Translations under genes and position numbers: made by a program
Notes under the pieces: generated by a model
What the model saw: the letters and a program-made list of their open reading frames with translations, nothing else
Databases searched by the model: none
Told to the model about the DNA's origin: nothing
Part shown: piece after piece, positions 1 through 64,000 of the stretch
Layout of the letters: every line of letters starts with the position of its first letter
Numbering within the stretch: position 1 is the first letter of the stretch
Assembly (NCBI GenBank): GCA_001939945.1
Contig: MOEB01000001.1
Span: forward strand, 265,595 to 329,594
DNA length: 64,000 nucleotides
From: Aerophototrophica crusticola
GTDB lineage: Bacteria > Pseudomonadota > Alphaproteobacteria > Azospirillales > Azospirillaceae
Direction of reading: 5' to 3'

Positions 1-80
1 CGGGCCAGTTCCCCCACCGCCTCCGCCAGCAGCCGGCGGTCGGCGCCGGTGACGTCAAGCAGCCTGCGAAGCTTGCGCAT
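1..80 (-). CDS. Lasso peptide B2 protein (transglutaminase-like leader peptidase), N-terminal fragment
   Basis: Reading leftward from the ATG at 80, 26 residues are visible before the window ends, beginning MRKLRRLLDVTGADRRLLAE. A basic, leucine-rich start with an RRLL-E pattern is typical of the N-terminus of lasso B2 proteins (transglutaminase-like cysteine proteases that cut the leader from the precursor). The start lies 26 bp inside the preceding PqqD-like gene, which ends at 55, as expected for translationally coupled B1-B2 pairs. The catalytic Cys-His-Asp region is outside the window, so the call rests on this short segment and on the neighbours. Confidence 0.6.
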   Translation of the reverse strand, partial: MRKLRRLLDVTGADRRLLAEAVGELA

Positions 81-363
81 GGTCGGCCCGGACAAGGTTG
101 TCCCGCTGCAGGCGCCCCAGGAAGGCCAGGGTGTCGGCCCGGCAAATCTCCCGCTCCACGGCATAGGCGGTGCAGAGTTCCTCACACAAGTCCGCGACGC
201 GGCGCGGCGTTTCCAGCCGCGCCCAGATGTCGGCGCCCAGCGGGTTCAGCACGAAATAGGTGCCCGTCTCCACATCCATCAGGGCCTTCTGGTTGCCCCC
301 GATGTCGGCCATAACCAGGCCGGCGCACTGCGCCACGACGGTATCCAGATCCATCGCCGCCAT
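55..363 (-). CDS. PqqD-family protein (lasso B1 / RiPP recognition element)
   Basis: A 102-residue protein of the PqqD fold. Such small proteins bind the leader of a ribosomal peptide and hand it to the modifying enzyme; in split-B lasso systems this is the B1 protein. Visible hallmarks are an N-terminal beta region with ALMDVETGTYFVLNPLGADI (about residues 27-46), followed by W-ARL and a helical part with VADLCEELCTAY and the conserved D-LAFL-RL end (about 77-86). The ATG at 363 is preceded by GGGGGAG at good spacing. It overlaps the B2 start by 26 bp and is divergent from the cyclase gene. The same fold also appears as the B domain of other RiPP systems; the adjacent B2, cyclase and kinase favour the lasso type. 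Confidence 0.85.
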   Translation of the reverse strand: MAAMDLDTVVAQCAGLVMADIGGNQKALMDVETGTYFVLNPLGADIWARLETPRRVADLCEELCTAYAVEREICRADTLAFLGRLQRDNLVRADHAQASQAA

Positions 364-698
364 TCAGGACTCCCCCATGATCGTTCCGCGTGCTCTACCC
401 TTCCCAAGAAGCGAGGTGGGTGCATCGCAGTATTTCTGGCCTGACAGTGGTACCGGTGACCTTCATGGGTCCAGAGGCGAGGCGAATTACTCCGCCTGAG
501 AGATGCCGCAGCGCGAAAGCTGCCATACCCAGCGCCCCTGTCTTCTGCATCATCTTCGCGAAGGCACGAGGAGCCTCCCCCGCCTGGGGCCATTCTTCTT
601 TCCCAGGCTTTGCGGCGGTCTGACCGAAAAATCGGGTTATTGGGTCGCCGGAAGGGGTGGGGTCGCGGGCCGGGGCACCTGGATCGGGGGTAGCGGAC
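364..698. other. Divergent intergenic region of the lasso-type cassette
   Basis: These 335 bases separate the leftward B1/B2 genes from the rightward cyclase gene and should hold both promoters. The sequence is less GC-rich than its flanks. No standard -35/-10 pair stands out. A lasso precursor gene would be expected near here. The best short frames are 52 codons on the minus strand (395-553) and 40 codons on the plus strand (377-499). Both could be read as leader plus core, but neither has a good ribosome site or the usual threonine two residues before the core, so neither is called as a gene. Confidence 0.6.
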
Positions 699-2651
699 AT
701 GGCAACCATCAGCGGGACGGTCGGCACCAGCTTCGCCGCAAGGGACCGGGCCGATGCCGACCGGGGAGGGGTGGGGTTATCGGGATTAGGGGGTGCGTGG
801 CGCTCATCCCAGGCGGAGCTTCGCGCCGTGGTGGAACCCCTCCTGCCGGCGGAAAGCCTTGAGCGGCAACCGGTCACTGGAGGCGGCGGGCGTTTCGTGC
901 TGGTGGCCGACGCCTGGTTGACGGAACGGGGGGACCTGCGGGGCGCGTTGGGCATCCCGCGGGAGCAACCCCTGTCGGACTCCGCCCTGATCATGCGGGC
1001 GTTTGAGCGATGGAAGGAGGATTGCGTCCACCACCTGTCCGGCGCCTTCGCCTTCGCCGTATGGGACACGTCCGACCGCACCCTGTTCTGCGCCCGCGAC
1101 CCGTCGGGCCGGCGGCCCCTCTTCTATGCCCGGCTGCCCCAAGGGTTTGCCTTCGCCTCCTCCGTCCGGCAGCTGCTCGACATTCCGGGGGTCCGTCGTG
1201 ACCTGGACCTGGAGCGGGTGGCGGGACAGCTTGCCCATCTGGTGGCAGACCACGAGGGCACCTATTTCAGCCACATCCGCCGCCTGCCGCCGGCCCACCG
1301 GCTGACCTTCGGCCCCGGCGGGTCGGCGCAGCCCCGCCGGTACTGGTCCGCGCAGGACATGAAGATGCTGCGCTTCGCCGACCGGGACGAATATGCCCGC
1401 GAGCTGCGCCGCGTGCTGGACGATGTGGTGGGGGAGTTCGCCTCCGCCCCCAGCCCGCTGGGCATCAAGCTGTCGGGCGGGCTGGACAGCTCCTCCCTCG
1501 CCTGCCTGCTGGCGCGGACCTTGGACCGGTCGGGGCGGCGGCTGGCCGCCTTCTCCTCCGTCCTGCCGGAGGACCATGTGGGGCCGGAGGAGGATGAGCG
1601 GCCCTACATGGAAATGGTGGTGGCCCAGGAGCGGAACATCGACCTGACCTATGTCACGGGCGGCGACGCCTCGCCGCTGGACCGGTTGGGGGACAGCATC
1701 GACATCCTGGCGGCCCCGCCGCGCAATGCCTTCGACTACATGAATTTCCGGCTCTGGGCCGAGGTGAAGCGGCAGGGGGTGAGCCTGCTGATGGACGGGT
1801 TCGGGGGCGATGCCTTCGCGTCCTACCAGCACCCCGCCTATTTCCTGCAACTCCTGGCGTCCGGGCGGCTGTTGACCCTGGACCGGGAGATGAAGCTGCT
1901 GGCCCGCTCCTACCGCATGCGGCGCAAGGACCTGGTCAAGCACGTGCTGGCGCCCCTTGTGCCCGATAGCTGGATGCGCTCGAACCAGCGGCTGAACAAC
2001 GGGGACCCGGCGCGTTTGCTGGAACTGTCGTCCATCCACCCGGACTTCGCCCGACGGCAACGGGTCCTGGAGCGGCTGGCCGTGCAGCAGAAGCCGCTGG
2101 CCTGGCACAAGCGCTGGAGCCTGAAGGCCCGCCAGTACGAGGAGCTGGCCGCCCCCACCCTGTTCATGACGCAGGAGGAGGTGACGGCCATCGCCACCGC
2201 CCATGGCATCCGCCCGGTCAGCCCCTTCCTGGACCTGCGGGTGGCGCAGGTCAGCCTGTCCGCCCCCATCGACGCCATCCACCGGGACGGCTACGGGCGG
2301 CGGCTGTTGCGCGACGCCATGGCCGACCTGCTGCCGCCGCCCATCCGCTGGCGGGTCAGCAAGGGTGCCTTCACCCCCGACTTCCACCGCCGAGTGGCCC
2401 GGGACCGGCAGCGATTCGCCGCGGAGTTCGAACGGCTGGAGAAGGTGCCCGAGGTGGCCGCCATGCTGGACATCCCCAAGCTGAAGGCCGCCCTGGCGGA
2501 GACGCCGGACGGGGTGAGCTACAATGGCTGGGACCTGCGCACCCAGATGGTGCTGACGACGGGCCACCGTGTGGCCCGGTTCCTGGAATGGGCCGCTTCC
2601 CTGCCGCCGGCCGCCTCGGCACCCCAGCCCGTGGCCATGGGGGCGGAGTGA
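699..2651 (+). CDS. Asparagine synthase-like lasso peptide cyclase
   Basis: About 650 residues. The C-terminal half is an ATP-pyrophosphatase of the asparagine synthetase B type, with SGGLDSSS at about residues 259-266. In lasso systems (McjC family) it adenylates the Asp/Glu side chain so that it closes onto residue 1. The N-terminal part (about 20-200) keeps the glutaminase-like fold (LSGAFAFAVWD, RDPSGRRPLFYAR), but the protein does not begin with the catalytic Cys of true asparagine synthetases, as is usual for lasso cyclases. The ATG at 699 is preceded by GGGGG; a GTG at 657 is in frame, but its 14 extra residues look like non-coding sequence. Its stop overlaps the next gene by one base. 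Related amidotransferases occur in exopolysaccharide loci, so the lasso assignment depends on the B1/B2/kinase neighbours. Confidence 0.8.
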   Translation: MATISGTVGTSFAARDRADADRGGVGLSGLGGAWRSSQAELRAVVEPLLPAESLERQPVTGGGGRFVLVADAWLTERGDLRGALGIPREQPLSDSALIMRAFERWKEDCVHHLSGAFAFAVWDTSDRTLFCARDPSGRRPLFYARLPQGFAFASSVRQLLDIPGVRRDLDLERVAGQLAHLVADHEGTYFSHIRRLPPAHRLTFGPGGSAQPRRYWSAQDMKMLRFADRDEYARELRRVLDDVVGEFASAPSPLGIKLSGGLDSSSLACLLARTLDRSGRRLAAFSSVLPEDHVGPEEDERPYMEMVVAQERNIDLTYVTGGDASPLDRLGDSIDILAAPPRNAFDYMNFRLWAEVKRQGVSLLMDGFGGDAFASYQHPAYFLQLLASGRLLTLDREMKLLARSYRMRRKDLVKHVLAPLVPDSWMRSNQRLNNGDPARLLELSSIHPDFARRQRVLERLAVQQKPLAWHKRWSLKARQYEELAAPTLFMTQEEVTAIATAHGIRPVSPFLDLRVAQVSLSAPIDAIHRDGYGRRLLRDAMADLLPPPIRWRVSKGAFTPDFHRRVARDRQRFAAEFERLEKVPEVAAMLDIPKLKAALAETPDGVSYNGWDLRTQMVLTTGHRVARFLEWAASLPPAASAPQPVAMGAE

Positions 2652-3592
2652 TGCGGCACTACCATTTCTCCGGCCTGACCGTCGCCTCGGCCCTGGACCT
2701 GTCGGAACTGGCCTCCGTACCCGCCCCGCCGGGCGGTGCCGACGCCAGCGTGCTGCTGGGGGAGGTGCCGGACATCCCGGACAGCGACCCGGCCCAATCC
2801 TATGTGCAGTTCACCGACGCCGGCCTGCTGCTGACCGTGCCTGATGTGGCCCGGTTCCTTGTCAGCGGCGGGCGGACCATCACCGTGCAGCCCATCGGCC
2901 GGGCTGACCCGGCGGCGGTGCGGCTGTACCTGCTGGGCTCGGCCTTCGGGGCGCTGTACCACCAGCGCGGCCTGCTGCCCCTGCATGCAGGGTCGGTAGA
3001 GATCGATGGCATGGCCATCGGCTTCGTGGGGGAGAGCGGGGCGGGCAAGACCACCATGTCCGCCTGGATGGCCGCGCGGGGCTATAGGCTGGTGTCCGAC
3101 GACGTCTGTGTCACGCGGCCCCGGCCCGGGCGCCCGCCGCTGGCCTTCCCGGCCTATCCCAGGGCGAAGCTGTGCCTGGACGCCCTTGCCGCCTTGGGCC
3201 CCGCCTTCGGGGAGGAGGCGGTGGCGGCGGCCGAGCTGCTGCCGGAGATGGACAAGGCGGACCTGCGCGTGCCCCTGTCCGCCGCCCGCGACGGGCTGCC
3301 CCTGGTGGCGATCTATGCGCTGGAAGTGGCGCCGGACGGCACCGCGCCGCGGTTGGAACCGGTGCCGCCGGCGGAGGCCCTGCGGGTGCTGCTGGCCAAC
3401 ACCTATCGTGGCCACTTCGTCAGGGGGGCGGCGGAGCAGGCCCGGCGCTTCGCCGTGTGCGGCGAGGCGGCCCGGCATGTGGCGGTGCGCCGCCTGGTCC
3501 GGCCCAAATCCTTCGACCTGCTGCCGGCCGTGGCAGAGCTGGTGGAACGGGATGTGGCGCGGCTCGGGGCGACCGCCACCGTGGATGCCTGA
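2651..3592 (+). CDS. HPr kinase-like protein of lasso/RiPP cassette
   Basis: 313 residues with the HPr kinase/phosphorylase C-domain. The Walker A loop GESGAGKTT is at 127-135, preceded by the usual LLPLHAGSVEIDG strand and followed by the LVSDDVCV aspartate pair. It lacks the N-terminal regulatory domain of true HprK. Such stand-alone kinases recur in lasso clusters; in the paeninodin group one phosphorylates the last residue of the precursor. Its ATG overlaps the cyclase TGA, so the two are translationally coupled. A role in phosphorylating a peptide is inferred; a link to the nearby polysaccharide genes cannot be excluded. Confidence 0.75.
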   Translation: MRHYHFSGLTVASALDLSELASVPAPPGGADASVLLGEVPDIPDSDPAQSYVQFTDAGLLLTVPDVARFLVSGGRTITVQPIGRADPAAVRLYLLGSAFGALYHQRGLLPLHAGSVEIDGMAIGFVGESGAGKTTMSAWMAARGYRLVSDDVCVTRPRPGRPPLAFPAYPRAKLCLDALAALGPAFGEEAVAAAELLPEMDKADLRVPLSAARDGLPLVAIYALEVAPDGTAPRLEPVPPAEALRVLLANTYRGHFVRGAAEQARRFAVCGEAARHVAVRRLVRPKSFDLLPAVAELVERDVARLGATATVDA

Positions 3593-3612
3593 GACCAAAG
3601 GAGCAAGGCGTG

Positions 3613-5721
3613 ATGAGACCCCGCCCCGAAAGCCGACGGGCCGTGGCCTGGGGCTTGGCCCTGGCGCTCCTCTCCGGCAGTGCCATGGCGGACGTACGGC
3701 TGGAGACGGGCCGGTTCGGCAACGTCTTCGCCCCGGGGGAGGAGGGGACGGTGCGGGTGCTGACCGACGCGCCGTCCTTTACCTGGACCCTCACGGACTT
3801 CGACGGCAAGACGGTGGACTCCGGCCAGGGCAAGGCCCAGGGCGGCGCGGCCGCCTTGCCCCGGCGCTGGCAGGTGCCGGGCTATTATGAGCTGGCGGTG
3901 GAGGCGGGGGGCCAGACCGCCACCACCAGCCTCGCCGTCGTGCCAAAGCCGGAAGGCAAGGGGCCGGCCCGCTTCGGGGTGATGACCCACTTCGCCCAGG
4001 GCTGGGAGACGGACATCGTGCCGCTGATCGCCCGGCTGGGCGTCAACCATGTGCGGGATGAGCTGTACTGGGCCCAGGTGGAGAAGGAAAAGGGCCGCTA
4101 CGCCGTGCCCGACCGCTACCGTGCCTATATGCAGGCCCTGGGTGCCGCCGGGATCACGCCCCTGGTGGTGCTGAGCTTCGAGAACAAGCATTACGACGAC
4201 GGCCAGACGCCCCACACGGCGGCGGGGCACCGGGGATTCGCCAATTACGCCCGCTTCTTGGCCCAGACCTTCCGCGGCCAGGTGCCGGCGGTGGAGGTGT
4301 GGAACGAGTACAATGGCAGCTTCTGCAAGGGCCCGTGCAAGCAGGACCGCCCCGGTACCTACGTGGCCATGCTGGCGGAGACCTACCGCACCCTGAAGGC
4401 GGACCGGCCGGACCTGGTCGTGGCCGGCGGGGCGGCGGTGCTGCTGCCCCAGCCCTGGTTCCAGGCCCTGTTCGACAAGGGCGCCCTGGACAACATGGAT
4501 GCCGTGGCCATCCACCCCTACCGCCCCATACCAGAGGGGCTGGAGGATGACCTGGAGGTGTTGCAGCGGCAGATCCGCGACGCCAACGGTGGCCGGCCCA
4601 AACCCGTCTGGGCGACGGAGGTGGGGCGGCGGGACCCCAGCCCCCAGGGGCGCCACAACGCCGCCCGCTACATGGTGAAGATCAGCGCCATCCTGCTGAC
4701 CGGCGGGGTGGATCGGGTCTATTGGTACTTGCTGCGCGACTATGACAAGTTCGGCGGCATGGGGCTGGTCCGCTCCGCCGACGACCCCATGGGCATGTAC
4801 GCCCCGGCCCCCACCTACCCGGCCTATGCAACGCTGGTTGCCAAGCTGGGCACGGCGGAGCCGATGGGCCGGGTCAAGACGGACCCCCGGACCCGCCTGT
4901 ACCGATTCGACGCCGGCGGCGCGGCGCGACACGTGGCCTGGTCCTCCGACGGGCCGTCGGTGCTGGAGGCGGAGGCCTCGGGTCCCCTGACCCTCACGAC
5001 CCCCGTGGGCGCCACGACACAGGTGCAGCCCAAGGGCGGCAGGGTCACCCTGACCCTGGACGAGACGCCGGTCTATATCGATGGCCCGTTGGGCGCGGTA
5101 AAGGAACCTGGGCGGAAGCCGCTGCTGGCCGACAGCCGGCTGGATTTCGCCGGCAGCCAGGGGGCCAAGGGCTGGACCTACACCACCCTGGCCGTGGCCC
5201 CGCCCGACGCGGCAGGGCAGCCGGCGGCCCTGGCGGCAAAGGCCGATGGCAACCTGGACCCGGCCTGCCCCCTGCCGGAAGGCCGCGCCGACATCGCTGC
5301 CCGGCGCGCCGCGGAAAGCGACCCGCTGGAATGGAAGGCCAATGAGTGGAGCACCACCTGGCGGGGCAAGGTGCCCTTCCTGGAGGTGACGCCCCAGGGC
5401 GGGCATCCCGGCGTCACCAAGGGCCAGCAGGTCTGGGTGGTGCGCAACTGGACGGCGGAGACCGGCGGGCCGGTGCTGCTGAAAGGTCGCGCCAATCGCT
5501 CCTCCAGCCGGGGCGACGGCACCTGCGCCTTGATGCTGCTGGACGGGAAGCCGGTCTGGTCCGCGTTGCTGGGTGGGGAGGGGCGCCCCGGCCAGGCCCG
5601 CTTCAGCGTGCCGGAGACGCTGAAGCCGGGCACGACCCTGACCCTCGCCATCACCCCCGGCCCGGGGCTGGACGTGAACAATGACAGCACCAGCTTCGAG
5701 GTGCAGGTGGAGGCGCGGTAG
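3613..5721 (+). CDS. Secreted PslG/GH39-like glycoside hydrolase
   Basis: 702 residues. An N-terminal signal peptide (RR, hydrophobic LALALLSGSAMA, cut near residue 25) sends it to the periplasm or outside. A beta-sandwich region comes first (about 26-115). The clan GH-A barrel follows (about 120-440), with the acid/base Glu in VEVWNEYNG (E232) and the nucleophile Glu in VWATEVGRR (E336). A C-terminal beta-sandwich completes it. The barrel resembles PslG of Pseudomonas, a polysaccharide hydrolase of the Psl operon, so trimming of the polymer made by this locus is likely. The ATG at 3613 has AAGGAG nine bases upstream; earlier in-frame starts lie inside the kinase gene. It is closely related in layout to the RTX-bearing protein at 31042. 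Confidence 0.75.
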   Translation: MRPRPESRRAVAWGLALALLSGSAMADVRLETGRFGNVFAPGEEGTVRVLTDAPSFTWTLTDFDGKTVDSGQGKAQGGAAALPRRWQVPGYYELAVEAGGQTATTSLAVVPKPEGKGPARFGVMTHFAQGWETDIVPLIARLGVNHVRDELYWAQVEKEKGRYAVPDRYRAYMQALGAAGITPLVVLSFENKHYDDGQTPHTAAGHRGFANYARFLAQTFRGQVPAVEVWNEYNGSFCKGPCKQDRPGTYVAMLAETYRTLKADRPDLVVAGGAAVLLPQPWFQALFDKGALDNMDAVAIHPYRPIPEGLEDDLEVLQRQIRDANGGRPKPVWATEVGRRDPSPQGRHNAARYMVKISAILLTGGVDRVYWYLLRDYDKFGGMGLVRSADDPMGMYAPAPTYPAYATLVAKLGTAEPMGRVKTDPRTRLYRFDAGGAARHVAWSSDGPSVLEAEASGPLTLTTPVGATTQVQPKGGRVTLTLDETPVYIDGPLGAVKEPGRKPLLADSRLDFAGSQGAKGWTYTTLAVAPPDAAGQPAALAAKADGNLDPACPLPEGRADIAARRAAESDPLEWKANEWSTTWRGKVPFLEVTPQGGHPGVTKGQQVWVVRNWTAETGGPVLLKGRANRSSSRGDGTCALMLLDGKPVWSALLGGEGRPGQARFSVPETLKPGTTLTLAITPGPGLDVNNDSTSFEVQVEAR

Positions 5722-5790
5722 GTCGGGGTGACCACCGGGAACCCCGACGTGGGCGCGATGTCGGGGTTCGCTGCCGCTCACCCCGACCTA
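5719..5790. repeat. Nested palindromic element at a convergent gene end
   Basis: A perfect 13-base inverted repeat (TAGGTCGGGGTGA at 5719-5731 and its complement at 5778-5790) encloses a second perfect 10-base pair (GAACCCCGAC at 5739-5748 and complement at 5760-5769). The hydrolase stop codon TAG is the first triplet of the left arm. The element fills the gap between convergent genes and could terminate transcription in both directions, though it lacks a U-run. It resembles a REP-type dispersed repeat. Confidence 0.7.
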
Positions 5791-5797
5791 GGGTCCC

Positions 5798-6658
5798 TTA
5801 CACCCGCTGGTAGTTCCGGTTGATGCCCTGGCGGACCAGCTGGTACAGGGGAAAGGCCTTCGCCTTGACCTGCTGGCCCAGGCCGGTCTTCAGGCGGCGG
5901 GCCATGGCCTCGGCGGTGGCGAGCGCAGCCGGGCGGCCGTGGGCGATGGCGATGCGGCGCACCTCCTCGATGGTGCGGAGGTACTGGGTGTTGGACACGC
6001 CGTCATGGGTCATGTGGCCCAGGATCCCGGGCACATAGGCGCCCTTGCCGCCGGCCCGGTGCAGGCGCAGGAACCAGTCATAGTCCATGGCGCAGCGGTA
6101 GCCCGGGTCGAACAGGCCCACCCGCTGGAAGGCGGACTTCCGGGCCAGCACCGTGGGGTGGTTCAGGGCTGGCATCACCTTGCCGATGGTGCGGGCATAG
6201 TTCCCATCCCCCCGGTAGCGGAAGGTGGGCCGCCCGCCCTGGTAGAACAGCAGGTCGCCGAAGACGAAGTCCGCCCCCGAAGCCTCAATGGCCGCGACGG
6301 CCTTTGCCACCTGGTCGGGCTCCAGCCAGTCGTCGGCGTTGATGAACTGGATATAGCGGCCACGGGCCAGGGCCACGCCCTTGTTGAAGGCGTCGCTGAT
6401 GCCCTTGTCCTTCTCGCTGAGCAGGAAGTCCTGGGGCCGCAGCCTTTTCCGGAGCAATTCCACCGTGCCATCGGTGGAGCAGGCGTCCACCACCACATGC
6501 TCGATGCCTGGGAAGGTCTGCGCCTGGACGCTGTCGATGGTCCGGCCGATGGTCTTGGCCGCGTTCAGGCAGACGGTGACCAGGGTGACGATGGGGGCCG
6601 ACGGCGGGGCCGGGCGACGGGCCGAGGTGGCGGCATAGTCGGCAAGGGTGGGGGGCAT
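5798..6658 (-). CDS. Family 2 glycosyltransferase
   Basis: 286 residues with a GT-A fold. The nucleotide-sugar binding start VTLVTVCLNAAKTIGRTIDS is at about 24-43, the VVVDACSTDGT strand at about 55-65 and the metal-binding NADDW at about 107-111. C-terminal features include ALNHPTVLARKSAF and CAMDYDWFLRL, a pattern common in inverting transferases that add single sugars to lipid-linked exopolysaccharide units. It is cytoplasmic and has no membrane segment. It is the last gene of a leftward run of five; its ATG overlaps the stop of the GT4 gene (ATGA). Donor and acceptor cannot be read from the sequence. Confidence 0.88.
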   Translation of the reverse strand: MPPTLADYAATSARRPAPPSAPIVTLVTVCLNAAKTIGRTIDSVQAQTFPGIEHVVVDACSTDGTVELLRKRLRPQDFLLSEKDKGISDAFNKGVALARGRYIQFINADDWLEPDQVAKAVAAIEASGADFVFGDLLFYQGGRPTFRYRGDGNYARTIGKVMPALNHPTVLARKSAFQRVGLFDPGYRCAMDYDWFLRLHRAGGKGAYVPGILGHMTHDGVSNTQYLRTIEEVRRIAIAHGRPAALATAEAMARRLKTGLGQQVKAKAFPLYQLVRQGINRNYQRV

Positions 6659-7929
6659 CAGGCGACCTCGGGCGTGGCGTGCCGCGCCGCGGGGGCGTCG
6701 GCGGGTGAGGGGAGGGGGCGGGACAGCATCCCGGCATAGAGCCGGGCCAGGGCCGCGGCATGGGCCGCGGGGCTGGGAGGGTCCCGCCAGAAGTGCATGT
6801 AGGCGGCGTGGCTCATCTTGACCGCGCGCAACGGTTGGCGGACCACCCGCAGGGCGCTGGCCAGTGCTTCCCGGTCGCCGGGGGGAACGACGATCCCACC
6901 GCCGCCCTCGCCGACCAGGTCCGCGGCGGCGGTGGTGCTGCTGGCGATGACGGGGATGCCGTTGGCCAGGGCCTCGGCACAGACCAAACCGCTGGTCTCG
7001 TACCAGGTGGAGGGGAACAGCAGGCAGCGGGAGGTGCGGACGATCTCTGCCACCCGGGCGGGCTCGGCCCAGCCGACCAGCTCAGCCCGCGGGTTGGCCA
7101 GGCGGATGGCGTTGGCCTCCGGCCCGTCGCCGACGAAGGTGATGGGCATGCCCGCATCGGCCGCCGCCTGGGCGGCCAGGACGACGCCCTTCTCGGGCAC
7201 CAGCCGGCCCACATAGACGGCGCGCTCGTAGTTTTCCGCCGGGGCGCGGCCGCGGTCGGTGACCTCCACCGGGTTCGGCACCACGTGCTGGCCGATGCCC
7301 GCAGGCAGGTAGGGGGCCACCATGCGCCGGGCGAAGTCGCTGACATGCACCAGCTCCGGCCAGGCGGGCGCCGCCGCCAAGGCTCGGTCGGCAAGGGCCT
7401 GCCGGGCCACCCGCACCAGCTTGTGGGCATAGGCCCGGCTGTCGCAGTTGGTCCGCAGGCAGGCACCGGACATGGGCGCCACGCCGCAGGGCCGGCGGCG
7501 GTTGAAGTCATACAGGGCGCCGTTGGGGCAGGCGAAGAAATAGTCGTGCAGGGTCACCGCATGACGGAAGCCCAGCTCCCCAGGAAGGGACAGGACGGAG
7601 GGGCTGAAGGCTTTGGTCCACTGGTGGCTGTGCACCACCGTATCCGCGGGGTCGAAGCGCGACAGGAGCTCGGCCAGTTGCCGGCGGGTGGAGGGGTTCC
7701 ACACCCCGTCCCGTGCCGCCGCCAGGGGGTTGCGCTTCGTCCAGACATTGGCCGCCCGCACCTGGTGCAGGGGGATGCCGGAGGCAACCAGCGCCTCGTC
7801 CGGCGGGCCGACGCAATAGGCGAACTCCACCGGCGTGCCCTGGGCGTGCAGGGCCAGCGTGGCGGCGATAGCCACCTTTGGCGCGCCGCCATTGACATGG
7901 CCGAAGTCGGACAGGACCAGGGCCCTCAT
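6658..7929 (-). CDS. Family 4 glycosyltransferase
   Basis: 423 residues with a GT-B fold. The N-terminal half shows VLSDFGHVNGGAPKVAIAAT, and the C-terminal donor domain shows VYVGRLVPEKGV and the E-x7-E motif in YETSGLVCAE. Four to five cysteines lie between about residues 145 and 175 (CPNG, PCGV, ACLRTNC), a pattern seen in some GT4 enzymes that may hold a small metal site. It overlaps the flippase gene upstream by 4 bases and the GT2 gene downstream by one, which indicates coupled translation in an exopolysaccharide operon. The sugar specificity is unknown. Confidence 0.88.
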   Translation of the reverse strand: MRALVLSDFGHVNGGAPKVAIAATLALHAQGTPVEFAYCVGPPDEALVASGIPLHQVRAANVWTKRNPLAAARDGVWNPSTRRQLAELLSRFDPADTVVHSHQWTKAFSPSVLSLPGELGFRHAVTLHDYFFACPNGALYDFNRRRPCGVAPMSGACLRTNCDSRAYAHKLVRVARQALADRALAAAPAWPELVHVSDFARRMVAPYLPAGIGQHVVPNPVEVTDRGRAPAENYERAVYVGRLVPEKGVVLAAQAAADAGMPITFVGDGPEANAIRLANPRAELVGWAEPARVAEIVRTSRCLLFPSTWYETSGLVCAEALANGIPVIASSTTAAADLVGEGGGGIVVPPGDREALASALRVVRQPLRAVKMSHAAYMHFWRDPPSPAAHAAALARLYAGMLSRPLPSPADAPAARHATPEVA

Positions 7930-9371
7930 GGCGTCACCTGCCTCAACCCGCGGAGCATGCGCAGCAGCGGCATCACCGCCCGCCGCGCCAGCAGCAGGAC
8001 CAGCGGCGGGTAGCTGACCACCCCCACCAGGATGCTGCTCGCCAACAGGGCCAGGGGCGACAGGTGGCCAGCCAGCTCATGCTGCCAGGCCATCACCGCG
8101 GCCCCCATGCCCAGCGAGGCGATGAGGATCGGCGCCACGCCCTGCAACAGGGGGCCGGTGGCGATGCCCAGCTCCTTCCGCAGGACCCAGAAGTTCAGGG
8201 GCAGCAGCAGCACGGCACGGGCCACAAGGGCCCAGGCCAGGGCGACCATGCCGTGGAAATAGCCCACGGGCAGGACCAGGAAGAGCCCGGCCAGGCTGAC
8301 CCAGCCCAGGATCAGGCGCCAGCGCAGGATGCCCACCCCGGCCATCAGGGCGCTGGTGCAATAGGTCATGGCCCAGGGCAGGCCCAGCAGCAGCATCACC
8401 TGCACCACGGGCACCGCCTCGGCCCACTTCTCGCCGAAGGCCAGGGGCACCAGCACCGGGGCGATGGCCGCCAGGCCGATGAAGGCGGGGAAAGCCAGCA
8501 GCACCGACAGGCGCAGCATGGACCCCAGCGCCGCGGCCGTCCGCTCCATGTCATGCTGCAACCGGCTGAAGGCGGGCATGGCCACCTGGCTCACCGGCAT
8601 GATGACCAGGATGCTCAGGATCTCCAGCAGGCGCCAGCCCATGGTGAACAGGCCCAGCGCCACCGGGCCCAGGAAGGCGCCGATGCCGATGCGGGGAAGC
8701 TGCTGCTCCAGGTACATCAGGATGCGGGTGCCCACCGTCTCCGCCACGTAGCGGCGGATGTCGCGAAAATGGGTGGCCCGCGCGGCCAAGCCGGGCCGCC
8801 AGGAGGACTTGGCCCAGAGGACGATGAGCTGCACCGTCCATTGGGTGGCAAACATGGCAACCAGGCTGTAGGGGCCATGGCCCCGGAGCGCCATGCCCAC
8901 CCCCACCAGCCCGCCCACGATGGTGGCCAGGATGCTGCGCAGGGTCAGCACGTCGAACCGCATGTCGCGCTTCAGCAGGGCGACCTGCACGCCGCACAGG
9001 GCGAACAGGGGCGGCAGCACGGCGATGAACCGGACAAGGTCCGCCACCTCCGGCAGGCGGTAGAAGGCGGCCAATGGCTGGGCCCCCAGCAGCATGGCGC
9101 CCGAGATCAGCCCCGCGACCCCCAGCAGCAGCCAGAAGGCCATGTCGATGTGGCCGGGTTCCAGCTCCTTGCGCTGCACCAGCACGGTGCCGATTCCGTC
9201 CACCAGGAAGATCTGGGCCAGGGCCGCCAGCACCATGGCCATCCCGACAAGGCCATAGGCCTCCGGCCCAAGCAGCCGGGCCAGGATGAGGAAGACCAGG
9301 AAGTTGATGCCTTCCCGTGACCAGTTGCCCAGGGCCGACCAGATCACGGCGATGGAGAAGCGGTGGCGCAA
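7926..9371 (-). CDS. Wzx-like polysaccharide flippase
   Basis: About 481 residues and a dozen or more hydrophobic segments; a member of the MOP/PST flippase superfamily. The opening IAVIWSALGNWSREGINFLV with ARLLGPEAYGLVGMA is characteristic of the PST/WzxC group, which moves undecaprenyl-linked sugar units across the inner membrane. I chose the TTG at 9371, preceded by GGAG, because it gives the usual start just before the first membrane segment; a TTG at 9410 overlapping the previous stop is possible. The open frame extends further up, but only as antisense-looking sequence over the next transferase. Confidence 0.85.
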   Translation of the reverse strand: MRHRFSIAVIWSALGNWSREGINFLVFLILARLLGPEAYGLVGMAMVLAALAQIFLVDGIGTVLVQRKELEPGHIDMAFWLLLGVAGLISGAMLLGAQPLAAFYRLPEVADLVRFIAVLPPLFALCGVQVALLKRDMRFDVLTLRSILATIVGGLVGVGMALRGHGPYSLVAMFATQWTVQLIVLWAKSSWRPGLAARATHFRDIRRYVAETVGTRILMYLEQQLPRIGIGAFLGPVALGLFTMGWRLLEILSILVIMPVSQVAMPAFSRLQHDMERTAAALGSMLRLSVLLAFPAFIGLAAIAPVLVPLAFGEKWAEAVPVVQVMLLLGLPWAMTYCTSALMAGVGILRWRLILGWVSLAGLFLVLPVGYFHGMVALAWALVARAVLLLPLNFWVLRKELGIATGPLLQGVAPILIASLGMGAAVMAWQHELAGHLSPLALLASSILVGVVSYPPLVLLLARRAVMPLLRMLRGLRQVTP

Positions 9372-9406
9372 GCTCGTCTCCGTTCCCCCCTGACGGGTGA
9401 TGGGCT

Positions 9407-10597
9407 TCAATCGCCGGCTGCCGGTACCGCGGATGCCTGGGGGTGGGACCCGTCCCGGACAACGGTGATCCGGGCCTTCCGGACGGGCCGGCCGTAATAG
9501 AGGGCCTCCAGCTCGGCGCACATGCGCTCCACCGTGAAATGGCGGGACATGTTGCTCGCCGAGGCGGACAGGCCGGCGCGCAGGGCGGGGTCCTTGGCCA
9601 GCTCCACCAGGCGCGTGGCGAAGGTGGCCGCGTCCTCCATGGGGAAGATCATGCCGTTCACCCGGTCACGGATGGTGTCGCTCACGCCGCCGAAGTCGGA
9701 ACAGACCACGGGCACGCCGCAATGCAGCGCCTCCAGCAGGGTGTAGGGCATCCCCTCATAGCGGCTGGGCATGGCCAGCAGGTCGAAGCTCTGGAAGCAG
9801 GCCCGGGCCTTCCGCCCGCCCAGCCAGGACACGTTGTCCTTCAGCCCCATCAGGAAGGCGCGGGACTTCAGGTCGTCTTCCAGGCTGCCGCTGCCGATGA
9901 TGGCGAAATGCAGGGCGGGGTAGCTGTCCAGGGCCATGCGGGCGGCACGCAGCAGCACGTCCACGCCCTTCTGGTACTCCAGCCGGCCGACAAAGCCCAC
10001 CAGCAGCTTCTCCGGCGCCAGGCCCAATTCCGCCCGCAAGTCGGTGGCGGGCTCGAAGCCCTTGGCGTCGATGCCGTTGCGGATCACCGCCAGCTTGCGC
10101 GCCGGGATGCCCAGGGTCTGGGCATGCTCCTTTTCCTGGGTGGAGGTGCAGACCACCTTGCTGGACATGCCCCCGAGGACGCCCTCCACCGTGCGGTAGA
10201 GCCGCGATTCCGCCGCGGACAGGCCGGGCGACAAGGTCATGAAGGCATGGGGGGTATAGATGCTGGCCGCGGTGCCCAGAAGGCCCAGCAGGCGGGCATA
10301 GAGGCCGCCCTTGGAGCTGTGGCCGTGCAGGATGTCGAACGGGCCGTTCTTGGAGAGGTAGGCCGCGATCCGGGCGAGCGCCAGGGCATCGGAGGGGTGC
10401 GGCTCCCGCCGCATGGGGATGGCGGACGTTACCACCCGCGCATCCACCGCCAACTCCGCCAGCAGCGCCGGGTCTGCCCGCAAGGGGGAATAGACCACGT
10501 GCACCGTATGGCCGCGGGCCGACATGCCCAGGGCGATGTCCACCACATGGCGTCCGACCCCGGCACCCATGGCCTCGACGATGTAACAGATCCGCAT
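9407..10597 (-). CDS. Family 4 glycosyltransferase (Psl/Exo type)
   Basis: 396 residues with a GT-B fold. MRICYIVEAMGAGVGRHVVD at the start is typical of GT4 enzymes of exopolysaccharide operons, as are GHSSKGGLYARL at about 90-101, GFVGRLEYQKGVDVLL in the donor domain, and E-x7-E in YEGMPYTLLEAL. The ATG at 10597 is preceded by GGAGG; an upstream in-frame ATG at 10651 would add 18 residues rich in Pro/Arg that look untranslated. It sits 54 bp after the priming sugar-phosphate transferase, so it may add an early sugar to the lipid carrier. Confidence 0.87.
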   Translation of the reverse strand: MRICYIVEAMGAGVGRHVVDIALGMSARGHTVHVVYSPLRADPALLAELAVDARVVTSAIPMRREPHPSDALALARIAAYLSKNGPFDILHGHSSKGGLYARLLGLLGTAASIYTPHAFMTLSPGLSAAESRLYRTVEGVLGGMSSKVVCTSTQEKEHAQTLGIPARKLAVIRNGIDAKGFEPATDLRAELGLAPEKLLVGFVGRLEYQKGVDVLLRAARMALDSYPALHFAIIGSGSLEDDLKSRAFLMGLKDNVSWLGGRKARACFQSFDLLAMPSRYEGMPYTLLEALHCGVPVVCSDFGGVSDTIRDRVNGMIFPMEDAATFATRLVELAKDPALRAGLSASASNMSRHFTVERMCAELEALYYGRPVRKARITVVRDGSHPQASAVPAAGD

Positions 10598-10651
10598 GAC
10601 CTCAGGTCCTCCGGCCGGCGTTGGTCGCCGGCTCGCTCGTTGGTCGGGCAC

Positions 10652-11347
10652 TCAGTAGGCGCCCCGGGCGATCAGCATCACCCAGGCGGTGCGCAGGGCG
10701 ATCACCACGTCCCCCCGCAGGGACCAATGGGCGACGTACAGGTTGTCCAGCTCCACCCGGCGGTCATAGTCGGTGTCGTCCCGCCGCAGCACCTGCCACA
10801 GGCCGGTCAGGCCGGGGCGGGTGCGCTTGTAATGATCGAACCAGTCGGCATAGCGCTCGATCTCCGCCGCGATGATGGGTCGGGGGCCGACCAGGCTCAT
10901 GCTGCCGCCAAGCACGTTGAAGATCTGGGGCAGCTCGTCCAGGCTGCTCCTGCGCAGGAAGCGGCCCACCAGGGTGATCCGGGGGTCCTTCTTCAGCTTC
11001 TGCTGCTTCTCCCACTCCTCCCGCGCGGCCGGGTCGCTTGCCAGCAGCCGCTGCAACCGGGTCTCCGCGTCCCCCACCATGGTGCGGAACTTCAGGCAGG
11101 TGAATGGCTTGCCCTCGGCGCCGATGCGCTGTTGCCGGAACAGGACGGGGCCGCCATCCAGCTTGATGAGAACGGCCACGATCAACATGACCGGCAGGAA
11201 GAGAAGGAAGAGGCAGAGCGCCCCGACGACATCTAGCGCCCGCTTGGCGCCATTGCGGTAAAGGGGTTTGGCTTCCTGTTCCTCTTCGAAGCCGAATTCT
11301 GAAATCGGATCAAAGACGGAATCAGCCGCAAGCGACTGGTCGACCAT
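10652..11347 (-). CDS. Undecaprenyl-phosphate sugar phosphotransferase (ExoY/WbaP-type priming enzyme)
   Basis: 231 residues of the bacterial sugar transferase family, which load the first sugar phosphate onto undecaprenyl phosphate at the inner membrane. One hydrophobic segment (about 37-62) is followed by GGPVLFRQQRIG, FTCLKFRTM, RRSSLDELPQIFNVL and the signature MSLVGPRP, ending with RPGLTGLWQV. The length matches the short ExoY-like class rather than WbaP with its extra N-terminal membrane domain. It is the first gene of the leftward run, so its promoter must lie in the long gap up to 12163. Whether it loads galactose or glucose is not decidable here. Confidence 0.9.
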   Translation of the reverse strand: MVDQSLAADSVFDPISEFGFEEEQEAKPLYRNGAKRALDVVGALCLFLLFLPVMLIVAVLIKLDGGPVLFRQQRIGAEGKPFTCLKFRTMVGDAETRLQRLLASDPAAREEWEKQQKLKKDPRITLVGRFLRRSSLDELPQIFNVLGGSMSLVGPRPIIAAEIERYADWFDHYKRTRPGLTGLWQVLRRDDTDYDRRVELDNLYVAHWSLRGDVVIALRTAWVMLIARGAY

Positions 11348-12163
11348 TGCCCCCGCCTCCTGGTTTGCCTTCGAGCGACGCGCTGACCGGGCAGCAGCCC
11401 CTTCACTTGGTTTGACGTCTTTAGTCTAAATGTCCGGGTAAAGCGTCTGCTTCATATGCCGAACACTTCAAGACTTGAGGTGAATTCGCTTTTGATTTCA
11501 TGCCGTTGCTGCAATGCAACGCATGTATCGATTGACTAAAACAGTCGGGCCGTCAAAGCAAGCTTCCGGCCGGGACCGACGGAATGGCTGTGGGTGTACT
11601 CCCAGGCATGCTTAATGTCATCAAGTGCCCCATCGGTAAACGTGTTGTTCCCGCAATTTCGGGTAAATAGGCGCTTGTAGAGCGGTTAAGGTTACCACCC
11701 CTGTGGAAAACCTCGTTCATCTTCGGGATGGGGGTGGGCAGGGAAAGCTGCCCTGATCGGTGCCGGAAGCCGCTGAAAGCTTGGGTTTCGGCCTGCATCG
11801 CCATACCCGGACCGACAAGGGTCGCCGACACTTGCGAGGTGGCCGGACATCGCCGGATTCCACCACCTGCTTCCCGGGCCTTCCGCCGCAATAGCATGCC
11901 GTCGCCCGGGGTGCTTACCACTAAGCAGCGGAACCTATTCGCCTAATCCAGATGCGCCTTTTGCGCCGATTTGTGTGCCGATTACATTGCACTGCCGCAT
12001 ACCGGCTAAGTGGTTATGGCTGCAATAATTGGGCACGCCAAGAGAAGGATTGGCGACCTGTCGCTTATCCTTTCCAATAGAGATGAAGGGGACGGTCACA
12101 GTCCCCCGAGCCTGACAACCCGGGCTTTTGGGAGCCCCGCAGCGTGGAAGGACCCCGCCTGAC
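11348..12163. promoter_or_regulatory. Long divergent regulatory region of the exopolysaccharide operons
   Basis: These 816 bases lie between the leftward priming-transferase operon and the rightward Wzz/BY-kinase gene. The sequence is clearly more AT-rich than its surroundings. It has no open frame with coding character. An 18-base dyad (CGTTGC, 6-base spacer, GCAACG) lies at 11504-11521. The words TCCGGGTAAA (11433-11442) and TTCGGGTAAATAG (11658-11670) recur; the first also occurs before the RTX hydrolase at 30932. Promoters for both directions should be here, but I cannot assign -35/-10 boxes with confidence. Confidence 0.6.
11504..11521. promoter_or_regulatory. 18-base dyad, possible operator
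   Basis: CGTTGC TGCAAT GCAACG is a perfect 6-base inverted repeat with a 6-base centre, about 160 bases upstream of the priming transferase start. Its size fits a dimeric regulator site. No regulator gene is adjacent, so the binding protein is unknown. Confidence 0.35.
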
Positions 12164-14419
12164 ATGAACGCGATCGGCAAACCTCCCGTCGCCGTGGAGC
12201 GTATTGCCCCGGTGGATGCGTCGGAGGACATCGACCTTCGCCAGATCTTCACCATGCTCTGGCGTCGCCGCTACCTGATGGCGGCCGTCGTGGTGGTCCT
12301 GTCCGTGCTTGGCGTGATGGCCATCAACAGCATCGTGCCGCGCTACACCGCGACCACGGCATTGCTGCTGGAGGTGAAGAACAACAACATCATCGCCATG
12401 GACAGCTTCGAACCGGGGTTGAGCAAGGACAGCGCCCTGATCCGGAGCCAGATGGACATCCTGAAATCCCGCGCCCTGGCGCGCCGGGTGGTGGACAAGC
12501 TGGACCTGGAACAGGATCCGGAGTTCAACTTCGCCCTGCAACCCTTCGAGCCGGGCCTGCTGACCCGCACGGGTCTGGTGAAGCTGTTCCCGGAGCCGCT
12601 GCGTTCCCGCTTCGAAGAGAAGCCGATCGACCCCACCCTGATCCCGCCCGAGATCATCGAGAGCGCGGTGGTGGGCTCCGCGGTGTCCAAGCTGGGGGTG
12701 TTCAACGACGGCAAGTCCTACACGGTGCTGCTGACCTACCAGTCGGAGGACCCGGCCAAGGCGGCGCTGATCGTCAACACCTTCGCCGACATGTACCTGA
12801 CCGCCCAGTTCGAGAACAAATACCAGGCGGTGGAGCGGGCGTCGGCCTGGTTCGAGCAGAAAAGCGAGGAGTTGCGCCAGCGGGTGGTGGAGGCGGACCG
12901 CGCCGTCCAGCTCTACCGTGAGCAGAACAACATCGTCACGGTGAACGGCAACACCCTGGCCAACAACCAGCTTGGCACCCTCAGCAGCATGCAGATCGCG
13001 GCCCGGGCCAAGCGCTCCGCAGCGGAGACGGCCCTGCGAGAGGCCCGCGACCTTGCCCGCAACCCGGCCCGCGACGCGGCCAACGCCACGCCCGCGGTAT
13101 GGACGACACCCCTGCTGCAGTCCCTGCGGCAGGAGATGCACACCCTAAACACCACGCTGGCCGAGCTGCGCACCACCCATAGGCCGACGCACCCGGACGT
13201 GGTCAACGCCAATGCCCGGCTGAAGCAGGTACAGACCCAACTCACCCAGGAACTCCAGTCCTCCATCCAGCGGCTGGAGGCGGAACTGGGTGCCGCCCGG
13301 GCCGAGGAGCGGGAGCTGGACAGCAAGGTGGCGGATGCCGCCAAGACCAACGAGGCCGGCGACCGCGCCAGCATCGTCCTGCGCCAGCTTGAGAACGAGG
13401 CGGACGCCGCCCGGTCGCTCTACAAGACCTTCCTGGAAGGGGCGGGGCGCATCTCCGTCCAGCTGGACGCCCCCGGCGCCGACGCCAGCATCCTGTCCCG
13501 CGCCGAGCGTCCCCTGGGCCCGTCCTACCCGCAACGCACCATCCTGATGGCGCTGACGCTGGTCGGGGCCATCCTGGCCGCCCTGGCCCTGGTGCTGGTG
13601 GTGGAGTTCCTGGACCACGGCTACCGCGCCCCGGAGGATGTGGAGCAGAAGCTGGGCCTGCCCGTGCTGGGCATGGTGCCGCAGCTCCGCCGTCTCGGCA
13701 CCGGGGAGCACCCGTCGCTGACGGCGATCAAGGAACCCTTGGGCCAGTATGCGGAGGCGGTGAGCGCCCTGCGCACCTCCCTGACCCTGGCCCCGGCGGA
13801 GCGGCGGCCGCGGGTGGTGATGGTCACCTCCGCCGTGCCGGACGAGGGCAAGACCAACGTGGCCGTGTCCCTGGCGCGGCTGGCGGCGGCGGCGGGGAAG
13901 CGGGTGATCCTGCTGGAGTGCGACCTGCGCAAGCCCACCATCGCCCGGGTGATGGCCAATGCCGGCCGCCGGCCGGACGTGGGCGCCGCAGGCCTGGCGG
14001 AGGTGATCCAGGGCGAGCACGACCTGTCCCAGGTGTTGCGCGTCGACCCGGCCAGCGGCATGCACTATGTCCCCGCGGGCAAGCGCATCCGCTTCGCCGT
14101 GGAGCTGTTGAGCAGCCCGCGGACGCAGATGCTGATCTGCGACCTTGCCACGACCTACGACATGGTGGTGATCGACACGCCGCCCGTGGGCGTGGTGCTG
14201 GACGCGCTGGTGCTGGCCGGCATGGCCGACGCCACGCTGCTGGTGGTCCGCTGGGGCCGTACGTCGCGCCACCTCGTCTCTTCCGCCGTCGCCAAGCTGG
14301 CGGGCACGGGGACGCGGATCAGCGGGGTGGTGCTGTCCCGGGTCAACATCAAGAAGCTGGCCCGCTACAGCCGCACCCAGGCCCCCGCCAAGTACCAGCA
14401 AAGCTATTTCCCAAGCTGA
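12164..14419 (+). CDS. Wzz/GumC-like polysaccharide co-polymerase fused to BY-kinase
   Basis: 751 residues. The Wzz domain (about 20-120) begins with a membrane segment (YLMAAVVVVLSVLGVMAI, about 45-62). A long coiled-coil periplasmic part (about 200-440) follows, then a second membrane helix (about 465-487). The C-terminal cytoplasmic BY-kinase has Walker A PDEGKTN (Lys at about 563), Walker A' LLECDLRKP (about 583-591) and Walker B MVVIDTPP (about 667-674). The end holds a tyrosine cluster (three Tyr in the last 17 residues), the usual autophosphorylation site. Such proteins set chain length and assist polymerisation and export. I chose the ATG at 12164, with GGAAGGA upstream. A strong terminator follows directly. 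Confidence 0.92.
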   Translation: MNAIGKPPVAVERIAPVDASEDIDLRQIFTMLWRRRYLMAAVVVVLSVLGVMAINSIVPRYTATTALLLEVKNNNIIAMDSFEPGLSKDSALIRSQMDILKSRALARRVVDKLDLEQDPEFNFALQPFEPGLLTRTGLVKLFPEPLRSRFEEKPIDPTLIPPEIIESAVVGSAVSKLGVFNDGKSYTVLLTYQSEDPAKAALIVNTFADMYLTAQFENKYQAVERASAWFEQKSEELRQRVVEADRAVQLYREQNNIVTVNGNTLANNQLGTLSSMQIAARAKRSAAETALREARDLARNPARDAANATPAVWTTPLLQSLRQEMHTLNTTLAELRTTHRPTHPDVVNANARLKQVQTQLTQELQSSIQRLEAELGAARAEERELDSKVADAAKTNEAGDRASIVLRQLENEADAARSLYKTFLEGAGRISVQLDAPGADASILSRAERPLGPSYPQRTILMALTLVGAILAALALVLVVEFLDHGYRAPEDVEQKLGLPVLGMVPQLRRLGTGEHPSLTAIKEPLGQYAEAVSALRTSLTLAPAERRPRVVMVTSAVPDEGKTNVAVSLARLAAAAGKRVILLECDLRKPTIARVMANAGRRPDVGAAGLAEVIQGEHDLSQVLRVDPASGMHYVPAGKRIRFAVELLSSPRTQMLICDLATTYDMVVIDTPPVGVVLDALVLAGMADATLLVVRWGRTSRHLVSSAVAKLAGTGTRISGVVLSRVNIKKLARYSRTQAPAKYQQSYFPS

Positions 14420-14452
14420 CACCCGGCATCCGCCGAGCAACCGACCTGCGAC

Positions 14453-14490
14453 AAGGCCGGCCCGTGACGAACGGGCCGGCCTTTCTGTTT
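14453..14490 (+). terminator. Rho-independent terminator after the Wzz/BY-kinase gene
   Basis: A perfect 13-base stem (AAGGCCGGCCCGT with its complement, 14453-14465 and 14471-14483) with loop GACGA is followed by a T-rich stretch (TTTCTGTTT). Confidence 0.92.
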
Positions 14491-15098
14491 CCGGGGCAGG
14501 CAGGTCATGCCCGCAGCACGCCGGCATCGTTTCGGCTGGCTGGAAAACGCCTTCCCGGACGGGTGGGAGGGTCCGGATTGACCGGGATCAATGCCCGCCG
14601 CGGCGGCTTCGGCGAGGCTTCGAAACGTTGGCGGACGCACGTTCCTGCCGTGACAGAACTGTGACCTCGCCACATTTTCCCATCGCAATCGGGCTTCAGC
14701 AACACCGAAGCAACGGCATCACATTTGCTGGGGCTTTCGGCGCCGCAGCATGCGCTTTCTGCATCTCATGCAGGATTGTTGCAGGACTTCTTCTTGCGAT
14801 GTGGGTGCGGCCAAGCCCCTGTTGCGTCATCCGAATATTGGCATTCGCTAATGCAATTTCCCGTCAGGTATCCATGGAAGGATACATGTCGAATATTGGG
14901 TAATTTTGCTGGTGAGGTCCGGATTTTTTCACAGTTGACCAGACAGTAGACTTATCTGTGACCTAAATAGTCTTGCCTTTTTCCTGACACATTTACCTCT
15001 TTTTAACAACCCCGCCAAAGAATTCCCATCAGATCGGGATTACCACAATCGATATGCGTCGGCATTCCCCATGCCGGCCGGAAGAGAGGTATTGCGCC
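14491..15098. promoter_or_regulatory. Intergenic region upstream of the metalloprotease
   Basis: These roughly 600 bases hold no credible gene. The right half is strikingly AT-rich for this genome. It contains an 18-base dyad GTATCC-ATGGAA-GGATAC at 14868-14885 and a 10-base direct repeat CGAATATTGG at 14832-14841 and 14890-14899. TTGACC at 14935 could be a -35 element, but no matching -10 box is clear. A T-run (TTTTT) precedes the gene by about 100 bases. Regulated expression of the secreted protease is the natural reading. Confidence 0.5.
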
Positions 15099-16682
15099 AT
15101 GGTCGCCAACCACATCGACGCCCTGCTCGGCCCCGACATGACCCAATGGAACAAAGGTTCCGTCGGGGTGGCCACCAACCTGACCTACACCTTCCTCCAG
15201 AAACTCCCGACCTACTATTCCCGCCTCGTCCGCGAAAAGGATGGCTTCAAGCCCTATACGGACGCCCAAGAGGCGGCCATGAAGAAGATCCTGGCTGCCT
15301 ATTCGAGCGTGGCCAAGGTCAGCTTCACCGAGAAGACGCAGTCCGGCACGGCCGAAGGCGATGTCGGCAAGCTGGCCTTCGGCAACGCCTACAATTCCGG
15401 CATGAGCGGCTGGGGCTACCCGCCCTCGTCCACGGTCGGCGGCGATGTGTGGATCAGCACCGCCAAGACCGGTTGGGACAACCCCGTCGCCGGCCAGAAG
15501 CCCTATTGGGTGATGATGCATGAGCTGGGCCACGCCCTGGGCCTGAAGCATCCGGGACCTTACGACGTCGCCGGGGGTAAGGAGGACGGGCCGTTCCTGC
15601 CGTCTTCCACGGACAACCAGCAATACACGGTCATGGCCTACGACATGCACCCCACCATGGGGTCCGTCCGGCCGCAGACCCTGCAGCTCTATGACATCGC
15701 CGCCCTGCAGCACCTGTACGGCGCCAACATGTCGTACAAGACCGGCAACGACGTGTACAAGCTGGCCGGCTTGAAGGACTACGTCGCCACCTTCTGGGAC
15801 GCCGGCGGCACCGACACCTTCGACGCCACCGGGGAAACCCGGTCCGCCACCATCAACCTGAACGAGGGCGCCTTCAGCTCCGTCGGGGCGAAGGGCAGCA
15901 CCGCCGCGGTGAACAACATCGCCGTGGCCTTCGGTGCCAAGATCGAGAATGCCAATGGCGGCAATGCCGGCGACAAGCTGGTCGGCAACGCGCTGAACAA
16001 CGTCCTGCGGGGCAATGGTGGCGACGACACCATCACCGGCGGGGCGGGCAACGACACCATCGACGGCGGCACCGGGACCGACACGGCCACCTACAAGGGC
16101 AACCTCAGCGGCTTCAAGTTCGCCATGGATGGCGGCACGCTGGTGATGACCAGCACGCTGGACGGCACGGACCGGGTGGTGAACGTGGAGAAGTTCGTCT
16201 TCTCCGACACGACCAAGAGCTGGGCCGACCTGGTGGCCCGGGCCGGCGGCGCCACGGCCGCCCCGCCGCCGCCGCCTTCGACCAGCCCGGACCCCGGCAC
16301 GGTGGCCGGGAAGACCGTCCAGGGCACCAGCGGATCCGACAAGCTGTACGGCAGCAACGGCGCGGACAAGTTCATCGGCGGGGCGGGCAACGACCTGCTC
16401 TACTCCGCCAAGGACGGGGTGGCTGACACCTTCGTCTTCGCCAAGGGCAGCGGCGCCGACCGCATCTTCAACTTCGAGGCCGGCATCGACAAGCTGGACC
16501 TGCGCGGCTACGGCGTGGACAGCCTGTCCGACAGCGGGATCAAGGTCAGCCAGGGCAGCAGCGGGGCCGTGCTGGACATGGGCGACGGCAACCGGGTGGT
16601 GCTGAACGGCGTGAAGACCGTGGACCTGGTGGGGTCCAAGATGTTCGTTTCCGCCGACGGGCTGGAGTATATCGGCGCCTGA
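15099..16682 (+). CDS. Serralysin-like RTX metalloprotease (peptidase M10)
   Basis: 527 residues. The zinc site HELGHALGLKH is at about 141-151 and the Met-turn VMAYDMH lies some 35 residues later, so this is an M10B metzincin. RTX calcium-binding repeats follow (GGNGGDDTITGGAGNDTIDG, about 307-326), then a proline-rich linker, and a second short RTX/beta-roll module (GTSGSDKLYGSNGADKF onward) with the DKLDLRGYG end typical of type I secretion substrates. There is no N-terminal signal peptide, which fits export by a TolC-type type I system; no such system is in the window. The ATG at 15099 has AGAGG upstream; the in-frame ATG at 15054 lacks a ribosome site. A terminator follows. Confidence 0.88.
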   Translation: MVANHIDALLGPDMTQWNKGSVGVATNLTYTFLQKLPTYYSRLVREKDGFKPYTDAQEAAMKKILAAYSSVAKVSFTEKTQSGTAEGDVGKLAFGNAYNSGMSGWGYPPSSTVGGDVWISTAKTGWDNPVAGQKPYWVMMHELGHALGLKHPGPYDVAGGKEDGPFLPSSTDNQQYTVMAYDMHPTMGSVRPQTLQLYDIAALQHLYGANMSYKTGNDVYKLAGLKDYVATFWDAGGTDTFDATGETRSATINLNEGAFSSVGAKGSTAAVNNIAVAFGAKIENANGGNAGDKLVGNALNNVLRGNGGDDTITGGAGNDTIDGGTGTDTATYKGNLSGFKFAMDGGTLVMTSTLDGTDRVVNVEKFVFSDTTKSWADLVARAGGATAAPPPPPSTSPDPGTVAGKTVQGTSGSDKLYGSNGADKFIGGAGNDLLYSAKDGVADTFVFAKGSGADRIFNFEAGIDKLDLRGYGVDSLSDSGIKVSQGSSGAVLDMGDGNRVVLNGVKTVDLVGSKMFVSADGLEYIGA

Positions 16683-16713
16683 CGGGCCTTCCCGGGGCAA
16701 TGGGAAGTAGGGG

Positions 16714-16740
16714 GGGCGGCCCGGCGAGGGCCGCCCTTTT
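16714..16740 (+). terminator. Rho-independent terminator after the RTX protease
   Basis: A perfect 9-base stem GGGCGGCCC/GGGCCGCCC (16714-16722, 16728-16736) with loop GGCGA is followed by TTTT. Confidence 0.88.
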
Positions 16741-16920
16741 GCCATTCCGGGGTGCCGCGTGGGGGAGCGGTGCGAAACGGCTACCCAGGGCGGGGTCTCA
16801 CCCCGCATCTCGCAGGCGCACAACACGGCTAGTCCCGATGCCCCCTGCGGTCCTGGGGCCGGCGGTCCTTATCCTGCCGCTGACCGTAACGGCGGCAAGC
16901 AAGTGTCGGAGGGGGCCAGC

Positions 16921-18354
16921 ATGGCAAGGCAGGGCGCGCGCATCATCCCGGTGCTGATGTCCGGCGGGTCAGGGTCACGGCTCTGGCCCCTGTCGCGGGA
17001 GCGCTACCCGAAGCAGCTCCTGCCCCTGTGCGGGGAGCGCACCATGGTGCAGGAGACGGCCCTGCGGGTGCACGGCCCCGCCTTCGCCGACCCCATCGTG
17101 GTCTGCAACCAGGAACACCGCTTCGCCGTGGCGGAACAGCTCCGCGCCGTGGGGGTGAGCCCCCGCCACCTGGTCCTGGAACCTGCCGGCCGCAACACCG
17201 CCCCGGCCCTGGCGGTGGCGGCGGCGCTGGCGGTGGAGGCGGATCCGGAGGCCCTGGTCCTGGCATTGCCGGCGGACCATGCCGTGCTGGACGTCCCCGC
17301 CTTCCATGAGGTGGTGGCGAAGGCGGCGGCCCTGGCGGGCCATGGCTATATCGTCACCTTCGGCATCCGGCCCGCCGGCCCGCACACCGGCTACGGCTAC
17401 ATCCAGGTGGGGGCGGCCTTCGACGGGCATGAGGGCGTCCACGTGCTGGAGCGTTTCACCGAGAAGCCCTGCCGCGCCGTGGCCGAGGAGTATGTGGCCG
17501 GCGGGCGGCATCTCTGGAACAGCGGCATCCTGTTGGCCCCGGCGGCCTTGCTGCTGGCGGAGCTGGAGCGGTTCGAGCCCGCGGTGCCCGCCGCCACGGG
17601 GCAGGCGCTGATGCGCGCCGCCCGCGACCTGGACTTCCTGCGCCTGGACCCGGCGGCTTTCGCGGCGGCACCTTCCGTCTCCATCGACATCGCGGTGATG
17701 GAGCGGACCGACCGGGCCTGCGTGATCCCCTGCGACCTGGGTTGGACGGACGTGGGCTCCTGGTCCGCCCTGTGGGACATCGCTTCGAAGGACGCGGACG
17801 GCAACGTCACCCTGGGCGACGTGATGCTGGTGGACAGCCGCGACACCTATGTCCGCACCACGGACGGCAAGCTGGTGGCCGCGGTGGGGCTGGAGTCCGC
17901 CGTGGTGGTGGTCACCGAAGACGCCGTGCTGGTCGCCGCCAAGGACCGGGTGGAGGAGGTCAAGCAGGTGGTCACCCGCCTGAAGGCCGATGACCGCCGG
18001 GAGCACCTGGAGCACAAGCGCGTCTACCGCCCCTGGGGCTATTACCAGTCCGTCCATGACGGCAGCGGCTTCCAGGTCAAGCGCATCACCGTCTATCCCG
18101 GCCGTAGCCTGTCCCTGCAATACCACCACCACCGGTCGGAGCACTGGGTCGTGGTGGACGGGGAGGCCATCGTCACCGTCGGCGACGAGGTCCGCACCAT
18201 CCGCGCCAACGAGTCCGTCTACATCCCGCGCGAGGCGGTGCACCGCCTTGAGAACCTGGGCCCGGCGGAGCTGCACCTGATCGAGGTGCAGACCGGCAGC
18301 TACCTGGGGGAGGATGATATCGTCCGCCTAGCCGACCATTACGGCCGGTCCTGA
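16921..18354 (+). CDS. manC: Mannose-1-phosphate guanylyltransferase / mannose-6-phosphate isomerase
   Basis: 477 residues of the type II bifunctional enzyme (ManC/AlgA/XanB), supplying GDP-mannose for polysaccharide synthesis. The nucleotidyltransferase signature GGSGSRLWPLSRERYPKQ is at about 14-31, with EPAGRNTAPALA at about 87-98 and TEKP at about 181-184. The C-terminal cupin isomerase has RPWGYY, the metal-site QYHHHRSEHW (about 401-410) and a late PREAVHRLEN. The ATG at 16921 is preceded by GGAGGGG; the earlier in-frame part has no coding character. Its presence implies mannose, or a sugar made from GDP-mannose such as fucose or rhamnose, in the polymer. Confidence 0.93.
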   Translation: MARQGARIIPVLMSGGSGSRLWPLSRERYPKQLLPLCGERTMVQETALRVHGPAFADPIVVCNQEHRFAVAEQLRAVGVSPRHLVLEPAGRNTAPALAVAAALAVEADPEALVLALPADHAVLDVPAFHEVVAKAAALAGHGYIVTFGIRPAGPHTGYGYIQVGAAFDGHEGVHVLERFTEKPCRAVAEEYVAGGRHLWNSGILLAPAALLLAELERFEPAVPAATGQALMRAARDLDFLRLDPAAFAAAPSVSIDIAVMERTDRACVIPCDLGWTDVGSWSALWDIASKDADGNVTLGDVMLVDSRDTYVRTTDGKLVAAVGLESAVVVVTEDAVLVAAKDRVEEVKQVVTRLKADDRREHLEHKRVYRPWGYYQSVHDGSGFQVKRITVYPGRSLSLQYHHHRSEHWVVVDGEAIVTVGDEVRTIRANESVYIPREAVHRLENLGPAELHLIEVQTGSYLGEDDIVRLADHYGRS

Positions 18355-18377
18355 CCCGGGGGCTGGGCGTGGCTTGG

Positions 18378-18530
18378 GAGACCTGGGGTGACCTTAAGGT
18401 GACCTGAGGAGACGCTAAGGTGACGCTTAAGGTGACCATGTCTCCTTCCCAGGACGTTGATCCGCATAGGGAAACTGTCTTAAGGTGACAAAGGTGACGC
18501 GGTTCCGACCATGTCTCCTTTGTCACTTTA
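18378..18530. repeat. Cluster of AAGGTGAC repeats
   Basis: The octamer AAGGTGAC occurs five times (18396, 18417, 18429, 18482, 18491), mostly as TTAAGGTGACC or TAAGGTGACGC. The 13-mer ACCATGTCTCCTT occurs twice (about 18436 and 18509), and GGAGAC words appear inverted relative to it. An inverted copy, GTCACTTTA, closes the array. The array lies between convergent genes (manC and a GT2 gene). Spacing is irregular and units are short, so it is not a CRISPR. It may be a folded 3' element or a dispersed non-coding repeat. Confidence 0.7.
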
Positions 18531-18609
18531 AAACCAGCAGCTTGCCGCATTCCGCACTGTCCAAGACCCGGCGCGCCCGATACAGGCGACCTGCCCATCC
18601 TGGCGCAGT

Positions 18610-19608
18610 CTAGGAGTTCTGTCCAGTCCGGCGGGCCGGCACCGCGCAGCCCACGAATTCGGGCAGGCGGGCGGTGAGATCCTGGGCGGCCAGGCCCGCC
18701 GCCCCTGTTAGCCGTCCCCAGGCGAAGCAGGCCGCCAGCAGCAGGTCGCCGCGGCCACGGCGCCCCCGCAGCACCCCCAGGGCAAGGGGGCCCAGGCTGC
18801 CGGCGTGGCGCAGCGCCTTGCATGCCACCGCCGCCGACCAGCCGGCTGCCGGGCGCTGTCCCAGGGAGTCCGCCAGCGCCTGGGAGCGGCCGAGGCCTGC
18901 CGTCATGCGCATGAGGTAGCGGACGGTGGTCCGCCGGGCCGGGATGGCATGGCGCAGCACACACCCCGGCACGTACCAGAGCCCGCGGCCCGTGGCGGCG
19001 AGGCGCAACGCGATCTCCACGTCCCCGCCGGATACCAGGCGCTTGCCGACCCGGTCATCCAGGTATTGCCGGTCCAGCCAGCCGGTGGCCGCCAGGGCGT
19101 CGCGGTTCACCACCATGCCGGCCCCCACCAGGAAATCCACGGCCAGCGTCTGGTCGCCGCGGTCCTGGGCCGCGAAGCACCAGCCGTGGCGAACGGCCAG
19201 CGGGGTGGGCTCACCCTGCCAGTCCAGCACCACCCGCCCACCGAAGCCGGCCGTTCCCAGGTGGGACCGGGCGAAGTCCAAGGCATGTCGCACCCAGTCG
19301 GGCGCCAACAGGCAGTCATCGTCCACGAAGGCCACCCAGGGGGCCGCGGCTTCCACCACCCCGCGGCGGCGGGCAGGGGTCAGGCCCTGCACCGGTTCAG
19401 GCACGCGGACAAGCCCGGGGACGAGGCCCGCCGCCCGGTGACGTCCAACCACGTCCGGCGTGTCGTCCGTGCAATTGTTGTCCACCACCATGACGGCCCA
19501 GGACCCGTCGCGCGGGGCGTCCTGAGCGGCCAGCCCCGCCAGGGTCCGGTCGAGCATTGGCGCGTTGTTGTAGGTGCAGACGACGATCTGCAGCAACGAT
19601 CCGGTCAT
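18610..19608 (-). CDS. Family 2 glycosyltransferase
   Basis: 332 residues with a GT-A fold: QIVVCTYNNAPMLDRTLAGL at about 7-26, VMVVDNNCTDDTPD at about 43-56, the metal-binding FVDDD at about 98-102, and GAGMVVNRDAL and SGGDVEIALRL further on. The C-terminal 70 residues are Ala/Leu-rich and amphipathic and may touch the membrane. The ATG at 19608 has GGAGG upstream; a longer frame to 19680 has no support. It stands alone on the minus strand among rightward genes of the locus. Acceptor and donor are unknown. Confidence 0.85.
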   Translation of the reverse strand: MTGSLLQIVVCTYNNAPMLDRTLAGLAAQDAPRDGSWAVMVVDNNCTDDTPDVVGRHRAAGLVPGLVRVPEPVQGLTPARRRGVVEAAAPWVAFVDDDCLLAPDWVRHALDFARSHLGTAGFGGRVVLDWQGEPTPLAVRHGWCFAAQDRGDQTLAVDFLVGAGMVVNRDALAATGWLDRQYLDDRVGKRLVSGGDVEIALRLAATGRGLWYVPGCVLRHAIPARRTTVRYLMRMTAGLGRSQALADSLGQRPAAGWSAAVACKALRHAGSLGPLALGVLRGRRGRGDLLLAACFAWGRLTGAAGLAAQDLTARLPEFVGCAVPARRTGQNS

Positions 19609-19858
19609 GACACAGGTCCTCCCCGCTGGAAACCTGTGTCCCAGGGACGGACATCTGCCGTGTTTTGCCCATATATGCATACGCCGCTATGCGGTCGCGC
19701 CTGGATTCGCCGATCGGTAAAATGCGTTCAATCCGAATTATCCCGTCACTGCCCCAGCCTAAGCCCTATTCCCAAAGGCAACGGGCTAAGCGGACAGGCA
19801 TAGTTCAGTAGGGCCGCCTGGGCGGTCCCAAGTCCCGGGGGCCGGCGGGGGAGAAGTC

Positions 19859-20938
19859 GTGCTGGGTGACAACAGCCTTTCCTTTGTCCTGTGCGCGCAC
19901 AATGCCCGTGACCGCATCGGCGACTGCCTGTCGCACCTCTCCCGGCAGCGCCTGATTGTGGGCCAGGGCTATGAAGTGGTGCTGGTGGACAACGGTTCCA
20001 CCGACGGTACCGCCGACCTCGCCCGGCAAGTCTGGCAGCGTGAAGGGGCGACGGCGCCCCTGCGCGTCGTGCCGGAGCCGCGGCTCGGGCTCGTGCATGC
20101 CCGCCTGACCGGGATCCGCGCCGCCCGGCACGAGGTGCTGAGCTTCGTGGACGACGATACCTGGATGGCACCGGACTGGGTCGCCACGGCCCTGCGCACC
20201 ATGGAAGAGCACCCGACGGTCGGCTTGGTCGGGGCGGAAGGGGAGGCACGCTTCCCCGCGGACGGCGGCCCCCCCTGGTTCCAGCGCTTCCGCCACGGCT
20301 ATGCGGTGGGGCCGCAGGGACCGGCTGGCGGCGGGCCCGTTCCCCTGGGGGACATCTTCTACGGTGCCGGGCTGACGGTGCGCCGGTCGGCGGTGCTGTC
20401 GCTGCTTGACCGTGGCTTCACCCCCCTGTTGACAGGGCGCACGGGGGCCGGGCTGGCCTCCGGCGAGGATGCGGAGCTGTGCCTCGCCCTGGTGGCCGAC
20501 GGCTGGGACACCTGGTTCCAGCCAAGCCTGCGTTTCCAGCACCTGATGACGCCGAGGCGCCTCACGGAGGGCTATCTGGAGGGCCTGTTCTATGAGCTTG
20601 GCCGCTCCGTCCCGCTGATCGAGACCTATCGCCAGGTGATCTGGCAGCGGCAGGGCAAGGGGTTGAAGGCGCTGTGGCGCAGCCCCGTGCCCCGCGTGCT
20701 GGCCGCCACCGCCAAGCTGGGCAAGCGGCGGCTGGCGCGGATGGGGGCCACCAGCCCGGCCGATGTCCTGTCGGCCCGCATCTCCGCCGCGTTCTTCCGC
20801 GGGCAGCTCCGCGCCTACGGCGGGTACTGGTCGCAGGGACCGGCCCTGCGCCGCTCCATCCGGTCATGGCTGGACAACCCGGCCCAGGGCACCGACCATG
20901 ACCCTGCCCGGTACGAGACCCATGCCCGCGCGGGTTGA
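19859..20938 (+). CDS. Family 2 glycosyltransferase
   Basis: 359 residues with a GT-A fold: SFVLCAHNARDRIGDCLSHL at about 8-27, VVLVDNGSTDGTADLA at about 40-55, FVDDDTWMAPDWV at about 98-110, then GAGLTVRRSAV and SGEDAELCLAL. It starts with GTG at 19859 after GGGGGAG. It opens a tightly spaced rightward run: the ABC transporter gene begins within its last 41 bases. It is similar in pattern to the transferase at 18610. The specific linkage it makes is unknown. Confidence 0.86.
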   Translation: MLGDNSLSFVLCAHNARDRIGDCLSHLSRQRLIVGQGYEVVLVDNGSTDGTADLARQVWQREGATAPLRVVPEPRLGLVHARLTGIRAARHEVLSFVDDDTWMAPDWVATALRTMEEHPTVGLVGAEGEARFPADGGPPWFQRFRHGYAVGPQGPAGGGPVPLGDIFYGAGLTVRRSAVLSLLDRGFTPLLTGRTGAGLASGEDAELCLALVADGWDTWFQPSLRFQHLMTPRRLTEGYLEGLFYELGRSVPLIETYRQVIWQRQGKGLKALWRSPVPRVLAATAKLGKRRLARMGATSPADVLSARISAAFFRGQLRAYGGYWSQGPALRRSIRSWLDNPAQGTDHDPARYETHARAG

Positions 20939-22748
20939 CCCGCCCCCACGCCGGGGCCTGCGCGCCCTGTGGTCCCTGGCCGCACGCTGGCCGGGGCCGC
21001 TGGCCGCCGTCATCGGGCTGGGTATCCTGTCATCGCTGTTCGAGGGGATCGGGCTTTCCCTGTTCATCCCGCTGCTGCACAGCTTCGCCGACGCGCCCCT
21101 GCCGGTGGGCGGCGACCTGGTGGGGCGGCTGGCGGCCCTGGGCCAGGGCATCCCGGAAGACTGGCGGATGCCGGCCATCGTCCTGGCCATCTTCGGCTGC
21201 ATCTGCCTGAAGTCCCTGCTGCAATATGCCGGGTCCACGGCTGCCTCCTGGCTGGCGGGGCAGGCCGGGCACAGGCTGCGCAGCCAGCTTTTCCACCGCT
21301 TCCTGGGCATGAGCCAGGCCTGCTTCGAGGGCCAGCGCTCCAGCACCCTGATGAACGGGCTGGCGACGGAGACCTGGAGCGCCACCCGCGCCCTGTCGGT
21401 GCTGCTGGCGGCCATCGCCAATGTCTGCACCATCCTGCTGTTCGTCGCCCTGCTGCTGGCCATCAACTGGCGGGCCACCCTGGTGGTGGCCGGGGCGTTG
21501 GGGGGCATCGCCCTGCTGGTGCATCTGGTGACACGCCGGGCCCGGCGGCTGAGCGCGGCGGGGGTGGCGGCCAACAAGGCCTTTGCCGACCGCATGTGGG
21601 AGGCGCTGGGCGGCATGCGGGTGATCCGCGCCTTCGGCCAGGAGGAGCGGGAGGCGGAGCGCTTCGCCGCCGCGTCGGAGCGGGTACGCCACAGCTTCTT
21701 CCGCATGGAGCGGATGACGGCCCTGGCGTCGCCCTTGTTCGAGAGCCTGTCGGCCCTGCTGGTCCTGGGCATGCTGGCGGCGCTGCTGGTGCAGGACCGC
21801 GGCGCCTTGCCCTCCATGGCGGCCTTCGCGCTGATCCTCTACCGCCTGCAGCCGCAGGTGCGCCAACTGATCGCCCACCGCACGGCCCTGTCCACCCTGG
21901 CGGGCCCGGTGGCGGAGGTGTTCGGCCTGCTGCACCCGGCGGAGCGGGACGTGATCCGCGGCGGGACCGGGGTCCCAGGCCCGCTCACCCGCGGCGTGGC
22001 GTTCGACCGGGTCACCTTCGGCTATGGGGAGGGGGAGCCGGCCCTGCGGGAGGCCAGCTTCACCATCCCGGCGGGCAAGGTCACCGCCGTGGTCGGCCCG
22101 TCCGGCGCGGGGAAAAGCACCGTGGCCGGGCTGCTCTGCCGCTTCTTCGACCCGCAGGACGGCACCATCCTGGTGGACGGCACGCCGTTGCCTGCCCTGG
22201 ACCTGCGCGCCTGGCGGCGGCGCATCGGGGTGGTGGCCCAGGACGTGGTGCTGTTCAGCGGCACGGTCCACGACAACATCGCCTATGGCCGCCCCGACGC
22301 CACGCGGGCGGAGGTGGAGCAGGCCGCCCGGATGGCCCAGGCCGACGGCTTCATCGCCGCCCTGCCGCAGGGCTTTGACACGCCCCTGGGCGACCGGGCC
22401 ATGCGGCTGTCCGGCGGGCAGCGCCAGCGTATCGCGCTGGCCCGCGCCATGCTGTGCCAACCGGACGTCCTGCTGCTGGACGAGGCCACCGCAGCCCTGG
22501 ACAGCCGTGCCGAGCATCTGGTGCGGGAGGCGCTGGAGACCTTCCGCCAGGGCCGGACCGTGCTGGTCATCACCCACCGGTTGGACAGCCTGGCGCTGGC
22601 CGACCACATCGTCGTGCTGGACCAGGGACGGGTGGTGGAGCAGGGGGCCTATGCCACCCTGCTGGCCCGCCGCGGCCTGTTCGCCCAGCTCCACGCCTAT
22701 CAGGAGCGCCCCGCCCAAGCGGCCGGCGCCCGCCAGACCGCGGGATAG
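20898..22748 (+). CDS. ABC transporter, fused membrane and ATPase domains (MsbA-like exporter)
   Basis: 616 residues. The type IV exporter membrane domain has about six helices (about 30-320). The nucleotide-binding domain has Walker A GPSGAGKS (about 405-412), signature LSGGQRQR (about 504-511), Walker B VLLLDEATAALDS and the H-loop ITHR. Half-transporters of this type work as homodimers and export lipids, lipid-linked sugars or peptides. Here it is embedded among glycosyltransferases and could flip a glycolipid; export of a lasso peptide is a less likely alternative given the 17 kb distance. I chose the ATG at 20898; 20922 is also possible. Confidence 0.88.
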   Translation: MTLPGTRPMPARVDPPPRRGLRALWSLAARWPGPLAAVIGLGILSSLFEGIGLSLFIPLLHSFADAPLPVGGDLVGRLAALGQGIPEDWRMPAIVLAIFGCICLKSLLQYAGSTAASWLAGQAGHRLRSQLFHRFLGMSQACFEGQRSSTLMNGLATETWSATRALSVLLAAIANVCTILLFVALLLAINWRATLVVAGALGGIALLVHLVTRRARRLSAAGVAANKAFADRMWEALGGMRVIRAFGQEEREAERFAAASERVRHSFFRMERMTALASPLFESLSALLVLGMLAALLVQDRGALPSMAAFALILYRLQPQVRQLIAHRTALSTLAGPVAEVFGLLHPAERDVIRGGTGVPGPLTRGVAFDRVTFGYGEGEPALREASFTIPAGKVTAVVGPSGAGKSTVAGLLCRFFDPQDGTILVDGTPLPALDLRAWRRRIGVVAQDVVLFSGTVHDNIAYGRPDATRAEVEQAARMAQADGFIAALPQGFDTPLGDRAMRLSGGQRQRIALARAMLCQPDVLLLDEATAALDSRAEHLVREALETFRQGRTVLVITHRLDSLALADHIVVLDQGRVVEQGAYATLLARRGLFAQLHAYQERPAQAAGARQTAG

Positions 22749-22753
22749 CCGCC

Positions 22754-23977
22754 ATGCCCTATGCCTTGCACACGCTGGATATCGAGAACCTTCCTGACAG
22801 CCTTGCCCTGGGCACGGAGGAAAACGGGTTCGCCCTGGTCGTCCGCCACCGTGGCCGGCCCGCCGGGATGGTGATGGAACCGGGCAAGCCGGGGGAGGTG
22901 GTCGGACGCGGGCGGCTGGAGGCGCTGGTGGCCAAGGCCGCCGGCACCAGCCTGCTGGAACAGCGCGCCCTGGCAGCGCTGGCGGCGGGGGAACCGGCGC
23001 CGCCGCCCCTGCCGGTCACCGCCTGCATCTGCACCAAGGACCACCCGGACCTGGTGGAGCGCTGCCTGGCGGCCCTGACCGCACTGCCGGAATGGGTGGC
23101 GGAGGACCGGACGACCTTCCGCATCCTGGTGGTGGACAACGCCCCCAGCGATGGGGCGACGGCGGCGGTGGTCGCCCGCTTCCCCGGCGTGGACTATGCC
23201 ATGGAGCCGCGCCCCGGCCTGGATTTCGCCCGCAACAAGGCCATCGCCGCCAGCCGGGACGGGCTGCTGGCCTATGTGGACGACGACGCGGTGGTGACGC
23301 CCGGCTGGCTGGCCGGCCTGCGCCGGGCCTGGGCGGACAACCCGGACGCGGGCGGCTTCACCGGGCTGGTCCTGCCTTTCGCGCTGGAGACGGAAGCCCA
23401 GGTGCTGTTCGAGCGGCGGGGCGGCTTCGGCCGTGGCTACCGCCGCATCCGCCACATGCCAGTGGACCCCCGCAACAGGGTGCATCCCTGCGGGGCCGGG
23501 ACCTTCGGCGCCGGCTGCAACATGGCTTTCCCGCGGGAGGTGCTGATCGCGCTCGGCGGCTTCGACGAGGCGCTGGACACCGGCCGCCCCCTGCCAGGCG
23601 GCGGGGACCTGGACATCTTCTACCGGGTGGTCCGCTCCGGCCGGCCGCTGGTCTATGACCCGGACTACGCGCTGGCCCATGAGCACCGCAAGGACATGGC
23701 GGGGCTGAAGCGGCAGTACTGGACCTGGGGGCAGGGCTTCATGGCCTTTGTCACCAAGTCCCGCCGGTCCGACCCGGCCGCGCGGCGGCGGTTTTCCTGG
23801 CTGATCTTCTGGTGGCTGCGTCACCAGGGGCGGGAACTGGCCCGTGCCCTGCGGGGAAAGGGCGACGTGCCCGTCGGCATGGTGGTGGCCGAGCTGCGCG
23901 GCGCCGTCACGGGCATCCTTGGCGAGTATGACCGGTCCCTTCGCCGGACCGCGGAAATCCGGAGGCGCTTCCCATGA
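22754..23977 (+). CDS. Family 2 glycosyltransferase with N-terminal extension
   Basis: 407 residues. A GT-A domain starts near residue 89 (VTACICTKDHPDLVERCLAA) with ILVVDNAPSDGAT, YVDDDAVVTPGWL and GAGCNMAFPREVL. It is preceded by about 88 residues of a separate beta-rich extension containing VVRHRGRPAGMVM. The next gene has the same arrangement and similar catalytic-domain segments (LETEAQVLFER versus LETDAQVVFEK), so the two look like a tandem duplication. It starts 5 bases after the ABC transporter stop and its last codons overlap the next ATG. It probably makes one linkage of the repeat unit. Confidence 0.85.
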   Translation: MPYALHTLDIENLPDSLALGTEENGFALVVRHRGRPAGMVMEPGKPGEVVGRGRLEALVAKAAGTSLLEQRALAALAAGEPAPPPLPVTACICTKDHPDLVERCLAALTALPEWVAEDRTTFRILVVDNAPSDGATAAVVARFPGVDYAMEPRPGLDFARNKAIAASRDGLLAYVDDDAVVTPGWLAGLRRAWADNPDAGGFTGLVLPFALETEAQVLFERRGGFGRGYRRIRHMPVDPRNRVHPCGAGTFGAGCNMAFPREVLIALGGFDEALDTGRPLPGGGDLDIFYRVVRSGRPLVYDPDYALAHEHRKDMAGLKRQYWTWGQGFMAFVTKSRRSDPAARRRFSWLIFWWLRHQGRELARALRGKGDVPVGMVVAELRGAVTGILGEYDRSLRRTAEIRRRFP

Positions 23978-25275
23978 CCCCGGCCCCTTGGCGCATCCTG
24001 CACCTGGAATTGTCCGAACCCCTGCCGGACCTGGAGATCTCGCCACCCTGGCGGAAGCTGCTGGTCTATTGGCAATGGAAGGGCACGCCCCTCGGGTGTC
24101 GGGAATATGATGTGGGGGAGTTGCCCCGGCCGGCGGCCGCGGTGCGGGTGGATGCCGTGCAGGCCATCGCCCCGGCCCTGGGCGGCCTGTTGGGCCTGCC
24201 CGGGTTCGAGGACCGCACGCTGTACCGCAGCCCGGCCCGCCGCCGCGCGGCTGGGGCCGACCTGGCCGCCCTGCTGGCGGTCGAGGACCCCTTCCGCGCC
24301 CTGGAGGAGGAACTGGCCCGGCAGGCCGCGCGCTGCCGGTCGGCGGGGACCCTGTCCGTCATCGTCTGCACCCGGCGCCGGCCCGATGCCCTCGCCAAGT
24401 GCCTGGACGCGCTGGAGGCCTGCCGCGGGCACATCGACGAGTTGCTGGTGGTGGACAACGACCCCGCCGACCCGGGCACCTTCGCCGTCGTGCAGGGCCG
24501 GCCCTGGGTGCGCTACGTGGCCGAGACGCGGCCGGGGCTGAGCCGCGCCCGCAATGCCGGTATCCGGGCCGCCAAAGGCGACCTGGTGGCCTTCACCGAC
24601 GACGACGTGGAGGTGCGCCCCGATTGGGCCTTGCGCCTGCGTTGCGCCTTCACCGGGCCGGAAGTGGCGGCGGTGACCGGCCTGGTGCTGCCCGCCAGCC
24701 TGGAGACAGACGCCCAGGTGGTGTTCGAGAAGGGCTTCGGGGGCTTCTCCGGCGGCTTCCGCCCGGTGGCCTTCGGGCCGGATTTCCTGGACGATTACCG
24801 CCGCCAAGGCGCCCCAGTCTGGCGGTTGGGGGCGGGGGCCAACATGGCCTTCCGGCGGGACGTGTTCCAGGGCGTTGGCCTGTTCGACGAGCGGCTGGGG
24901 GCCGGGGCCGCCGGGTGCAGCGAGGATTCGGAGATGTGGTACCGGCTGCTGGCAGCCGGCCTCACCTGCCGGTACGACCCCACCGCCGTCGTCCTGCACC
25001 ACCACCGGCGGGAATGGTCGGCGCTGCGGGGGCAGGTCCATGCCTACATGAAGGGCCATGTGGCGGCCCTGCTGGTGCAGTTCGCCCGCCACCGGCACTG
25101 GGGCAACGTCCGGCGCATCGGCCTGTCGCTGCCGGCCCACTATGTCAAGCTGTCCGCCCGTACCCTGCTCCGACGGGGCGACCGGCGGCGCAACGCCCTG
25201 CTGGCGGTGGAGCTGGGGGGCTGCCTGTCCGGCCTGTGGGAAGGTGCCCGCCTGGGCAAGGAGGCCCGCGAATGA
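23974..25275 (+). CDS. Family 2 glycosyltransferase with N-terminal extension
   Basis: 433 residues. The GT-A domain begins near residue 126 (SVIVCTRRRPDALAKCLDAL), with LLVVDNDPADPGTF, FTDDDVEVRPDWAL, GAGANMAFRRDVF and CSEDSEMWYRL. The N-terminal 125 residues include a segment (LVYWQWKGTPLGCREYD) that parallels the extension of the preceding transferase. It overlaps both neighbours by ATGA junctions, so three genes are translationally coupled. A paralogue of 22754; different acceptors are likely but not proven. Confidence 0.85.
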   Translation: MTPAPWRILHLELSEPLPDLEISPPWRKLLVYWQWKGTPLGCREYDVGELPRPAAAVRVDAVQAIAPALGGLLGLPGFEDRTLYRSPARRRAAGADLAALLAVEDPFRALEEELARQAARCRSAGTLSVIVCTRRRPDALAKCLDALEACRGHIDELLVVDNDPADPGTFAVVQGRPWVRYVAETRPGLSRARNAGIRAAKGDLVAFTDDDVEVRPDWALRLRCAFTGPEVAAVTGLVLPASLETDAQVVFEKGFGGFSGGFRPVAFGPDFLDDYRRQGAPVWRLGAGANMAFRRDVFQGVGLFDERLGAGAAGCSEDSEMWYRLLAAGLTCRYDPTAVVLHHHRREWSALRGQVHAYMKGHVAALLVQFARHRHWGNVRRIGLSLPAHYVKLSARTLLRRGDRRRNALLAVELGGCLSGLWEGARLGKEARE

Positions 25276-26060
25276 GCAGCATCGCCGAACTGGCGCCCGC
25301 CCCGGCCCCCGCGGCCGAGGTACCCGACAAGGCCGCCCTCGCCGCCTTCCTGGCAGGCAACCCGTTTCCCCGACCGCTGACCCTGGGGTTCTTCTACCGG
25401 GAGAAGATGCGCGCCATCCACCGCATCGCCCCGGCCACCGGCGTGCGCCGGGTGCTGGAGGTGGGCGGGGGGCAGAGCGGGCTGACCGGCCTGCTCTATC
25501 CCCGCGCCCAGGTGGTGAACCTGGAGCTGGACACCAAATACGCCAAGGCCCCCTGCAACCAGGGGCCCCGTGTCCGGTTCGTGGGCGGTGATGCCACCAA
25601 CCTCCCGTTCGAGACGGGCAGCTTCGACGCGGTGACCCTGTTCGACCTGCTGGAGCACGTGCCCGACGACGCGGCCGTGGCGAAGGAGGCGTTGCGGGTG
25701 GTGCGGCCGGGCGGGCACGTGCTGGTCAGCACCCCCTGCGCGGACTGGCGCCACCCCTACCATGGCTGGATGCGCCCCATCTGCCGCCCGGAGGCGGAGC
25801 TGATGGCGGAGTGGGGCCATGTCCGCCGCGGCTATGCCATGGCCGAGCTGGAAAGGCTGTTCGGGGCCAGGCCGGACAATGCGGTTGGCTTCATCACGGC
25901 CTTGTCGGTGATCGGGCATGACGTGGCCTTTTCCTGGCTGCCGCAGAAGGCCAAGGTCGCCCTCTGCACCCTGCTGGCCCCGCTGAGCTGGGCTGGCTAC
26001 ATCGCCACCCCGGGCCCGGAGCGGTGCCAGGAAGTGGCCGCCGTCTGGCGCAGGGGCTGA
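25272..26060 (+). CDS. SAM-dependent methyltransferase (class I)
   Basis: 262 residues with a Rossmann methyltransferase core. Motif I VLEVGGGQSGLTGLL is at about 59-73. An acidic strand NLELDTKY follows, then GGDATNLPF, AVTLFDLLEHVPDDAA (motif IV) and VRPGGHVLVSTP. It looks like the Ubi/COQ-type fold often used to O-methylate sugars in polysaccharide clusters. The start overlaps the previous stop (ATGA) and the next gene begins 6 bases after it. Methylation of a glycan or its lipid carrier is inferred from context; the substrate is unknown. Confidence 0.85.
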   Translation: MSSIAELAPAPAPAAEVPDKAALAAFLAGNPFPRPLTLGFFYREKMRAIHRIAPATGVRRVLEVGGGQSGLTGLLYPRAQVVNLELDTKYAKAPCNQGPRVRFVGGDATNLPFETGSFDAVTLFDLLEHVPDDAAVAKEALRVVRPGGHVLVSTPCADWRHPYHGWMRPICRPEAELMAEWGHVRRGYAMAELERLFGARPDNAVGFITALSVIGHDVAFSWLPQKAKVALCTLLAPLSWAGYIATPGPERCQEVAAVWRRG

Positions 26061-26066
26061 GCGGAC

Positions 26067-27383
26067 ATGGCCGGCGGCACCGTGGCGCTGCTGCCCTGGG
26101 GCAACGTGGTGGAGGATTTCCTCGACCCCATCGGCCTGACCGTGGACGATTTCGAGCAGGGCATGACCGGCGGCTGGCTGTTCGGCTATGCCCAGGCCCT
26201 GGCAAAGGCGGGCTGGCGGACGGTGATCGCCTATCCCTCCCGTGCCGCCCATTTTACCCGCACCAACGAGATGGGCCTCGTCCGCACCATCCATGCCGGG
26301 AGCGGGGCCGTCATGGTGCGGCTGCCGGTGCCGCCGGCCTATGCCAAGGTGGTTCGGCGGGTGAGGGACCCCTATGGCTGGACCGCCCAGGCCATGTTCG
26401 GGCCGGTGCCTCGGCCCCTGCGCCCGGCGGCGGACCTGTTGCGGCAGGCCTTGCCCTACATGGCCTTCCCCGGGGCGGCGCTGGAGGCGGTGCTGCGGGG
26501 CGAGGGCTGCACCGCCCTGATGGTCCAGGAGTATGAGTACGCCCGCTTCGACCTGGCGGTCCGGCTGGGCAGGCGCATGGGCATCCCGGTCTTCGCCACC
26601 TTCCAGGGGGGGGACGGGCACCCGCCCGGCATCGAGGACCGTATCCGCCCCCGGTCGCTCAAGTCCGCGGCGGGGCTGGTGGTGGGCAGCGGGGCGGAAC
26701 TTGAGCGGCTGAAGGCCCGCTATGGCCTGGACCCCTGCCGGCTGCACCGCATCGGCAACCCGCTGGACCTGCGGATCTGGCAGGCCCGGGACAAGGCGGA
26801 CTCCCGCGCCGCCCTGGGCATCCCGGAAGGGGCGCGGGTGGTTGTCTGCCACGGGCGGGTGGAGATCCGGCGCAAGGGGCTGGACCTGTTGCTCGCGGCG
26901 TGGCGGCAGGTGGCGGCTGCCCGGCCGGGGCAGGACATCCGGCTGCTGCTGCTGGGGGACGGCGCGGACGGGGACAGGCTACAGGCCCTGCTTGCGGCCG
27001 ACCCGGTGCCGGGCCTGACCTGGAACCGGGGCTATACGCTGGACCGGAAGGCGGTGGTGCGGGCCCTGTCGGCCGCCGACGCCTATGTCATCGCTTCCCG
27101 CCAGGAAGGCTTCCCCGTGGCACCGCTGGAGGCCATGGCCTGCGGCTTGCCCGTGGTGGCGGCGGAGACCCACGGCATCCGCGACGTGCTGGCGGAGGGG
27201 GAGGGCAGCGGCGGCCTTCTGGTCCCGCCGGAGGACCCGGACGCCCTGGCCGCCGCCCTGTTGCGGCTGCTGGACGACCCGCCCAGGGCCCGCGCCCTGG
27301 GGGAGAGGGCGCGGGCGCGGGTGGAGCGGGAGTACGCGCTGGAGCCCGTGGGCAAGAGGCTGGCCGCCGTCCTCAACCCTTGA
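26067..27383 (+). CDS. Family 4 glycosyltransferase
   Basis: 438 residues with a GT-B fold. The acceptor domain carries GGWLFGYAQALAKAGWRTVI (about 37-56). The donor domain shows VVVCHGRVEIRRKGLDLLL, LLLLGDGADGD and E-x7-E in QEGFPVAPLEAMACGLPVV. It is the last gene of the tightly packed rightward run starting at 19859. Its final 11 bases overlap, tail to tail, the end of the zinc metallopeptidase gene on the other strand. The sugar it transfers is unknown. Confidence 0.87.
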   Translation: MAGGTVALLPWGNVVEDFLDPIGLTVDDFEQGMTGGWLFGYAQALAKAGWRTVIAYPSRAAHFTRTNEMGLVRTIHAGSGAVMVRLPVPPAYAKVVRRVRDPYGWTAQAMFGPVPRPLRPAADLLRQALPYMAFPGAALEAVLRGEGCTALMVQEYEYARFDLAVRLGRRMGIPVFATFQGGDGHPPGIEDRIRPRSLKSAAGLVVGSGAELERLKARYGLDPCRLHRIGNPLDLRIWQARDKADSRAALGIPEGARVVVCHGRVEIRRKGLDLLLAAWRQVAAARPGQDIRLLLLGDGADGDRLQALLAADPVPGLTWNRGYTLDRKAVVRALSAADAYVIASRQEGFPVAPLEAMACGLPVVAAETHGIRDVLAEGEGSGGLLVPPEDPDALAAALLRLLDDPPRARALGERARARVEREYALEPVGKRLAAVLNP

Positions 27384-28293
27384 AGGTGTTGCAGGCCTCG
27401 ATGGTGCCCTGGCGGAAGCCGGTGTCGAACCAGCGGGTGCGCTGCTCGGCGCTGCCATGGGTGAAGCTGTCGGGCACCGCCACGCCGCGGGACTGCTTCT
27501 GCAACCGGTCGTCGCCCACCGCCGCCGCGGCGCCCATGGCCTCCTGCACGTCCCCGGCCTCCAGCACCTTGAACCGTTCCTGGGTGTGGTGGGCCCAGAC
27601 GCCGGCCAGGCAGTCGGCCTGCAGCTCCAGCCGCACGGACAGGGCGTTGGACTCCGCCTCGCTGCCGGCCGTCCGGCGGGCCTGTTGCACCTGGCCGGAG
27701 ATGCCCAGCAGGTTCTGCACATGGTGGCCCACCTCATGGGCGATCACATAGGCCTGTGCGAAGTCCCCCGGCGCGCCCAGGCGCTGGCGCAACTCGTCAT
27801 AGAAGGTGAGGTCGATGTACAGCTTTTCATCCAGCGGGCAGTAGAAGGGTCCCATGGTGGACCGGGCGGAGCCGCAGCCGGACTGTACGCTGCCGCTGAA
27901 CAGCACCAGGGTCGGCTCCCGGTAATCCTGCCCCAGGCTGCGAAACTGCTCGTTCCAGACATCCTCGGTATAGCCAAGCACGACGCGCACGAACTCACCT
28001 TGCGGGTCCTGGCCCGCGGTGGCGGCGGGCGGCGGGCCGTAGGCCACCTGCGGGTCACCTTCCGTCTGGTAGCCGGGGGCCGGGCCGTAGCCTGCATCCC
28101 CGCCGCCCAGCAGCATGCGCGGGTCCACGCCGAAGAACAGGGCCAGCAGCAGCACGATGATGGTGCCGCCGATGCCCAGGCCGCCACGCCCGCCCAGCCG
28201 GAACCCGCCGCCGCCGATGCCCGGCCCGACACCGCCCCCGGCCCCGCGCCGGTCTTCCACATTGTCGCTGCGTCGCCCGCCTTGCCAGCGCAT
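27373..28293 (-). CDS. Neutral zinc metallopeptidase (YpfJ family)
   Basis: 306 residues. The first about 60 residues are Gly/Arg-rich and disordered, then one membrane helix (GIGGTIIVLLLALFFGVDP, about 41-59). The peptidase domain carries HEVGHH in VIAHEVGHHVQNLLG, the HExxH zinc site, followed by NALSVRLELQADCLAGVW, whose E and D complete the site. Four conserved Cys (CGSA, FYCP, DCLAG, EACN) fit a periplasmic domain. The ATG at 28293 has GGGGGAA upstream; the upstream extension is not coding. Its substrate is unknown, and it is probably not tied to the polysaccharide genes despite touching them. Confidence 0.88.
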   Translation of the reverse strand: MRWQGGRRSDNVEDRRGAGGGVGPGIGGGGFRLGGRGGLGIGGTIIVLLLALFFGVDPRMLLGGGDAGYGPAPGYQTEGDPQVAYGPPPAATAGQDPQGEFVRVVLGYTEDVWNEQFRSLGQDYREPTLVLFSGSVQSGCGSARSTMGPFYCPLDEKLYIDLTFYDELRQRLGAPGDFAQAYVIAHEVGHHVQNLLGISGQVQQARRTAGSEAESNALSVRLELQADCLAGVWAHHTQERFKVLEAGDVQEAMGAAAAVGDDRLQKQSRGVAVPDSFTHGSAEQRTRWFDTGFRQGTIEACNTFKG

Positions 28294-28367
28294 GGCCGTT
28301 CCCCCGGATTGTTTGTCGGGGAAAGAACAGGCGAGGCGGGAAAGTGGCTCCCCCGCGCCGCGGATGG

Positions 28368-30812
28368 TCACGCCGCCTTCTTGCCGGTCATGTCGGGCAG
28401 GTCCAGCACGCAGCGCAGGCCCTGGTCCGTCCATTCGATGCGGTAGTCCCCCTGGAGCTGGTGGCGCACCACCATGGACAGCAGGGTGGAGCCGAAGCCT
28501 TTGCGCTTGGGCTCCACCGCCGGCGGGCCGCCTTCCTCCTGCCAGGTCAGGCGCAGGCGGGTGCCGTCAAGGGTCCAGGTCACCCGGACCACGCCGGCGG
28601 GGACGGACAGGGCCCCGTGCTTGGCGGCGTTGGTGGCCAGCTCGTGCAGGATGAGGCCGATGGACTGGACCACGTCGGGGATGAGCTGCACCGCCGGCCC
28701 CTCCAGCAGGACATGGCCCGGCTCGGCGAAGGGCGCCAGCTCGTCCTGCACCAGCCGGTTCAGGTCGGCGCCGGACCAGGCGGCGGTGGCCAGCAGGCTG
28801 TGGGCCCGGGCCAGGGCGGAGATGCGCCCCTCCACCGCCGCCACGAGCTGTTCCACCGTGTTGGCGCGGCTCAGGCGGACCACCGCCTGGGCCACGGCCA
28901 GGGCGTTCTTGGCCCGGTGGTCAACCTCCCGCATCAGAAGCAGCTGGCGTTCCTCCGCCTCCTTGCGGTCGGTCATGTCGCGGCAGATGCCGGTCATCCG
29001 GGAACCGCGGCCCGTCTTGTCGCGCAGCAGTTCACCGCGCAGCAGCAGCCAGCGCCGACTGCCGTCCGGCCGCATGATCCGGAACTCCTGGTCCAGCGGG
29101 GCCTCGCCCGCCAGGGTCGCGGCCACGGCCGTCTCCACCCGGGCCCGATCCTCGGGCGTGACGCCGGCGATTAAGCCGTCGAAGCTGGGCTTGACCCCGT
29201 CCGGCACGCCCCAGATGCGGCGGTAGGTGGGGGACCAGTGCACGGCGCCGTTGACCAGGTCCCAATCCCAGGTCCCCACGCCCCCCGCTTCCTGCGCCAG
29301 GGTGGAGCGCAGCTCGCTCTCCTGAAGGGCGGTCAGGGCGCGCTTCAGGTCGGTGATGTCGAAGACCACGCCGGTCATGGCCTCCGGGCTGCCGTCCGCG
29401 GCACCGCGCACCTCCGCCCGGGACAGCATCCAGCGCACAGTCCCGTCGGGCCGCACCACGCGGAACTCCAACTCCAGCCGGGGCCGGCGGCCATCCCATG
29501 TCTCCTCCAGCGCCTGCTGGACGCCGGGGCGGTCCTCCGCGTGGATGGGGTCCTGCATCCGTTCCAGGCCGAGTTGCGTGCCGGCCGGCAGTCCCCACAG
29601 GGCGTTGACCTGGTCCGACACGATAAGGGCGTTGCTGCCGGCCTGGAGTTCCCACGTGCCGATGCCGCCGGCCTCCTGGGCATAGCGCAGCCATTCCTCG
29701 CTGCTGGACAGGTCGGCCAGGGCCTTGTCCAGGTGGGCCGTCCGGTCGGCCACCCGCCGCTCCAGGTCGCTGTTGGCGCTCAACAGTGCGTCGTGGGCCA
29801 GTTCGGCCCGGCGGGCATTGCGGAAGGCCAGCAGCACGAACGGCACCAGCAGGGCCAGGCCTGCCAGCACCAGCAGGAGCGACCCGCGCATGCGGCGGAC
29901 CCACTCCGCCTGCATGTTGTCCACGGCAACGCCATAGACCACCTGCACCGGCAGCTTCTCCAGCGGCACATGGGCGTAGAGGCGCCGGACGCCGTCCGCG
30001 GGGCCGTCGGTCTCCAGCGTGCCGGCGGCGCGGGGGCCTGCCAGCAGTTCCGGCACCCTGCCGAAATCGGCGCCCGACCCAAGCTGCGGGAAGCGGGCGA
30101 GCACCGTGCCGTCGTCCCTCACCAGCATGATGGTGGTTTTCGAAGCCCGGGCGATGGTGCCGTAGAAGCGCGAGAAATACTCCGGCATCAGCGAGACCTG
30201 CGCCACGCCGGCGAAGTTCCCGTCCGCGTCCGCTAACCGTCGGCTGAGGGTGAAGAACACGTCCGGCCGGACACGCCCCAGCAGGGGCGCGCCCACATGG
30301 ACCCTGTCCGGGTCCGCCCCCTCTTGGTGGGCCCGGAAATATTCGCGGTCGGACACGTCCAGCGAAGGGGCCGGCCAGGTGAAGCTGTTGACGCGCACCT
30401 GGCCGGCGGCGTCCATAAGCCAGTATGACTGCACCTCCGGCGCCTGGTCGGCCAGCGAGGTCAGCCAGCGGTGCACCAACGGCGTGCCCGACATGCGGTC
30501 CCAGCCCAGCACGTCGTAGGTCCACTGCACGTTCTGCAGCGCCAGGGCGTGGATGCTCAGCACCTTTTCAGCATGTTCCGCCAGCTGCCGGGCGCTGCCC
30601 AGCGTGTCGGCGGTGGCCTGCCGATAGACCCGCCCATGTTCCTGCACCCCTAGCAGGGCGAGCAGCCCGGCGGAGACCATGACCGCCACGGCGGAAAGCC
30701 ACAGGACGGAGCGGGCGGGTGTCAATGGCCGGCCGGCATTGAGGCTCGGCCGGATGGAAGGTGCGGGGGGCATCGGCATCAACAGTTCATGTGCCTTTCG
30801 GCGCCCGGCCAC
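28368..30812 (-). CDS. Membrane HWE-family sensor histidine kinase with two PAS domains
   Basis: 814 residues. An N-terminal membrane helix (about 35-57) and a second (about 314-333) enclose a periplasmic Cache-like sensor of about 250 residues. Two PAS/PAC units follow (about 375-490 and 500-620; IGTWELQAGS and VGTWDWDLVN mark their starts). The kinase core has the HWE H-box EVDHRAKNALAVAQAVVRLS (His at about 632), LILHELATNAAKHGAL in the N-box and the diagnostic W-x-E in TWQEEGGPP. HWE kinases often signal through small receiver proteins or the general stress pathway. No response regulator is adjacent. I give the longest start (GTG); ATG at 30779 is an alternative. It is divergent from the RTX hydrolase. 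Confidence 0.88.
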   Translation of the reverse strand: MAGRRKAHELLMPMPPAPSIRPSLNAGRPLTPARSVLWLSAVAVMVSAGLLALLGVQEHGRVYRQATADTLGSARQLAEHAEKVLSIHALALQNVQWTYDVLGWDRMSGTPLVHRWLTSLADQAPEVQSYWLMDAAGQVRVNSFTWPAPSLDVSDREYFRAHQEGADPDRVHVGAPLLGRVRPDVFFTLSRRLADADGNFAGVAQVSLMPEYFSRFYGTIARASKTTIMLVRDDGTVLARFPQLGSGADFGRVPELLAGPRAAGTLETDGPADGVRRLYAHVPLEKLPVQVVYGVAVDNMQAEWVRRMRGSLLLVLAGLALLVPFVLLAFRNARRAELAHDALLSANSDLERRVADRTAHLDKALADLSSSEEWLRYAQEAGGIGTWELQAGSNALIVSDQVNALWGLPAGTQLGLERMQDPIHAEDRPGVQQALEETWDGRRPRLELEFRVVRPDGTVRWMLSRAEVRGAADGSPEAMTGVVFDITDLKRALTALQESELRSTLAQEAGGVGTWDWDLVNGAVHWSPTYRRIWGVPDGVKPSFDGLIAGVTPEDRARVETAVAATLAGEAPLDQEFRIMRPDGSRRWLLLRGELLRDKTGRGSRMTGICRDMTDRKEAEERQLLLMREVDHRAKNALAVAQAVVRLSRANTVEQLVAAVEGRISALARAHSLLATAAWSGADLNRLVQDELAPFAEPGHVLLEGPAVQLIPDVVQSIGLILHELATNAAKHGALSVPAGVVRVTWTLDGTRLRLTWQEEGGPPAVEPKRKGFGSTLLSMVVRHQLQGDYRIEWTDQGLRCVLDLPDMTGKKAA

Positions 30813-31041
30813 CCTGCCTTTCGGGGGGCCAATCCGCCAACCCTCCTTTTAGCTTAGGCAGACCCGACGGCGCCAGGAAAAGGCGCCGCCCCGCCGCCAG
30901 ACGGACAAGCAGACGGAAAGTCGTTCAAATCTCCGGGTAAATCACGAGGATTCAGTTATTAAAGTTTGGTTTATCGTTAGGTGAGTCTTAAGCAATCAAT
31001 AAGAAGATGTCTGGAGATGCCGATAGGTTCAGGGGATTAAA
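30813..31041. promoter_or_regulatory. AT-rich divergent promoter region
   Basis: 229 bases between the HWE kinase and the RTX hydrolase. The part from about 30920 is conspicuously AT-rich and includes TCCGGGTAAAT at 30932-30942, the same word as upstream of the priming transferase (11433). AGGGGA lies 6 bases before the hydrolase ATG. No firm -35/-10 pair is assigned. Confidence 0.5.
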
Positions 31042-33756
31042 ATGAAGTTGGGGGTCCAGACGCATTTCGCCCATGGCTGGAATACAAGCCTTCTCGACAC
31101 AATCAAGTCACTGGGCATTAACCATATCAGGGACGAGCAGCAATGGGCCAATTGGGAGCCGGTGAAGGGGACTTACTCACCCTCCTGGATGTCCACCCAA
31201 TACATGGCAAAGGCAAAGGCGGTCGGCGTCCAGCCCCTCGTCCAGCTCGTATTCGGCAACAAGAACTATGATGGCGGTCACGCGCCCTATACGGAGGAGG
31301 GGCGTCAGGGTTACGTGAACTATGCATTGGCCATGCTCGACCGCTATGGCGGCCAAGTGAAGCAGGTGGAGATCTGGAACGAATACAATGGTGGGACCTT
31401 CGTAACTGGCCCAGCCACCCAGGATCGCATCTTCTATTACACGGAGATGTTGAAGGACGTCTACACGGCCATCAAGGCCAAATATCCCGACGTCCAGGTG
31501 GTGGGCGCCTCCACCGTGCGCATCCCGCTGCCCTACCTGGAGAAGCTGTTCCAGGCCGGGGCACTGAATTACATGGACGCGGTCAGCGTGCACCCCTACC
31601 GCCCCACGCCCGAGGGGGTGGATGAGGAGGTATATGCCCTGCGCGCGCTGATGCGGAAGTACGGCGGGGAGAAGCCGATCATCGCCACCGAATATGGGAA
31701 GAAGGTGGACGACGTGGCCGACAGCCCGGCCTATCTGGTGAAGATGACCACGCTCATGGCGTCCTCCGGCGTGGACGCGGCTTACTGGTACGTGTTCAAG
31801 GACCACCCGGGCTATGAGCGGATGGGCCTGTTCGACGAGCAGATGAATCCCCACCCGGCCCTGGCCGCCCACCAGTTCCTGCTGAAGAACATGGGGGAAA
31901 GCTACACGCCTGTGCGCACGGACGTGGCTGGGCCGCGCATCCAGGCCTTCAAGGTGGCGCCCGACATGCATGTGGTCTGGGGCCTGGACCAGAATGTGAG
32001 GTTCGACGGCAGCCGGACCCTGTATGACGCCCGCGGCACGGTGCTGGCGGACGTGCTGAAGATCAGCGACCAGCCGGTCTATGTGCGGGGCGACTTCCAG
32101 GTGAAGCTGGACAAGTCCCAGGTCGCGGCTGACACGCTGGCGGACTACAACACGGGCAAGTGGGCCTATTTCGCCCGCTCGGCCGGGACCGGCAAGCTGA
32201 CACCCCTGTCCGAGCAGGTGCCGGACCCCAACGGTTGGGACATCCATATCGGCATCAGCAGCAACCCGTTCCTGACCGTGGGCCGGGACAACATGATCAC
32301 GGGCTGGAGCGGCGCGCAGGCCATGCAGCGCTACGTGGCCACCGAGGACGGGATGGTGCGGCTGGATGGGGAATGGTCCATCGCCAACAACCGCAGCACC
32401 GGCGTGAAGGCCATCATCATGGTCAACGGCACGTCGGTCTGGTCGTCCAACGTCTATTACGGCACGGACGTGACCCTTCGTAACAAGGTGCTGACCCTCA
32501 AGGCGGGGGACAGGGTGGACGTGATCCTGGACCCCGCGGGCTCCAGCGACTTCGACAACACCAAGGTCCATGTGCGCCTGACCTACACCGGCCCGCTGGG
32601 CACGGCAGAGGAGGTCTTCGCCAGGTACAACGTGGTCTATGCCGCGGCCGCCCTGGACGGGCGGGTGTTCGGCACGGCGGCCAAGGACGTGCTGGTGGGT
32701 TCCGCCGTGGCGGACCTGTCCAGCACCCGGGACGGGTTGCAGGACGTGTTCGTGGCATCCAAGGGTACCAACCTGACCGTACGGAACTATGAGGCCGGGA
32801 TCGACAAGCTGGACCTGGGCCACTGGGGCTTGGCGGACCCGACGGGGCTGCTGTTCAGCCGCGCCAACGGCAACCTGGTGGTCAGCGGCACGGGCGGCAG
32901 CGTCACCCTGGTGGGGGCCGCGGCGCTGACGGACGCGCAGGTGAAGGCGGACCTGCTGTTGGACCCGGTGCTGCATTACCTGGACGTGCCGGTGCGCTAC
33001 GTGCCGCCGGTGACGATTCCCACGGCGCCGACCCTCAACACCATCCTCGGGACCAGCGCCGGCAACAGCCTGTCCGGTACCGCGGCGGGGGACCTGATGC
33101 AGGGGCTGGCCGGCAACGACACGCTGAAGGGCCTGGGCGGCAACGACCGGCTGGAGGGCGGCGACGGCAATGACAGGCTCTATGGCGGGGCGGGGGACGA
33201 CACGCTCATCGGCGGGGCGGGAACCGACAACGCCGACTTCCGCACCGCCACCACGGGCGTGCGCGTGGATTTGGCCGCCGGTATCGCGACGGGGGAGGGG
33301 AGCGACACCCTGTCCGGGATCGAGAACGTCACGGGCTCCAACCATGCCGACACCCTCATCGGCGACGGGCTGCGCAACAGCCTGTGGGGCGGCAAGGGTA
33401 ACGACGCGATCTTCGGGGCCGGGGACAACGACAAGCTCTACGGCCAGGACGGTGACGACAGCCTGGACGGCGGTGCCGGCAACGATTGGCTGGAAGGGGG
33501 GCTGGGCAACGACACCCTGACCGGCGGCAGCGGGGCCGACATCTTCCGCTTCGCCAAGGGCTGGGGCCTGGACACCATCACCGACTTCACCCAAGGGTCC
33601 GACAAGATCGACCTGCGCGGGTTGGGGCTGGGCTTCGCGGGGCTCTCCTTCACCGACACGGCGGAGGGGCTTCTGGTGGGCACGGCCTTTGGGCAGGTGA
33701 TGCTGCTGGGGCTGGACCTGGGGGGCGTGTCGGCGACGGACTTCAAGTTCGTGTGA
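31042..33756 (+). CDS. PslG/GH39-like glycoside hydrolase with C-terminal RTX repeats
   Basis: 904 residues and no signal peptide. The clan GH-A barrel starts at once ([20 protein letters not shown]) and carries the acid/base Glu in [10 protein letters not shown] (E114) and the nucleophile Glu in [10 protein letters not shown] (E217). A beta-sandwich similar to that of the hydrolase at 3613 spans about 370-520. A module with [14 protein letters not shown] follows (about 585-600), shared with the RTX protease at 15099. Calcium-binding nonapeptide repeats run from about 668 ([20 protein letters not shown]) to about 840, ending in a DKIDLRGLG segment. Secretion by a type I system is expected. 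It probably cleaves the cluster's own polysaccharide outside the cell; the bond cut is unknown. Confidence 0.82.
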
Positions 33757-33764
33757 GGGGGGGA

Positions 33765-33803
33765 GGCGCCGCCGGGTGGGTCTTGGCCTTGCCCGGCGGC
33801 GCC
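33765..33803. terminator. Hairpin between convergent genes, likely bidirectional terminator
   Basis: A perfect 12-base inverted repeat GGCGCCGCCGGG (33765-33776 with complement at 33792-33803) and a 15-base loop lie in the 57-base gap between the RTX hydrolase and the lactate permease. No U-run follows, so function as an intrinsic terminator is only probable. Confidence 0.6.
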
Positions 33804-33813
33804 CGATCCGTGC

Positions 33814-35478
<1,665 letters not shown>

Positions 35479-35674
35479 GCCGGTAAACCCCTGCCGCGGG
35501 AATCGTGAGCTGACCGGCCTGCAATACCCTGAAGGTCTGTAGGGTTTCCTGCATGGATGGGGGTACGGCAGAAGGGGCATCCCACCCGGATGGCCGGAAA
35601 GTGCCGGGCGGGGTGCGGATTTGCGGCCCGGGCTGTTGCACCGGCCCTTCCCGCCGCAAACCCCCGGGGTCCCC

Positions 35675-36637
35675 ATGGCCGCCCATGGCTCGAAAGCCGT
35701 CGTCTATGCCGCGCTCGCCGGCAACCTGGCCATCGCCGCCACCAAGTTCGCCGCCGCCGCCTATACCGGCAGCTCCGCCATGCTGAGCGAGGCGGTGCAT
35801 TCCACCGTGGACACGGGCAACCAGGGCCTGCTGCTGTACGGCATGCGGCGGGCCGCCCGGCCGGCCACGCCCGACCACCCGTTCGGCCATGGTTTGCAGC
35901 TGTATTTCTGGGCTTTCGTCGTCGCCATCCTGATCTTCGGCCTGGGTGCGGGCGTGTCGATCTATGAGGGCGTGGACAAGGTGCGGAACCCCCATCCGGT
36001 GGAGAGCCCCTGGGTCAACTATGTGGTGCTGGGCCTGTCCATCCTGTTCGAGGGGGCGAGTTGGACCGTGGCGCTGAAGGAGTTCCGCCGCCATGCCGGC
36101 CGCCGGGGCCTGCTGGCCGGCATCCACAGCAGCAAGGACCCCAGCGTCTTCACCGTGCTGTTCGAGGACACGGCCGCCCTGACCGGGCTGGTCATCGCCC
36201 TGGCCGGTATCTATGCGGCAGAGGCCCTGGGCGACCCGCGGCTGGACGGGGTCGCCTCCATCGCCATCGGGGTGGTGCTGGCCATCACCGCCATGATGCT
36301 GGCCCGGGAGTGCCAGCGCCTGCTGACAGGGGAGAGCGTGGACCCGGAGGTGCGCCGGGACATCCGCCGCATCGCGGGGGAGCAGGCGGGCGTGCGCGGG
36401 GTCAACGACCTGCTGAGCATGCATTTCGGGCCGAACGACGTGTTCGTGGCCCTGTCCCTGGACTTCGACGACAGCCTGCCGGCGGGGGAGGTGGAGCGGG
36501 TGGTGACCCGGGTGGAGCGGCAGGTGCGCGCCGCCCACCCCATCGTCTCCCGCATCTTCGTGGAGGCGCAGTGTTTCCAGGCCCATGGCCGGGGGATCGG
36601 CGCCTCCCCGGCGGCGGCGGCCCTGGGCGGCGACTGA
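35675..36637 (+). CDS. Cation diffusion facilitator transporter (SLC30A9-like subgroup)
   Basis: 320 residues. The CDF membrane domain has about six helices (about 8-205), and a cytoplasmic C-terminal region (about 210-300) contains VNDLLSMHFGPNDVFVALSL. Helix 2 carries the metal-binding HSTVD in SEAVHSTVDTGNQ, and DHPFGHG follows as in the family. In helix 5 the usual HxxxD is replaced by FEDTAALTG, as in the SLC30A9-like branch. Zinc or another divalent cation leaving the cytoplasm is the likely substrate. The start ATG at 35675 is 196 bases from the divergent lactate permease. It ends 3 bases before the convergent tetR gene. Confidence 0.88.
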   Translation: MAAHGSKAVVYAALAGNLAIAATKFAAAAYTGSSAMLSEAVHSTVDTGNQGLLLYGMRRAARPATPDHPFGHGLQLYFWAFVVAILIFGLGAGVSIYEGVDKVRNPHPVESPWVNYVVLGLSILFEGASWTVALKEFRRHAGRRGLLAGIHSSKDPSVFTVLFEDTAALTGLVIALAGIYAAEALGDPRLDGVASIAIGVVLAITAMMLARECQRLLTGESVDPEVRRDIRRIAGEQAGVRGVNDLLSMHFGPNDVFVALSLDFDDSLPAGEVERVVTRVERQVRAAHPIVSRIFVEAQCFQAHGRGIGASPAAAALGGD

Positions 36638-36640
36638 CCG

Positions 36641-37270
36641 TCAGCCCGCGGCTGCGGCCTCGTCCACGAAGACCAGCCGGTCGCCCAGCATGTCCGCCCA
36701 CTGGTCCAGCACCCGCTCCACCAGGGCGGGGTCCCGGTACAGGCCTGCCTCCAGCGACAGGCCGCGCAGCAGGGTGAAGGTCATGCCCACCAGAAGGGCG
36801 GGATCGCTGCCGTCGCGGGTGCGGAACAGGGTGCCCACCGCGGCGGCGAGGCTGAGGGACAGGCGGCGCAGCACCGGCTCGATCCGGCCGCGCAGCTCCG
36901 CGTCGCTGCGCACGGCGACGAAGATCTCCAGGATGGCGTCATAGCGGGGGCTGGCCACCAGCTTGCGCCAAGCGTCGCGCACGAAGCCCCGCACCCGGTC
37001 CTCCCCCGGCCGCAGCCGGTGCGCCATCTCCACGGTCCGGGCCAGGGCGCCGTCCAGCAGGTACTCTGCGGCCGCGGTCACCAGGTCCAGCTTGCTGCCG
37101 AAATGGTGCTGCATGGCCCCGCGGGACAGGCCGGCGATCTCCGCCACCCGCAGGGTCGTGGTGCCGGCATAGCCGTGGGCGGCGAGGCAGTCGATCGTCG
37201 CCTCACACAGCCGCCGCCGCGCCTCCGCGCTGCGCTCCCCTTGTGTCCGCCGTGCCGTGCTGGTGGCCAT
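36641..37270 (-). CDS. TetR-family transcriptional regulator
   Basis: 209 residues. The N-terminal helix-turn-helix domain reads RRRLCEATIDCLAAHGYAGT and AEIAGLSRGAMQHHFGSKLD (about 18-62). The C-terminal ligand-binding part is helical. The GAMQHHFGSK recognition helix and TetR_C-like tail are typical of regulators of CoA-thioester catabolism. It is divergent from the acyl-CoA ligase operon at 37501, so repression of that operon, relieved by an acyl-CoA, is the natural model (AtuR does this for citronellol genes in Pseudomonas). The ATG at 37270 has GGGGAAGA upstream; a longer frame reaching 37636 crosses the promoter region and is not real. Confidence 0.88.
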   Translation of the reverse strand: MATSTARRTQGERSAEARRRLCEATIDCLAAHGYAGTTTLRVAEIAGLSRGAMQHHFGSKLDLVTAAAEYLLDGALARTVEMAHRLRPGEDRVRGFVRDAWRKLVASPRYDAILEIFVAVRSDAELRGRIEPVLRRLSLSLAAAVGTLFRTRDGSDPALLVGMTFTLLRGLSLEAGLYRDPALVERVLDQWADMLGDRLVFVDEAAAAG

Positions 37271-37500
37271 TTGTCTTCCCCGGTGAAGGGGGCAGGATGC
37301 GATGGGGGCGGGGAAAAAACAATATGGTGTGAATGGAAGTTCATCTGAGAACAGGTGGTGCCTTGAAGATAGCTCGCCTCCCCACCGCCCCATTGACACG
37401 CCCCAAATTCCAATCCAACCTGCATGCAAATGGGATGGGGCCGCGCCAGTCGGGGAAACCGGCGGCGCAGTCAGGGCCCCGATCCCTGGGGAGGTGACGC
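37271..37500. promoter_or_regulatory. Divergent promoter region of tetR and the catabolic operon
   Basis: 230 bases between divergent starts. A candidate -35 element TTGACA lies at 37393-37398, reading toward the operon, followed by an AT-richer stretch (CAAATTCCAATCC), but no good -10 box is visible. TGCATGCA near 37421 is a small palindrome. A strong ribosome site (GGGAGG) precedes the ligase ATG. The TetR operator is expected here but cannot be pinpointed. Confidence 0.45.
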
Positions 37501-39216
37501 ATGGATGGCTCCGCCTGGGTGCGTGGGTCGCCGGGGGCGGCAGGGGACATGGCCCTGCCGCCGACCCTGGTGGCTTTCCTGGAGGCCCGTTGCGCCCGTT
37601 ACGGCGCCCGACCGGCCATGCGCTGCGCCCTGCCAAACGGCATGGCCGGCACCCTGACCTTCAACCAGTTGGCGGAGGCATCGGACGCCGTGGCCCTCTG
37701 GCTGCGGGAGGAGCTGGGCCTGCCCCATGGCGCGGTGGTGGCCGTGCAGGGGCCCAACTGCCTGGCCTTCCCCGTCATCTTCTGGGGTGCGCTGAAGGCG
37801 GGCATGGTGCCCACCGCCATCAACCCGCTCTACACCCCGCGGGAGGTGTCGGACCAGCTTAAGGCCGCCAAGGCCCGGGTGCTGTTCGTCCTGGACGCGC
37901 TGGCCGGTAAATTGGACATGGTGCTGGAGCAGGCGGGCCCGCTGCCGGTGGTCACCTTCGGCATCGCCGAGTTCTTTGCGAGGCCCACCCGCGCCTTCAT
38001 CCATTTCATGCTGCGCCGGGTGAAGCGGATGGTGCCGCCCATCCCGGTGGAACACCGGCGCTTCGACGACATCCTGGCCCGGGGGCAGGCCCTGCGGGTC
38101 CGCGGCGGGGCGGAGCGGGTGCGGGCCTATGGCGAGGCGGTGACGGGGGATGACACGGTCACCCTCTGGTTCACCGGCGGCACCACCGGCAAGTCCAAGG
38201 GCGTGGTGCACACCCACCGCAGCCTGCTGGCCAGCATGGCGCTGATCAACCACGCCTTCGCGGAGCCTTGGAAGACCGAACCGCCGCGCACCCTGCTGGT
38301 GCTGCCCTTCTACCACATCTTCGGCGTGGGCATGATGCTCCAGGCCCTGGAGCTGGGCGGGGAAATCATCCTGATCCCCAACCCTCGGCCCCTGACCAAC
38401 CTTAAGAAGTCCATCGAGCGGTTCCACCCCACCTTCCTGCCGGGCGTGCCCACCCTGTTCGCCAACCTGGCCAACCAGGATTGGTTCGTCCCCGCCGCCA
38501 AGCCGCACCTGCGCCTGTGCTTGGCCGGCGCCGCCCCGCTGACCCCGGCGACGCAACAGCGCTGGCGCCAAGTGATGGGCCAGCCGATCCATGAGCTGTA
38601 CGGCATGACCGAGTGTGGCCTCGCCACCGCCACGCCGCTGGATGGGCAGGACCATACCGGGTCCATCGGCCGCCTGCTGCCCGGCCTGTCGGCCCGCATC
38701 GTGGACGCCGGGGGCAACGAGGTCCCTGACGGGGAACCTGGGGAACTGCTGCTGCGCGGCCCCCAGGTGATGAAGGGCTATTTGGACCAGCCGGCGGAGA
38801 CGGCGGCCACCTTGCGCGACGGCTGGCTGCATACGGGCGACGTGGTGGTGCGCGACCCGGGCGGGTTCCTGCGCATCGTGGACCGGCGCAAGGACATGCT
38901 GCTGGTCAGCGGCTTCAACGTCTATCCCAGCGAGATCGAGGCGGTGATCGCCGAACATCCGGGCGTGCTGGAATGCGCCGTCATCGGCGTACCCGACGAC
39001 GCGACGGGGGAGGCGCCGAAGGCCTTCGTCGTGGCCCGCGACCCCGCCCTGACCGTGGATGCCGTGCGTGAGCACTGCAAGGAACGCCTCACCAACTACA
39101 AGCGGCCACGGCAGGTGGAGATCATCCCGGAGTTGCCCAAGACCCCCGTGGGCAAGGTGCTGAAGCGTGAGCTTCGCCTGCGCGCCGCCCCCGTTTCCCC
39201 ATTCCACGCCCCCTGA
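37501..39216 (+). CDS. Acyl-CoA synthetase (AMP-forming, FadD/AtuH-like)
   Basis: 571 residues of the ANL superfamily. The ATP-binding motif TLWFTGGTTGKSKGVVHTH is at about 221-239, LYGMTECG (A5) at about 367-374, GWLHTGDVVVRD (A7), IVDRRKDMLLVSGFNVYPSE (A8) and the catalytic Lys in KTPVGKVLKRELR (A10). It activates a carboxylic acid to its CoA ester, the entry step of the operon. It starts after GGGAGG and is followed 7 bases later by the acyl-CoA dehydrogenase. If this is an acyclic-terpene cluster, the substrate would be citronellate or geranate; a medium or long fatty acid is the alternative. Confidence 0.88.
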   Translation: MDGSAWVRGSPGAAGDMALPPTLVAFLEARCARYGARPAMRCALPNGMAGTLTFNQLAEASDAVALWLREELGLPHGAVVAVQGPNCLAFPVIFWGALKAGMVPTAINPLYTPREVSDQLKAAKARVLFVLDALAGKLDMVLEQAGPLPVVTFGIAEFFARPTRAFIHFMLRRVKRMVPPIPVEHRRFDDILARGQALRVRGGAERVRAYGEAVTGDDTVTLWFTGGTTGKSKGVVHTHRSLLASMALINHAFAEPWKTEPPRTLLVLPFYHIFGVGMMLQALELGGEIILIPNPRPLTNLKKSIERFHPTFLPGVPTLFANLANQDWFVPAAKPHLRLCLAGAAPLTPATQQRWRQVMGQPIHELYGMTECGLATATPLDGQDHTGSIGRLLPGLSARIVDAGGNEVPDGEPGELLLRGPQVMKGYLDQPAETAATLRDGWLHTGDVVVRDPGGFLRIVDRRKDMLLVSGFNVYPSEIEAVIAEHPGVLECAVIGVPDDATGEAPKAFVVARDPALTVDAVREHCKERLTNYKRPRQVEIIPELPKTPVGKVLKRELRLRAAPVSPFHAP

Positions 39217-39223
39217 GGACCCC

Positions 39224-40414
39224 ATGCAGTTCACCCAGGAACACAAGGAACTGGCCCGCACGGTCGCCCGCTTCGTGAAGGAGGAGATCGACCCCCACGC
39301 CGACCAGTGGGAGGCGGAGGGAATCTTCCCGGCCAAGGAGTTGTTCGGGAAGATGGCGAAGCTGGGCTTGCTGGGCATCAACATGCCGACCGAGTATGGC
39401 GGGCTGGGTCTGGACTTCAGCTATTCCGCCGTGTTCGCGGAGGAGATCGGCGCCACCCGGGCTCCCGGCGTGGGCATGGGCATCGGCGTCCACACCAACA
39501 TGGCCACGCCGGCACTTGCCCGCTTCGGCACGGATGAGCTGCGGCGGGAGTTCCTGGCCCCCTCCATCGCGGGGGAACTGGTGTCGTGCCTGGGCGTGTC
39601 GGAGGTGGGGGCGGGGTCCGACGTCGCCTCTATCCGCACCGTGGCCCGCAAGGACGGGGACGACTACGTCATCGACGGCGGCAAGATGTGGACCACAAAC
39701 GGCACCCAGGCGGACTGGATGTGCCTGCTGGCCATCACCGGCGACGGGCCGCCGCACAAGAACAAGTCCCTGATCTGCGTGCCCATGAAGGCGAAGGGCG
39801 TCAGTGTCGCCCGGCAGTTGGACAAGATGGGCATGCGGTCCAGCGACACGGCACAGATTTTCTTCGACGGCGTTCGTGTCCCCCGGCGGTTTCTGATCGG
39901 GGAGGAGGGCATGGGCTTCACCTACCAGATGCTCCAGTTCCAGGAGGAGCGGATGTGGGGCGCGGCCAGCGTGCTGAAGTCCATGGACCTGATCATCGAG
40001 GACACCATCGCCTATACCCGCGACCGGGTGGCCTTCCAGAAGCCCATCCTGGACAACCAAGTGGTCCATTTCCGCCTGGCCGAGCTGAAGACGGAGGTGG
40101 AGGCGCTGCGCTCCCTCACCTATCGGGCGGTGGAGACCTTCTGCCGCGGCAAGGACGCGACACAACTCGCCAGCATGGCGAAGCTGAAGGCCGGGCGGTT
40201 GCTGCGGGAGCTGACGGATGCCTGCCTGCAATATTACGGCGGCATGGGCTTCATGAACGAGACCCTGATCAGCCGCCATTACCGCGACGGTCGCCTGATG
40301 AGCATCGGCGGCGGGGCCGACGAGGTGATGCTGTCCATCATCTGCAAATACATGGGCACCCTGCCGAAGATTCGGTTCGGGACGGAGGCGCTGGAGCGGC
40401 AGGCGGCGGAGTAG
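39224..40414 (+). CDS. Acyl-CoA dehydrogenase, AtuD-like (candidate citronellyl-CoA dehydrogenase)
   Basis: 396 residues, an FAD enzyme of the acyl-CoA dehydrogenase family. SCLGVSEVGAGSDVASIRT (about 126-144), MWTTNGTQADWMCLLA (about 159-174) and YQMLQFQEERMWGA (about 236-249) mark the flavin and substrate regions. LASMAKLKAGRLLRE is near the C-terminus, with IGGGADEVML in the position where most family members have the YEGT glutamate loop. From memory of the family these segments fit the AtuD branch (citronellyl-CoA dehydrogenase) better than isovaleryl-CoA dehydrogenase. It is 7 bases after the ligase gene. The ATG at 39224 is preferred over upstream starts that overlap the ligase. Confidence 0.8.
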   Translation: MQFTQEHKELARTVARFVKEEIDPHADQWEAEGIFPAKELFGKMAKLGLLGINMPTEYGGLGLDFSYSAVFAEEIGATRAPGVGMGIGVHTNMATPALARFGTDELRREFLAPSIAGELVSCLGVSEVGAGSDVASIRTVARKDGDDYVIDGGKMWTTNGTQADWMCLLAITGDGPPHKNKSLICVPMKAKGVSVARQLDKMGMRSSDTAQIFFDGVRVPRRFLIGEEGMGFTYQMLQFQEERMWGAASVLKSMDLIIEDTIAYTRDRVAFQKPILDNQVVHFRLAELKTEVEALRSLTYRAVETFCRGKDATQLASMAKLKAGRLLRELTDACLQYYGGMGFMNETLISRHYRDGRLMSIGGGADEVMLSIICKYMGTLPKIRFGTEALERQAAE

Positions 40415-40469
40415 GAGGATCGCGCCGTTTTTCCGACGCCTGGATTGTTGCCGAACGGCGCCGCTTCGT

Positions 40470-40600
40470 CCCCTCCCCCATGGGGGGAGGGACAGGGAGA
40501 GGGGAGGCCAGACCAGGACAGCAGGTGCCTGACCGCAGGTTTCCCCTTCCGGCGAGGCCCTAACCCCTCTCCCTGTCCCTCTCCCTCAGGGAGAGGGGAC
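40470..40600. repeat. Nested inverted-repeat element (GGGAGAGGG family)
   Basis: A left arm near 40484-40504 (ending CAGGGAGAGGGG) pairs with the right arm at 40564-40585 (starting CCCCTCTCCCTG). Each arm also has its own hairpin: CCCTCCCCCATGGGGGGAGGG on the left and CCCTCTCCCTCAGGGAGAGGG on the right. It lies inside the operon, between the dehydrogenase and the carboxyltransferase, and could weaken read-through or stabilise mRNA. Confidence 0.65.
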
Positions 40601-40682
40601 GCTGGGGTGAGGTTCGGCCCTATTTACGGCAGTTCCGCAACCCTAGGCACAGATACTTGATTGAAGAGAACGAACCACCCCG

Positions 40683-42299
40683 ATGCCAGTATTGAACCCC
40701 ACCCTCGACCCATCTTCCGACGACTTCGCCCGCAACCGCGCCGACATGATGGCGCTGCTGGGGGAGGTGCGGGATTTGCACGGGCGCATCCGGGCCAACG
40801 CCGAACGCCAGGCAGAGAAGTTCGCCAAGCGGGGCCAGATGCTGCCCCATGACCGGGTGGCGGCCCTGCTGGACCGGGGCAGCGACTGGCTGGAGGTTGC
40901 CCCCTTCGCCGGCACCGGCATGCATGACGACGACGGCCAGGGGGAGGCGCAGGGGGGCAACGTCATCGCCGGGATCGGCTTCGTGGCCGGGCGGCGGGTG
41001 ATGGTGGCGGCGAGCAACAGTGCCATCAAGGGCGGTGCCATCAGCCCCATGGGCCTGCGCAAGACCCTGCGGCTCCAGGAACTGGCCCTGCTGAACCGGC
41101 TGCCCCTGGTGACCCTGGCGGAGAGCGCAGGCGCCAACCTGACCTACCAGTCGGAGATGTTCGTGGAGGGCGGGCGCAGCTTCGCCAACCAGGCCCGCCT
41201 GTCCGCCGCCGGAATCCCGCAGGTAACCGTGGTCCATGGCTCCAGCACGGCGGGTGGCGCCTACCTGCCTGGGCTGTCCGACTATGTGATCCTGGTGCGG
41301 GGCAAGGCGAAGGTGTTCCTGGCCGGCCCGCCCCTGCTGAAGGCCGCGACGGGGGAGATCGCCACGGACGAGGAGCTGGGCGGCAGCGACCTGCACGCCC
41401 GCGTCGCCGGCACGGGCGAGTTCGTGGCGGAGGATGATGCCGACGCCATCCAGGTGGCGCGGGAGGTGTTGGCGAGGGCAGCGCCCGCCTTGCCCGCGAT
41501 GAACCCGCCGAGGCAGCCGCGCCCGCCCCGGTTCAGCCCGGACGAGCTGGCAGGTGCCGTGCCCGTGGACTATCGCCGGCCCTATGACGTGCGGGAGGTT
41601 CTGGCGCGGTTGCTGGACGGGTCAGAGTTCCTGGACTTCAAGGCGGAATACGGCCCGGCCACCGTCTGCGGCTGGGGCGACGTGGAGGGCTGGCCCTGCG
41701 GCTTCATCGGCAACAATGGCCCGATCGACCCGGCCGGCAGCGTGAAGGCGGCGCAGTTCATCCAGCTCTGCAACCAGTCCGGCACGCCAATCTGCTTCCT
41801 GCAGAACACCACGGGCTACATGGTGGGGACGGAGGCGGAGCGGGGCGGGATCGTCAAGCATGGCTCCAAGATGATCCAGGCGGTCGCCAACTCCGCCGTC
41901 CCCCACGTGACCTTCCTCATCGGCGGCAGCTTCGGGGCGGGGAACTATGGCATGTGCGGCCGGTCCTACGACCCCCGCTTCATCTTCGCCTGGCCAAACG
42001 CCCGCACCGCCGTGATGGGCCCGGAACAGGCCGCCACCGTCATGGGCATCCTGATGGAGGAGAAGGTCCGGCGGTCCGGCAGCGAGATGGAGCCCGCCGT
42101 GCTGGACGCCATGAAGGCCAAGATGGTGAAGCGAATGGAGCCGGAGACGACCGCCCTGTTCGGCAGCGCGCGCCTGTGGGACGACGGCATCATCGACCCC
42201 CGCGACACCCGCCGCGTCCTGGCCTTCTGCCTGGCCACGGCGCGGGAGGCGGAAACCAGGGCCCTGCGGCCCAACAGCTTCGGCGTGGCGAGGGGGTAA
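40683..42299 (+). CDS. Acyl-CoA carboxylase, carboxyltransferase (beta) subunit
   Basis: 538 residues with the crotonase-like N and C carboxyltransferase domains. Marks include PHDRVAALLDRGSDWLEVAPF (first domain, about 55-75), NSAIKGGAISPMG, GSSTAGGAYLPGLSDYVI, FLAGPPLLKAATGE, and in the second half GFIGNNGPIDPAGS, CFLQNTTGYMVGTEAERGGI and GSFGAGNYGMCGRSYDPRF. It transfers carboxyl from biotin on the partner subunit (43090) to an enoyl-CoA such as 3-methylcrotonyl- or geranyl-CoA. ESAGANLTYQSEMF differs somewhat from the common MccB pattern. Two genes lie between the start of this one and the biotin subunit, as in atu and liu operons. Confidence 0.87.
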   Translation: MPVLNPTLDPSSDDFARNRADMMALLGEVRDLHGRIRANAERQAEKFAKRGQMLPHDRVAALLDRGSDWLEVAPFAGTGMHDDDGQGEAQGGNVIAGIGFVAGRRVMVAASNSAIKGGAISPMGLRKTLRLQELALLNRLPLVTLAESAGANLTYQSEMFVEGGRSFANQARLSAAGIPQVTVVHGSSTAGGAYLPGLSDYVILVRGKAKVFLAGPPLLKAATGEIATDEELGGSDLHARVAGTGEFVAEDDADAIQVAREVLARAAPALPAMNPPRQPRPPRFSPDELAGAVPVDYRRPYDVREVLARLLDGSEFLDFKAEYGPATVCGWGDVEGWPCGFIGNNGPIDPAGSVKAAQFIQLCNQSGTPICFLQNTTGYMVGTEAERGGIVKHGSKMIQAVANSAVPHVTFLIGGSFGAGNYGMCGRSYDPRFIFAWPNARTAVMGPEQAATVMGILMEEKVRRSGSEMEPAVLDAMKAKMVKRMEPETTALFGSARLWDDGIIDPRDTRRVLAFCLATAREAETRALRPNSFGVARG

Positions 42300-43093
42300 T
42301 GGGGTACGAGACGATCCTGGCCGAGCGCACGGGCTGGACGCTGCATGTGACGCTCCACCGCCTGGAATCCCGCAACGCCATGAACGGGGCGATGGTGGGG
42401 GAGTTGTCCGCCGTCTTCGCCGAGGCGGCGGCGGACGACACCCTGCGCGCGGTGGTGCTGCGCGGCGCGGGCGGGACCTTCTGCGCGGGCGGGGACCTGC
42501 GCGACATGGGCGGCGGGTTGGGCGACGATCCCGCCGCCGGCTTGGCCAAGGTGAACCGGGCCTTCGGCGCGCTGCTGGAGCAGGCGGAGGCGCTGCCGCA
42601 GGTGCTGGTGGCGGTAGTGGAGGGGGGCGCCATGGGGGGCGGGTTCGGGCTGGTGGCCGTGTCGGACATCGCCATCGCCAGCGACACGGCCAGCTTCGGC
42701 CTGCCGGAGGTCAAGCTGGGCCTGGTCCCCGCCCAGATCGCCCCCTTTGTCGCCCGCCGCATCGGGCTGCCCGCCACGCGGCGGCTGGCCCTGACGGGTG
42801 GGAAGCTGGACGGTAGCCAAGCCCTGGCCCTGGGGCTGGTGCACCAGATCGTGCCCGCAGGCGGGCTGGACGCGGCCCTCACCGCCACCCTCGACCAGAT
42901 TCGCGCCTGCGCCCCGAAGGCGGTGGCCGCCACCAAGCGCCTGCTGAACCGGGTTGGGCAGGAACCCACCGGCGCCCTGCTGGATGAGGCCGCAAGCCTG
43001 TTCGCCCAGGCCGCCCTGGGTCGGGAGGCCATGAAGGGCATCCCCGCCTTCCTGTCCAAGCAACCGGCCCCGTGGGCGAAGGGGGACGCATGA
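42299..43093 (+). CDS. Enoyl-CoA hydratase/isomerase family protein (AtuE/LiuC-like)
   Basis: 264 residues of the crotonase fold. RLESRNAMNGAMVGEL, the oxyanion-hole segment GTFCAGGDLRDMGGG (about 58-72), EGGAMGGGFGLVAVSDIAIA (about 107-126, with the second Gly-rich hole) and FGLPEVKLGLVPAQIAPFV cover the active site. In a carboxylase operon this enzyme would hydrate the glutaconyl-type product: 3-methylglutaconyl-CoA in leucine breakdown or isohexenylglutaconyl-CoA in terpene breakdown. Its start overlaps the previous stop (TAATG) and its end overlaps the next ATG. Confidence 0.88.
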   Translation: MGYETILAERTGWTLHVTLHRLESRNAMNGAMVGELSAVFAEAAADDTLRAVVLRGAGGTFCAGGDLRDMGGGLGDDPAAGLAKVNRAFGALLEQAEALPQVLVAVVEGGAMGGGFGLVAVSDIAIASDTASFGLPEVKLGLVPAQIAPFVARRIGLPATRRLALTGGKLDGSQALALGLVHQIVPAGGLDAALTATLDQIRACAPKAVAATKRLLNRVGQEPTGALLDEAASLFAQAALGREAMKGIPAFLSKQPAPWAKGDA

Positions 43094-45003
43094 GCTTCCG
43101 CCGCATCCTCATCGCCAACCGGGGGGAGATCGCCTGCCGCATTGCCCGTACGGCCAAGCGGCTGGGCTATGGGACGGTGGCCGTCTATTCCGACGCCGAC
43201 GCGGGCGCGCTGCACACCAGGCTTGCCGACCAGGCTGTCCGCATCGGCCCGGCCGCGGCGGCGCAGTCCTACTTGTCCATCCCGGCCCTGCTGGATGCCG
43301 CCCGGCGCTCAGGCGCGGACGCGGTGCATCCCGGCTATGGCTTCCTGTCGGAGAACGCGGACTTCGCCCAGGCGGTGGTGGAGGCTGGGCTGGTCTTCAT
43401 CGGGCCGGCGCCATCCGCCATCCGCGCCATGGGCTCCAAGCGGCTGGCGAAGGAGCGGGTGGCGGCCCATGGGGTGCCGGTGCTGCCGGGCTATACGGGG
43501 GCGGACCAGTCGCTTGACCGGCTGGTGGGGGAGGCCGGGAGGATCGGCCTGCCGCTGATGGTGAAGGCCAGCGCCGGCGGGGGCGGCAAGGGGCTGCGGC
43601 CGGTGCGGGACCCGGCCGAGCTGCGCCCGGCCCTGGAGCGGGCGGCCGCGGAGGCGCTGGCCAGCTTCGGCGATGGGGAGCTGATCCTGGAGCGTGCCCT
43701 GCTGGACCCGCGCCACGTGGAAATCCAAATCTTCGGCGACCGGCACGGGAATATCATCCACCTGGGCGAACGGGACTGCTCCGTCCAGCGGCGCCACCAG
43801 AAGGTGGTCGAGGAGGCACCGAGCCCTGCCTTGACGCCCGAGCTGCGGGCGGAGATGGGGGCCGCCGCCGTGGCCGCGGCGTGCACGGTGGACTATGTGG
43901 GCGCGGGCACGGTGGAGTTCCTGCTGGACGGGGACGGCCGCTTCTACTTCATGGAGATGAACACCCGCCTGCAGGTGGAGCACCCGGTGACGGAGGCCAT
44001 CACCGGGCTGGACCTGGTGGAGTGGCAGTTGCGGGTGGCGGCGGGGGAGCCCTTGCCCCTGGCCCAGGACCAGGTGCGGAGCTGCGGCCACGCCATCGAG
44101 GTGCGGTTGTATGCGGAGGACGCAGGCAGAGGCTTCCTGCCCCAGACCGGCCCGGTGCTGGCCTGGGTGCCGCCGGACGGGGTGCGGGTGGACCATGGCT
44201 TGGTTGAGGGCCAGCCGGTCACGCCCCACTACGACCCCATGCTGGCCAAACTCATCGCGTCCGGCGCGACGCGGGAGGAAGCGCGGCGGCGGCTGGTGCG
44301 GGCGCTGGGGGAGACGCGGCTGCACGGGGTTGTCACTAACCGCGCCTTCCTGGCCCAGGTGCTGGAGACGCCGGCCTTCGTGGAGGGGCGGGCGACCACG
44401 GGCCTGCTCAACGACTTCGTGGTGGGGGACGCGGCGCCGGATTTGGTGGTCCAGGCCATCGCCGCCGCGATCCTGGCCGGCAAACTCGGCTGGTGGAGCC
44501 ATGGCACGCCGACGGCGCGGCTCCGCCTCGCCTGGGACGGGGGCGAGGCGCTGGCGGCGGTGACGCCGGAGGGGGTTGCCGTCGGCGGGGAGACCCTGGC
44601 CGTCAGCCTTGTCGGGGAGTGCGGCGGACAGGCCACGGTGACGGTGGACGGGGGGACGCACACCCTGCCGGTCACCCGGGACGGGAATGCCCTGTGGCTG
44701 GACTGGCAGGGCCGGACCTACGTGCTTGAGGACGCGCCCCTGTCCAAGGCGGCGAAGCGCGACGGGGCGGCGGCGGACACGGTGCTGTCGCCCATGCCAG
44801 GGACCGTGGTGGAGCTGGCGGTGGAAGCCGGCCAAGCCGTGGCCAAGGGGCAGAAGCTGATGGTGCTGGAGGCCATGAAGATGCAGTTGGAGCTGAAGGC
44901 CCCCGCCGCGGGCGTGGTGGCGGAGCTGCCGGTGCGGCAGGGCCAGCAGGTACCGGCCCGGGCGCTGCTGGCCCGGCTGGACTTGGGCGGGGAGGGCCTG
45001 TGA
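43090..45003 (+). CDS. Acyl-CoA carboxylase, biotin carboxylase/biotin carrier (alpha) subunit
   Basis: 637 residues. The biotin carboxylase domain opens with RRILIANRGEIACRIARTAK and contains the ATP-grasp loop KASAGGGGKGLRPV (about 158-171), HLGERDCSVQRRHQKVVEEAP and FMEMNTRLQVEHPVTE. The C-terminal biotinyl domain has the attachment site EAMKMQ with Lys at about 597. It carboxylates its biotin with bicarbonate and ATP for the partner subunit at 40683. The size matches MccA, LiuD and AtuF. Overlaps on both sides (ATGA, TGATG) indicate coupled translation. Confidence 0.9.
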   Translation: MSFRRILIANRGEIACRIARTAKRLGYGTVAVYSDADAGALHTRLADQAVRIGPAAAAQSYLSIPALLDAARRSGADAVHPGYGFLSENADFAQAVVEAGLVFIGPAPSAIRAMGSKRLAKERVAAHGVPVLPGYTGADQSLDRLVGEAGRIGLPLMVKASAGGGGKGLRPVRDPAELRPALERAAAEALASFGDGELILERALLDPRHVEIQIFGDRHGNIIHLGERDCSVQRRHQKVVEEAPSPALTPELRAEMGAAAVAAACTVDYVGAGTVEFLLDGDGRFYFMEMNTRLQVEHPVTEAITGLDLVEWQLRVAAGEPLPLAQDQVRSCGHAIEVRLYAEDAGRGFLPQTGPVLAWVPPDGVRVDHGLVEGQPVTPHYDPMLAKLIASGATREEARRRLVRALGETRLHGVVTNRAFLAQVLETPAFVEGRATTGLLNDFVVGDAAPDLVVQAIAAAILAGKLGWWSHGTPTARLRLAWDGGEALAAVTPEGVAVGGETLAVSLVGECGGQATVTVDGGTHTLPVTRDGNALWLDWQGRTYVLEDAPLSKAAKRDGAAADTVLSPMPGTVVELAVEAGQAVAKGQKLMVLEAMKMQLELKAPAAGVVAELPVRQGQQVPARALLARLDLGGEGL

Positions 45004-45872
45004 TGTCGTCCTACCGCTCCGCCTTCCGCCCCGGCTTGTTCGACGGCCAGGTGGTGATCGTCACCGGCGGCGGGTCCGGCATCGGCCGCTGCACGGCGCA
45101 TGAGCTGGCCAGCCTGGGTGCCAAGGTGGCGCTGCTGGGCCGCAACCCGGACAAGCTGGAAACCGTCCGGGCGGAGATTGAAGGGGAAGGCGGCGAGGCC
45201 GCCTGCTTCCCCTTGGACATACGGGAGGAGCCAGCGGTGGAGGCCGCGGTGGCGGCGGTGCTGGCCCGCTTCGGCCGCATCGACGGGCTGGTCAACAACG
45301 CCGGCGGCCAGTTCCCGGCACCCCTGGCCGCCATCAACCAGAAGGGCTGGGAGGCGGTGGTGCGCACCAACCTGACCGGCGGCTTCCTGGTGGCGCGGGC
45401 CTGCTTCATCCAATGGATGGCCGACCATGGCGGGTCCATCGTCAACATCGTCGCCGACATGTGGAATGGCATGCCCGGCATGGGCCACAGCGGTGCTGCC
45501 CGGGCCGGCATGGTGAACTTCACGGAGACGGCGGCCTTCGAGTGGGCGGGGTGTGCCGTGCGGGTCAACGCCGTCGCCCCCGGCTGGATCGCCAGCAGCG
45601 GCATGGACAGGTACCCACCGCACATGCGGGACATCATCCGCGGCTTGGCCGAGCATGTGCCCTTGGGCCGGCTGGGGCTGGAGGCGGAGGTGGCGGCGGC
45701 CATCACCTTCCTGCTGTCCCCCGCCGCGGCCTTCATCAGCGGCACCACCTTGCGGGTGGACGGGGCGGCCCCGAACTTCAAGCCCCACTGGCCCGCCGCC
45801 AAGGGCAAGCCGGCCCCGGAATGGGACGCCTTCCCCCTGGCCAGCAAGCCGTCCGTGCTGGGGGAGGGGTGA
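45003..45872 (+). CDS. Short-chain dehydrogenase/reductase, AtuB-like
   Basis: 289 residues with a Rossmann SDR fold. The cofactor loop VTGGGSGIGRCTAHEL is at about 20-35, LVNNAGGQFPAPL at about 96-108 and VNAVAPGWIASSGMDRYPP at about 184-202. Where most SDRs have Tyr-x3-Lys, this protein reads GHSGAARAGMVNF, with His and Arg at the two positions, a substitution also known from dienoyl-CoA reductase-like members. Segments fit the SDRs of citronellol operons. It may oxidise an alcohol intermediate or act on a CoA ester. It is coupled to both neighbours by one-base overlaps. Confidence 0.82.
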   Translation: MSSYRSAFRPGLFDGQVVIVTGGGSGIGRCTAHELASLGAKVALLGRNPDKLETVRAEIEGEGGEAACFPLDIREEPAVEAAVAAVLARFGRIDGLVNNAGGQFPAPLAAINQKGWEAVVRTNLTGGFLVARACFIQWMADHGGSIVNIVADMWNGMPGMGHSGAARAGMVNFTETAAFEWAGCAVRVNAVAPGWIASSGMDRYPPHMRDIIRGLAEHVPLGRLGLEAEVAAAITFLLSPAAAFISGTTLRVDGAAPNFKPHWPAAKGKPAPEWDAFPLASKPSVLGEG

Positions 45873-46729
45873 TGTCCAAGGTCATCCTCACCGCCGCCCT
45901 GAACGGCGTCCTGACCGACCCCGCCCGCTTCAACGTGCCGGTGACGCCGGAGGAGATGGCAAGGGCCGCCCGCGGGGCGCGGGATGCGGGCGCTTCAATC
46001 GTCCACATCCACTACCGCGCCCAGAAGCCCGGCCGCGGCCACCTGCCCAGCTGGGACCCCGCCGTCGCTGCCGCCATCACGGAGGCGATCCGGGCGGAAG
46101 TGCCGGACATCATCGTCAACAGCACCACCGGCACCATCGGGCCGGACATCGCGGGGCCCCTGGACTGCCTGCGCGCCGTCAGGCCGGAGATCGCCGCCGC
46201 CAACGCCGGCACGCTGAACTACCTGAAAGCCACGTCAGAGGGGCAGTGGGCCTGGCCGCCCATGGTGTTCGACAACCCGGTGGAGAAGCTGCAAGCCTAT
46301 CTGGACGCGATGGCCGAGATCGGCGCCGTGCCGGAGTTCGAGTGCTTCGACATCGGCATCGTCCGGTCTGTTAGCCTTTACCAGCAGGTGGGCATGGTAA
46401 GGCGTCCGCCGCAGGTGAACTTCGTCATGGGGGTCGCGTCGGGCATGCCGGCGGACCCGGACCTGCTGCCGATCCTGCTGAAGTACCTGCCAGCCGGTGC
46501 CTCCTGGCAGACCACGGTGATCGGACGGGCAGAGGTCTGGGCCGTGCACCGCCGCGCCGCGGAGCTGGGCGGGCATCTGCGCACGGGGCTGGAAGATACC
46601 TTCTACCTGCCCGACGGCAGCCGCGCCGATGGCAACGCAAGGCTCATCGAACAGTTGGCATCCCTGGCGCGGGAGGCGGGCCGCGAGGTTGCCAGCCCCG
46701 CCGAGACCCGCGCGATCCTTTCCCTCTGA
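45872..46729 (+). CDS. BKACE-family beta-keto acid cleavage enzyme
   Basis: 285 residues of the family formerly called 3-keto-5-aminohexanoate cleavage enzymes (Kce), zinc-dependent TIM barrels that react a beta-keto acid with acetyl-CoA to give acetoacetate and a new CoA ester. Visible features are the first strand VILTAALNGVL, the zinc-binding HIHYR (about 46-50), IIVNSTTGTIG, the glutamate-rich EFECFDIGIVRS and FVMGVASGMPAD. Within a carboxylase operon it stands where an HMG-CoA-lyase-like enzyme would be expected, so it may perform or replace the chain-cleaving step. This is inference; its keto-acid substrate is unknown. Confidence 0.85.
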   Translation: MSKVILTAALNGVLTDPARFNVPVTPEEMARAARGARDAGASIVHIHYRAQKPGRGHLPSWDPAVAAAITEAIRAEVPDIIVNSTTGTIGPDIAGPLDCLRAVRPEIAAANAGTLNYLKATSEGQWAWPPMVFDNPVEKLQAYLDAMAEIGAVPEFECFDIGIVRSVSLYQQVGMVRRPPQVNFVMGVASGMPADPDLLPILLKYLPAGASWQTTVIGRAEVWAVHRRAAELGGHLRTGLEDTFYLPDGSRADGNARLIEQLASLAREAGREVASPAETRAILSL

Positions 46730-46742
46730 CCTGGAGACAGCC

Positions 46743-47048
46743 ATGACGCTGGACGAGTTCGAAGCCGCCCTGAAGGCCAACCCCGCCAACTTCGCCGGCC
46801 TGGGCGGGCTGGTGCGGTTCGATTTCGCCAATGACGGCCAGCTCTTCATCGACGGCCGCCAGGAACCACCGACCGTCAGCCGCACAGCGGAGGGCGATCC
46901 CAAGACCACCCTCGCCATCCCCTTGCCGGAGCTGGTGAAGATCTATAGGGGGGAGAGCAACCCCATGATGGCCTTCACCACAGGCAAGCTGAAGGTCAAC
47001 GGCGACATGGGCCTGGCCATGAAGCTGGGGAACATGCTGGAGGAGTGA
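46743..47048 (+). CDS. SCP2 sterol-carrier-like lipid-binding protein
   Basis: 101 residues of the SCP2 fold. LGGLVRFDFANDGQLFIDG at about 20-38 and the C-terminal signature FTTGKLKVNGDMGLAMKLGN at about 78-97 are typical. The family forms a hydrophobic tunnel that binds lipids and acyl-CoAs. As the last gene of the operon it may carry or protect a hydrophobic CoA intermediate. The ATG at 46743 has GGAG upstream. Confidence 0.88.
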   Translation: MTLDEFEAALKANPANFAGLGGLVRFDFANDGQLFIDGRQEPPTVSRTAEGDPKTTLAIPLPELVKIYRGESNPMMAFTTGKLKVNGDMGLAMKLGNMLEE

Positions 47049-47053
47049 GGTTC

Positions 47054-47248
47054 ACCCCTCACCCGGGCGCTGTCGCGCCCGACCTCTCCCGCAAGGGGAG
47101 AGGACTACCTGGTGCTGCTCCCGGCCATTCAACTCATCCGGCCAACGCCACCCGCTCCGCAGTCGGCGTTGCACCATTCGTATCGGCAGCGTACCTGACC
47201 TCTCCCCTTGCGGGAGAGGTCGGCCCGCTCGCGGGCCGGGTGAGGGGT
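47054..47248. repeat. 50-base inverted repeat with compensatory hairpins
   Basis: The left arm (47054-47103) and right arm (47199-47248) are complementary over 50 bases except for a short internal hairpin. There the left copy reads GGGCGCTGTCGCGCCC and the complement of the right copy reads GGCCCGCGAGCGGGCC, so both keep a stem despite different bases. Each arm ends with a second hairpin (CCTCTCCCGCAAGGGGAGAGG). The 95 bases between have no coding character. It lies between convergent genes. It looks like a two-part palindromic dispersed repeat or a small MITE-like unit. Confidence 0.75.
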
Positions 47249-47251
47249 ATG

Positions 47252-48379
47252 CTACAGCGCCCTGGCGATGATCAGTTTCTGCACGTCGCTGGTGCCCTCA
47301 TAGATTTGGCAGACGCGGACGTCGCGGTAGATGCGTTCCACCGGGTAGTCCTTCAGGTAACCATAGCCCCCCAGCGTCTGGATGGCGGCGGAGCACACCG
47401 CCTCCGCCGTCTCCGACGCCACCAGCTTGGCCATGCAGGCCTCCGTCAGGCAGGGGCGGCCGGAATCCTTCAGGCTGGCGGCGTGCAGGACCAGTTGCCG
47501 GGCCGCCTCCAGCCGCGCCGCCATGTCGGCCAAGCGGAAGCCCACCGCTTGGTGCTCGACGATGGGCTTGCCGAAGGTGACGCGGTCCTTGGCGTACTGG
47601 ATGGCGTAGTCCAGGGCCGACTGGGCCATGCCCACGCTCTGCGCCGCGATGCCGATGCGGCCTGTCTCCAGGTTCGCCAGGGCGATACGGTAGCCGTCCC
47701 CCTCCCGCCCCAACAGGGCGTCCAGGGGCAACTCCAGATCCTCGAAGACGATCTGGCAGGTATCGCTGGCCTTCTGGCCCAGCTTGTCCTCGACCTTCGC
47801 CACCACATAGCCCTTGGCGTCGGTGGGCACGACGAAGGCGGAGATGCCCTTCTTCCCGGCTTCCGGGTCCGTCACGGCGAAGACGATGGCGACGCCGCCA
47901 ATCTTGCCTGAGGTGATGAACTGCTTCGACCCGTTCAGCACCCAGCGGTCCCCCACCTTGCGGGCGCGGGTCTTCAGTGCGCTGGCGTCGCTGCCCGCCT
48001 GCGGCTCCGTCAGGCAGAAGGCGCCGATGCACTCCCCCGACGCCATGCGGGGCAGCCAGCGGTCCTTCTGGGCATCGCTGCCCATGGCGACGATGGCGGC
48101 GGCCACGGGGCTGTTGTGGACGCTCATCACCGTGCTGGTGGCGCCGTCGCCTGCCGCGATCTCCATCAGCGCCAAGGCGTAGGAGACATAGTCGCCCTGG
48201 GCCCCGCCATAGGCCTCCGGGATGGACATGCCCAGGAAGCCCAGCTCCCCCATCTCCGTCAGCAGCGCCCGCGGCAGCTCCCCCGCCTCCTCGAACGCCG
48301 CCGCGTTGGGGGCCAGCCGATCCTGCGCGAAGCGGCGGGCCATGTCGCGGATCATCGTCTGGTCGTCGGTCAGGATCAT
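47252..48379 (-). CDS. Acyl-CoA dehydrogenase
   Basis: 375 residues, an FAD acyl-CoA dehydrogenase of the short/branched-chain type. The flavin segments [18 protein letters not shown] (about 122-139) and [13 protein letters not shown] (about 145-157) are present. The catalytic base Glu is in [17 protein letters not shown] at the very C-terminus. [20 protein letters not shown] and [12 protein letters not shown] complete the pattern. It is convergent with the catabolic operon and could serve a later saturated intermediate, but it may belong to general fatty-acid metabolism. The ATG at 48379 gives the usual start [15 protein letters not shown]. Confidence 0.9.
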
Positions 48380-48481
48380 GGCAGGGGCCCGGGCAAGGGT
48401 TGGAATGTTGCGCGACACATTATTGCGCGGGGGCGGGAGGGGCAAGGGGGGAGGCGGGGAGGGGGATGCAGGGCACGGGAG

Positions 48482-48621
48482 GTCATCCCGGGTTTGACCC
48501 GGGACCCTCGGGATCGGTCGATGCAGATCACCGAAAGTCCTGTTTTACCTTGTTCTGCACCCCGCTGCCGCCCCTTGGCACGTCCGCTTTCCCAAGGGCC
48601 CCGGGTCAAGCCCGGGGTGAC
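48482..48621. repeat. Palindromic repeat pair (GTCATCCCGGG family)
   Basis: The 32-base left unit (48482-48513, starting GTCATCCCGGGTTTGACCCG) is repeated inverted at 48590-48621 with about 27 of 32 positions matching. Each unit is itself a hairpin (CCCGGGTTTGACCCGGG). Units of this kind are dispersed in many alphaproteobacterial genomes. The right unit ends 16 bases from the GST stop. Confidence 0.7.
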
Positions 48622-48636
48622 ATCACGCGCTCTGCA

Positions 48637-49248
48637 CTAAGCTTTTGCACTCGGCCTCGCCCTGATCTCCTCCAGCCACCGCCGCGTGTTGGCATGGTCC
48701 TCCGGCAGGGGCACGCCGCCGTAGCGGCAGAAGAACTCCACCGTGGTGAAGGCGGTGATGTCGGCGATGGTGAAGCGGTCGCCGGCGATGAAGGGCCGCT
48801 CGCCCAGGTCGCGGTCCAGTTGGCGCAGGCGCTTCTCCGCCACCGGCTTCTGCTTGCCGGCGAACTCCGGGCACTGGTCCTCCAGGGCCGCCATCTTGGG
48901 GTGGCTGTGGCGGAAAACGCTGGCCATGGGCAGCAGCAGTTCCCACTCGATCCGACGCTGCCACATCTCGATCACCGCGGCCTCCTTGGGGTCGCGGCCC
49001 ATCAGGTTGGGCTCGGGCTGGATGCCCTCCAGATAGCGGCAGATGGCGACGCTCTCACAGATCACCGTGCCGTCATCCAGCTCCAGCGCCGGGATGCGGC
49101 CGCTGGCGACCTTGGCGCGGTAATCAGGGGACTTGTGCTCCCCCTTGCCGATGGTGACGGTGACCTTGGGGATGTCCAGGCCCTTTTCGGCCAGGAACAT
49201 GCGGACGCGGCGCGGGGTGGGGGCGACGGGGTCGTCATAGAGCTTCAT
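48637..49248 (-). CDS. Glutathione S-transferase
   Basis: 203 residues. The thioredoxin-like N-domain reads MKLYDDPVAPTPRRVRMFLA with GRIPALELDDGTVICESVAI (about 49-68), which holds the cis-Pro and the glutathione-binding ES pair. The all-helical C-domain includes RPFIAGDRFTIADI (about 151-164), the conserved N-capping motif. The catalytic residue is probably a Ser/Thr/Pro-region hydroxyl near residue 10; no Cys or Tyr is there. The gene is 14 bases after a second GST gene on the same strand, so the two form a small operon. Substrate unknown. Confidence 0.88.
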   Translation of the reverse strand: MKLYDDPVAPTPRRVRMFLAEKGLDIPKVTVTIGKGEHKSPDYRAKVASGRIPALELDDGTVICESVAICRYLEGIQPEPNLMGRDPKEAAVIEMWQRRIEWELLLPMASVFRHSHPKMAALEDQCPEFAGKQKPVAEKRLRQLDRDLGERPFIAGDRFTIADITAFTTVEFFCRYGGVPLPEDHANTRRWLEEIRARPSAKA

Positions 49249-49262
49249 GGTTCCGGTCCCCC

Positions 49263-49925
49263 TCAGCGCACGACCATGGACTGGCCGGCCTTCACCACCT
49301 GCTCCGCCTTCTCCGGCCGGGGCGGGACGGTGATGCCCTTCGCGCAGGCGGGCCTCGCCGCGATGGCGTCCACCCAGCGGGTCAGGTGGGGCAGGCCCTC
49401 CAACTCCACGCCCGACCATCTGTGGGTCCGCACCCAGCACCAGTTGGCGATGTCGGCGATGCTGAAGTCCCCGGCCAGCCACTCATGCTCTGCCAGCCGC
49501 CCGTCCAGCACGGTGAACAGGCGGTGGGACTCCTTCTGGTAACGGTCGATGGCCGGCTGGTAGGTCTCATGCCAATAGCGGAAGAACACGTTGGCCTGGC
49601 CCATCATCGGGCCGATCCCGCCCATCTGGAACATCAGCCACTGCATGACCAGCGACCGGCCCTTGGGGTCCGTCGGCATCAGGCGGCCCGTCCTCTCCGC
49701 CAAGTAGACCATGATGGCGCCGGACTCGAAGACGGCGAAGTCCCCCGCCTCCCGGTCCACGATGGCGGGGATGCGGCCGTTGGGGTTGATGGCCAGGAAC
49801 CAGGGCTCCTTCTGCACGCCCTTGGACAGGTCCAGGGCGTGGACGGTATAGGGCAGGCCCAGCTCCTCCAGCGTGCAACTCACCTTGTGGCCGTTGGGCG
49901 TGGGGGCGGTGTACAGGTCGATCAC
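49263..49925 (-). CDS. Glutathione S-transferase, YfcG/Ure2-like
   Basis: 220 residues. The opening [20 protein letters not shown] and [27 protein letters not shown] (in two parts, about 48-75) are hallmarks of the YfcG/Ure2p group, which act as disulfide-bond oxidoreductases with glutathione rather than classical transferases. The C-domain has [17 protein letters not shown] and [13 protein letters not shown]. The GTG at 49925, preceded by GGAGGA, is the natural start; an upstream in-frame ATG would add a proline-rich tail. It shares an operon with the GST at 48637. Confidence 0.88.
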
Positions 49926-50013
49926 GCTTCCTCCCGGTGTTCTTGTTGGTTGGTGGCAGGGTAGGGCAGGGGGCCCGGCCGCGGCACGCATTTTCTCGTG
50001 TGCCCTGAAACAG

Positions 50014-50040
50014 GAAAGGCCCCCGCGAAAGGGGCCTTTC
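50014..50040 (-). terminator. Rho-independent terminator of the branched-chain transport operon
   Basis: A perfect 10-base stem GAAAGGCCCC/GGGGCCTTTC (50014-50023 and 50031-50040) with a 7-base loop. On the minus strand it follows the permease stop by about 30 bases and is continued by CTGTTT. Confidence 0.8.
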
Positions 50041-50069
50041 GAATTCGAAAGTGTCGGGAAGTGTGGGAC

Positions 50070-51059
50070 TCAGAGGCGGATCTTCAGCCGGTGCGCCAGC
50101 TCCCCCACGATGCCGCGGCGGAACAACAGTACGCAGGCCACGAAGACCAGGCCGATGACCACGGTGGCCGGCAGCGTGGTGGTGGCCAGGTAGTTCTGGA
50201 GCATGACGACGATCACCCCGCCCACGGCGGGGCCCACCATGGTGCCGATCCCGCCCAGCAGGGTCATCAGCACCACCTCACCCGACATCTGCCATTGCAC
50301 GTCGGTCAGGGTGGCAAGCTGGAAGACCAGCGCCTTGGTACCCCCGGCGATGCCCGCCAGCGTGGCGGACAGGACGAAGGCCATCAGCTTGTACTTGGCG
50401 GTGTCATAGCCCAGGGAGGTGGCCCGCGCCTCGTTCTCCCGGATCGCCTTCAGCACCTGGCCGAAGGGGGAGTGGACGATGCGGTAGATGAACCAGACCC
50501 CGCCGGCGAAGATGGCCAGCACGGTGAAGTACATGGCATAGGGGTTGTTCAGGTCGATCAGGCCGAACAGGCTGCCCCGCGGCACGCCCTGGATACCGTC
50601 CTCGCCCCCCGTGAAGGGGGCCTGGAGGCAGACGAAGAACACCATCTGCGACAGGGCAAGCGTGGTCATGGCGAAGTAGATGCCCTGGCGGCGGATGGCC
50701 AAGGCGCCGATGGCGGCCCCGATCACGCCTGCCGACAAGCCGCCCAGCAGGATCGCCAGTTCCGGCGTCAGCCCCCAGACCTTGGCCGCGTGGGCGGTGA
50801 CATAGGCTGCCCCGCCGAAGAAGGCGGCGTGGCCGAAGCTCAACAGGCCCACATAGCCGATCAGCAGGTTGAAGGCGCAGGCGAACAGGGCGAAGCACAG
50901 CGCCTTCATCAGGAAGACGGGATAGACGACGAACGGCGCGATGATCAGGCCCACAAGGGCCACCGCCGCCAGGATCATCAGCGGCCGCTCGGGGTTGCCC
51001 GGGGCCACGGCCATGGTGGGGCGCTTGGCGGGCATGGGATCGGTGTGTTGAGCGACCAT
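50070..51059 (-). CDS. livM: Branched-chain amino acid type ABC transporter permease LivM
   Basis: 329 residues and about nine to ten membrane helices. YPVFLMKALCFALFACAFNL and LLIGYVGLLSFGHAAFFGGA (about 46-85) are the LivM signature, and IRENEARATSLGYDTAKYKL (about 210-229) is the cytoplasmic loop that contacts the ATPases. It is one of the two inner-membrane subunits of a HAAT-type importer and lies one base after the LivH gene. A terminator follows. The transported compound may be an amino acid, a short amide or another small carboxylate. Confidence 0.92.
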   Translation of the reverse strand: MVAQHTDPMPAKRPTMAVAPGNPERPLMILAAVALVGLIIAPFVVYPVFLMKALCFALFACAFNLLIGYVGLLSFGHAAFFGGAAYVTAHAAKVWGLTPELAILLGGLSAGVIGAAIGALAIRRQGIYFAMTTLALSQMVFFVCLQAPFTGGEDGIQGVPRGSLFGLIDLNNPYAMYFTVLAIFAGGVWFIYRIVHSPFGQVLKAIRENEARATSLGYDTAKYKLMAFVLSATLAGIAGGTKALVFQLATLTDVQWQMSGEVVLMTLLGGIGTMVGPAVGGVIVVMLQNYLATTTLPATVVIGLVFVACVLLFRRGIVGELAHRLKIRL

Positions 51060-51060
51060 G

Positions 51061-51948
51061 TCAGGTGGTCCTCCCGAACAGGCCGGCCGGCTTGACGAGA
51101 AGCACGATGGCCATGATGACGAAGATCACGATGTTGGCGGCCTCCGGGTAGAAGACCTTGGTCAGCCCCTCCACCAAGCCCAGGCCGAACCCGGTGATGA
51201 CGGCGCCCAGGATGGAACCCATGCCGCCGATCACCACCACCGCGAAGACGACGATGATCAGGTTGGAGCCCATCAGCGGGTTCACCTGGTACATGGGGGC
51301 TGCCAGCACCCCGGCGAACCCGGCCAGCGCCACGGCCGCCGCATAGGTGCCGGTGACCAGCAGGGGAACGTTGACGCCGAAGGCCTGCACCAGTTGCGGC
51401 TTCTCCGTCGCGGCGCGCAGGTAGCTGCCCAGCTTGGTGCGCTCGATGGCGTACCAGGTGCCGAGGCAGACGGCCAGGCTGGCCACCACCACCCAGGCCC
51501 GGTAGGTGGGCAGGTACATGAAGCCCAGGTTGGTGCCGCCCTGCAGCGCGTCCGGCACCGGGTAGGGCTGGCCGGAGACGCCGTAGAGGTGGCGGAACAA
51601 ACCCTCGACCACCAGGGCGATGCCGAAGGTCAGCAGCAGGCCGTAGAGCGGGTCCATCTTGGCGATGCGCGACAGCATGGTGCGTTCCAGCACCACGCCG
51701 AACGCCGCCACCACCAGGGGCGCCAGGATCAGGGCCGGCCAGTAGCCGACGCCCAGCTCCTGGAACAGCAGCCAGGCGACGAAGGCGCCCAGCATGTACA
51801 AGGCACCGTGGGCGAAGTTGATCACCCCCAGCATGCCGAAGATCACCGCCAGGCCCAGGCTGAGCAGGGCATAGAAGGCGCCGTTGATCAGCCCCAGCAG
51901 GAGCTGCCCGAACAGGGCCTGGGGCGGGATGCCGATCAGTTCCATCAT
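51061..51948 (-). CDS. livH: Branched-chain amino acid type ABC transporter permease LivH
   Basis: 295 residues and about eight helices. FYALLSLGLAVIFGMLGVIN and FAHGALYMLGAFVAW (about 25-60) are the LivH signature; RATEKPQLVQAFGVN is the coupling loop. I chose the ATG at 51948, eight bases after AGGGG; an ATG at 51954 is in frame but too close to it. It pairs with LivM and sits between LivM and the ATPase genes in the usual order F-H-M downstream of G. Confidence 0.92.
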   Translation of the reverse strand: MMELIGIPPQALFGQLLLGLINGAFYALLSLGLAVIFGMLGVINFAHGALYMLGAFVAWLLFQELGVGYWPALILAPLVVAAFGVVLERTMLSRIAKMDPLYGLLLTFGIALVVEGLFRHLYGVSGQPYPVPDALQGGTNLGFMYLPTYRAWVVVASLAVCLGTWYAIERTKLGSYLRAATEKPQLVQAFGVNVPLLVTGTYAAAVALAGFAGVLAAPMYQVNPLMGSNLIIVVFAVVVIGGMGSILGAVITGFGLGLVEGLTKVFYPEAANIVIFVIMAIVLLVKPAGLFGRTT

Positions 51949-51964
51949 GACCATTGCCCCTGTG

Positions 51965-52687
51965 TCAGACGCCCAGATACCGGGCCAGCTTCTCGGCCTC
52001 GGCCTCCAGCCGGTCGTTGGGGATCATGTCCACCACCTTGCCGTCCTCCATCACGTAGTGGCGGTCGGCCAGGGTGCTGGCGAAGTGGAAGTTCTGCTCC
52101 ACCAGCAGGATGGTGAAGCCCTTGGCCTTGAGCTGGCGGATGATGTCGCCGATCTGCTGCACGATCACGGGCGCCAAGCCTTCCGTCGGTTCGTCCAGCA
52201 GCAGCAGGTTGGCGCCGGTGCGTAAGATCCGGGCGATGGACAGCATCTGCTGCTCGCCGCCTGACAGCTTGGTGCCCTGGCTCTTGCGCCGCTCCTTCAG
52301 CCGGGGGAACAGGCCATAGACCTCCTCCACCGTCAGCCCGCCCTGCTTCACCACGGGCGGGAGCATCAGGTTCTCCTCCACCGACAGGCTGGCGAAGATG
52401 CCCCGGTCATCCGGCACATAGCCGATGCCGACGCGGGCGATCTTGTCGGGGCGCAGGCCCACCAGCTCCGTCCCGGCCACCTGGATGGAGCCCTGTTGGC
52501 GGTCCAGCAGGCCCATGATGGCGCGGAGTGTCGTGGTCTTGCCCACGCCGTTGCGGCCGATCAGGGTGACCACCTCCCCCTCGGCGACCTGGAAGTTGAC
52601 GCCGTGCAGGACGTGGCTTTCCCCATAGAAGCCGTGCAGGTCGCGCACGGACAGCAGGGTGCGGGTCAAGGTGGCGGCGTCAGGCAT
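51965..52687 (-). CDS. livF: Branched-chain amino acid type ABC transporter ATPase LivF
   Basis: 240 residues. Walker A GRNGVGKTTTLRAIMG is at about 41-56, signature LSGGEQQML at about 143-151, Walker B LLLLDEPTEGLAP at about 164-176 and the switch histidine region ILLVEQN. GYVPDDRGIFASLSVEENL is the LivF-type Q-loop region. It overlaps the end of livG by 8 bases. Together with LivG it forms the ATPase pair driving import. Confidence 0.92.
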   Translation of the reverse strand: MPDAATLTRTLLSVRDLHGFYGESHVLHGVNFQVAEGEVVTLIGRNGVGKTTTLRAIMGLLDRQQGSIQVAGTELVGLRPDKIARVGIGYVPDDRGIFASLSVEENLMLPPVVKQGGLTVEEVYGLFPRLKERRKSQGTKLSGGEQQMLSIARILRTGANLLLLDEPTEGLAPVIVQQIGDIIRQLKAKGFTILLVEQNFHFASTLADRHYVMEDGKVVDMIPNDRLEAEAEKLARYLGV

Positions 52688-53432
52688 GTCCCGTCCCCAT
52701 ATAGGCCTCACGAACGTCGGGGTTGGCGCTGACCTCCGAATAGGGGCCTTCCGCCAGGATCTCCCCGCGCATCAGCACGGTGATGCGGTCCGACAGGTCG
52801 GCGACGACGGACAAATTGTGCTCCACCATCACCACCGTGCGGCCCTTGGCGACGCGGCGGATCAGGTTGGCGATGCGGCCGATGTCCTCATGCCCCATGC
52901 CGGCCATCGGCTCATCCAGCAGCAGCGTGTCCGGTTCCAGCGCCAGGGTGGTGGCGATCTCGAGCGCCCGCTTGCGGCCATAGGACAGTTCCGCCGCCGT
53001 CACCTGGGCGAAGGCGGACAGGCCCACCTCCTCCAGCAGCTCCATGGCCCGGTCGTTCAGCCGGTCCAGGATGCTTTCGGAGCGCCAGAACTGGAAGGTG
53101 GTGGCGGTGTGCCGCTGCAGCGCGACCCGCACGTTCTCCAGCACCGTCAGGTGCGGGAAGACGGCGGAGATCTGGAAGGACCGTACGACCCCGCGGCGGG
53201 CGATGGCCGCCGACGCCACATGGGTGATGTCCTCCCCATGGTAGAGGATCTGGCCCGAGGTCGGGACCAGGAACTTCGTCAACAGATTGAAGACCGTCGT
53301 CTTGCCGGCCCCGTTGGGGCCGATCAAGGCATGGATGCTGCCCCGCCGCACCTGGAAGTTCAGGTTCTTCACTGCCGTGAAGCCCTTGAACTCTTTCGTC
53401 AGGCCGCGGGTCTCCAGGACGTACTCCGTCAT
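52680..53432 (-). CDS. livG: Branched-chain amino acid type ABC transporter ATPase LivG
   Basis: 250 residues. Walker A GPNGAGKTTVFNLLT is at about 38-52, the signature position has LSYGRKRALEIA (about 150-161) as in LivG proteins, and Walker B is LLLDEPMAGMG. The C-terminal segment ILAEGPYSEVSANPDVREAY is also LivG-type. It starts after GGAGGG and is the first gene of the leftward importer operon, divergent from the substrate-binding protein gene at 53719. Confidence 0.92.
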   Translation of the reverse strand: MTEYVLETRGLTKEFKGFTAVKNLNFQVRRGSIHALIGPNGAGKTTVFNLLTKFLVPTSGQILYHGEDITHVASAAIARRGVVRSFQISAVFPHLTVLENVRVALQRHTATTFQFWRSESILDRLNDRAMELLEEVGLSAFAQVTAAELSYGRKRALEIATTLALEPDTLLLDEPMAGMGHEDIGRIANLIRRVAKGRTVVMVEHNLSVVADLSDRITVLMRGEILAEGPYSEVSANPDVREAYMGTGHA

Positions 53433-53718
53433 CGTCCCTCCCCGGGGCCGGCTTTGTCGCCGGCCATGCTGCCGGGTGCCCCCACGGGGGCCCCGTCTTT
53501 CGTTTCCCGCCCTGGATTAGGCATCAAGCACTTAGGGCTTGGCAAGGCCGCATCCGGGGCACAAACATGAAAAGTGATTCAAGTTCCAGGTTTTTGCCAT
53601 GATCCCCTTGGAAGTGGCAAGGACGTTCGGCATAGTGCTGCACGGACAGGGGATGCCGGCCGCTCGGCCGAGACGGAAAAACAAGCCCTTGCGGAAACCA
53701 AGTCCAGGAGGAAACCGA
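53433..53718. promoter_or_regulatory. Divergent region between importer operon and its binding-protein gene
   Basis: 286 bases that must hold promoters for livGFHM and for the binding-protein gene. A short AT-richer stretch (AAAAGTGATTCAAG, near 53568) is the only candidate core; no clear boxes or palindromes were found. Confidence 0.4.
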
Positions 53719-54951
53719 ATGCGCTCCAGCTTTGCGAAATCCCTGCTCGCGGGTGCGGCCCTGGCCCTCGCCGCCGCGGCCGCGCCGACGGCGGCCAACG
53801 CCCAGGTGTCCGGCGACACCGTGAAGATCGGCATCCTGAACGACCAGTCCGGGCCGTACGCGGACTTCGGCGGCAAGGGCTCGGTCGTCGCCGCCCAGAT
53901 GGCCATCGAGGACTTCGGCGGCACCGTGCTCGGCAAGAAGATCGAGCTGGTCAGCGCCGACCACCAGAACAAGCCGGACATCGGCGTCTCCATCGCCCGC
54001 CAGTGGTTCGACGCCGAGGGCGTGGACATGATCGGGGAGCTGACCACCTCTTCCGTCGCCCTGGCCGTGCAGGACCTGGCGAAGGAGCGGGGCAAGGTGA
54101 ACATCGTGGTGGGTGCGGCCACCTCCCGCCTGACGGGCGACGCCTGCTCCCCCACCGGCTTCCACTGGGCCTATGACACCTATGCCCTGTCCCGTGGCAC
54201 CGGGGCGGCGGTGGTGGAGTCCGGTGGCAAGACCTGGTACTTCCTGACCGCCGACTACGCCTTCGGCCACCAGCTGGAGAAGGACACCAGCGAGTTCGTG
54301 ACCGCCGCCGGCGGCAAGGTGCTGGGCGCGGTGCGGCACCCGCTGAACACGTCGGACTTCAGCTCCTTCCTGCTGCAGGCGCAGTCTTCCGGCGCCAAGG
54401 TGGTGGGCCTCGCCAACGCGGGCACCGACACCACCAACAGCATCAAGCAGGCGGCGGAGTTCGGGCTGGTGGCCGGTGGCCAGAAACTGGCGGGCCTGCT
54501 GTTCACCCTGACCGACGCCCACGCCCTGGGCCTGAAGACGGCGCAGGGCCTGACCCTGACCGAGGGCTGGTACTGGGACCGCAATGACGAGTCCCGCAAG
54601 TGGGGGCAGCGCTACTTCGACAAGATGCAGCGCATGCCGAACATGATCCAGGCCGGCACCTACTCCTCGGTCATGCACTACCTGAACGCCGTCAAGGCCG
54701 CCGGGACCGACGATGGCAAGGCCGTGGCCGCCAAGATGAAGGAGCTGCCGGTCAAGGACGTGTTCGTGGGTGAGAGCGGCGGCACCGTGCGCAAGGACGG
54801 CCGCATGGTCCACGACATGTACCTGTTCGAGGTGAAGACCCCGGCAGAGAGCAAGAAGCCCTGGGACTATTACAAGCTGGTCAAGACCATCCCCGCCAAG
54901 GACGCCTTCCTCCCTATCGAGAAGAGCGCCTGCCCGCTGGCGAAGAGCTGA
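53719..54951 (+). CDS. Periplasmic substrate-binding protein of branched-chain type ABC importer
   Basis: 410 residues. The signal peptide (RSSFAKSLLAGAALALAAAA, cut after ANA at about residue 28) precedes the type I binding fold: VKIGILNDQSGPYADFGGKG (about 34-53), IELVSADHQNKPDIG, and YFLTADYAFGHQLEKDTSEF in the middle. It delivers the ligand to the LivHMGF complex encoded divergently. The branch with DQSGPY and ADYAFG is common for binders of amides, aromatic acids and other non-canonical ligands, so the substrate is not certain to be leucine. The ATG at 53719 has AGGAGG upstream. A terminator follows. Confidence 0.9.
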   Translation: MRSSFAKSLLAGAALALAAAAAPTAANAQVSGDTVKIGILNDQSGPYADFGGKGSVVAAQMAIEDFGGTVLGKKIELVSADHQNKPDIGVSIARQWFDAEGVDMIGELTTSSVALAVQDLAKERGKVNIVVGAATSRLTGDACSPTGFHWAYDTYALSRGTGAAVVESGGKTWYFLTADYAFGHQLEKDTSEFVTAAGGKVLGAVRHPLNTSDFSSFLLQAQSSGAKVVGLANAGTDTTNSIKQAAEFGLVAGGQKLAGLLFTLTDAHALGLKTAQGLTLTEGWYWDRNDESRKWGQRYFDKMQRMPNMIQAGTYSSVMHYLNAVKAAGTDDGKAVAAKMKELPVKDVFVGESGGTVRKDGRMVHDMYLFEVKTPAESKKPWDYYKLVKTIPAKDAFLPIEKSACPLAKS

Positions 54952-54976
54952 GGCTGGCCGGGTTGGCATGAGAGCG

Positions 54977-55005
54977 ACGGCCGGGGCAGGGTGCCCCGGC
55001 CGTTT
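54977..55005 (+). terminator. Rho-independent terminator after the binding-protein gene
   Basis: A perfect 12-base stem ACGGCCGGGGCA/TGCCCCGGCCGT (54977-54988, 54992-55003) with a 3-base loop is followed by a short T-run. It may also serve the convergent PIN gene. Confidence 0.85.
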
Positions 55006-55016
55006 GCATTCCGGGA

Positions 55017-55634
55017 CTATCGACGACGTCCCACGGCACTCGCCGGCACCCAGGTGCTGCCGATGGCGGCAGGGTCGTCGATCCCATCGGGCAGGTCGGT
55101 GAAGGCGCGGCGGTCCTGGGGGCGGCGGTCGGCCTTGGTGGGGTGCGTCATGTCATGGATGACCGCGTCGGCGGAGTCGATCACGCCCACCTTCTCAAGC
55201 CCCCGCAACAGCGCCACGGTGGACAGCAGGTGCAGGTGGGGCGGCTTGTTGATCACCCGGATGGCGGCATCCTCGAACAGCAGGGCAACCGGCTCCCCGG
55301 ACGAGACATAACGGCGCAGGCCGTCGTCGGAGGACATGAAGTCCACGATGGCCAGTTCCCCCGCGTTGCTTTTCAGCTTCTTGCCGGCCCGGCGCTTTTC
55401 CCTCTCCATTTCCCCGATCTCCGTGGGGGCGATGGTGAAGGGGGGGTGGTTGGCGTCGATGAATGCCTTCACAGCCCGGTCCTTGGGATAGGACGGGTCG
55501 CTGGTCAGCTCGTCATATACGGCGTCCACCACCACCAGCGGCATATCCAACGCGAGCAGAAGGTCGAGCCGGTCGGCGACCCAAAGGCTGTTGAAGGGCC
55601 CGGCATCCGGGATGATCAGGGTGCAACGGTTCAC
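55017..55634 (-). CDS. PIN-domain-like toxin candidate
   Basis: 205 residues. The start LIIPDAGPFNSLW resembles the first acidic residue of PIN nucleases, VVVDAVYDEL (about 33-42) the second strand, and SNAGELAIVDF (about 88-98) the third acidic cluster. The protein is longer than common VapC toxins, and the last about 40 residues are Arg/Asp-rich and apparently disordered. The GTG at 55634 is preceded by GGAGG and overlaps the stop of the ribbon-helix-helix gene (GTGA); an ATG at 55646 would use that same GGAGG as codons. The toxin role rests on gene pairing and the acidic pattern. Confidence 0.65.
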   Translation of the reverse strand: MNRCTLIIPDAGPFNSLWVADRLDLLLALDMPLVVVDAVYDELTSDPSYPKDRAVKAFIDANHPPFTIAPTEIGEMEREKRRAGKKLKSNAGELAIVDFMSSDDGLRRYVSSGEPVALLFEDAAIRVINKPPHLHLLSTVALLRGLEKVGVIDSADAVIHDMTHPTKADRRPQDRRAFTDLPDGIDDPAAIGSTWVPASAVGRRR

Positions 55635-55963
55635 CCCTGCCTCCATAGCTTGGCGAACATCGCCGCCTGGTTCTCCACCTCATGCGGCGGCGGCAGGGGC
55701 ATCGGCAGGTCGGCGTCCCCCAAAGCCACCAGCAACTCCGCGTAATCCCGCAAGCCGAGTTCGCGGATGGCGTCAGCACGGGAAAGCTTCCCCTGGGAAT
55801 AGGCAAGCAACGGGTCGTTACGAGGGGCCGCCGATCCCGTGGAGGTGATGGTCTCCAGATGCTCCCGGATCAGTGCGGTCATGGTCGTGCCATGGGCGGC
55901 CGCATACGCCTTCGCCCGGCTCACAAGCTCGTCCGGCAGGTTCAGGGTCGTGTTCCGCAGCAT
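55631..55963 (-). CDS. Ribbon-helix-helix antitoxin candidate
   Basis: 110 residues. The N-terminal MLRNTTLNLPDELVSRAKAY fits the beta-strand plus helix of ribbon-helix-helix DNA-binding antitoxins, followed by HGTTMTALIREHLE. The C-terminal half (LLAYSQGKLSRADAIRELGL onward) is probably the toxin-binding part; the segment resembles UPF0175/ParD-like tails. The ATG at 55963 has GGAGG upstream. It is translationally coupled to the PIN gene and a 14-base palindrome lies just upstream, consistent with autoregulation. Confidence 0.75.
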   Translation of the reverse strand: MLRNTTLNLPDELVSRAKAYAAAHGTTMTALIREHLETITSTGSAAPRNDPLLAYSQGKLSRADAIRELGLRDYAELLVALGDADLPMPLPPPHEVENQAAMFAKLWRQG

Positions 55964-55982
55964 GATGATGCCTCCGACGGTC

Positions 55983-55996
55983 CACATATATATGTG
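55983..55996. promoter_or_regulatory. Palindrome CACATATATATGTG, candidate operator of the toxin-antitoxin pair
   Basis: A perfect 14-base palindrome, very AT-rich in this GC-rich DNA, 20 bases upstream of the antitoxin ATG. It probably overlaps the -10 box. Ribbon-helix-helix antitoxins usually repress their own promoter at such sites. Confidence 0.55.
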
Positions 55997-56036
55997 ATCT
56001 CACCGCCGGATGCAGTCAACAGGCACCAAGCGGCTC

Positions 56037-56900
56037 CTACCCCCGCTGCTCCATGCCCTGGATGATGGACTCCGCCAGCATGGTCGCGGCGCGGCTGGCG
56101 GAGGGGACGGTGCGGAGGGCGATCTCGGCCTCGGCCAGGTCGGGCAGGCCGTGCTCGGCGCCCAGGACGCGCAGCCCCGTGGGCACCATGTCGCGGGGCA
56201 GGACGGTGGCGCCCAGCCCGGCGCGCACGGCGGCCTGGGTGCCGGCCAGGCTGGGGCTGGTGTAGGCGATGCGCCAGGACAGGCCGGCGCCGTCCAGGGC
56301 GGCCAGGGCCCGCTTGCGGTAGACGTCCGGGGCCGGGTGCAAGACCAGGGGCAGGCTGCCCTCCCGCGCAGTGGGGAAGGAACCGGCCGCCGCCCAGACC
56401 AGGGGCTCCCGCCAGACCAGGGCGCCGTCGCTGGGGCCGCGTGGCTCCCGCTTCACCAGCACCAAGTCGAACTCGTTGCGGTCGAAGGCCTCCAGCAGGT
56501 TCATGGTGAAGTCGCAGCGCACCTCAAGCTGTACCCGCGGGTGCGCCTCGGCGAAGGCGGCCAGCACGCCGGGCAGGTGCACGGTGGCGAAATCCTCCGG
56601 CGTCCCCAGGCGCACCGTGCCTTCCACCTCCGGCTCGGTCAGGCGGGCCCGCACCTCATCGTTCAGGTGCAGCATGCGGCGGGCATAGCCCAGCAGCAGC
56701 TCCCCCTCCGCCGTCAACTGGACGCCGCGGCCCACGCGGCGGAACAGGTCCTGGCCCAGGCTGTCCTCCAGCCGCTTCACCTGCAGGCTGATGGTGGATT
56801 GGGTGCGGCCCAGCCGCTCTGCCGCGCGGGTGAAGCCGCCCAGGTCGACGATGGCCACGAAGGTCCGCAACAGGTCCAGGTCCAGGTTCCGGGTACCCAT
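56037..56900 (-). CDS. LysR-family transcriptional regulator
   Basis: 287 residues. The N-terminal winged helix reads LDLDLLRTFVAIVDLGGFTRAAERLGRTQSTISLQVKRLE across about 6-45 (LGGFTRAAERL and QSTISLQVKRLE are the helix-turn-helix). A periplasmic-binding-like effector domain starts at about 92 (GTVRLGTPEDFA). The ATG at 56900 has AGGAGGGG upstream; an earlier in-frame start lacks support. Target genes are not obvious: it is in line with the DUF6671 gene upstream. Two small dyads lie in its promoter. Confidence 0.9.
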   Translation of the reverse strand: MGTRNLDLDLLRTFVAIVDLGGFTRAAERLGRTQSTISLQVKRLEDSLGQDLFRRVGRGVQLTAEGELLLGYARRMLHLNDEVRARLTEPEVEGTVRLGTPEDFATVHLPGVLAAFAEAHPRVQLEVRCDFTMNLLEAFDRNEFDLVLVKREPRGPSDGALVWREPLVWAAAGSFPTAREGSLPLVLHPAPDVYRKRALAALDGAGLSWRIAYTSPSLAGTQAAVRAGLGATVLPRDMVPTGLRVLGAEHGLPDLAEAEIALRTVPSASRAATMLAESIIQGMEQRG

Positions 56901-56923
56901 CAAACCCCTCCTGCCCACCGGCA

Positions 56924-57000
56924 CCAATGGATTGCATTGGGAAGATGGGATGGTTGTGGGGCAACGGGAAATGAATAATTCACATCAAATCCATTGGATT
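56924..57000. promoter_or_regulatory. Two dyads in the lysR promoter
   Basis: CCAATG-GATTG-CATTGG (56924-56940) and AATCCA-T-TGGATT (56988-57000) share the half-site CCAAT/ATTGG and lie 24 and 88 bases upstream of the regulator start. Paired sites of this kind fit autoregulation by a LysR protein. Confidence 0.45.
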
Positions 57001-57011
57001 CGGACTATGGG

Positions 57012-57854
57012 TCAGGGATTGCAGCCCGGGCATTGGCCGGGATCGGCCAGGGCGGGTTGGTGGGGTCGGGGGCGGGTCTCCGCGTGGTCGCAAGCGGGGC
57101 AGCGCCAAGACAGGCCCAAGGGGGCCGGCGTCGGCTCCCCGCACCAGCCGCAAGGCAGGCCGGGGACAACCCGCTCCGGCCCGAAGCCGGGGGCGGCGCA
57201 GGCAGGGCAGGGGGTGGCAAGGCGTCGGGCCAGACGGACGGCGACCTTGCGGATTTCCCCCATGCGGGTCGGATTCAGATGGGCGCGCATGTCCGTCTCC
57301 ACCCGGGCGAGCCTGTCGGGGGAGGTCTCCGCCGCCGCGGCCATGGCGGCGGCCAGGGTGCCCAGCTCCCGGATGCCCTTCACCAGGGGCTGGGAGGGGC
57401 CGGCGTTGGGGCGGGCGATGACGGCATGGCTGGGGAAACGGGCACGGGCCAGGAAATCGGCAATGTCATCGGTAGTGCGGCCCGTGGCGTGGCCGAAGTT
57501 GGTGCGCAGGCTGGCCCGGGACTCCACCAGGGTCAGTCCCGTCTCCAGGTCCAGGAAGCAGGCCAGCTCATGCCCCATGGCCAGCCAGGGCAGGGACGGG
57601 TGCGGGCCGAAGCTGCCCTCGCTCGCCAGACCCAAGGGCAGGCCCGACGCCTCAGCCGCCAGCCGGGCCTTGGTGATGACCGTGTCGCGGGGGGTGCCCT
57701 GCCGCTCTACCTCCCCGCTGAAGGTGCCGAGCTGGTCGGTGTCGATGTCGGCCAGGGTGACCGACAGCCCCAGGCGGCGCAGCAGGGGCGGGGCGAAGGC
57801 GCGTTCCTTGCCGTGCCGGGTACCCAGGGCGACGGTGCGGCCGGCATGGCGCAT
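57012..57854 (-). CDS. DUF6671 family protein with C-terminal zinc ribbons
   Basis: 280 residues. The conserved part (about 1-200) opens with GRTVALGTRHGKERAFAPPL and contains GTFSGEVERQGTPRDTVITK, ASEGSFGPHP and FGHATGRTTDDIADFL, which I recognise as the uncharacterised DUF6671 family. The C-terminal 70 residues hold CPAC, CGWC, CPAC and CPGC pairs, probably two zinc ribbons. Function unknown. The start is weakly supported: no good ribosome site, and it lies 12 bases after the stop of the NTF2-like gene. Confidence 0.75.
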   Translation of the reverse strand: MRHAGRTVALGTRHGKERAFAPPLLRRLGLSVTLADIDTDQLGTFSGEVERQGTPRDTVITKARLAAEASGLPLGLASEGSFGPHPSLPWLAMGHELACFLDLETGLTLVESRASLRTNFGHATGRTTDDIADFLARARFPSHAVIARPNAGPSQPLVKGIRELGTLAAAMAAAAETSPDRLARVETDMRAHLNPTRMGEIRKVAVRLARRLATPCPACAAPGFGPERVVPGLPCGWCGEPTPAPLGLSWRCPACDHAETRPRPHQPALADPGQCPGCNP

Positions 57855-57865
57855 GGGCGGCCCGC

Positions 57866-58270
57866 TCAGTGCAGGACAGGCGGCCGCTCCGCCGGTCGGT
57901 TGTCCATGCCGGGGTTGACGGGGGTTGCCTGGTGGTGCAGCAGCCGCCAGTCTCCGCCGACGCGCACATAGATGTTGGTTGCGGCCAGGGCCACGCCGTT
58001 GATGGTCTCCTGGCAGAGGACCACTGCCGTTTCCCCGTTCAGGATCACATGCTCGCCCGTGCAGGACACCTGCGGGGTCATGCGGCTGCGCAGGATGGAC
58101 CGCCAACTGGCCACCACCTCGGCCCGGTTCAGCAAGGCCGGCCAGCCCGGGTGCACGCAGGCCACGTCATCACGGTCTGCCAACAGGGCCACAAGCCGGT
58201 CGGCGTCGCCGTTGTTGAAGGCCTGGTAGAAACGGCGGTTGGCCGCCAGGACAAGGTCGGTCTCGGACAA
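57866..58270 (-). CDS. NTF2-like (SnoaL-type) protein
   Basis: 134 residues from a TTG at 58270 that is preceded by GGAGG; this gives the natural start SETDLVLAANRRFYQAFNNG. The fold is the small alpha+beta barrel of NTF2/SnoaL: DADRLVALLADRDDVACVHP (about 21-40), then WRSIL, an AVVLCQETINGVALAATNIY strand pair and WRLLHHQATPVN near the end. Proteins with this pattern (HHQATPV) are widespread and of unknown role. It is 12 bases upstream of the DUF6671 start and 97 bases after egtB. Confidence 0.78.
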   Translation of the reverse strand: MSETDLVLAANRRFYQAFNNGDADRLVALLADRDDVACVHPGWPALLNRAEVVASWRSILRSRMTPQVSCTGEHVILNGETAVVLCQETINGVALAATNIYVRVGGDWRLLHHQATPVNPGMDNRPAERPPVLH

Positions 58271-58367
58271 GGGATGGGGCCTCCTGCTTAACGCGGGAGA
58301 AGTGCCCCGTTTGCGCCTGGGTTGCAAGGGGGCGCGGCCATCCGCACCCCCCGCCATTGGCACAGGC

Positions 58368-59711
58368 TCAGACGTCGTCCGCCAGGCGGATGCCGGTCAT
58401 CTGCCACCGGGCGTGCGGTGCCAGATGGTGGCGGAAGCTGGCGCGTACCAGCTCACCCGGCGTCAGGGCGCTGCCACCCTTCAGCACCATGCGGCCGGCG
58501 GCGGGAACATGGGCATATTCCCCGATCGCCAGGTCGCCCGGCCGGTAACGGGGATAGGGGGCCAGGGCGCTGGCCGTCCATTCCCAGGCGTCTCCATAGG
58601 CCTGCCACGGCCCCGGGTTGCCGGAACAGGAGCCGGGCACCGGGTGCAGCTTGCCGTAGTCCAGCAGGTTGCCGGTGCGGCGCTGACCCTGCACCGCATG
58701 TTCCCACTCGGCCTCCGTGGGCAGGCGCTTGCCGGCCCAGCGGGCAAAGGCGTCGGCCTCATACCAGCTCACATGGCAGGCGGGTTCCTCACCGTCCATC
58801 AGCTTGGGCCCGGACAGGGTGAAGGTGTGCCAGATGCCGCCACGCTTGAACCAGTAGAGCGGCGCCTTCCAGCCCTCCCGCTGGGCCAGCGACCAGCCGT
58901 CCGGGTGCCAGAGGCTGGCATTGCCGTAGCCGCCATCCTCCATGAACTCCTGGTACTCGGCATTGGTCACCAGCCGCCCGGCGAAGCGGAACGGCTCCAG
59001 GTGGACCCGGTGGCGCGGTGTCTCCAGCTCGAAGGCATGGGCGCCGGGCTCCATGCCCACCTCGCAGATGCCGCCCGGATATTCCTGCCAGCTCTGCCCC
59101 GCGGCGGCGGCAAGGCCGGTGGGTTGGGGCGACTGGTAGGCGGGGTGCAGCGGGTTCAGCCAGAAGGCGTGCTTGATGTCCGCCAGGATCAGTTCCTGGT
59201 GCTGCTGCTCATGCTGAAGGGCCAGTTCCAGCCGCCGGGCCACCGCGGGCCAGCCCAGGGACGGGGTGTCGGCCACCAGCCGCAGCACGGCGGCGTTCAC
59301 ATGGTCGCGGTAGCGCGCCACCTCCTCCGCCGTGGGGCGGGAGAGCAGGCCGCGCTGGGCGGCGGGGTGGCAGGTCTCCGCCGGTTCCACCATGGCGTTG
59401 AAGATATAGCTGAAACGGTCGTCGAAAGCCGTGTAGCCGGGGATGAAACGCTCCAGCACGTGGCGCTCCAGGAACCAGGTGGTGTGTCCCAGGTGCCATT
59501 TGGTGGGGCTCGTCTCCGGCCCGGACTGGACCATCTGGTCCTCTGCCGACAGCCGTGCCGCCAACTGCCCCGACAGGCCCCGGATGCGCCGGAACCGTCC
59601 GGCCAGGATGGGACGCGCCTCCGTGTCCGGCCGTGCCGCCGGCTGCCCTTGATACCCCGATGCCGGGCTCATCCCCGACAGGTCGGCGGTGAAATCCCGC
59701 AAACCGTCCAT
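58368..59711 (-). CDS. egtB: EgtB-like sulfoxide synthase (ergothioneine/ovothiol-type)
   Basis: 447 residues. The DinB-like N-domain carries the iron-binding H-x3-H-x-E in LALQHEQQHQELI (about 165-177) plus an earlier His in KWHLGHTTWFLE. The C-terminal formylglycine-generating-enzyme-like fold (about 215-445) has VTNAEYQEFMEDGGY, WYEADAFARWAGKRLPTEAE, WEWTASALAPYPRY and the final FRHHLAPHARWQMTGIRLA. The family couples a thiol to the imidazole of trimethyl-histidine. The partner methyltransferase EgtD is not in the window. The selection between ergothioneine and ovothiol routes cannot be made here. Confidence 0.87.
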   Translation of the reverse strand: MDGLRDFTADLSGMSPASGYQGQPAARPDTEARPILAGRFRRIRGLSGQLAARLSAEDQMVQSGPETSPTKWHLGHTTWFLERHVLERFIPGYTAFDDRFSYIFNAMVEPAETCHPAAQRGLLSRPTAEEVARYRDHVNAAVLRLVADTPSLGWPAVARRLELALQHEQQHQELILADIKHAFWLNPLHPAYQSPQPTGLAAAAGQSWQEYPGGICEVGMEPGAHAFELETPRHRVHLEPFRFAGRLVTNAEYQEFMEDGGYGNASLWHPDGWSLAQREGWKAPLYWFKRGGIWHTFTLSGPKLMDGEEPACHVSWYEADAFARWAGKRLPTEAEWEHAVQGQRRTGNLLDYGKLHPVPGSCSGNPGPWQAYGDAWEWTASALAPYPRYRPGDLAIGEYAHVPAAGRMVLKGGSALTPGELVRASFRHHLAPHARWQMTGIRLADDV

Positions 59712-59964
59712 CGCCCAATCCCCCCGCGTTTGCCCCGCGACTTCTGGCTACCCCGCCGGCCTCCCCCGCTGGGGGTGCGACAAGGTACCGGTCGGGACCA
59801 TTCAACGCCGGGTGGGGATGGGCGTACCACCACGCACCGTGGCTACCGCCCTTCCCTGTGGGGGTAGCCACACCACGTCCGGATCACCCCGTTCACTTTT
59901 GGAACGGTTTTGAATCGAACTTGTTAGAACCTGTTCGGTCCAGGCAGATGCGGGCGCATGGCCC

Positions 59965-61166
<1,202 letters not shown>

Positions 61167-61168
<2 letters not shown>

Positions 61169-61793
61169 AGAGCGTTAGGGAAAGTTGTTCGGAGACAGGT
61201 GCAAAACTGCGACGGTGGTGGGGGGTGACGCCCAGGCGCCTTATCGCCTCCTTGTGGGCGGCCGTGCCATACCCCGCGTTCCGCTCCCACCCATATCCGG
61301 GGTACTCCCGCGCAAGGTCCCCCATGATCTTGTCCCGGGTCACCTTAGCCAGGATGCTGGCGGCGGCGATGGACAGGCTCAGCGCGTCCCCGTCCACCAG
61401 CGTCTCCACCCGGCAGGGCAGGGGCGGTCGCTGGTTGCCGTCCACCAGGGCGATGGCGGGTGTCAGGCCCAACGCGGCCACGGCGCGCCCCATGGCCAGG
61501 AAGGTGGCGCGCAGGATGTTGACCTCGTCGATCTCTTCCACCGACGCGATCCCGATGCCATGGGCGGGGGCGTTGGCCCGGATCGCCTCGAACAGCGCCT
61601 CCCGCCTCGCTGCCTTCAGGGCCTTGCTGTCGTCGATGCCGGCGCACCAGGCGGGGATGCCCTTGCCGGGCGGCAGGATTACCGCCGCGGCCACCACCGG
61701 CCCGGCCAAGGGACCCCGCCCCGCCTCATCCACCCCGCAGACCAGGGCGGCGGGGGCGTGGCCGAGGCGGATTTCATGGGACAGGTCAGGCAT
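61167..61793 (-). CDS. rnhB: Ribonuclease HII
   Basis: 208 residues. The family signature [20 protein letters not shown] begins at about 18 with catalytic D22 and E23; the third Asp is in [11 protein letters not shown] (about 115-125), and [20 protein letters not shown] follows. The C-terminal [20 protein letters not shown] is also conserved. It removes ribonucleotides from DNA. It precedes ccrM on the same strand by about 110 bases, the usual neighbour order in Rhodospirillales and other Alphaproteobacteria. The last GANTC site overlaps its stop codon. Confidence 0.95.
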
Positions 61794-61897
61794 GGGCCGG
61801 AGGTTTGGCGGAAAGGGCGGGGGAGGGCAAGGGGAATGGCGGGCTGGACAGGGTACCAGCTGGCCTCATACACTTGTTGCAAACTTAGGGCGCTCCC

Positions 61898-62152
61898 ATG
61901 GCCATAAGGATCAAAGCGGCGGAACCGCTGCCAAACTTCATCATCAGGCTGACCTGGGCCAACGGGGTGGTCAATATCGTGGACCTCTCCGACGTTGTTG
62001 CCGACAACCCCGTTTACGCGCCGATCAAGGACGATCCCGCCCTGTTCGGGACCGTGTCGGTCGGGGAGTGGGGCTATGACCTCCATTGGTCAGACGACAT
62101 GGAGATCCCCTGCACATGGCTCTGGGACCGCGCCCAGGCCCAGGCCGCCTGA
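61898..62152 (+). CDS. DUF2442 domain protein
   Basis: 84 residues of the DUF2442 family: AAEPLPNFIIRLTWANGVVN (about 7-26), IVDLSDVV, DPALFGTVSVGEWGYDLHWS and the final DMEIPCTWLWDRA. Members are small, often next to toxin-antitoxin-like DUF4160 genes; none is adjacent here. It sits alone upstream of hemN. Function unknown. Confidence 0.85.
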   Translation: MAIRIKAAEPLPNFIIRLTWANGVVNIVDLSDVVADNPVYAPIKDDPALFGTVSVGEWGYDLHWSDDMEIPCTWLWDRAQAQAA

Positions 62153-62164
62153 TCGGCATCGGGT

Positions 62165-62178
62165 TTGCGCTACATCAA
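62165..62178 (+). promoter_or_regulatory. FNR/FixK-type box upstream of hemN
   Basis: TTGCGCTACATCAA matches the Fnr/FixK consensus TTGAT-N4-ATCAA at 8 of 10 fixed positions, and the TTGCG half is common in Alphaproteobacteria. It lies 55 bases before the hemN ATG, suitable for activation under low oxygen. Confidence 0.7.
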
Positions 62179-62232
62179 AGCGGACCTTTCGGCGAGTGAC
62201 GCATTCTGTGGGCGCACGATAGGAGCCCCCGC

Positions 62233-63585
62233 ATGCGTCCCGAGCTTGTCGCCAAGTATCGCAGCCAGCGCGTCCCCCGCTACACCAGCTATCCGCCGTC
62301 GCCCCACTTCAGCCCGGCGGTGGATGCGGAGACATATAGGGATTGGTTGCGGGGCCAAGCGCATGACGCGACCGTGTCCCTGTACCTGCACGTGCCCTTC
62401 TGCCGGTCCATGTGCTGGTACTGCGGCTGCCACACCATGGTGGTGCCCCACGACGACCCGATTCACCGCTACCTTGGTGCGCTGACCAAGGAAGCGCAGA
62501 CCGTGGGGGCCCTGCTGCCCAAGGGGCCGAAGGTCACCCACCTGCATTTCGGCGGCGGCACGCCCACATTGATCCCGCCGGACGCCTTCGTCAGCCTGAT
62601 GGACACGCTGCGGCACAGCTTCCACTTCGACCGGGACGCGGAGTTGGCGATCGAGATCGACCCGCGCACCCTGGGTGAGGCCATGCCCGCCGCCCTGGCG
62701 CGGGGCGGGATCAACCGGGCGTCCCTGGGCGTGCAGAGCTTCGATCTCAACGTCCAGGCCGCCATCAACCGGTTCCAGAGCCCGGAACAGACCGCCGAGG
62801 CCGTCACCGCCCTGCGCGCGGCGGGGATCAAGGCCATCAGCCTGGACCTGATCTACGGCCTGCCGCGGCAGACCATCGACAGCTGTGTGGAGACGGTGCG
62901 GCAGGCCGTGGCCATGAACCCGAACCGGCTGTCGGTCTTCGGCTATGCCCACATGCCCGGCTTCAAGTCCCACCAGGACCGCATCAAGGAAGCGGAGCTG
63001 CCCGACGCCGACCAGCGCATCGCCCAGGTGATCGCCATCGAGGACGCGCTGATGGATGCCGGCTATGTCCGCATCGGCATGGACCATTTCGCCCGACCGG
63101 ACGACCCCATCGCCATCGCCGCGGCCGGCGGTTCCCTGCGGCGGAACTTCCAGGGCTACACGACGGACGACGCGGACGCCCTGATTGGCCTGGGTGCCAG
63201 CGCCATCGGCAAGCTGCCCCAGGGCTTCGTCGCCAACATCGTCCCCGTGCCGGGCTACCTGAAGGCGGTGGAGGAGGGGGGCCTCGCCGTCGGCCGTGGC
63301 TTCGTCATGGGCCGAGAGGACAAGTTGCGTGCCGACCTGATCGAGACGGTCATGTGCAGCTTCGAGGTGGACGTGGCCGAGGTGGCGGGCCGCCACGGGC
63401 ATGAGGCCCACATGGTCCTGCCCGCGGCCGCCGAGCTGGAAAGGCTGCGCGATGACGGGCTGGTGGAATTCCACGGCACCCGAATCAAGGTGCGGGACGA
63501 GGCGCGGCCCCTGGTCCGCAGCGTGGCCGCCCTGTTCGATGCCTATCTGGACCCGCAGGGCGGGCGCCATAGCCGGGCGATCTGA
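62233..63585 (+). CDS. hemN: Oxygen-independent coproporphyrinogen III oxidase
   Basis: 450 residues, a radical SAM enzyme. The iron-sulfur cysteines are in PFCRSMCWYCGC (C57, C61, C64), followed by THLHFGGGTPTLI (about 111-123) and the SAM-binding regions IEIDPRTL and ISLDLIYGLPRQT. The C-terminal HemN domain has DALIGLGASAIG and FVMGREDKLRADLIETVMC. It converts coproporphyrinogen III to protoporphyrinogen IX without oxygen in haem synthesis, in the cytoplasm. CxxxCxxC plus WYCGC marks true HemN rather than HemW. An FNR-type box upstream fits anaerobic or micro-oxic induction. Confidence 0.95.
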   Translation: MRPELVAKYRSQRVPRYTSYPPSPHFSPAVDAETYRDWLRGQAHDATVSLYLHVPFCRSMCWYCGCHTMVVPHDDPIHRYLGALTKEAQTVGALLPKGPKVTHLHFGGGTPTLIPPDAFVSLMDTLRHSFHFDRDAELAIEIDPRTLGEAMPAALARGGINRASLGVQSFDLNVQAAINRFQSPEQTAEAVTALRAAGIKAISLDLIYGLPRQTIDSCVETVRQAVAMNPNRLSVFGYAHMPGFKSHQDRIKEAELPDADQRIAQVIAIEDALMDAGYVRIGMDHFARPDDPIAIAAAGGSLRRNFQGYTTDDADALIGLGASAIGKLPQGFVANIVPVPGYLKAVEEGGLAVGRGFVMGREDKLRADLIETVMCSFEVDVAEVAGRHGHEAHMVLPAAAELERLRDDGLVEFHGTRIKVRDEARPLVRSVAALFDAYLDPQGGRHSRAI

Positions 63586-63592
63586 CGGGGGC

Positions 63593-63680
63593 CGTAGGTC
63601 GGATTAGCGGCTGGCAAGCCGCGTAATCCGACGGCCTGGGCCAAGCGATGTCGGATTACGCTTCGCTAATCCGACCTACG
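63593..63680. repeat. Nested REP-like palindrome between convergent genes
   Basis: A perfect 17-base inverted repeat (CGTAGGTCGGATTAGCG at 63593-63609, complement at 63664-63680) encloses GCGGCT-GGCA-AGCCGC (63607-63622) and an 11-base pair CGTAATCCGAC/GTCGGATTACG (63622-63632 and 63650-63660). GTAGGTCGGATTA units are a widely dispersed bacterial repeat. It lies between hemN and the receiver-domain gene. Confidence 0.8.
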
Positions 63681-63688
63681 AAAGGGGC

Positions 63689-64000
63689 TCAAGCTGCCAA
63701 CTGGTCCACGATGGCGCGGCGCAGTGTCTCCGCCTTCAGGGGCTTGCGGACCAGCGGCGCCTTCGACAGGTGCGGCGGCAGGTCGGCGGCGTCATAGCCT
63801 GACAGGAAGACGAAGGGCACGCCCCGGTCGGTCAGCCGCTCCATGACGGGGTCGATGGGGCTGCCGCCCAGGTTCACGTCCAGCACGGCGCAGTCGATGG
63901 CCTTGTCCACCAAGCGCAACGCCTCCGGCAGGCTGCCGGCCACGCCGACGACCTCGCAGCCGAAGTCGGTCAGCATGTCTTCCAGCATCATGGCGATCAA
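63689..64000 (-). CDS. Receiver-domain response regulator, 5' end outside the window
   Basis: The visible C-terminal 103 residues form a CheY-like receiver. IAMMLEDMLTDFGCEVVGVA is the first helix, the phosphorylated Asp is in CAVLDVNLGGSPI, VPFVFLSGYDAADLP carries the switch Ser, and LVRKPLKAETLRRAI the conserved Lys. The protein ends right after the domain, so it is a single-domain regulator, unless an N-terminal domain lies outside. The N-terminal acidic pair is not visible because the gene begins beyond position 64000. Such receivers often pair with HWE kinases, one of which is at 28368, but no direct link is shown. Confidence 0.88.
   Translation of the reverse strand: MIAMMLEDMLTDFGCEVVGVAGSLPEALRLVDKAIDCAVLDVNLGGSPIDPVMERLTDRGVPFVFLSGYDAADLPPHLSKAPLVRKPLKAETLRRAIVDQLAA

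Follow-up and report, generated by a model that had tools for sequence, protein, structure and literature searches.

At the left end of the 64,000-nucleotide stretch of Aerophototrophica crusticola DNA analysed here (the window; G000:C1:265595-329594, where the parent contig coordinate equals the window coordinate + 265594), genes resembling those for lasso peptides directly adjoin an exopolysaccharide (EPS) cluster, which raises the question of whether they form a complete lasso system and whether its product is tied to the polysaccharide. The preliminary description had taken B1, the start of B2, a cyclase and an HPr-kinase-like gene for a split-B lasso system lacking a visible precursor; B2 ran off the window, and the precursor, a short gene with a YxxPx-like leader, was suspected further left. 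Reading the parent genome leftward (G000:C1:250595-270594) revealed that the lasso gene set straddles the left edge of the window, with B2, A, N and D lying beyond it. The four genes stood, B2 is completed to 148 aa, and the precursor is missing from the window only, being present in the genome just to its left. Judging from gene content and the precursor, with every enzymatic step assigned from characterised homologues, we conclude that the locus is a complete lasso peptide cluster of the split-B, paeninodin/pseudomycoidin type in an alphaproteobacterium (probability about 0.93). Its features and those of its surroundings are as follows, with negative coordinates lying to the left of the window.

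-3831 to -1999, minus strand: D, putative ABC exporter, 610 aa (PF00005, PF00664)
-1995 to -844, minus strand: N, PF14907 nucleotidyltransferase (E 3e-49)
-805 to -777, minus strand: second terminator-like hairpin, between A and N (z -5.5; 12 G-C pairs plus T5)
-709 to -569, minus strand: candidate precursor A, 46 codons, MTESKMAWARPDYEKIDLIGTE and GSSLPNSDDGQTANNAFPNPGGAS on the two sides of the predicted cut
-415 to -386, minus strand: terminator-like hairpin between B2 and A (z -5.4)
-366 to 80, minus strand: B2, predicted lasso leader peptidase, 148 aa, of which only 1 to 80 lies inside the window
55 to 363, minus strand: B1, PqqD-like RiPP recognition element, predicted to bind the leader (PF05402, NF033536)
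657 to 2651, plus strand: C, predicted lasso macrolactam cyclase, asparagine-synthetase-like (NF033535, PF00733)
2651 to 3592, plus strand: K, HPr-kinase-like putative precursor kinase (TIGR04352, PF07475, motif residues)
3613 to 5721, plus strand: GH, exported glycosidase-like protein (PF11790, E 9e-4; PDB 5jvk, E 4e-15)
5798 to 27383: EPS cluster, outside the lasso cluster (Pfam matches)

Leftward from B1, the order is thus B2, hairpin, A, hairpin, N and D, all on the minus strand, and this B1-B2-A-N-D series diverges from C-K on the plus strand. The C stop and the K start overlap as TGATG, and GH begins 20 bases after K with an AAAGGAG site ahead of its ATG; because of this overlap and this short gap, C-K-GH looks like one operon. 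The start of N was chosen by alignment with its counterpart in a congener, G007.

The lasso assignment draws support from B2, which passes the lasso-specific model NF033537 (lasso_biosyn_B2; 87.7 bits, cut-off 33), also matches PF13471 and carries Cys83 and His122. For B1, PF05402 is matched above its cut-off (E 6e-19), and the best NCBIfam match is NF033536 (lasso_PqqD; E 9e-18), at 64 bits below the strict cut-off of 80. Likewise, the best NCBIfam family for C is the lasso cyclase NF033535 (E 1e-97), whose 328 bits fall below the curated cut-off of 525 and thereby mark C as divergent; C has an SGGLDSS loop at residue 273. The scores of C and B1, both short of the curated lasso cut-offs, weigh against the assignment, as does the fact that K fits only general HprK families, and weakly: its best NCBIfam match is TIGR04352 (HprK_rel_A; E 8e-10), and PF07475 (E 3.5e-5) is below cut-off. 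The match to TIGR04352 might suggest a different RiPP or asparagine-synthase pathway, such as an HPr-rel-A/PqqD_rel_X system, in place of a lasso pathway. However, K reaches 38 bits where TIGR04352 requires 200, and PqqD_rel_X reaches 20 where 35 is required; with B2 passing the lasso model and a lasso-like precursor in the leftward sequence, we regard this reading as extremely improbable. K also carries the residues H112, K133, D150 and D151, an H-K-D-D set said to be catalytic in paeninodin kinases (PMC9266682).

The precursor is a 46-residue product encoded between B2 and N, 569-709 bases left of the window. It combines a W-x-x-P leader (aromatic-x-x-P, in keeping with the YxxPx-like leader anticipated), Thr at -2, Gly1, Asp8 and a C-terminal Ser, a pattern found once in 26 kb versus 0.03 times in first-order Markov shuffles. 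Within the window, the B1-C intergenic region (364-656) yielded only spurious-looking frames when searched for a precursor. At many further lasso loci of the family that carry a kinase (for example, L060, L062, L063, L067, L072, L073 and L097), the precursor likewise has W-x-x-P and ends in Ser.

When C was searched against 145 relatives, one close homologue was found, in G007 (50% identity), and a class-wide search with a two-row C alignment detected no close homologue outside the genus in that sample; the adjacency can therefore be tested closely in one congener only. G007 carries the whole set, with GH-K-C facing B1-B2-A-N-D (B1, N and D homologues 49%, 47% and 56% identical, respectively). 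Its precursor, MQHTQKSLWIDPSFEKINLIGTEGADQPNSDGQPGADNAFPNPDPLS, occupies the same position and is 61% identical over 38 aa (E 1e-11). The F/Y/W-x-x-P pattern and leader core, Thr(-2), Gly1, Asp8, an NAFPNP stretch and the last Ser are all kept, and this homologue at the same spot, in which Gly1, Asp8, Thr(-2) and the C-terminal Ser match those of A exactly, supports the lasso assignment. Asp9 is also present in the core of A, so that a Gly1-Asp9 ring is possible from the sequence, but only Asp8 is common to the G007 precursor. A second lasso cluster in G007, K-B1-B2-C (L018 8763-10736, G007:C23), has a predicted 2690-aa open reading frame on the other strand to its right. A scan of genome contigs with C gave one remote match only. 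In the window genome itself, at least three further kinase-bearing lasso-like loci are present, on contigs C15 (L044), C24 (L045) and C295 (L043); among their candidate precursors with a terminal Ser are L043 5984-6151 (minus strand) and L045 4272-4430 (plus strand).

In the pathway that we propose, B1 would bind the leader of the precursor, K would phosphorylate its C-terminal Ser, B2 would cleave after ...GTE, and C would join Gly1 to Asp8, closing an 8-residue ring around the tail, where both ring size and cut site are derived from motifs. N would probably add a sugar (or a nucleotide) to the phospho-Ser, and D would export the product. For kinases of this type, the target is the C-terminal Ser of the precursor, and in pseudomycoidin PsmK phosphorylates this residue before PsmN hexosylates the phospho-Ser (reviewed in PMC9266682); this precedent and the H-K-D-D residues of K suggest a product of the phosphorylated type. 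N is likened to PsmN by description. Across 385 sampled genomes of the class, PF14907 occurs in 75 but lasso B2 in no more than 33, which makes it likely that many PF14907 genes have a function unconnected with lasso peptides.

The kind of cluster is already known; the predicted core sequence is new. The paeninodin cluster of Paenibacillus dendritiformis (A, C, K, B1, B2, D) shares the split B1/B2, an HPr-kinase-like K with H-K-D-D and the C-terminal Ser of the precursor, whereas the present cluster is alphaproteobacterial, has divergent C and K proteins, places B1-B2-A-N-D divergently from C-K, includes the additional N and lies beside an EPS locus. The pseudomycoidin cluster of Bacillus pseudomycoides (psmA, C, K, B1, B2, D, N) has the same gene content, including an annotated nucleotidyltransferase that there installs a hexose on phospho-Ser, but differs in phylum, gene order and core sequence. 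A proteobacterial kinase acting on the C-terminal Ser of a lasso precursor is described for SyanK/SyanA of Sphingobium yanoikuyae (PMC9266682), which we liken to K by description. The paeninodin-like and LPP clusters of Bacilli that are embedded in capsule loci resemble ours in a kinase and an NTP transferase, described as typical modification enzymes of the paeninodin-like ones, in an MsbA-like exporter and in a polysaccharide neighbourhood (PMC13381572), whereas in the present cluster, from another phylum, no second RRE was seen and no signal peptidase was among the genes read.

The polysaccharide cluster next door, as previously described, is real: over about 5.8-27.4 kb, Pfam matches identify GT2, GT4, Wzx, a sugar transferase, Wzc, ManC, an ABC transporter and a methyltransferase. 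Two RTX-repeat proteins are encoded in and beside it (15099-16682 and 31045-33756), the latter bearing a glycosidase-like domain 41% identical to GH (3613-5721), and a second ABC transporter in the cluster (20922-22748) is about 34% identical to the lasso exporter homologue of G007. We considered GH as a member of the lasso pathway and rejected it: its relatives elsewhere sit in EPS loci without lasso genes, which identifies GH as an EPS-locus gene. Since the precursor ends in a Ser that such kinases modify, no glycan substrate is needed to explain any gene, and the earlier suggestion that the tailoring enzymes act on something glycan-linked is unsupported. The best explanation is that the EPS genes make up a Wzx-type polysaccharide locus of their own, within which the lasso block is placed.

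Whether this setting has a function is a question apart, because a functional tie and a chance neighbourhood are both compatible with the lasso assignment. The lasso product might work on or with the polysaccharide, its phospho-Ser tail, glycosylated by N, being EPS-linked or drawing on the same sugar donors, or the peptide might be a matrix or biofilm component, with the C-K-GH operon tying the two together. In favour of this, the lasso and GH block of G007 has been inverted with respect to the EPS genes, with D and not GH facing GT2-GT4-Wzx, yet it still lies within the EPS locus, borders the same EPS genes and keeps C-K-GH adjacent, and close homologues of C and of GH each occur in one of ten congeners, G007 in both cases. 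Moreover, a single open frame in G007 (L016 6960-10289, G007:C41) covers both K and GH, joined by a membrane-like or signal-anchor-like linker. This linker holds a run of seven G, where one base more or less would undo the frame and give GH back its own start; the frame may be a fusion or an artefact of a single base. According to a 2026 paper on Bacilli (PMC13381572), paeninodin-like clusters are often located inside capsule loci there, the role of these peptides being stated as unknown, and one strain up-regulated a lasso gene along with an EPS gene. However, GH belongs with the EPS genes, and the two congeners represent a single evolutionary event. On balance, we consider such a tie unlikely. 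Its fullest form, a phosphorylated, N-modified lasso peptide joined through its phospho-Ser tail to the EPS or sharing its sugar donors, with EPS locus and lasso block forming one pathway for a peptide-bearing matrix and the G007 frame a true kinase/glycosidase fusion across the membrane, appears to us very improbable.

A survey of 58 lasso loci beyond those of the window and G007, taking in some 10 kb of flank on either side as far as the contig reached, bears on the same question. Because a codon-based caller missed some genes in other genomes, six-frame comparison was used instead. EPS markers, found with BLAST/HMM seeds from this window that can miss distant EPS genes, lay within 10 kb of 5/15 loci with K and N, 3/27 with K only and 2/16 with neither, several loci being shortened by contig ends. 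The markers are thus commoner near K+N loci than near K-only loci, as a functional tie would have it, but the majority of lasso loci with a kinase, whether or not N is present, lack such a marker, and a linkage of EPS with N is not established (5/15 with N vs 5/43 without; Fisher p = 0.11; 58 loci). Hence the attachment to the EPS locus, and its conservation in relatives, holds physically here and in G007, but most related lasso clusters lie away from polysaccharide genes; the adjacency is real in these two genomes and is not general. It is probable that two accessory modules came to share one variable region by chance, and that the peptide acts as an antimicrobial or a signal with no bearing on the glycan; only 2/11 genomes of the genus have the cluster, and the other kinase lasso-like loci of the window genome (C15, C24 and C295) are free of EPS markers. 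The link having outlived the inversion in G007, with C-K-GH intact, speaks against pure coincidence. We therefore regard the EPS genes as mostly, perhaps not wholly, just neighbours of the lasso cluster, and consider it possible that the lasso peptide is joined to the glycan or acts on it.

The present locus provides a specific predicted precursor for an alphaproteobacterial lasso peptide that would be phosphorylated and possibly glycosylated. It also extends to a second phylum an unexplained trend, the location of paeninodin-like clusters within polysaccharide loci. With the C-K-glycosidase arrangement conserved in a two-species pair, a role of the peptide in the matrix becomes directly testable by knockout.
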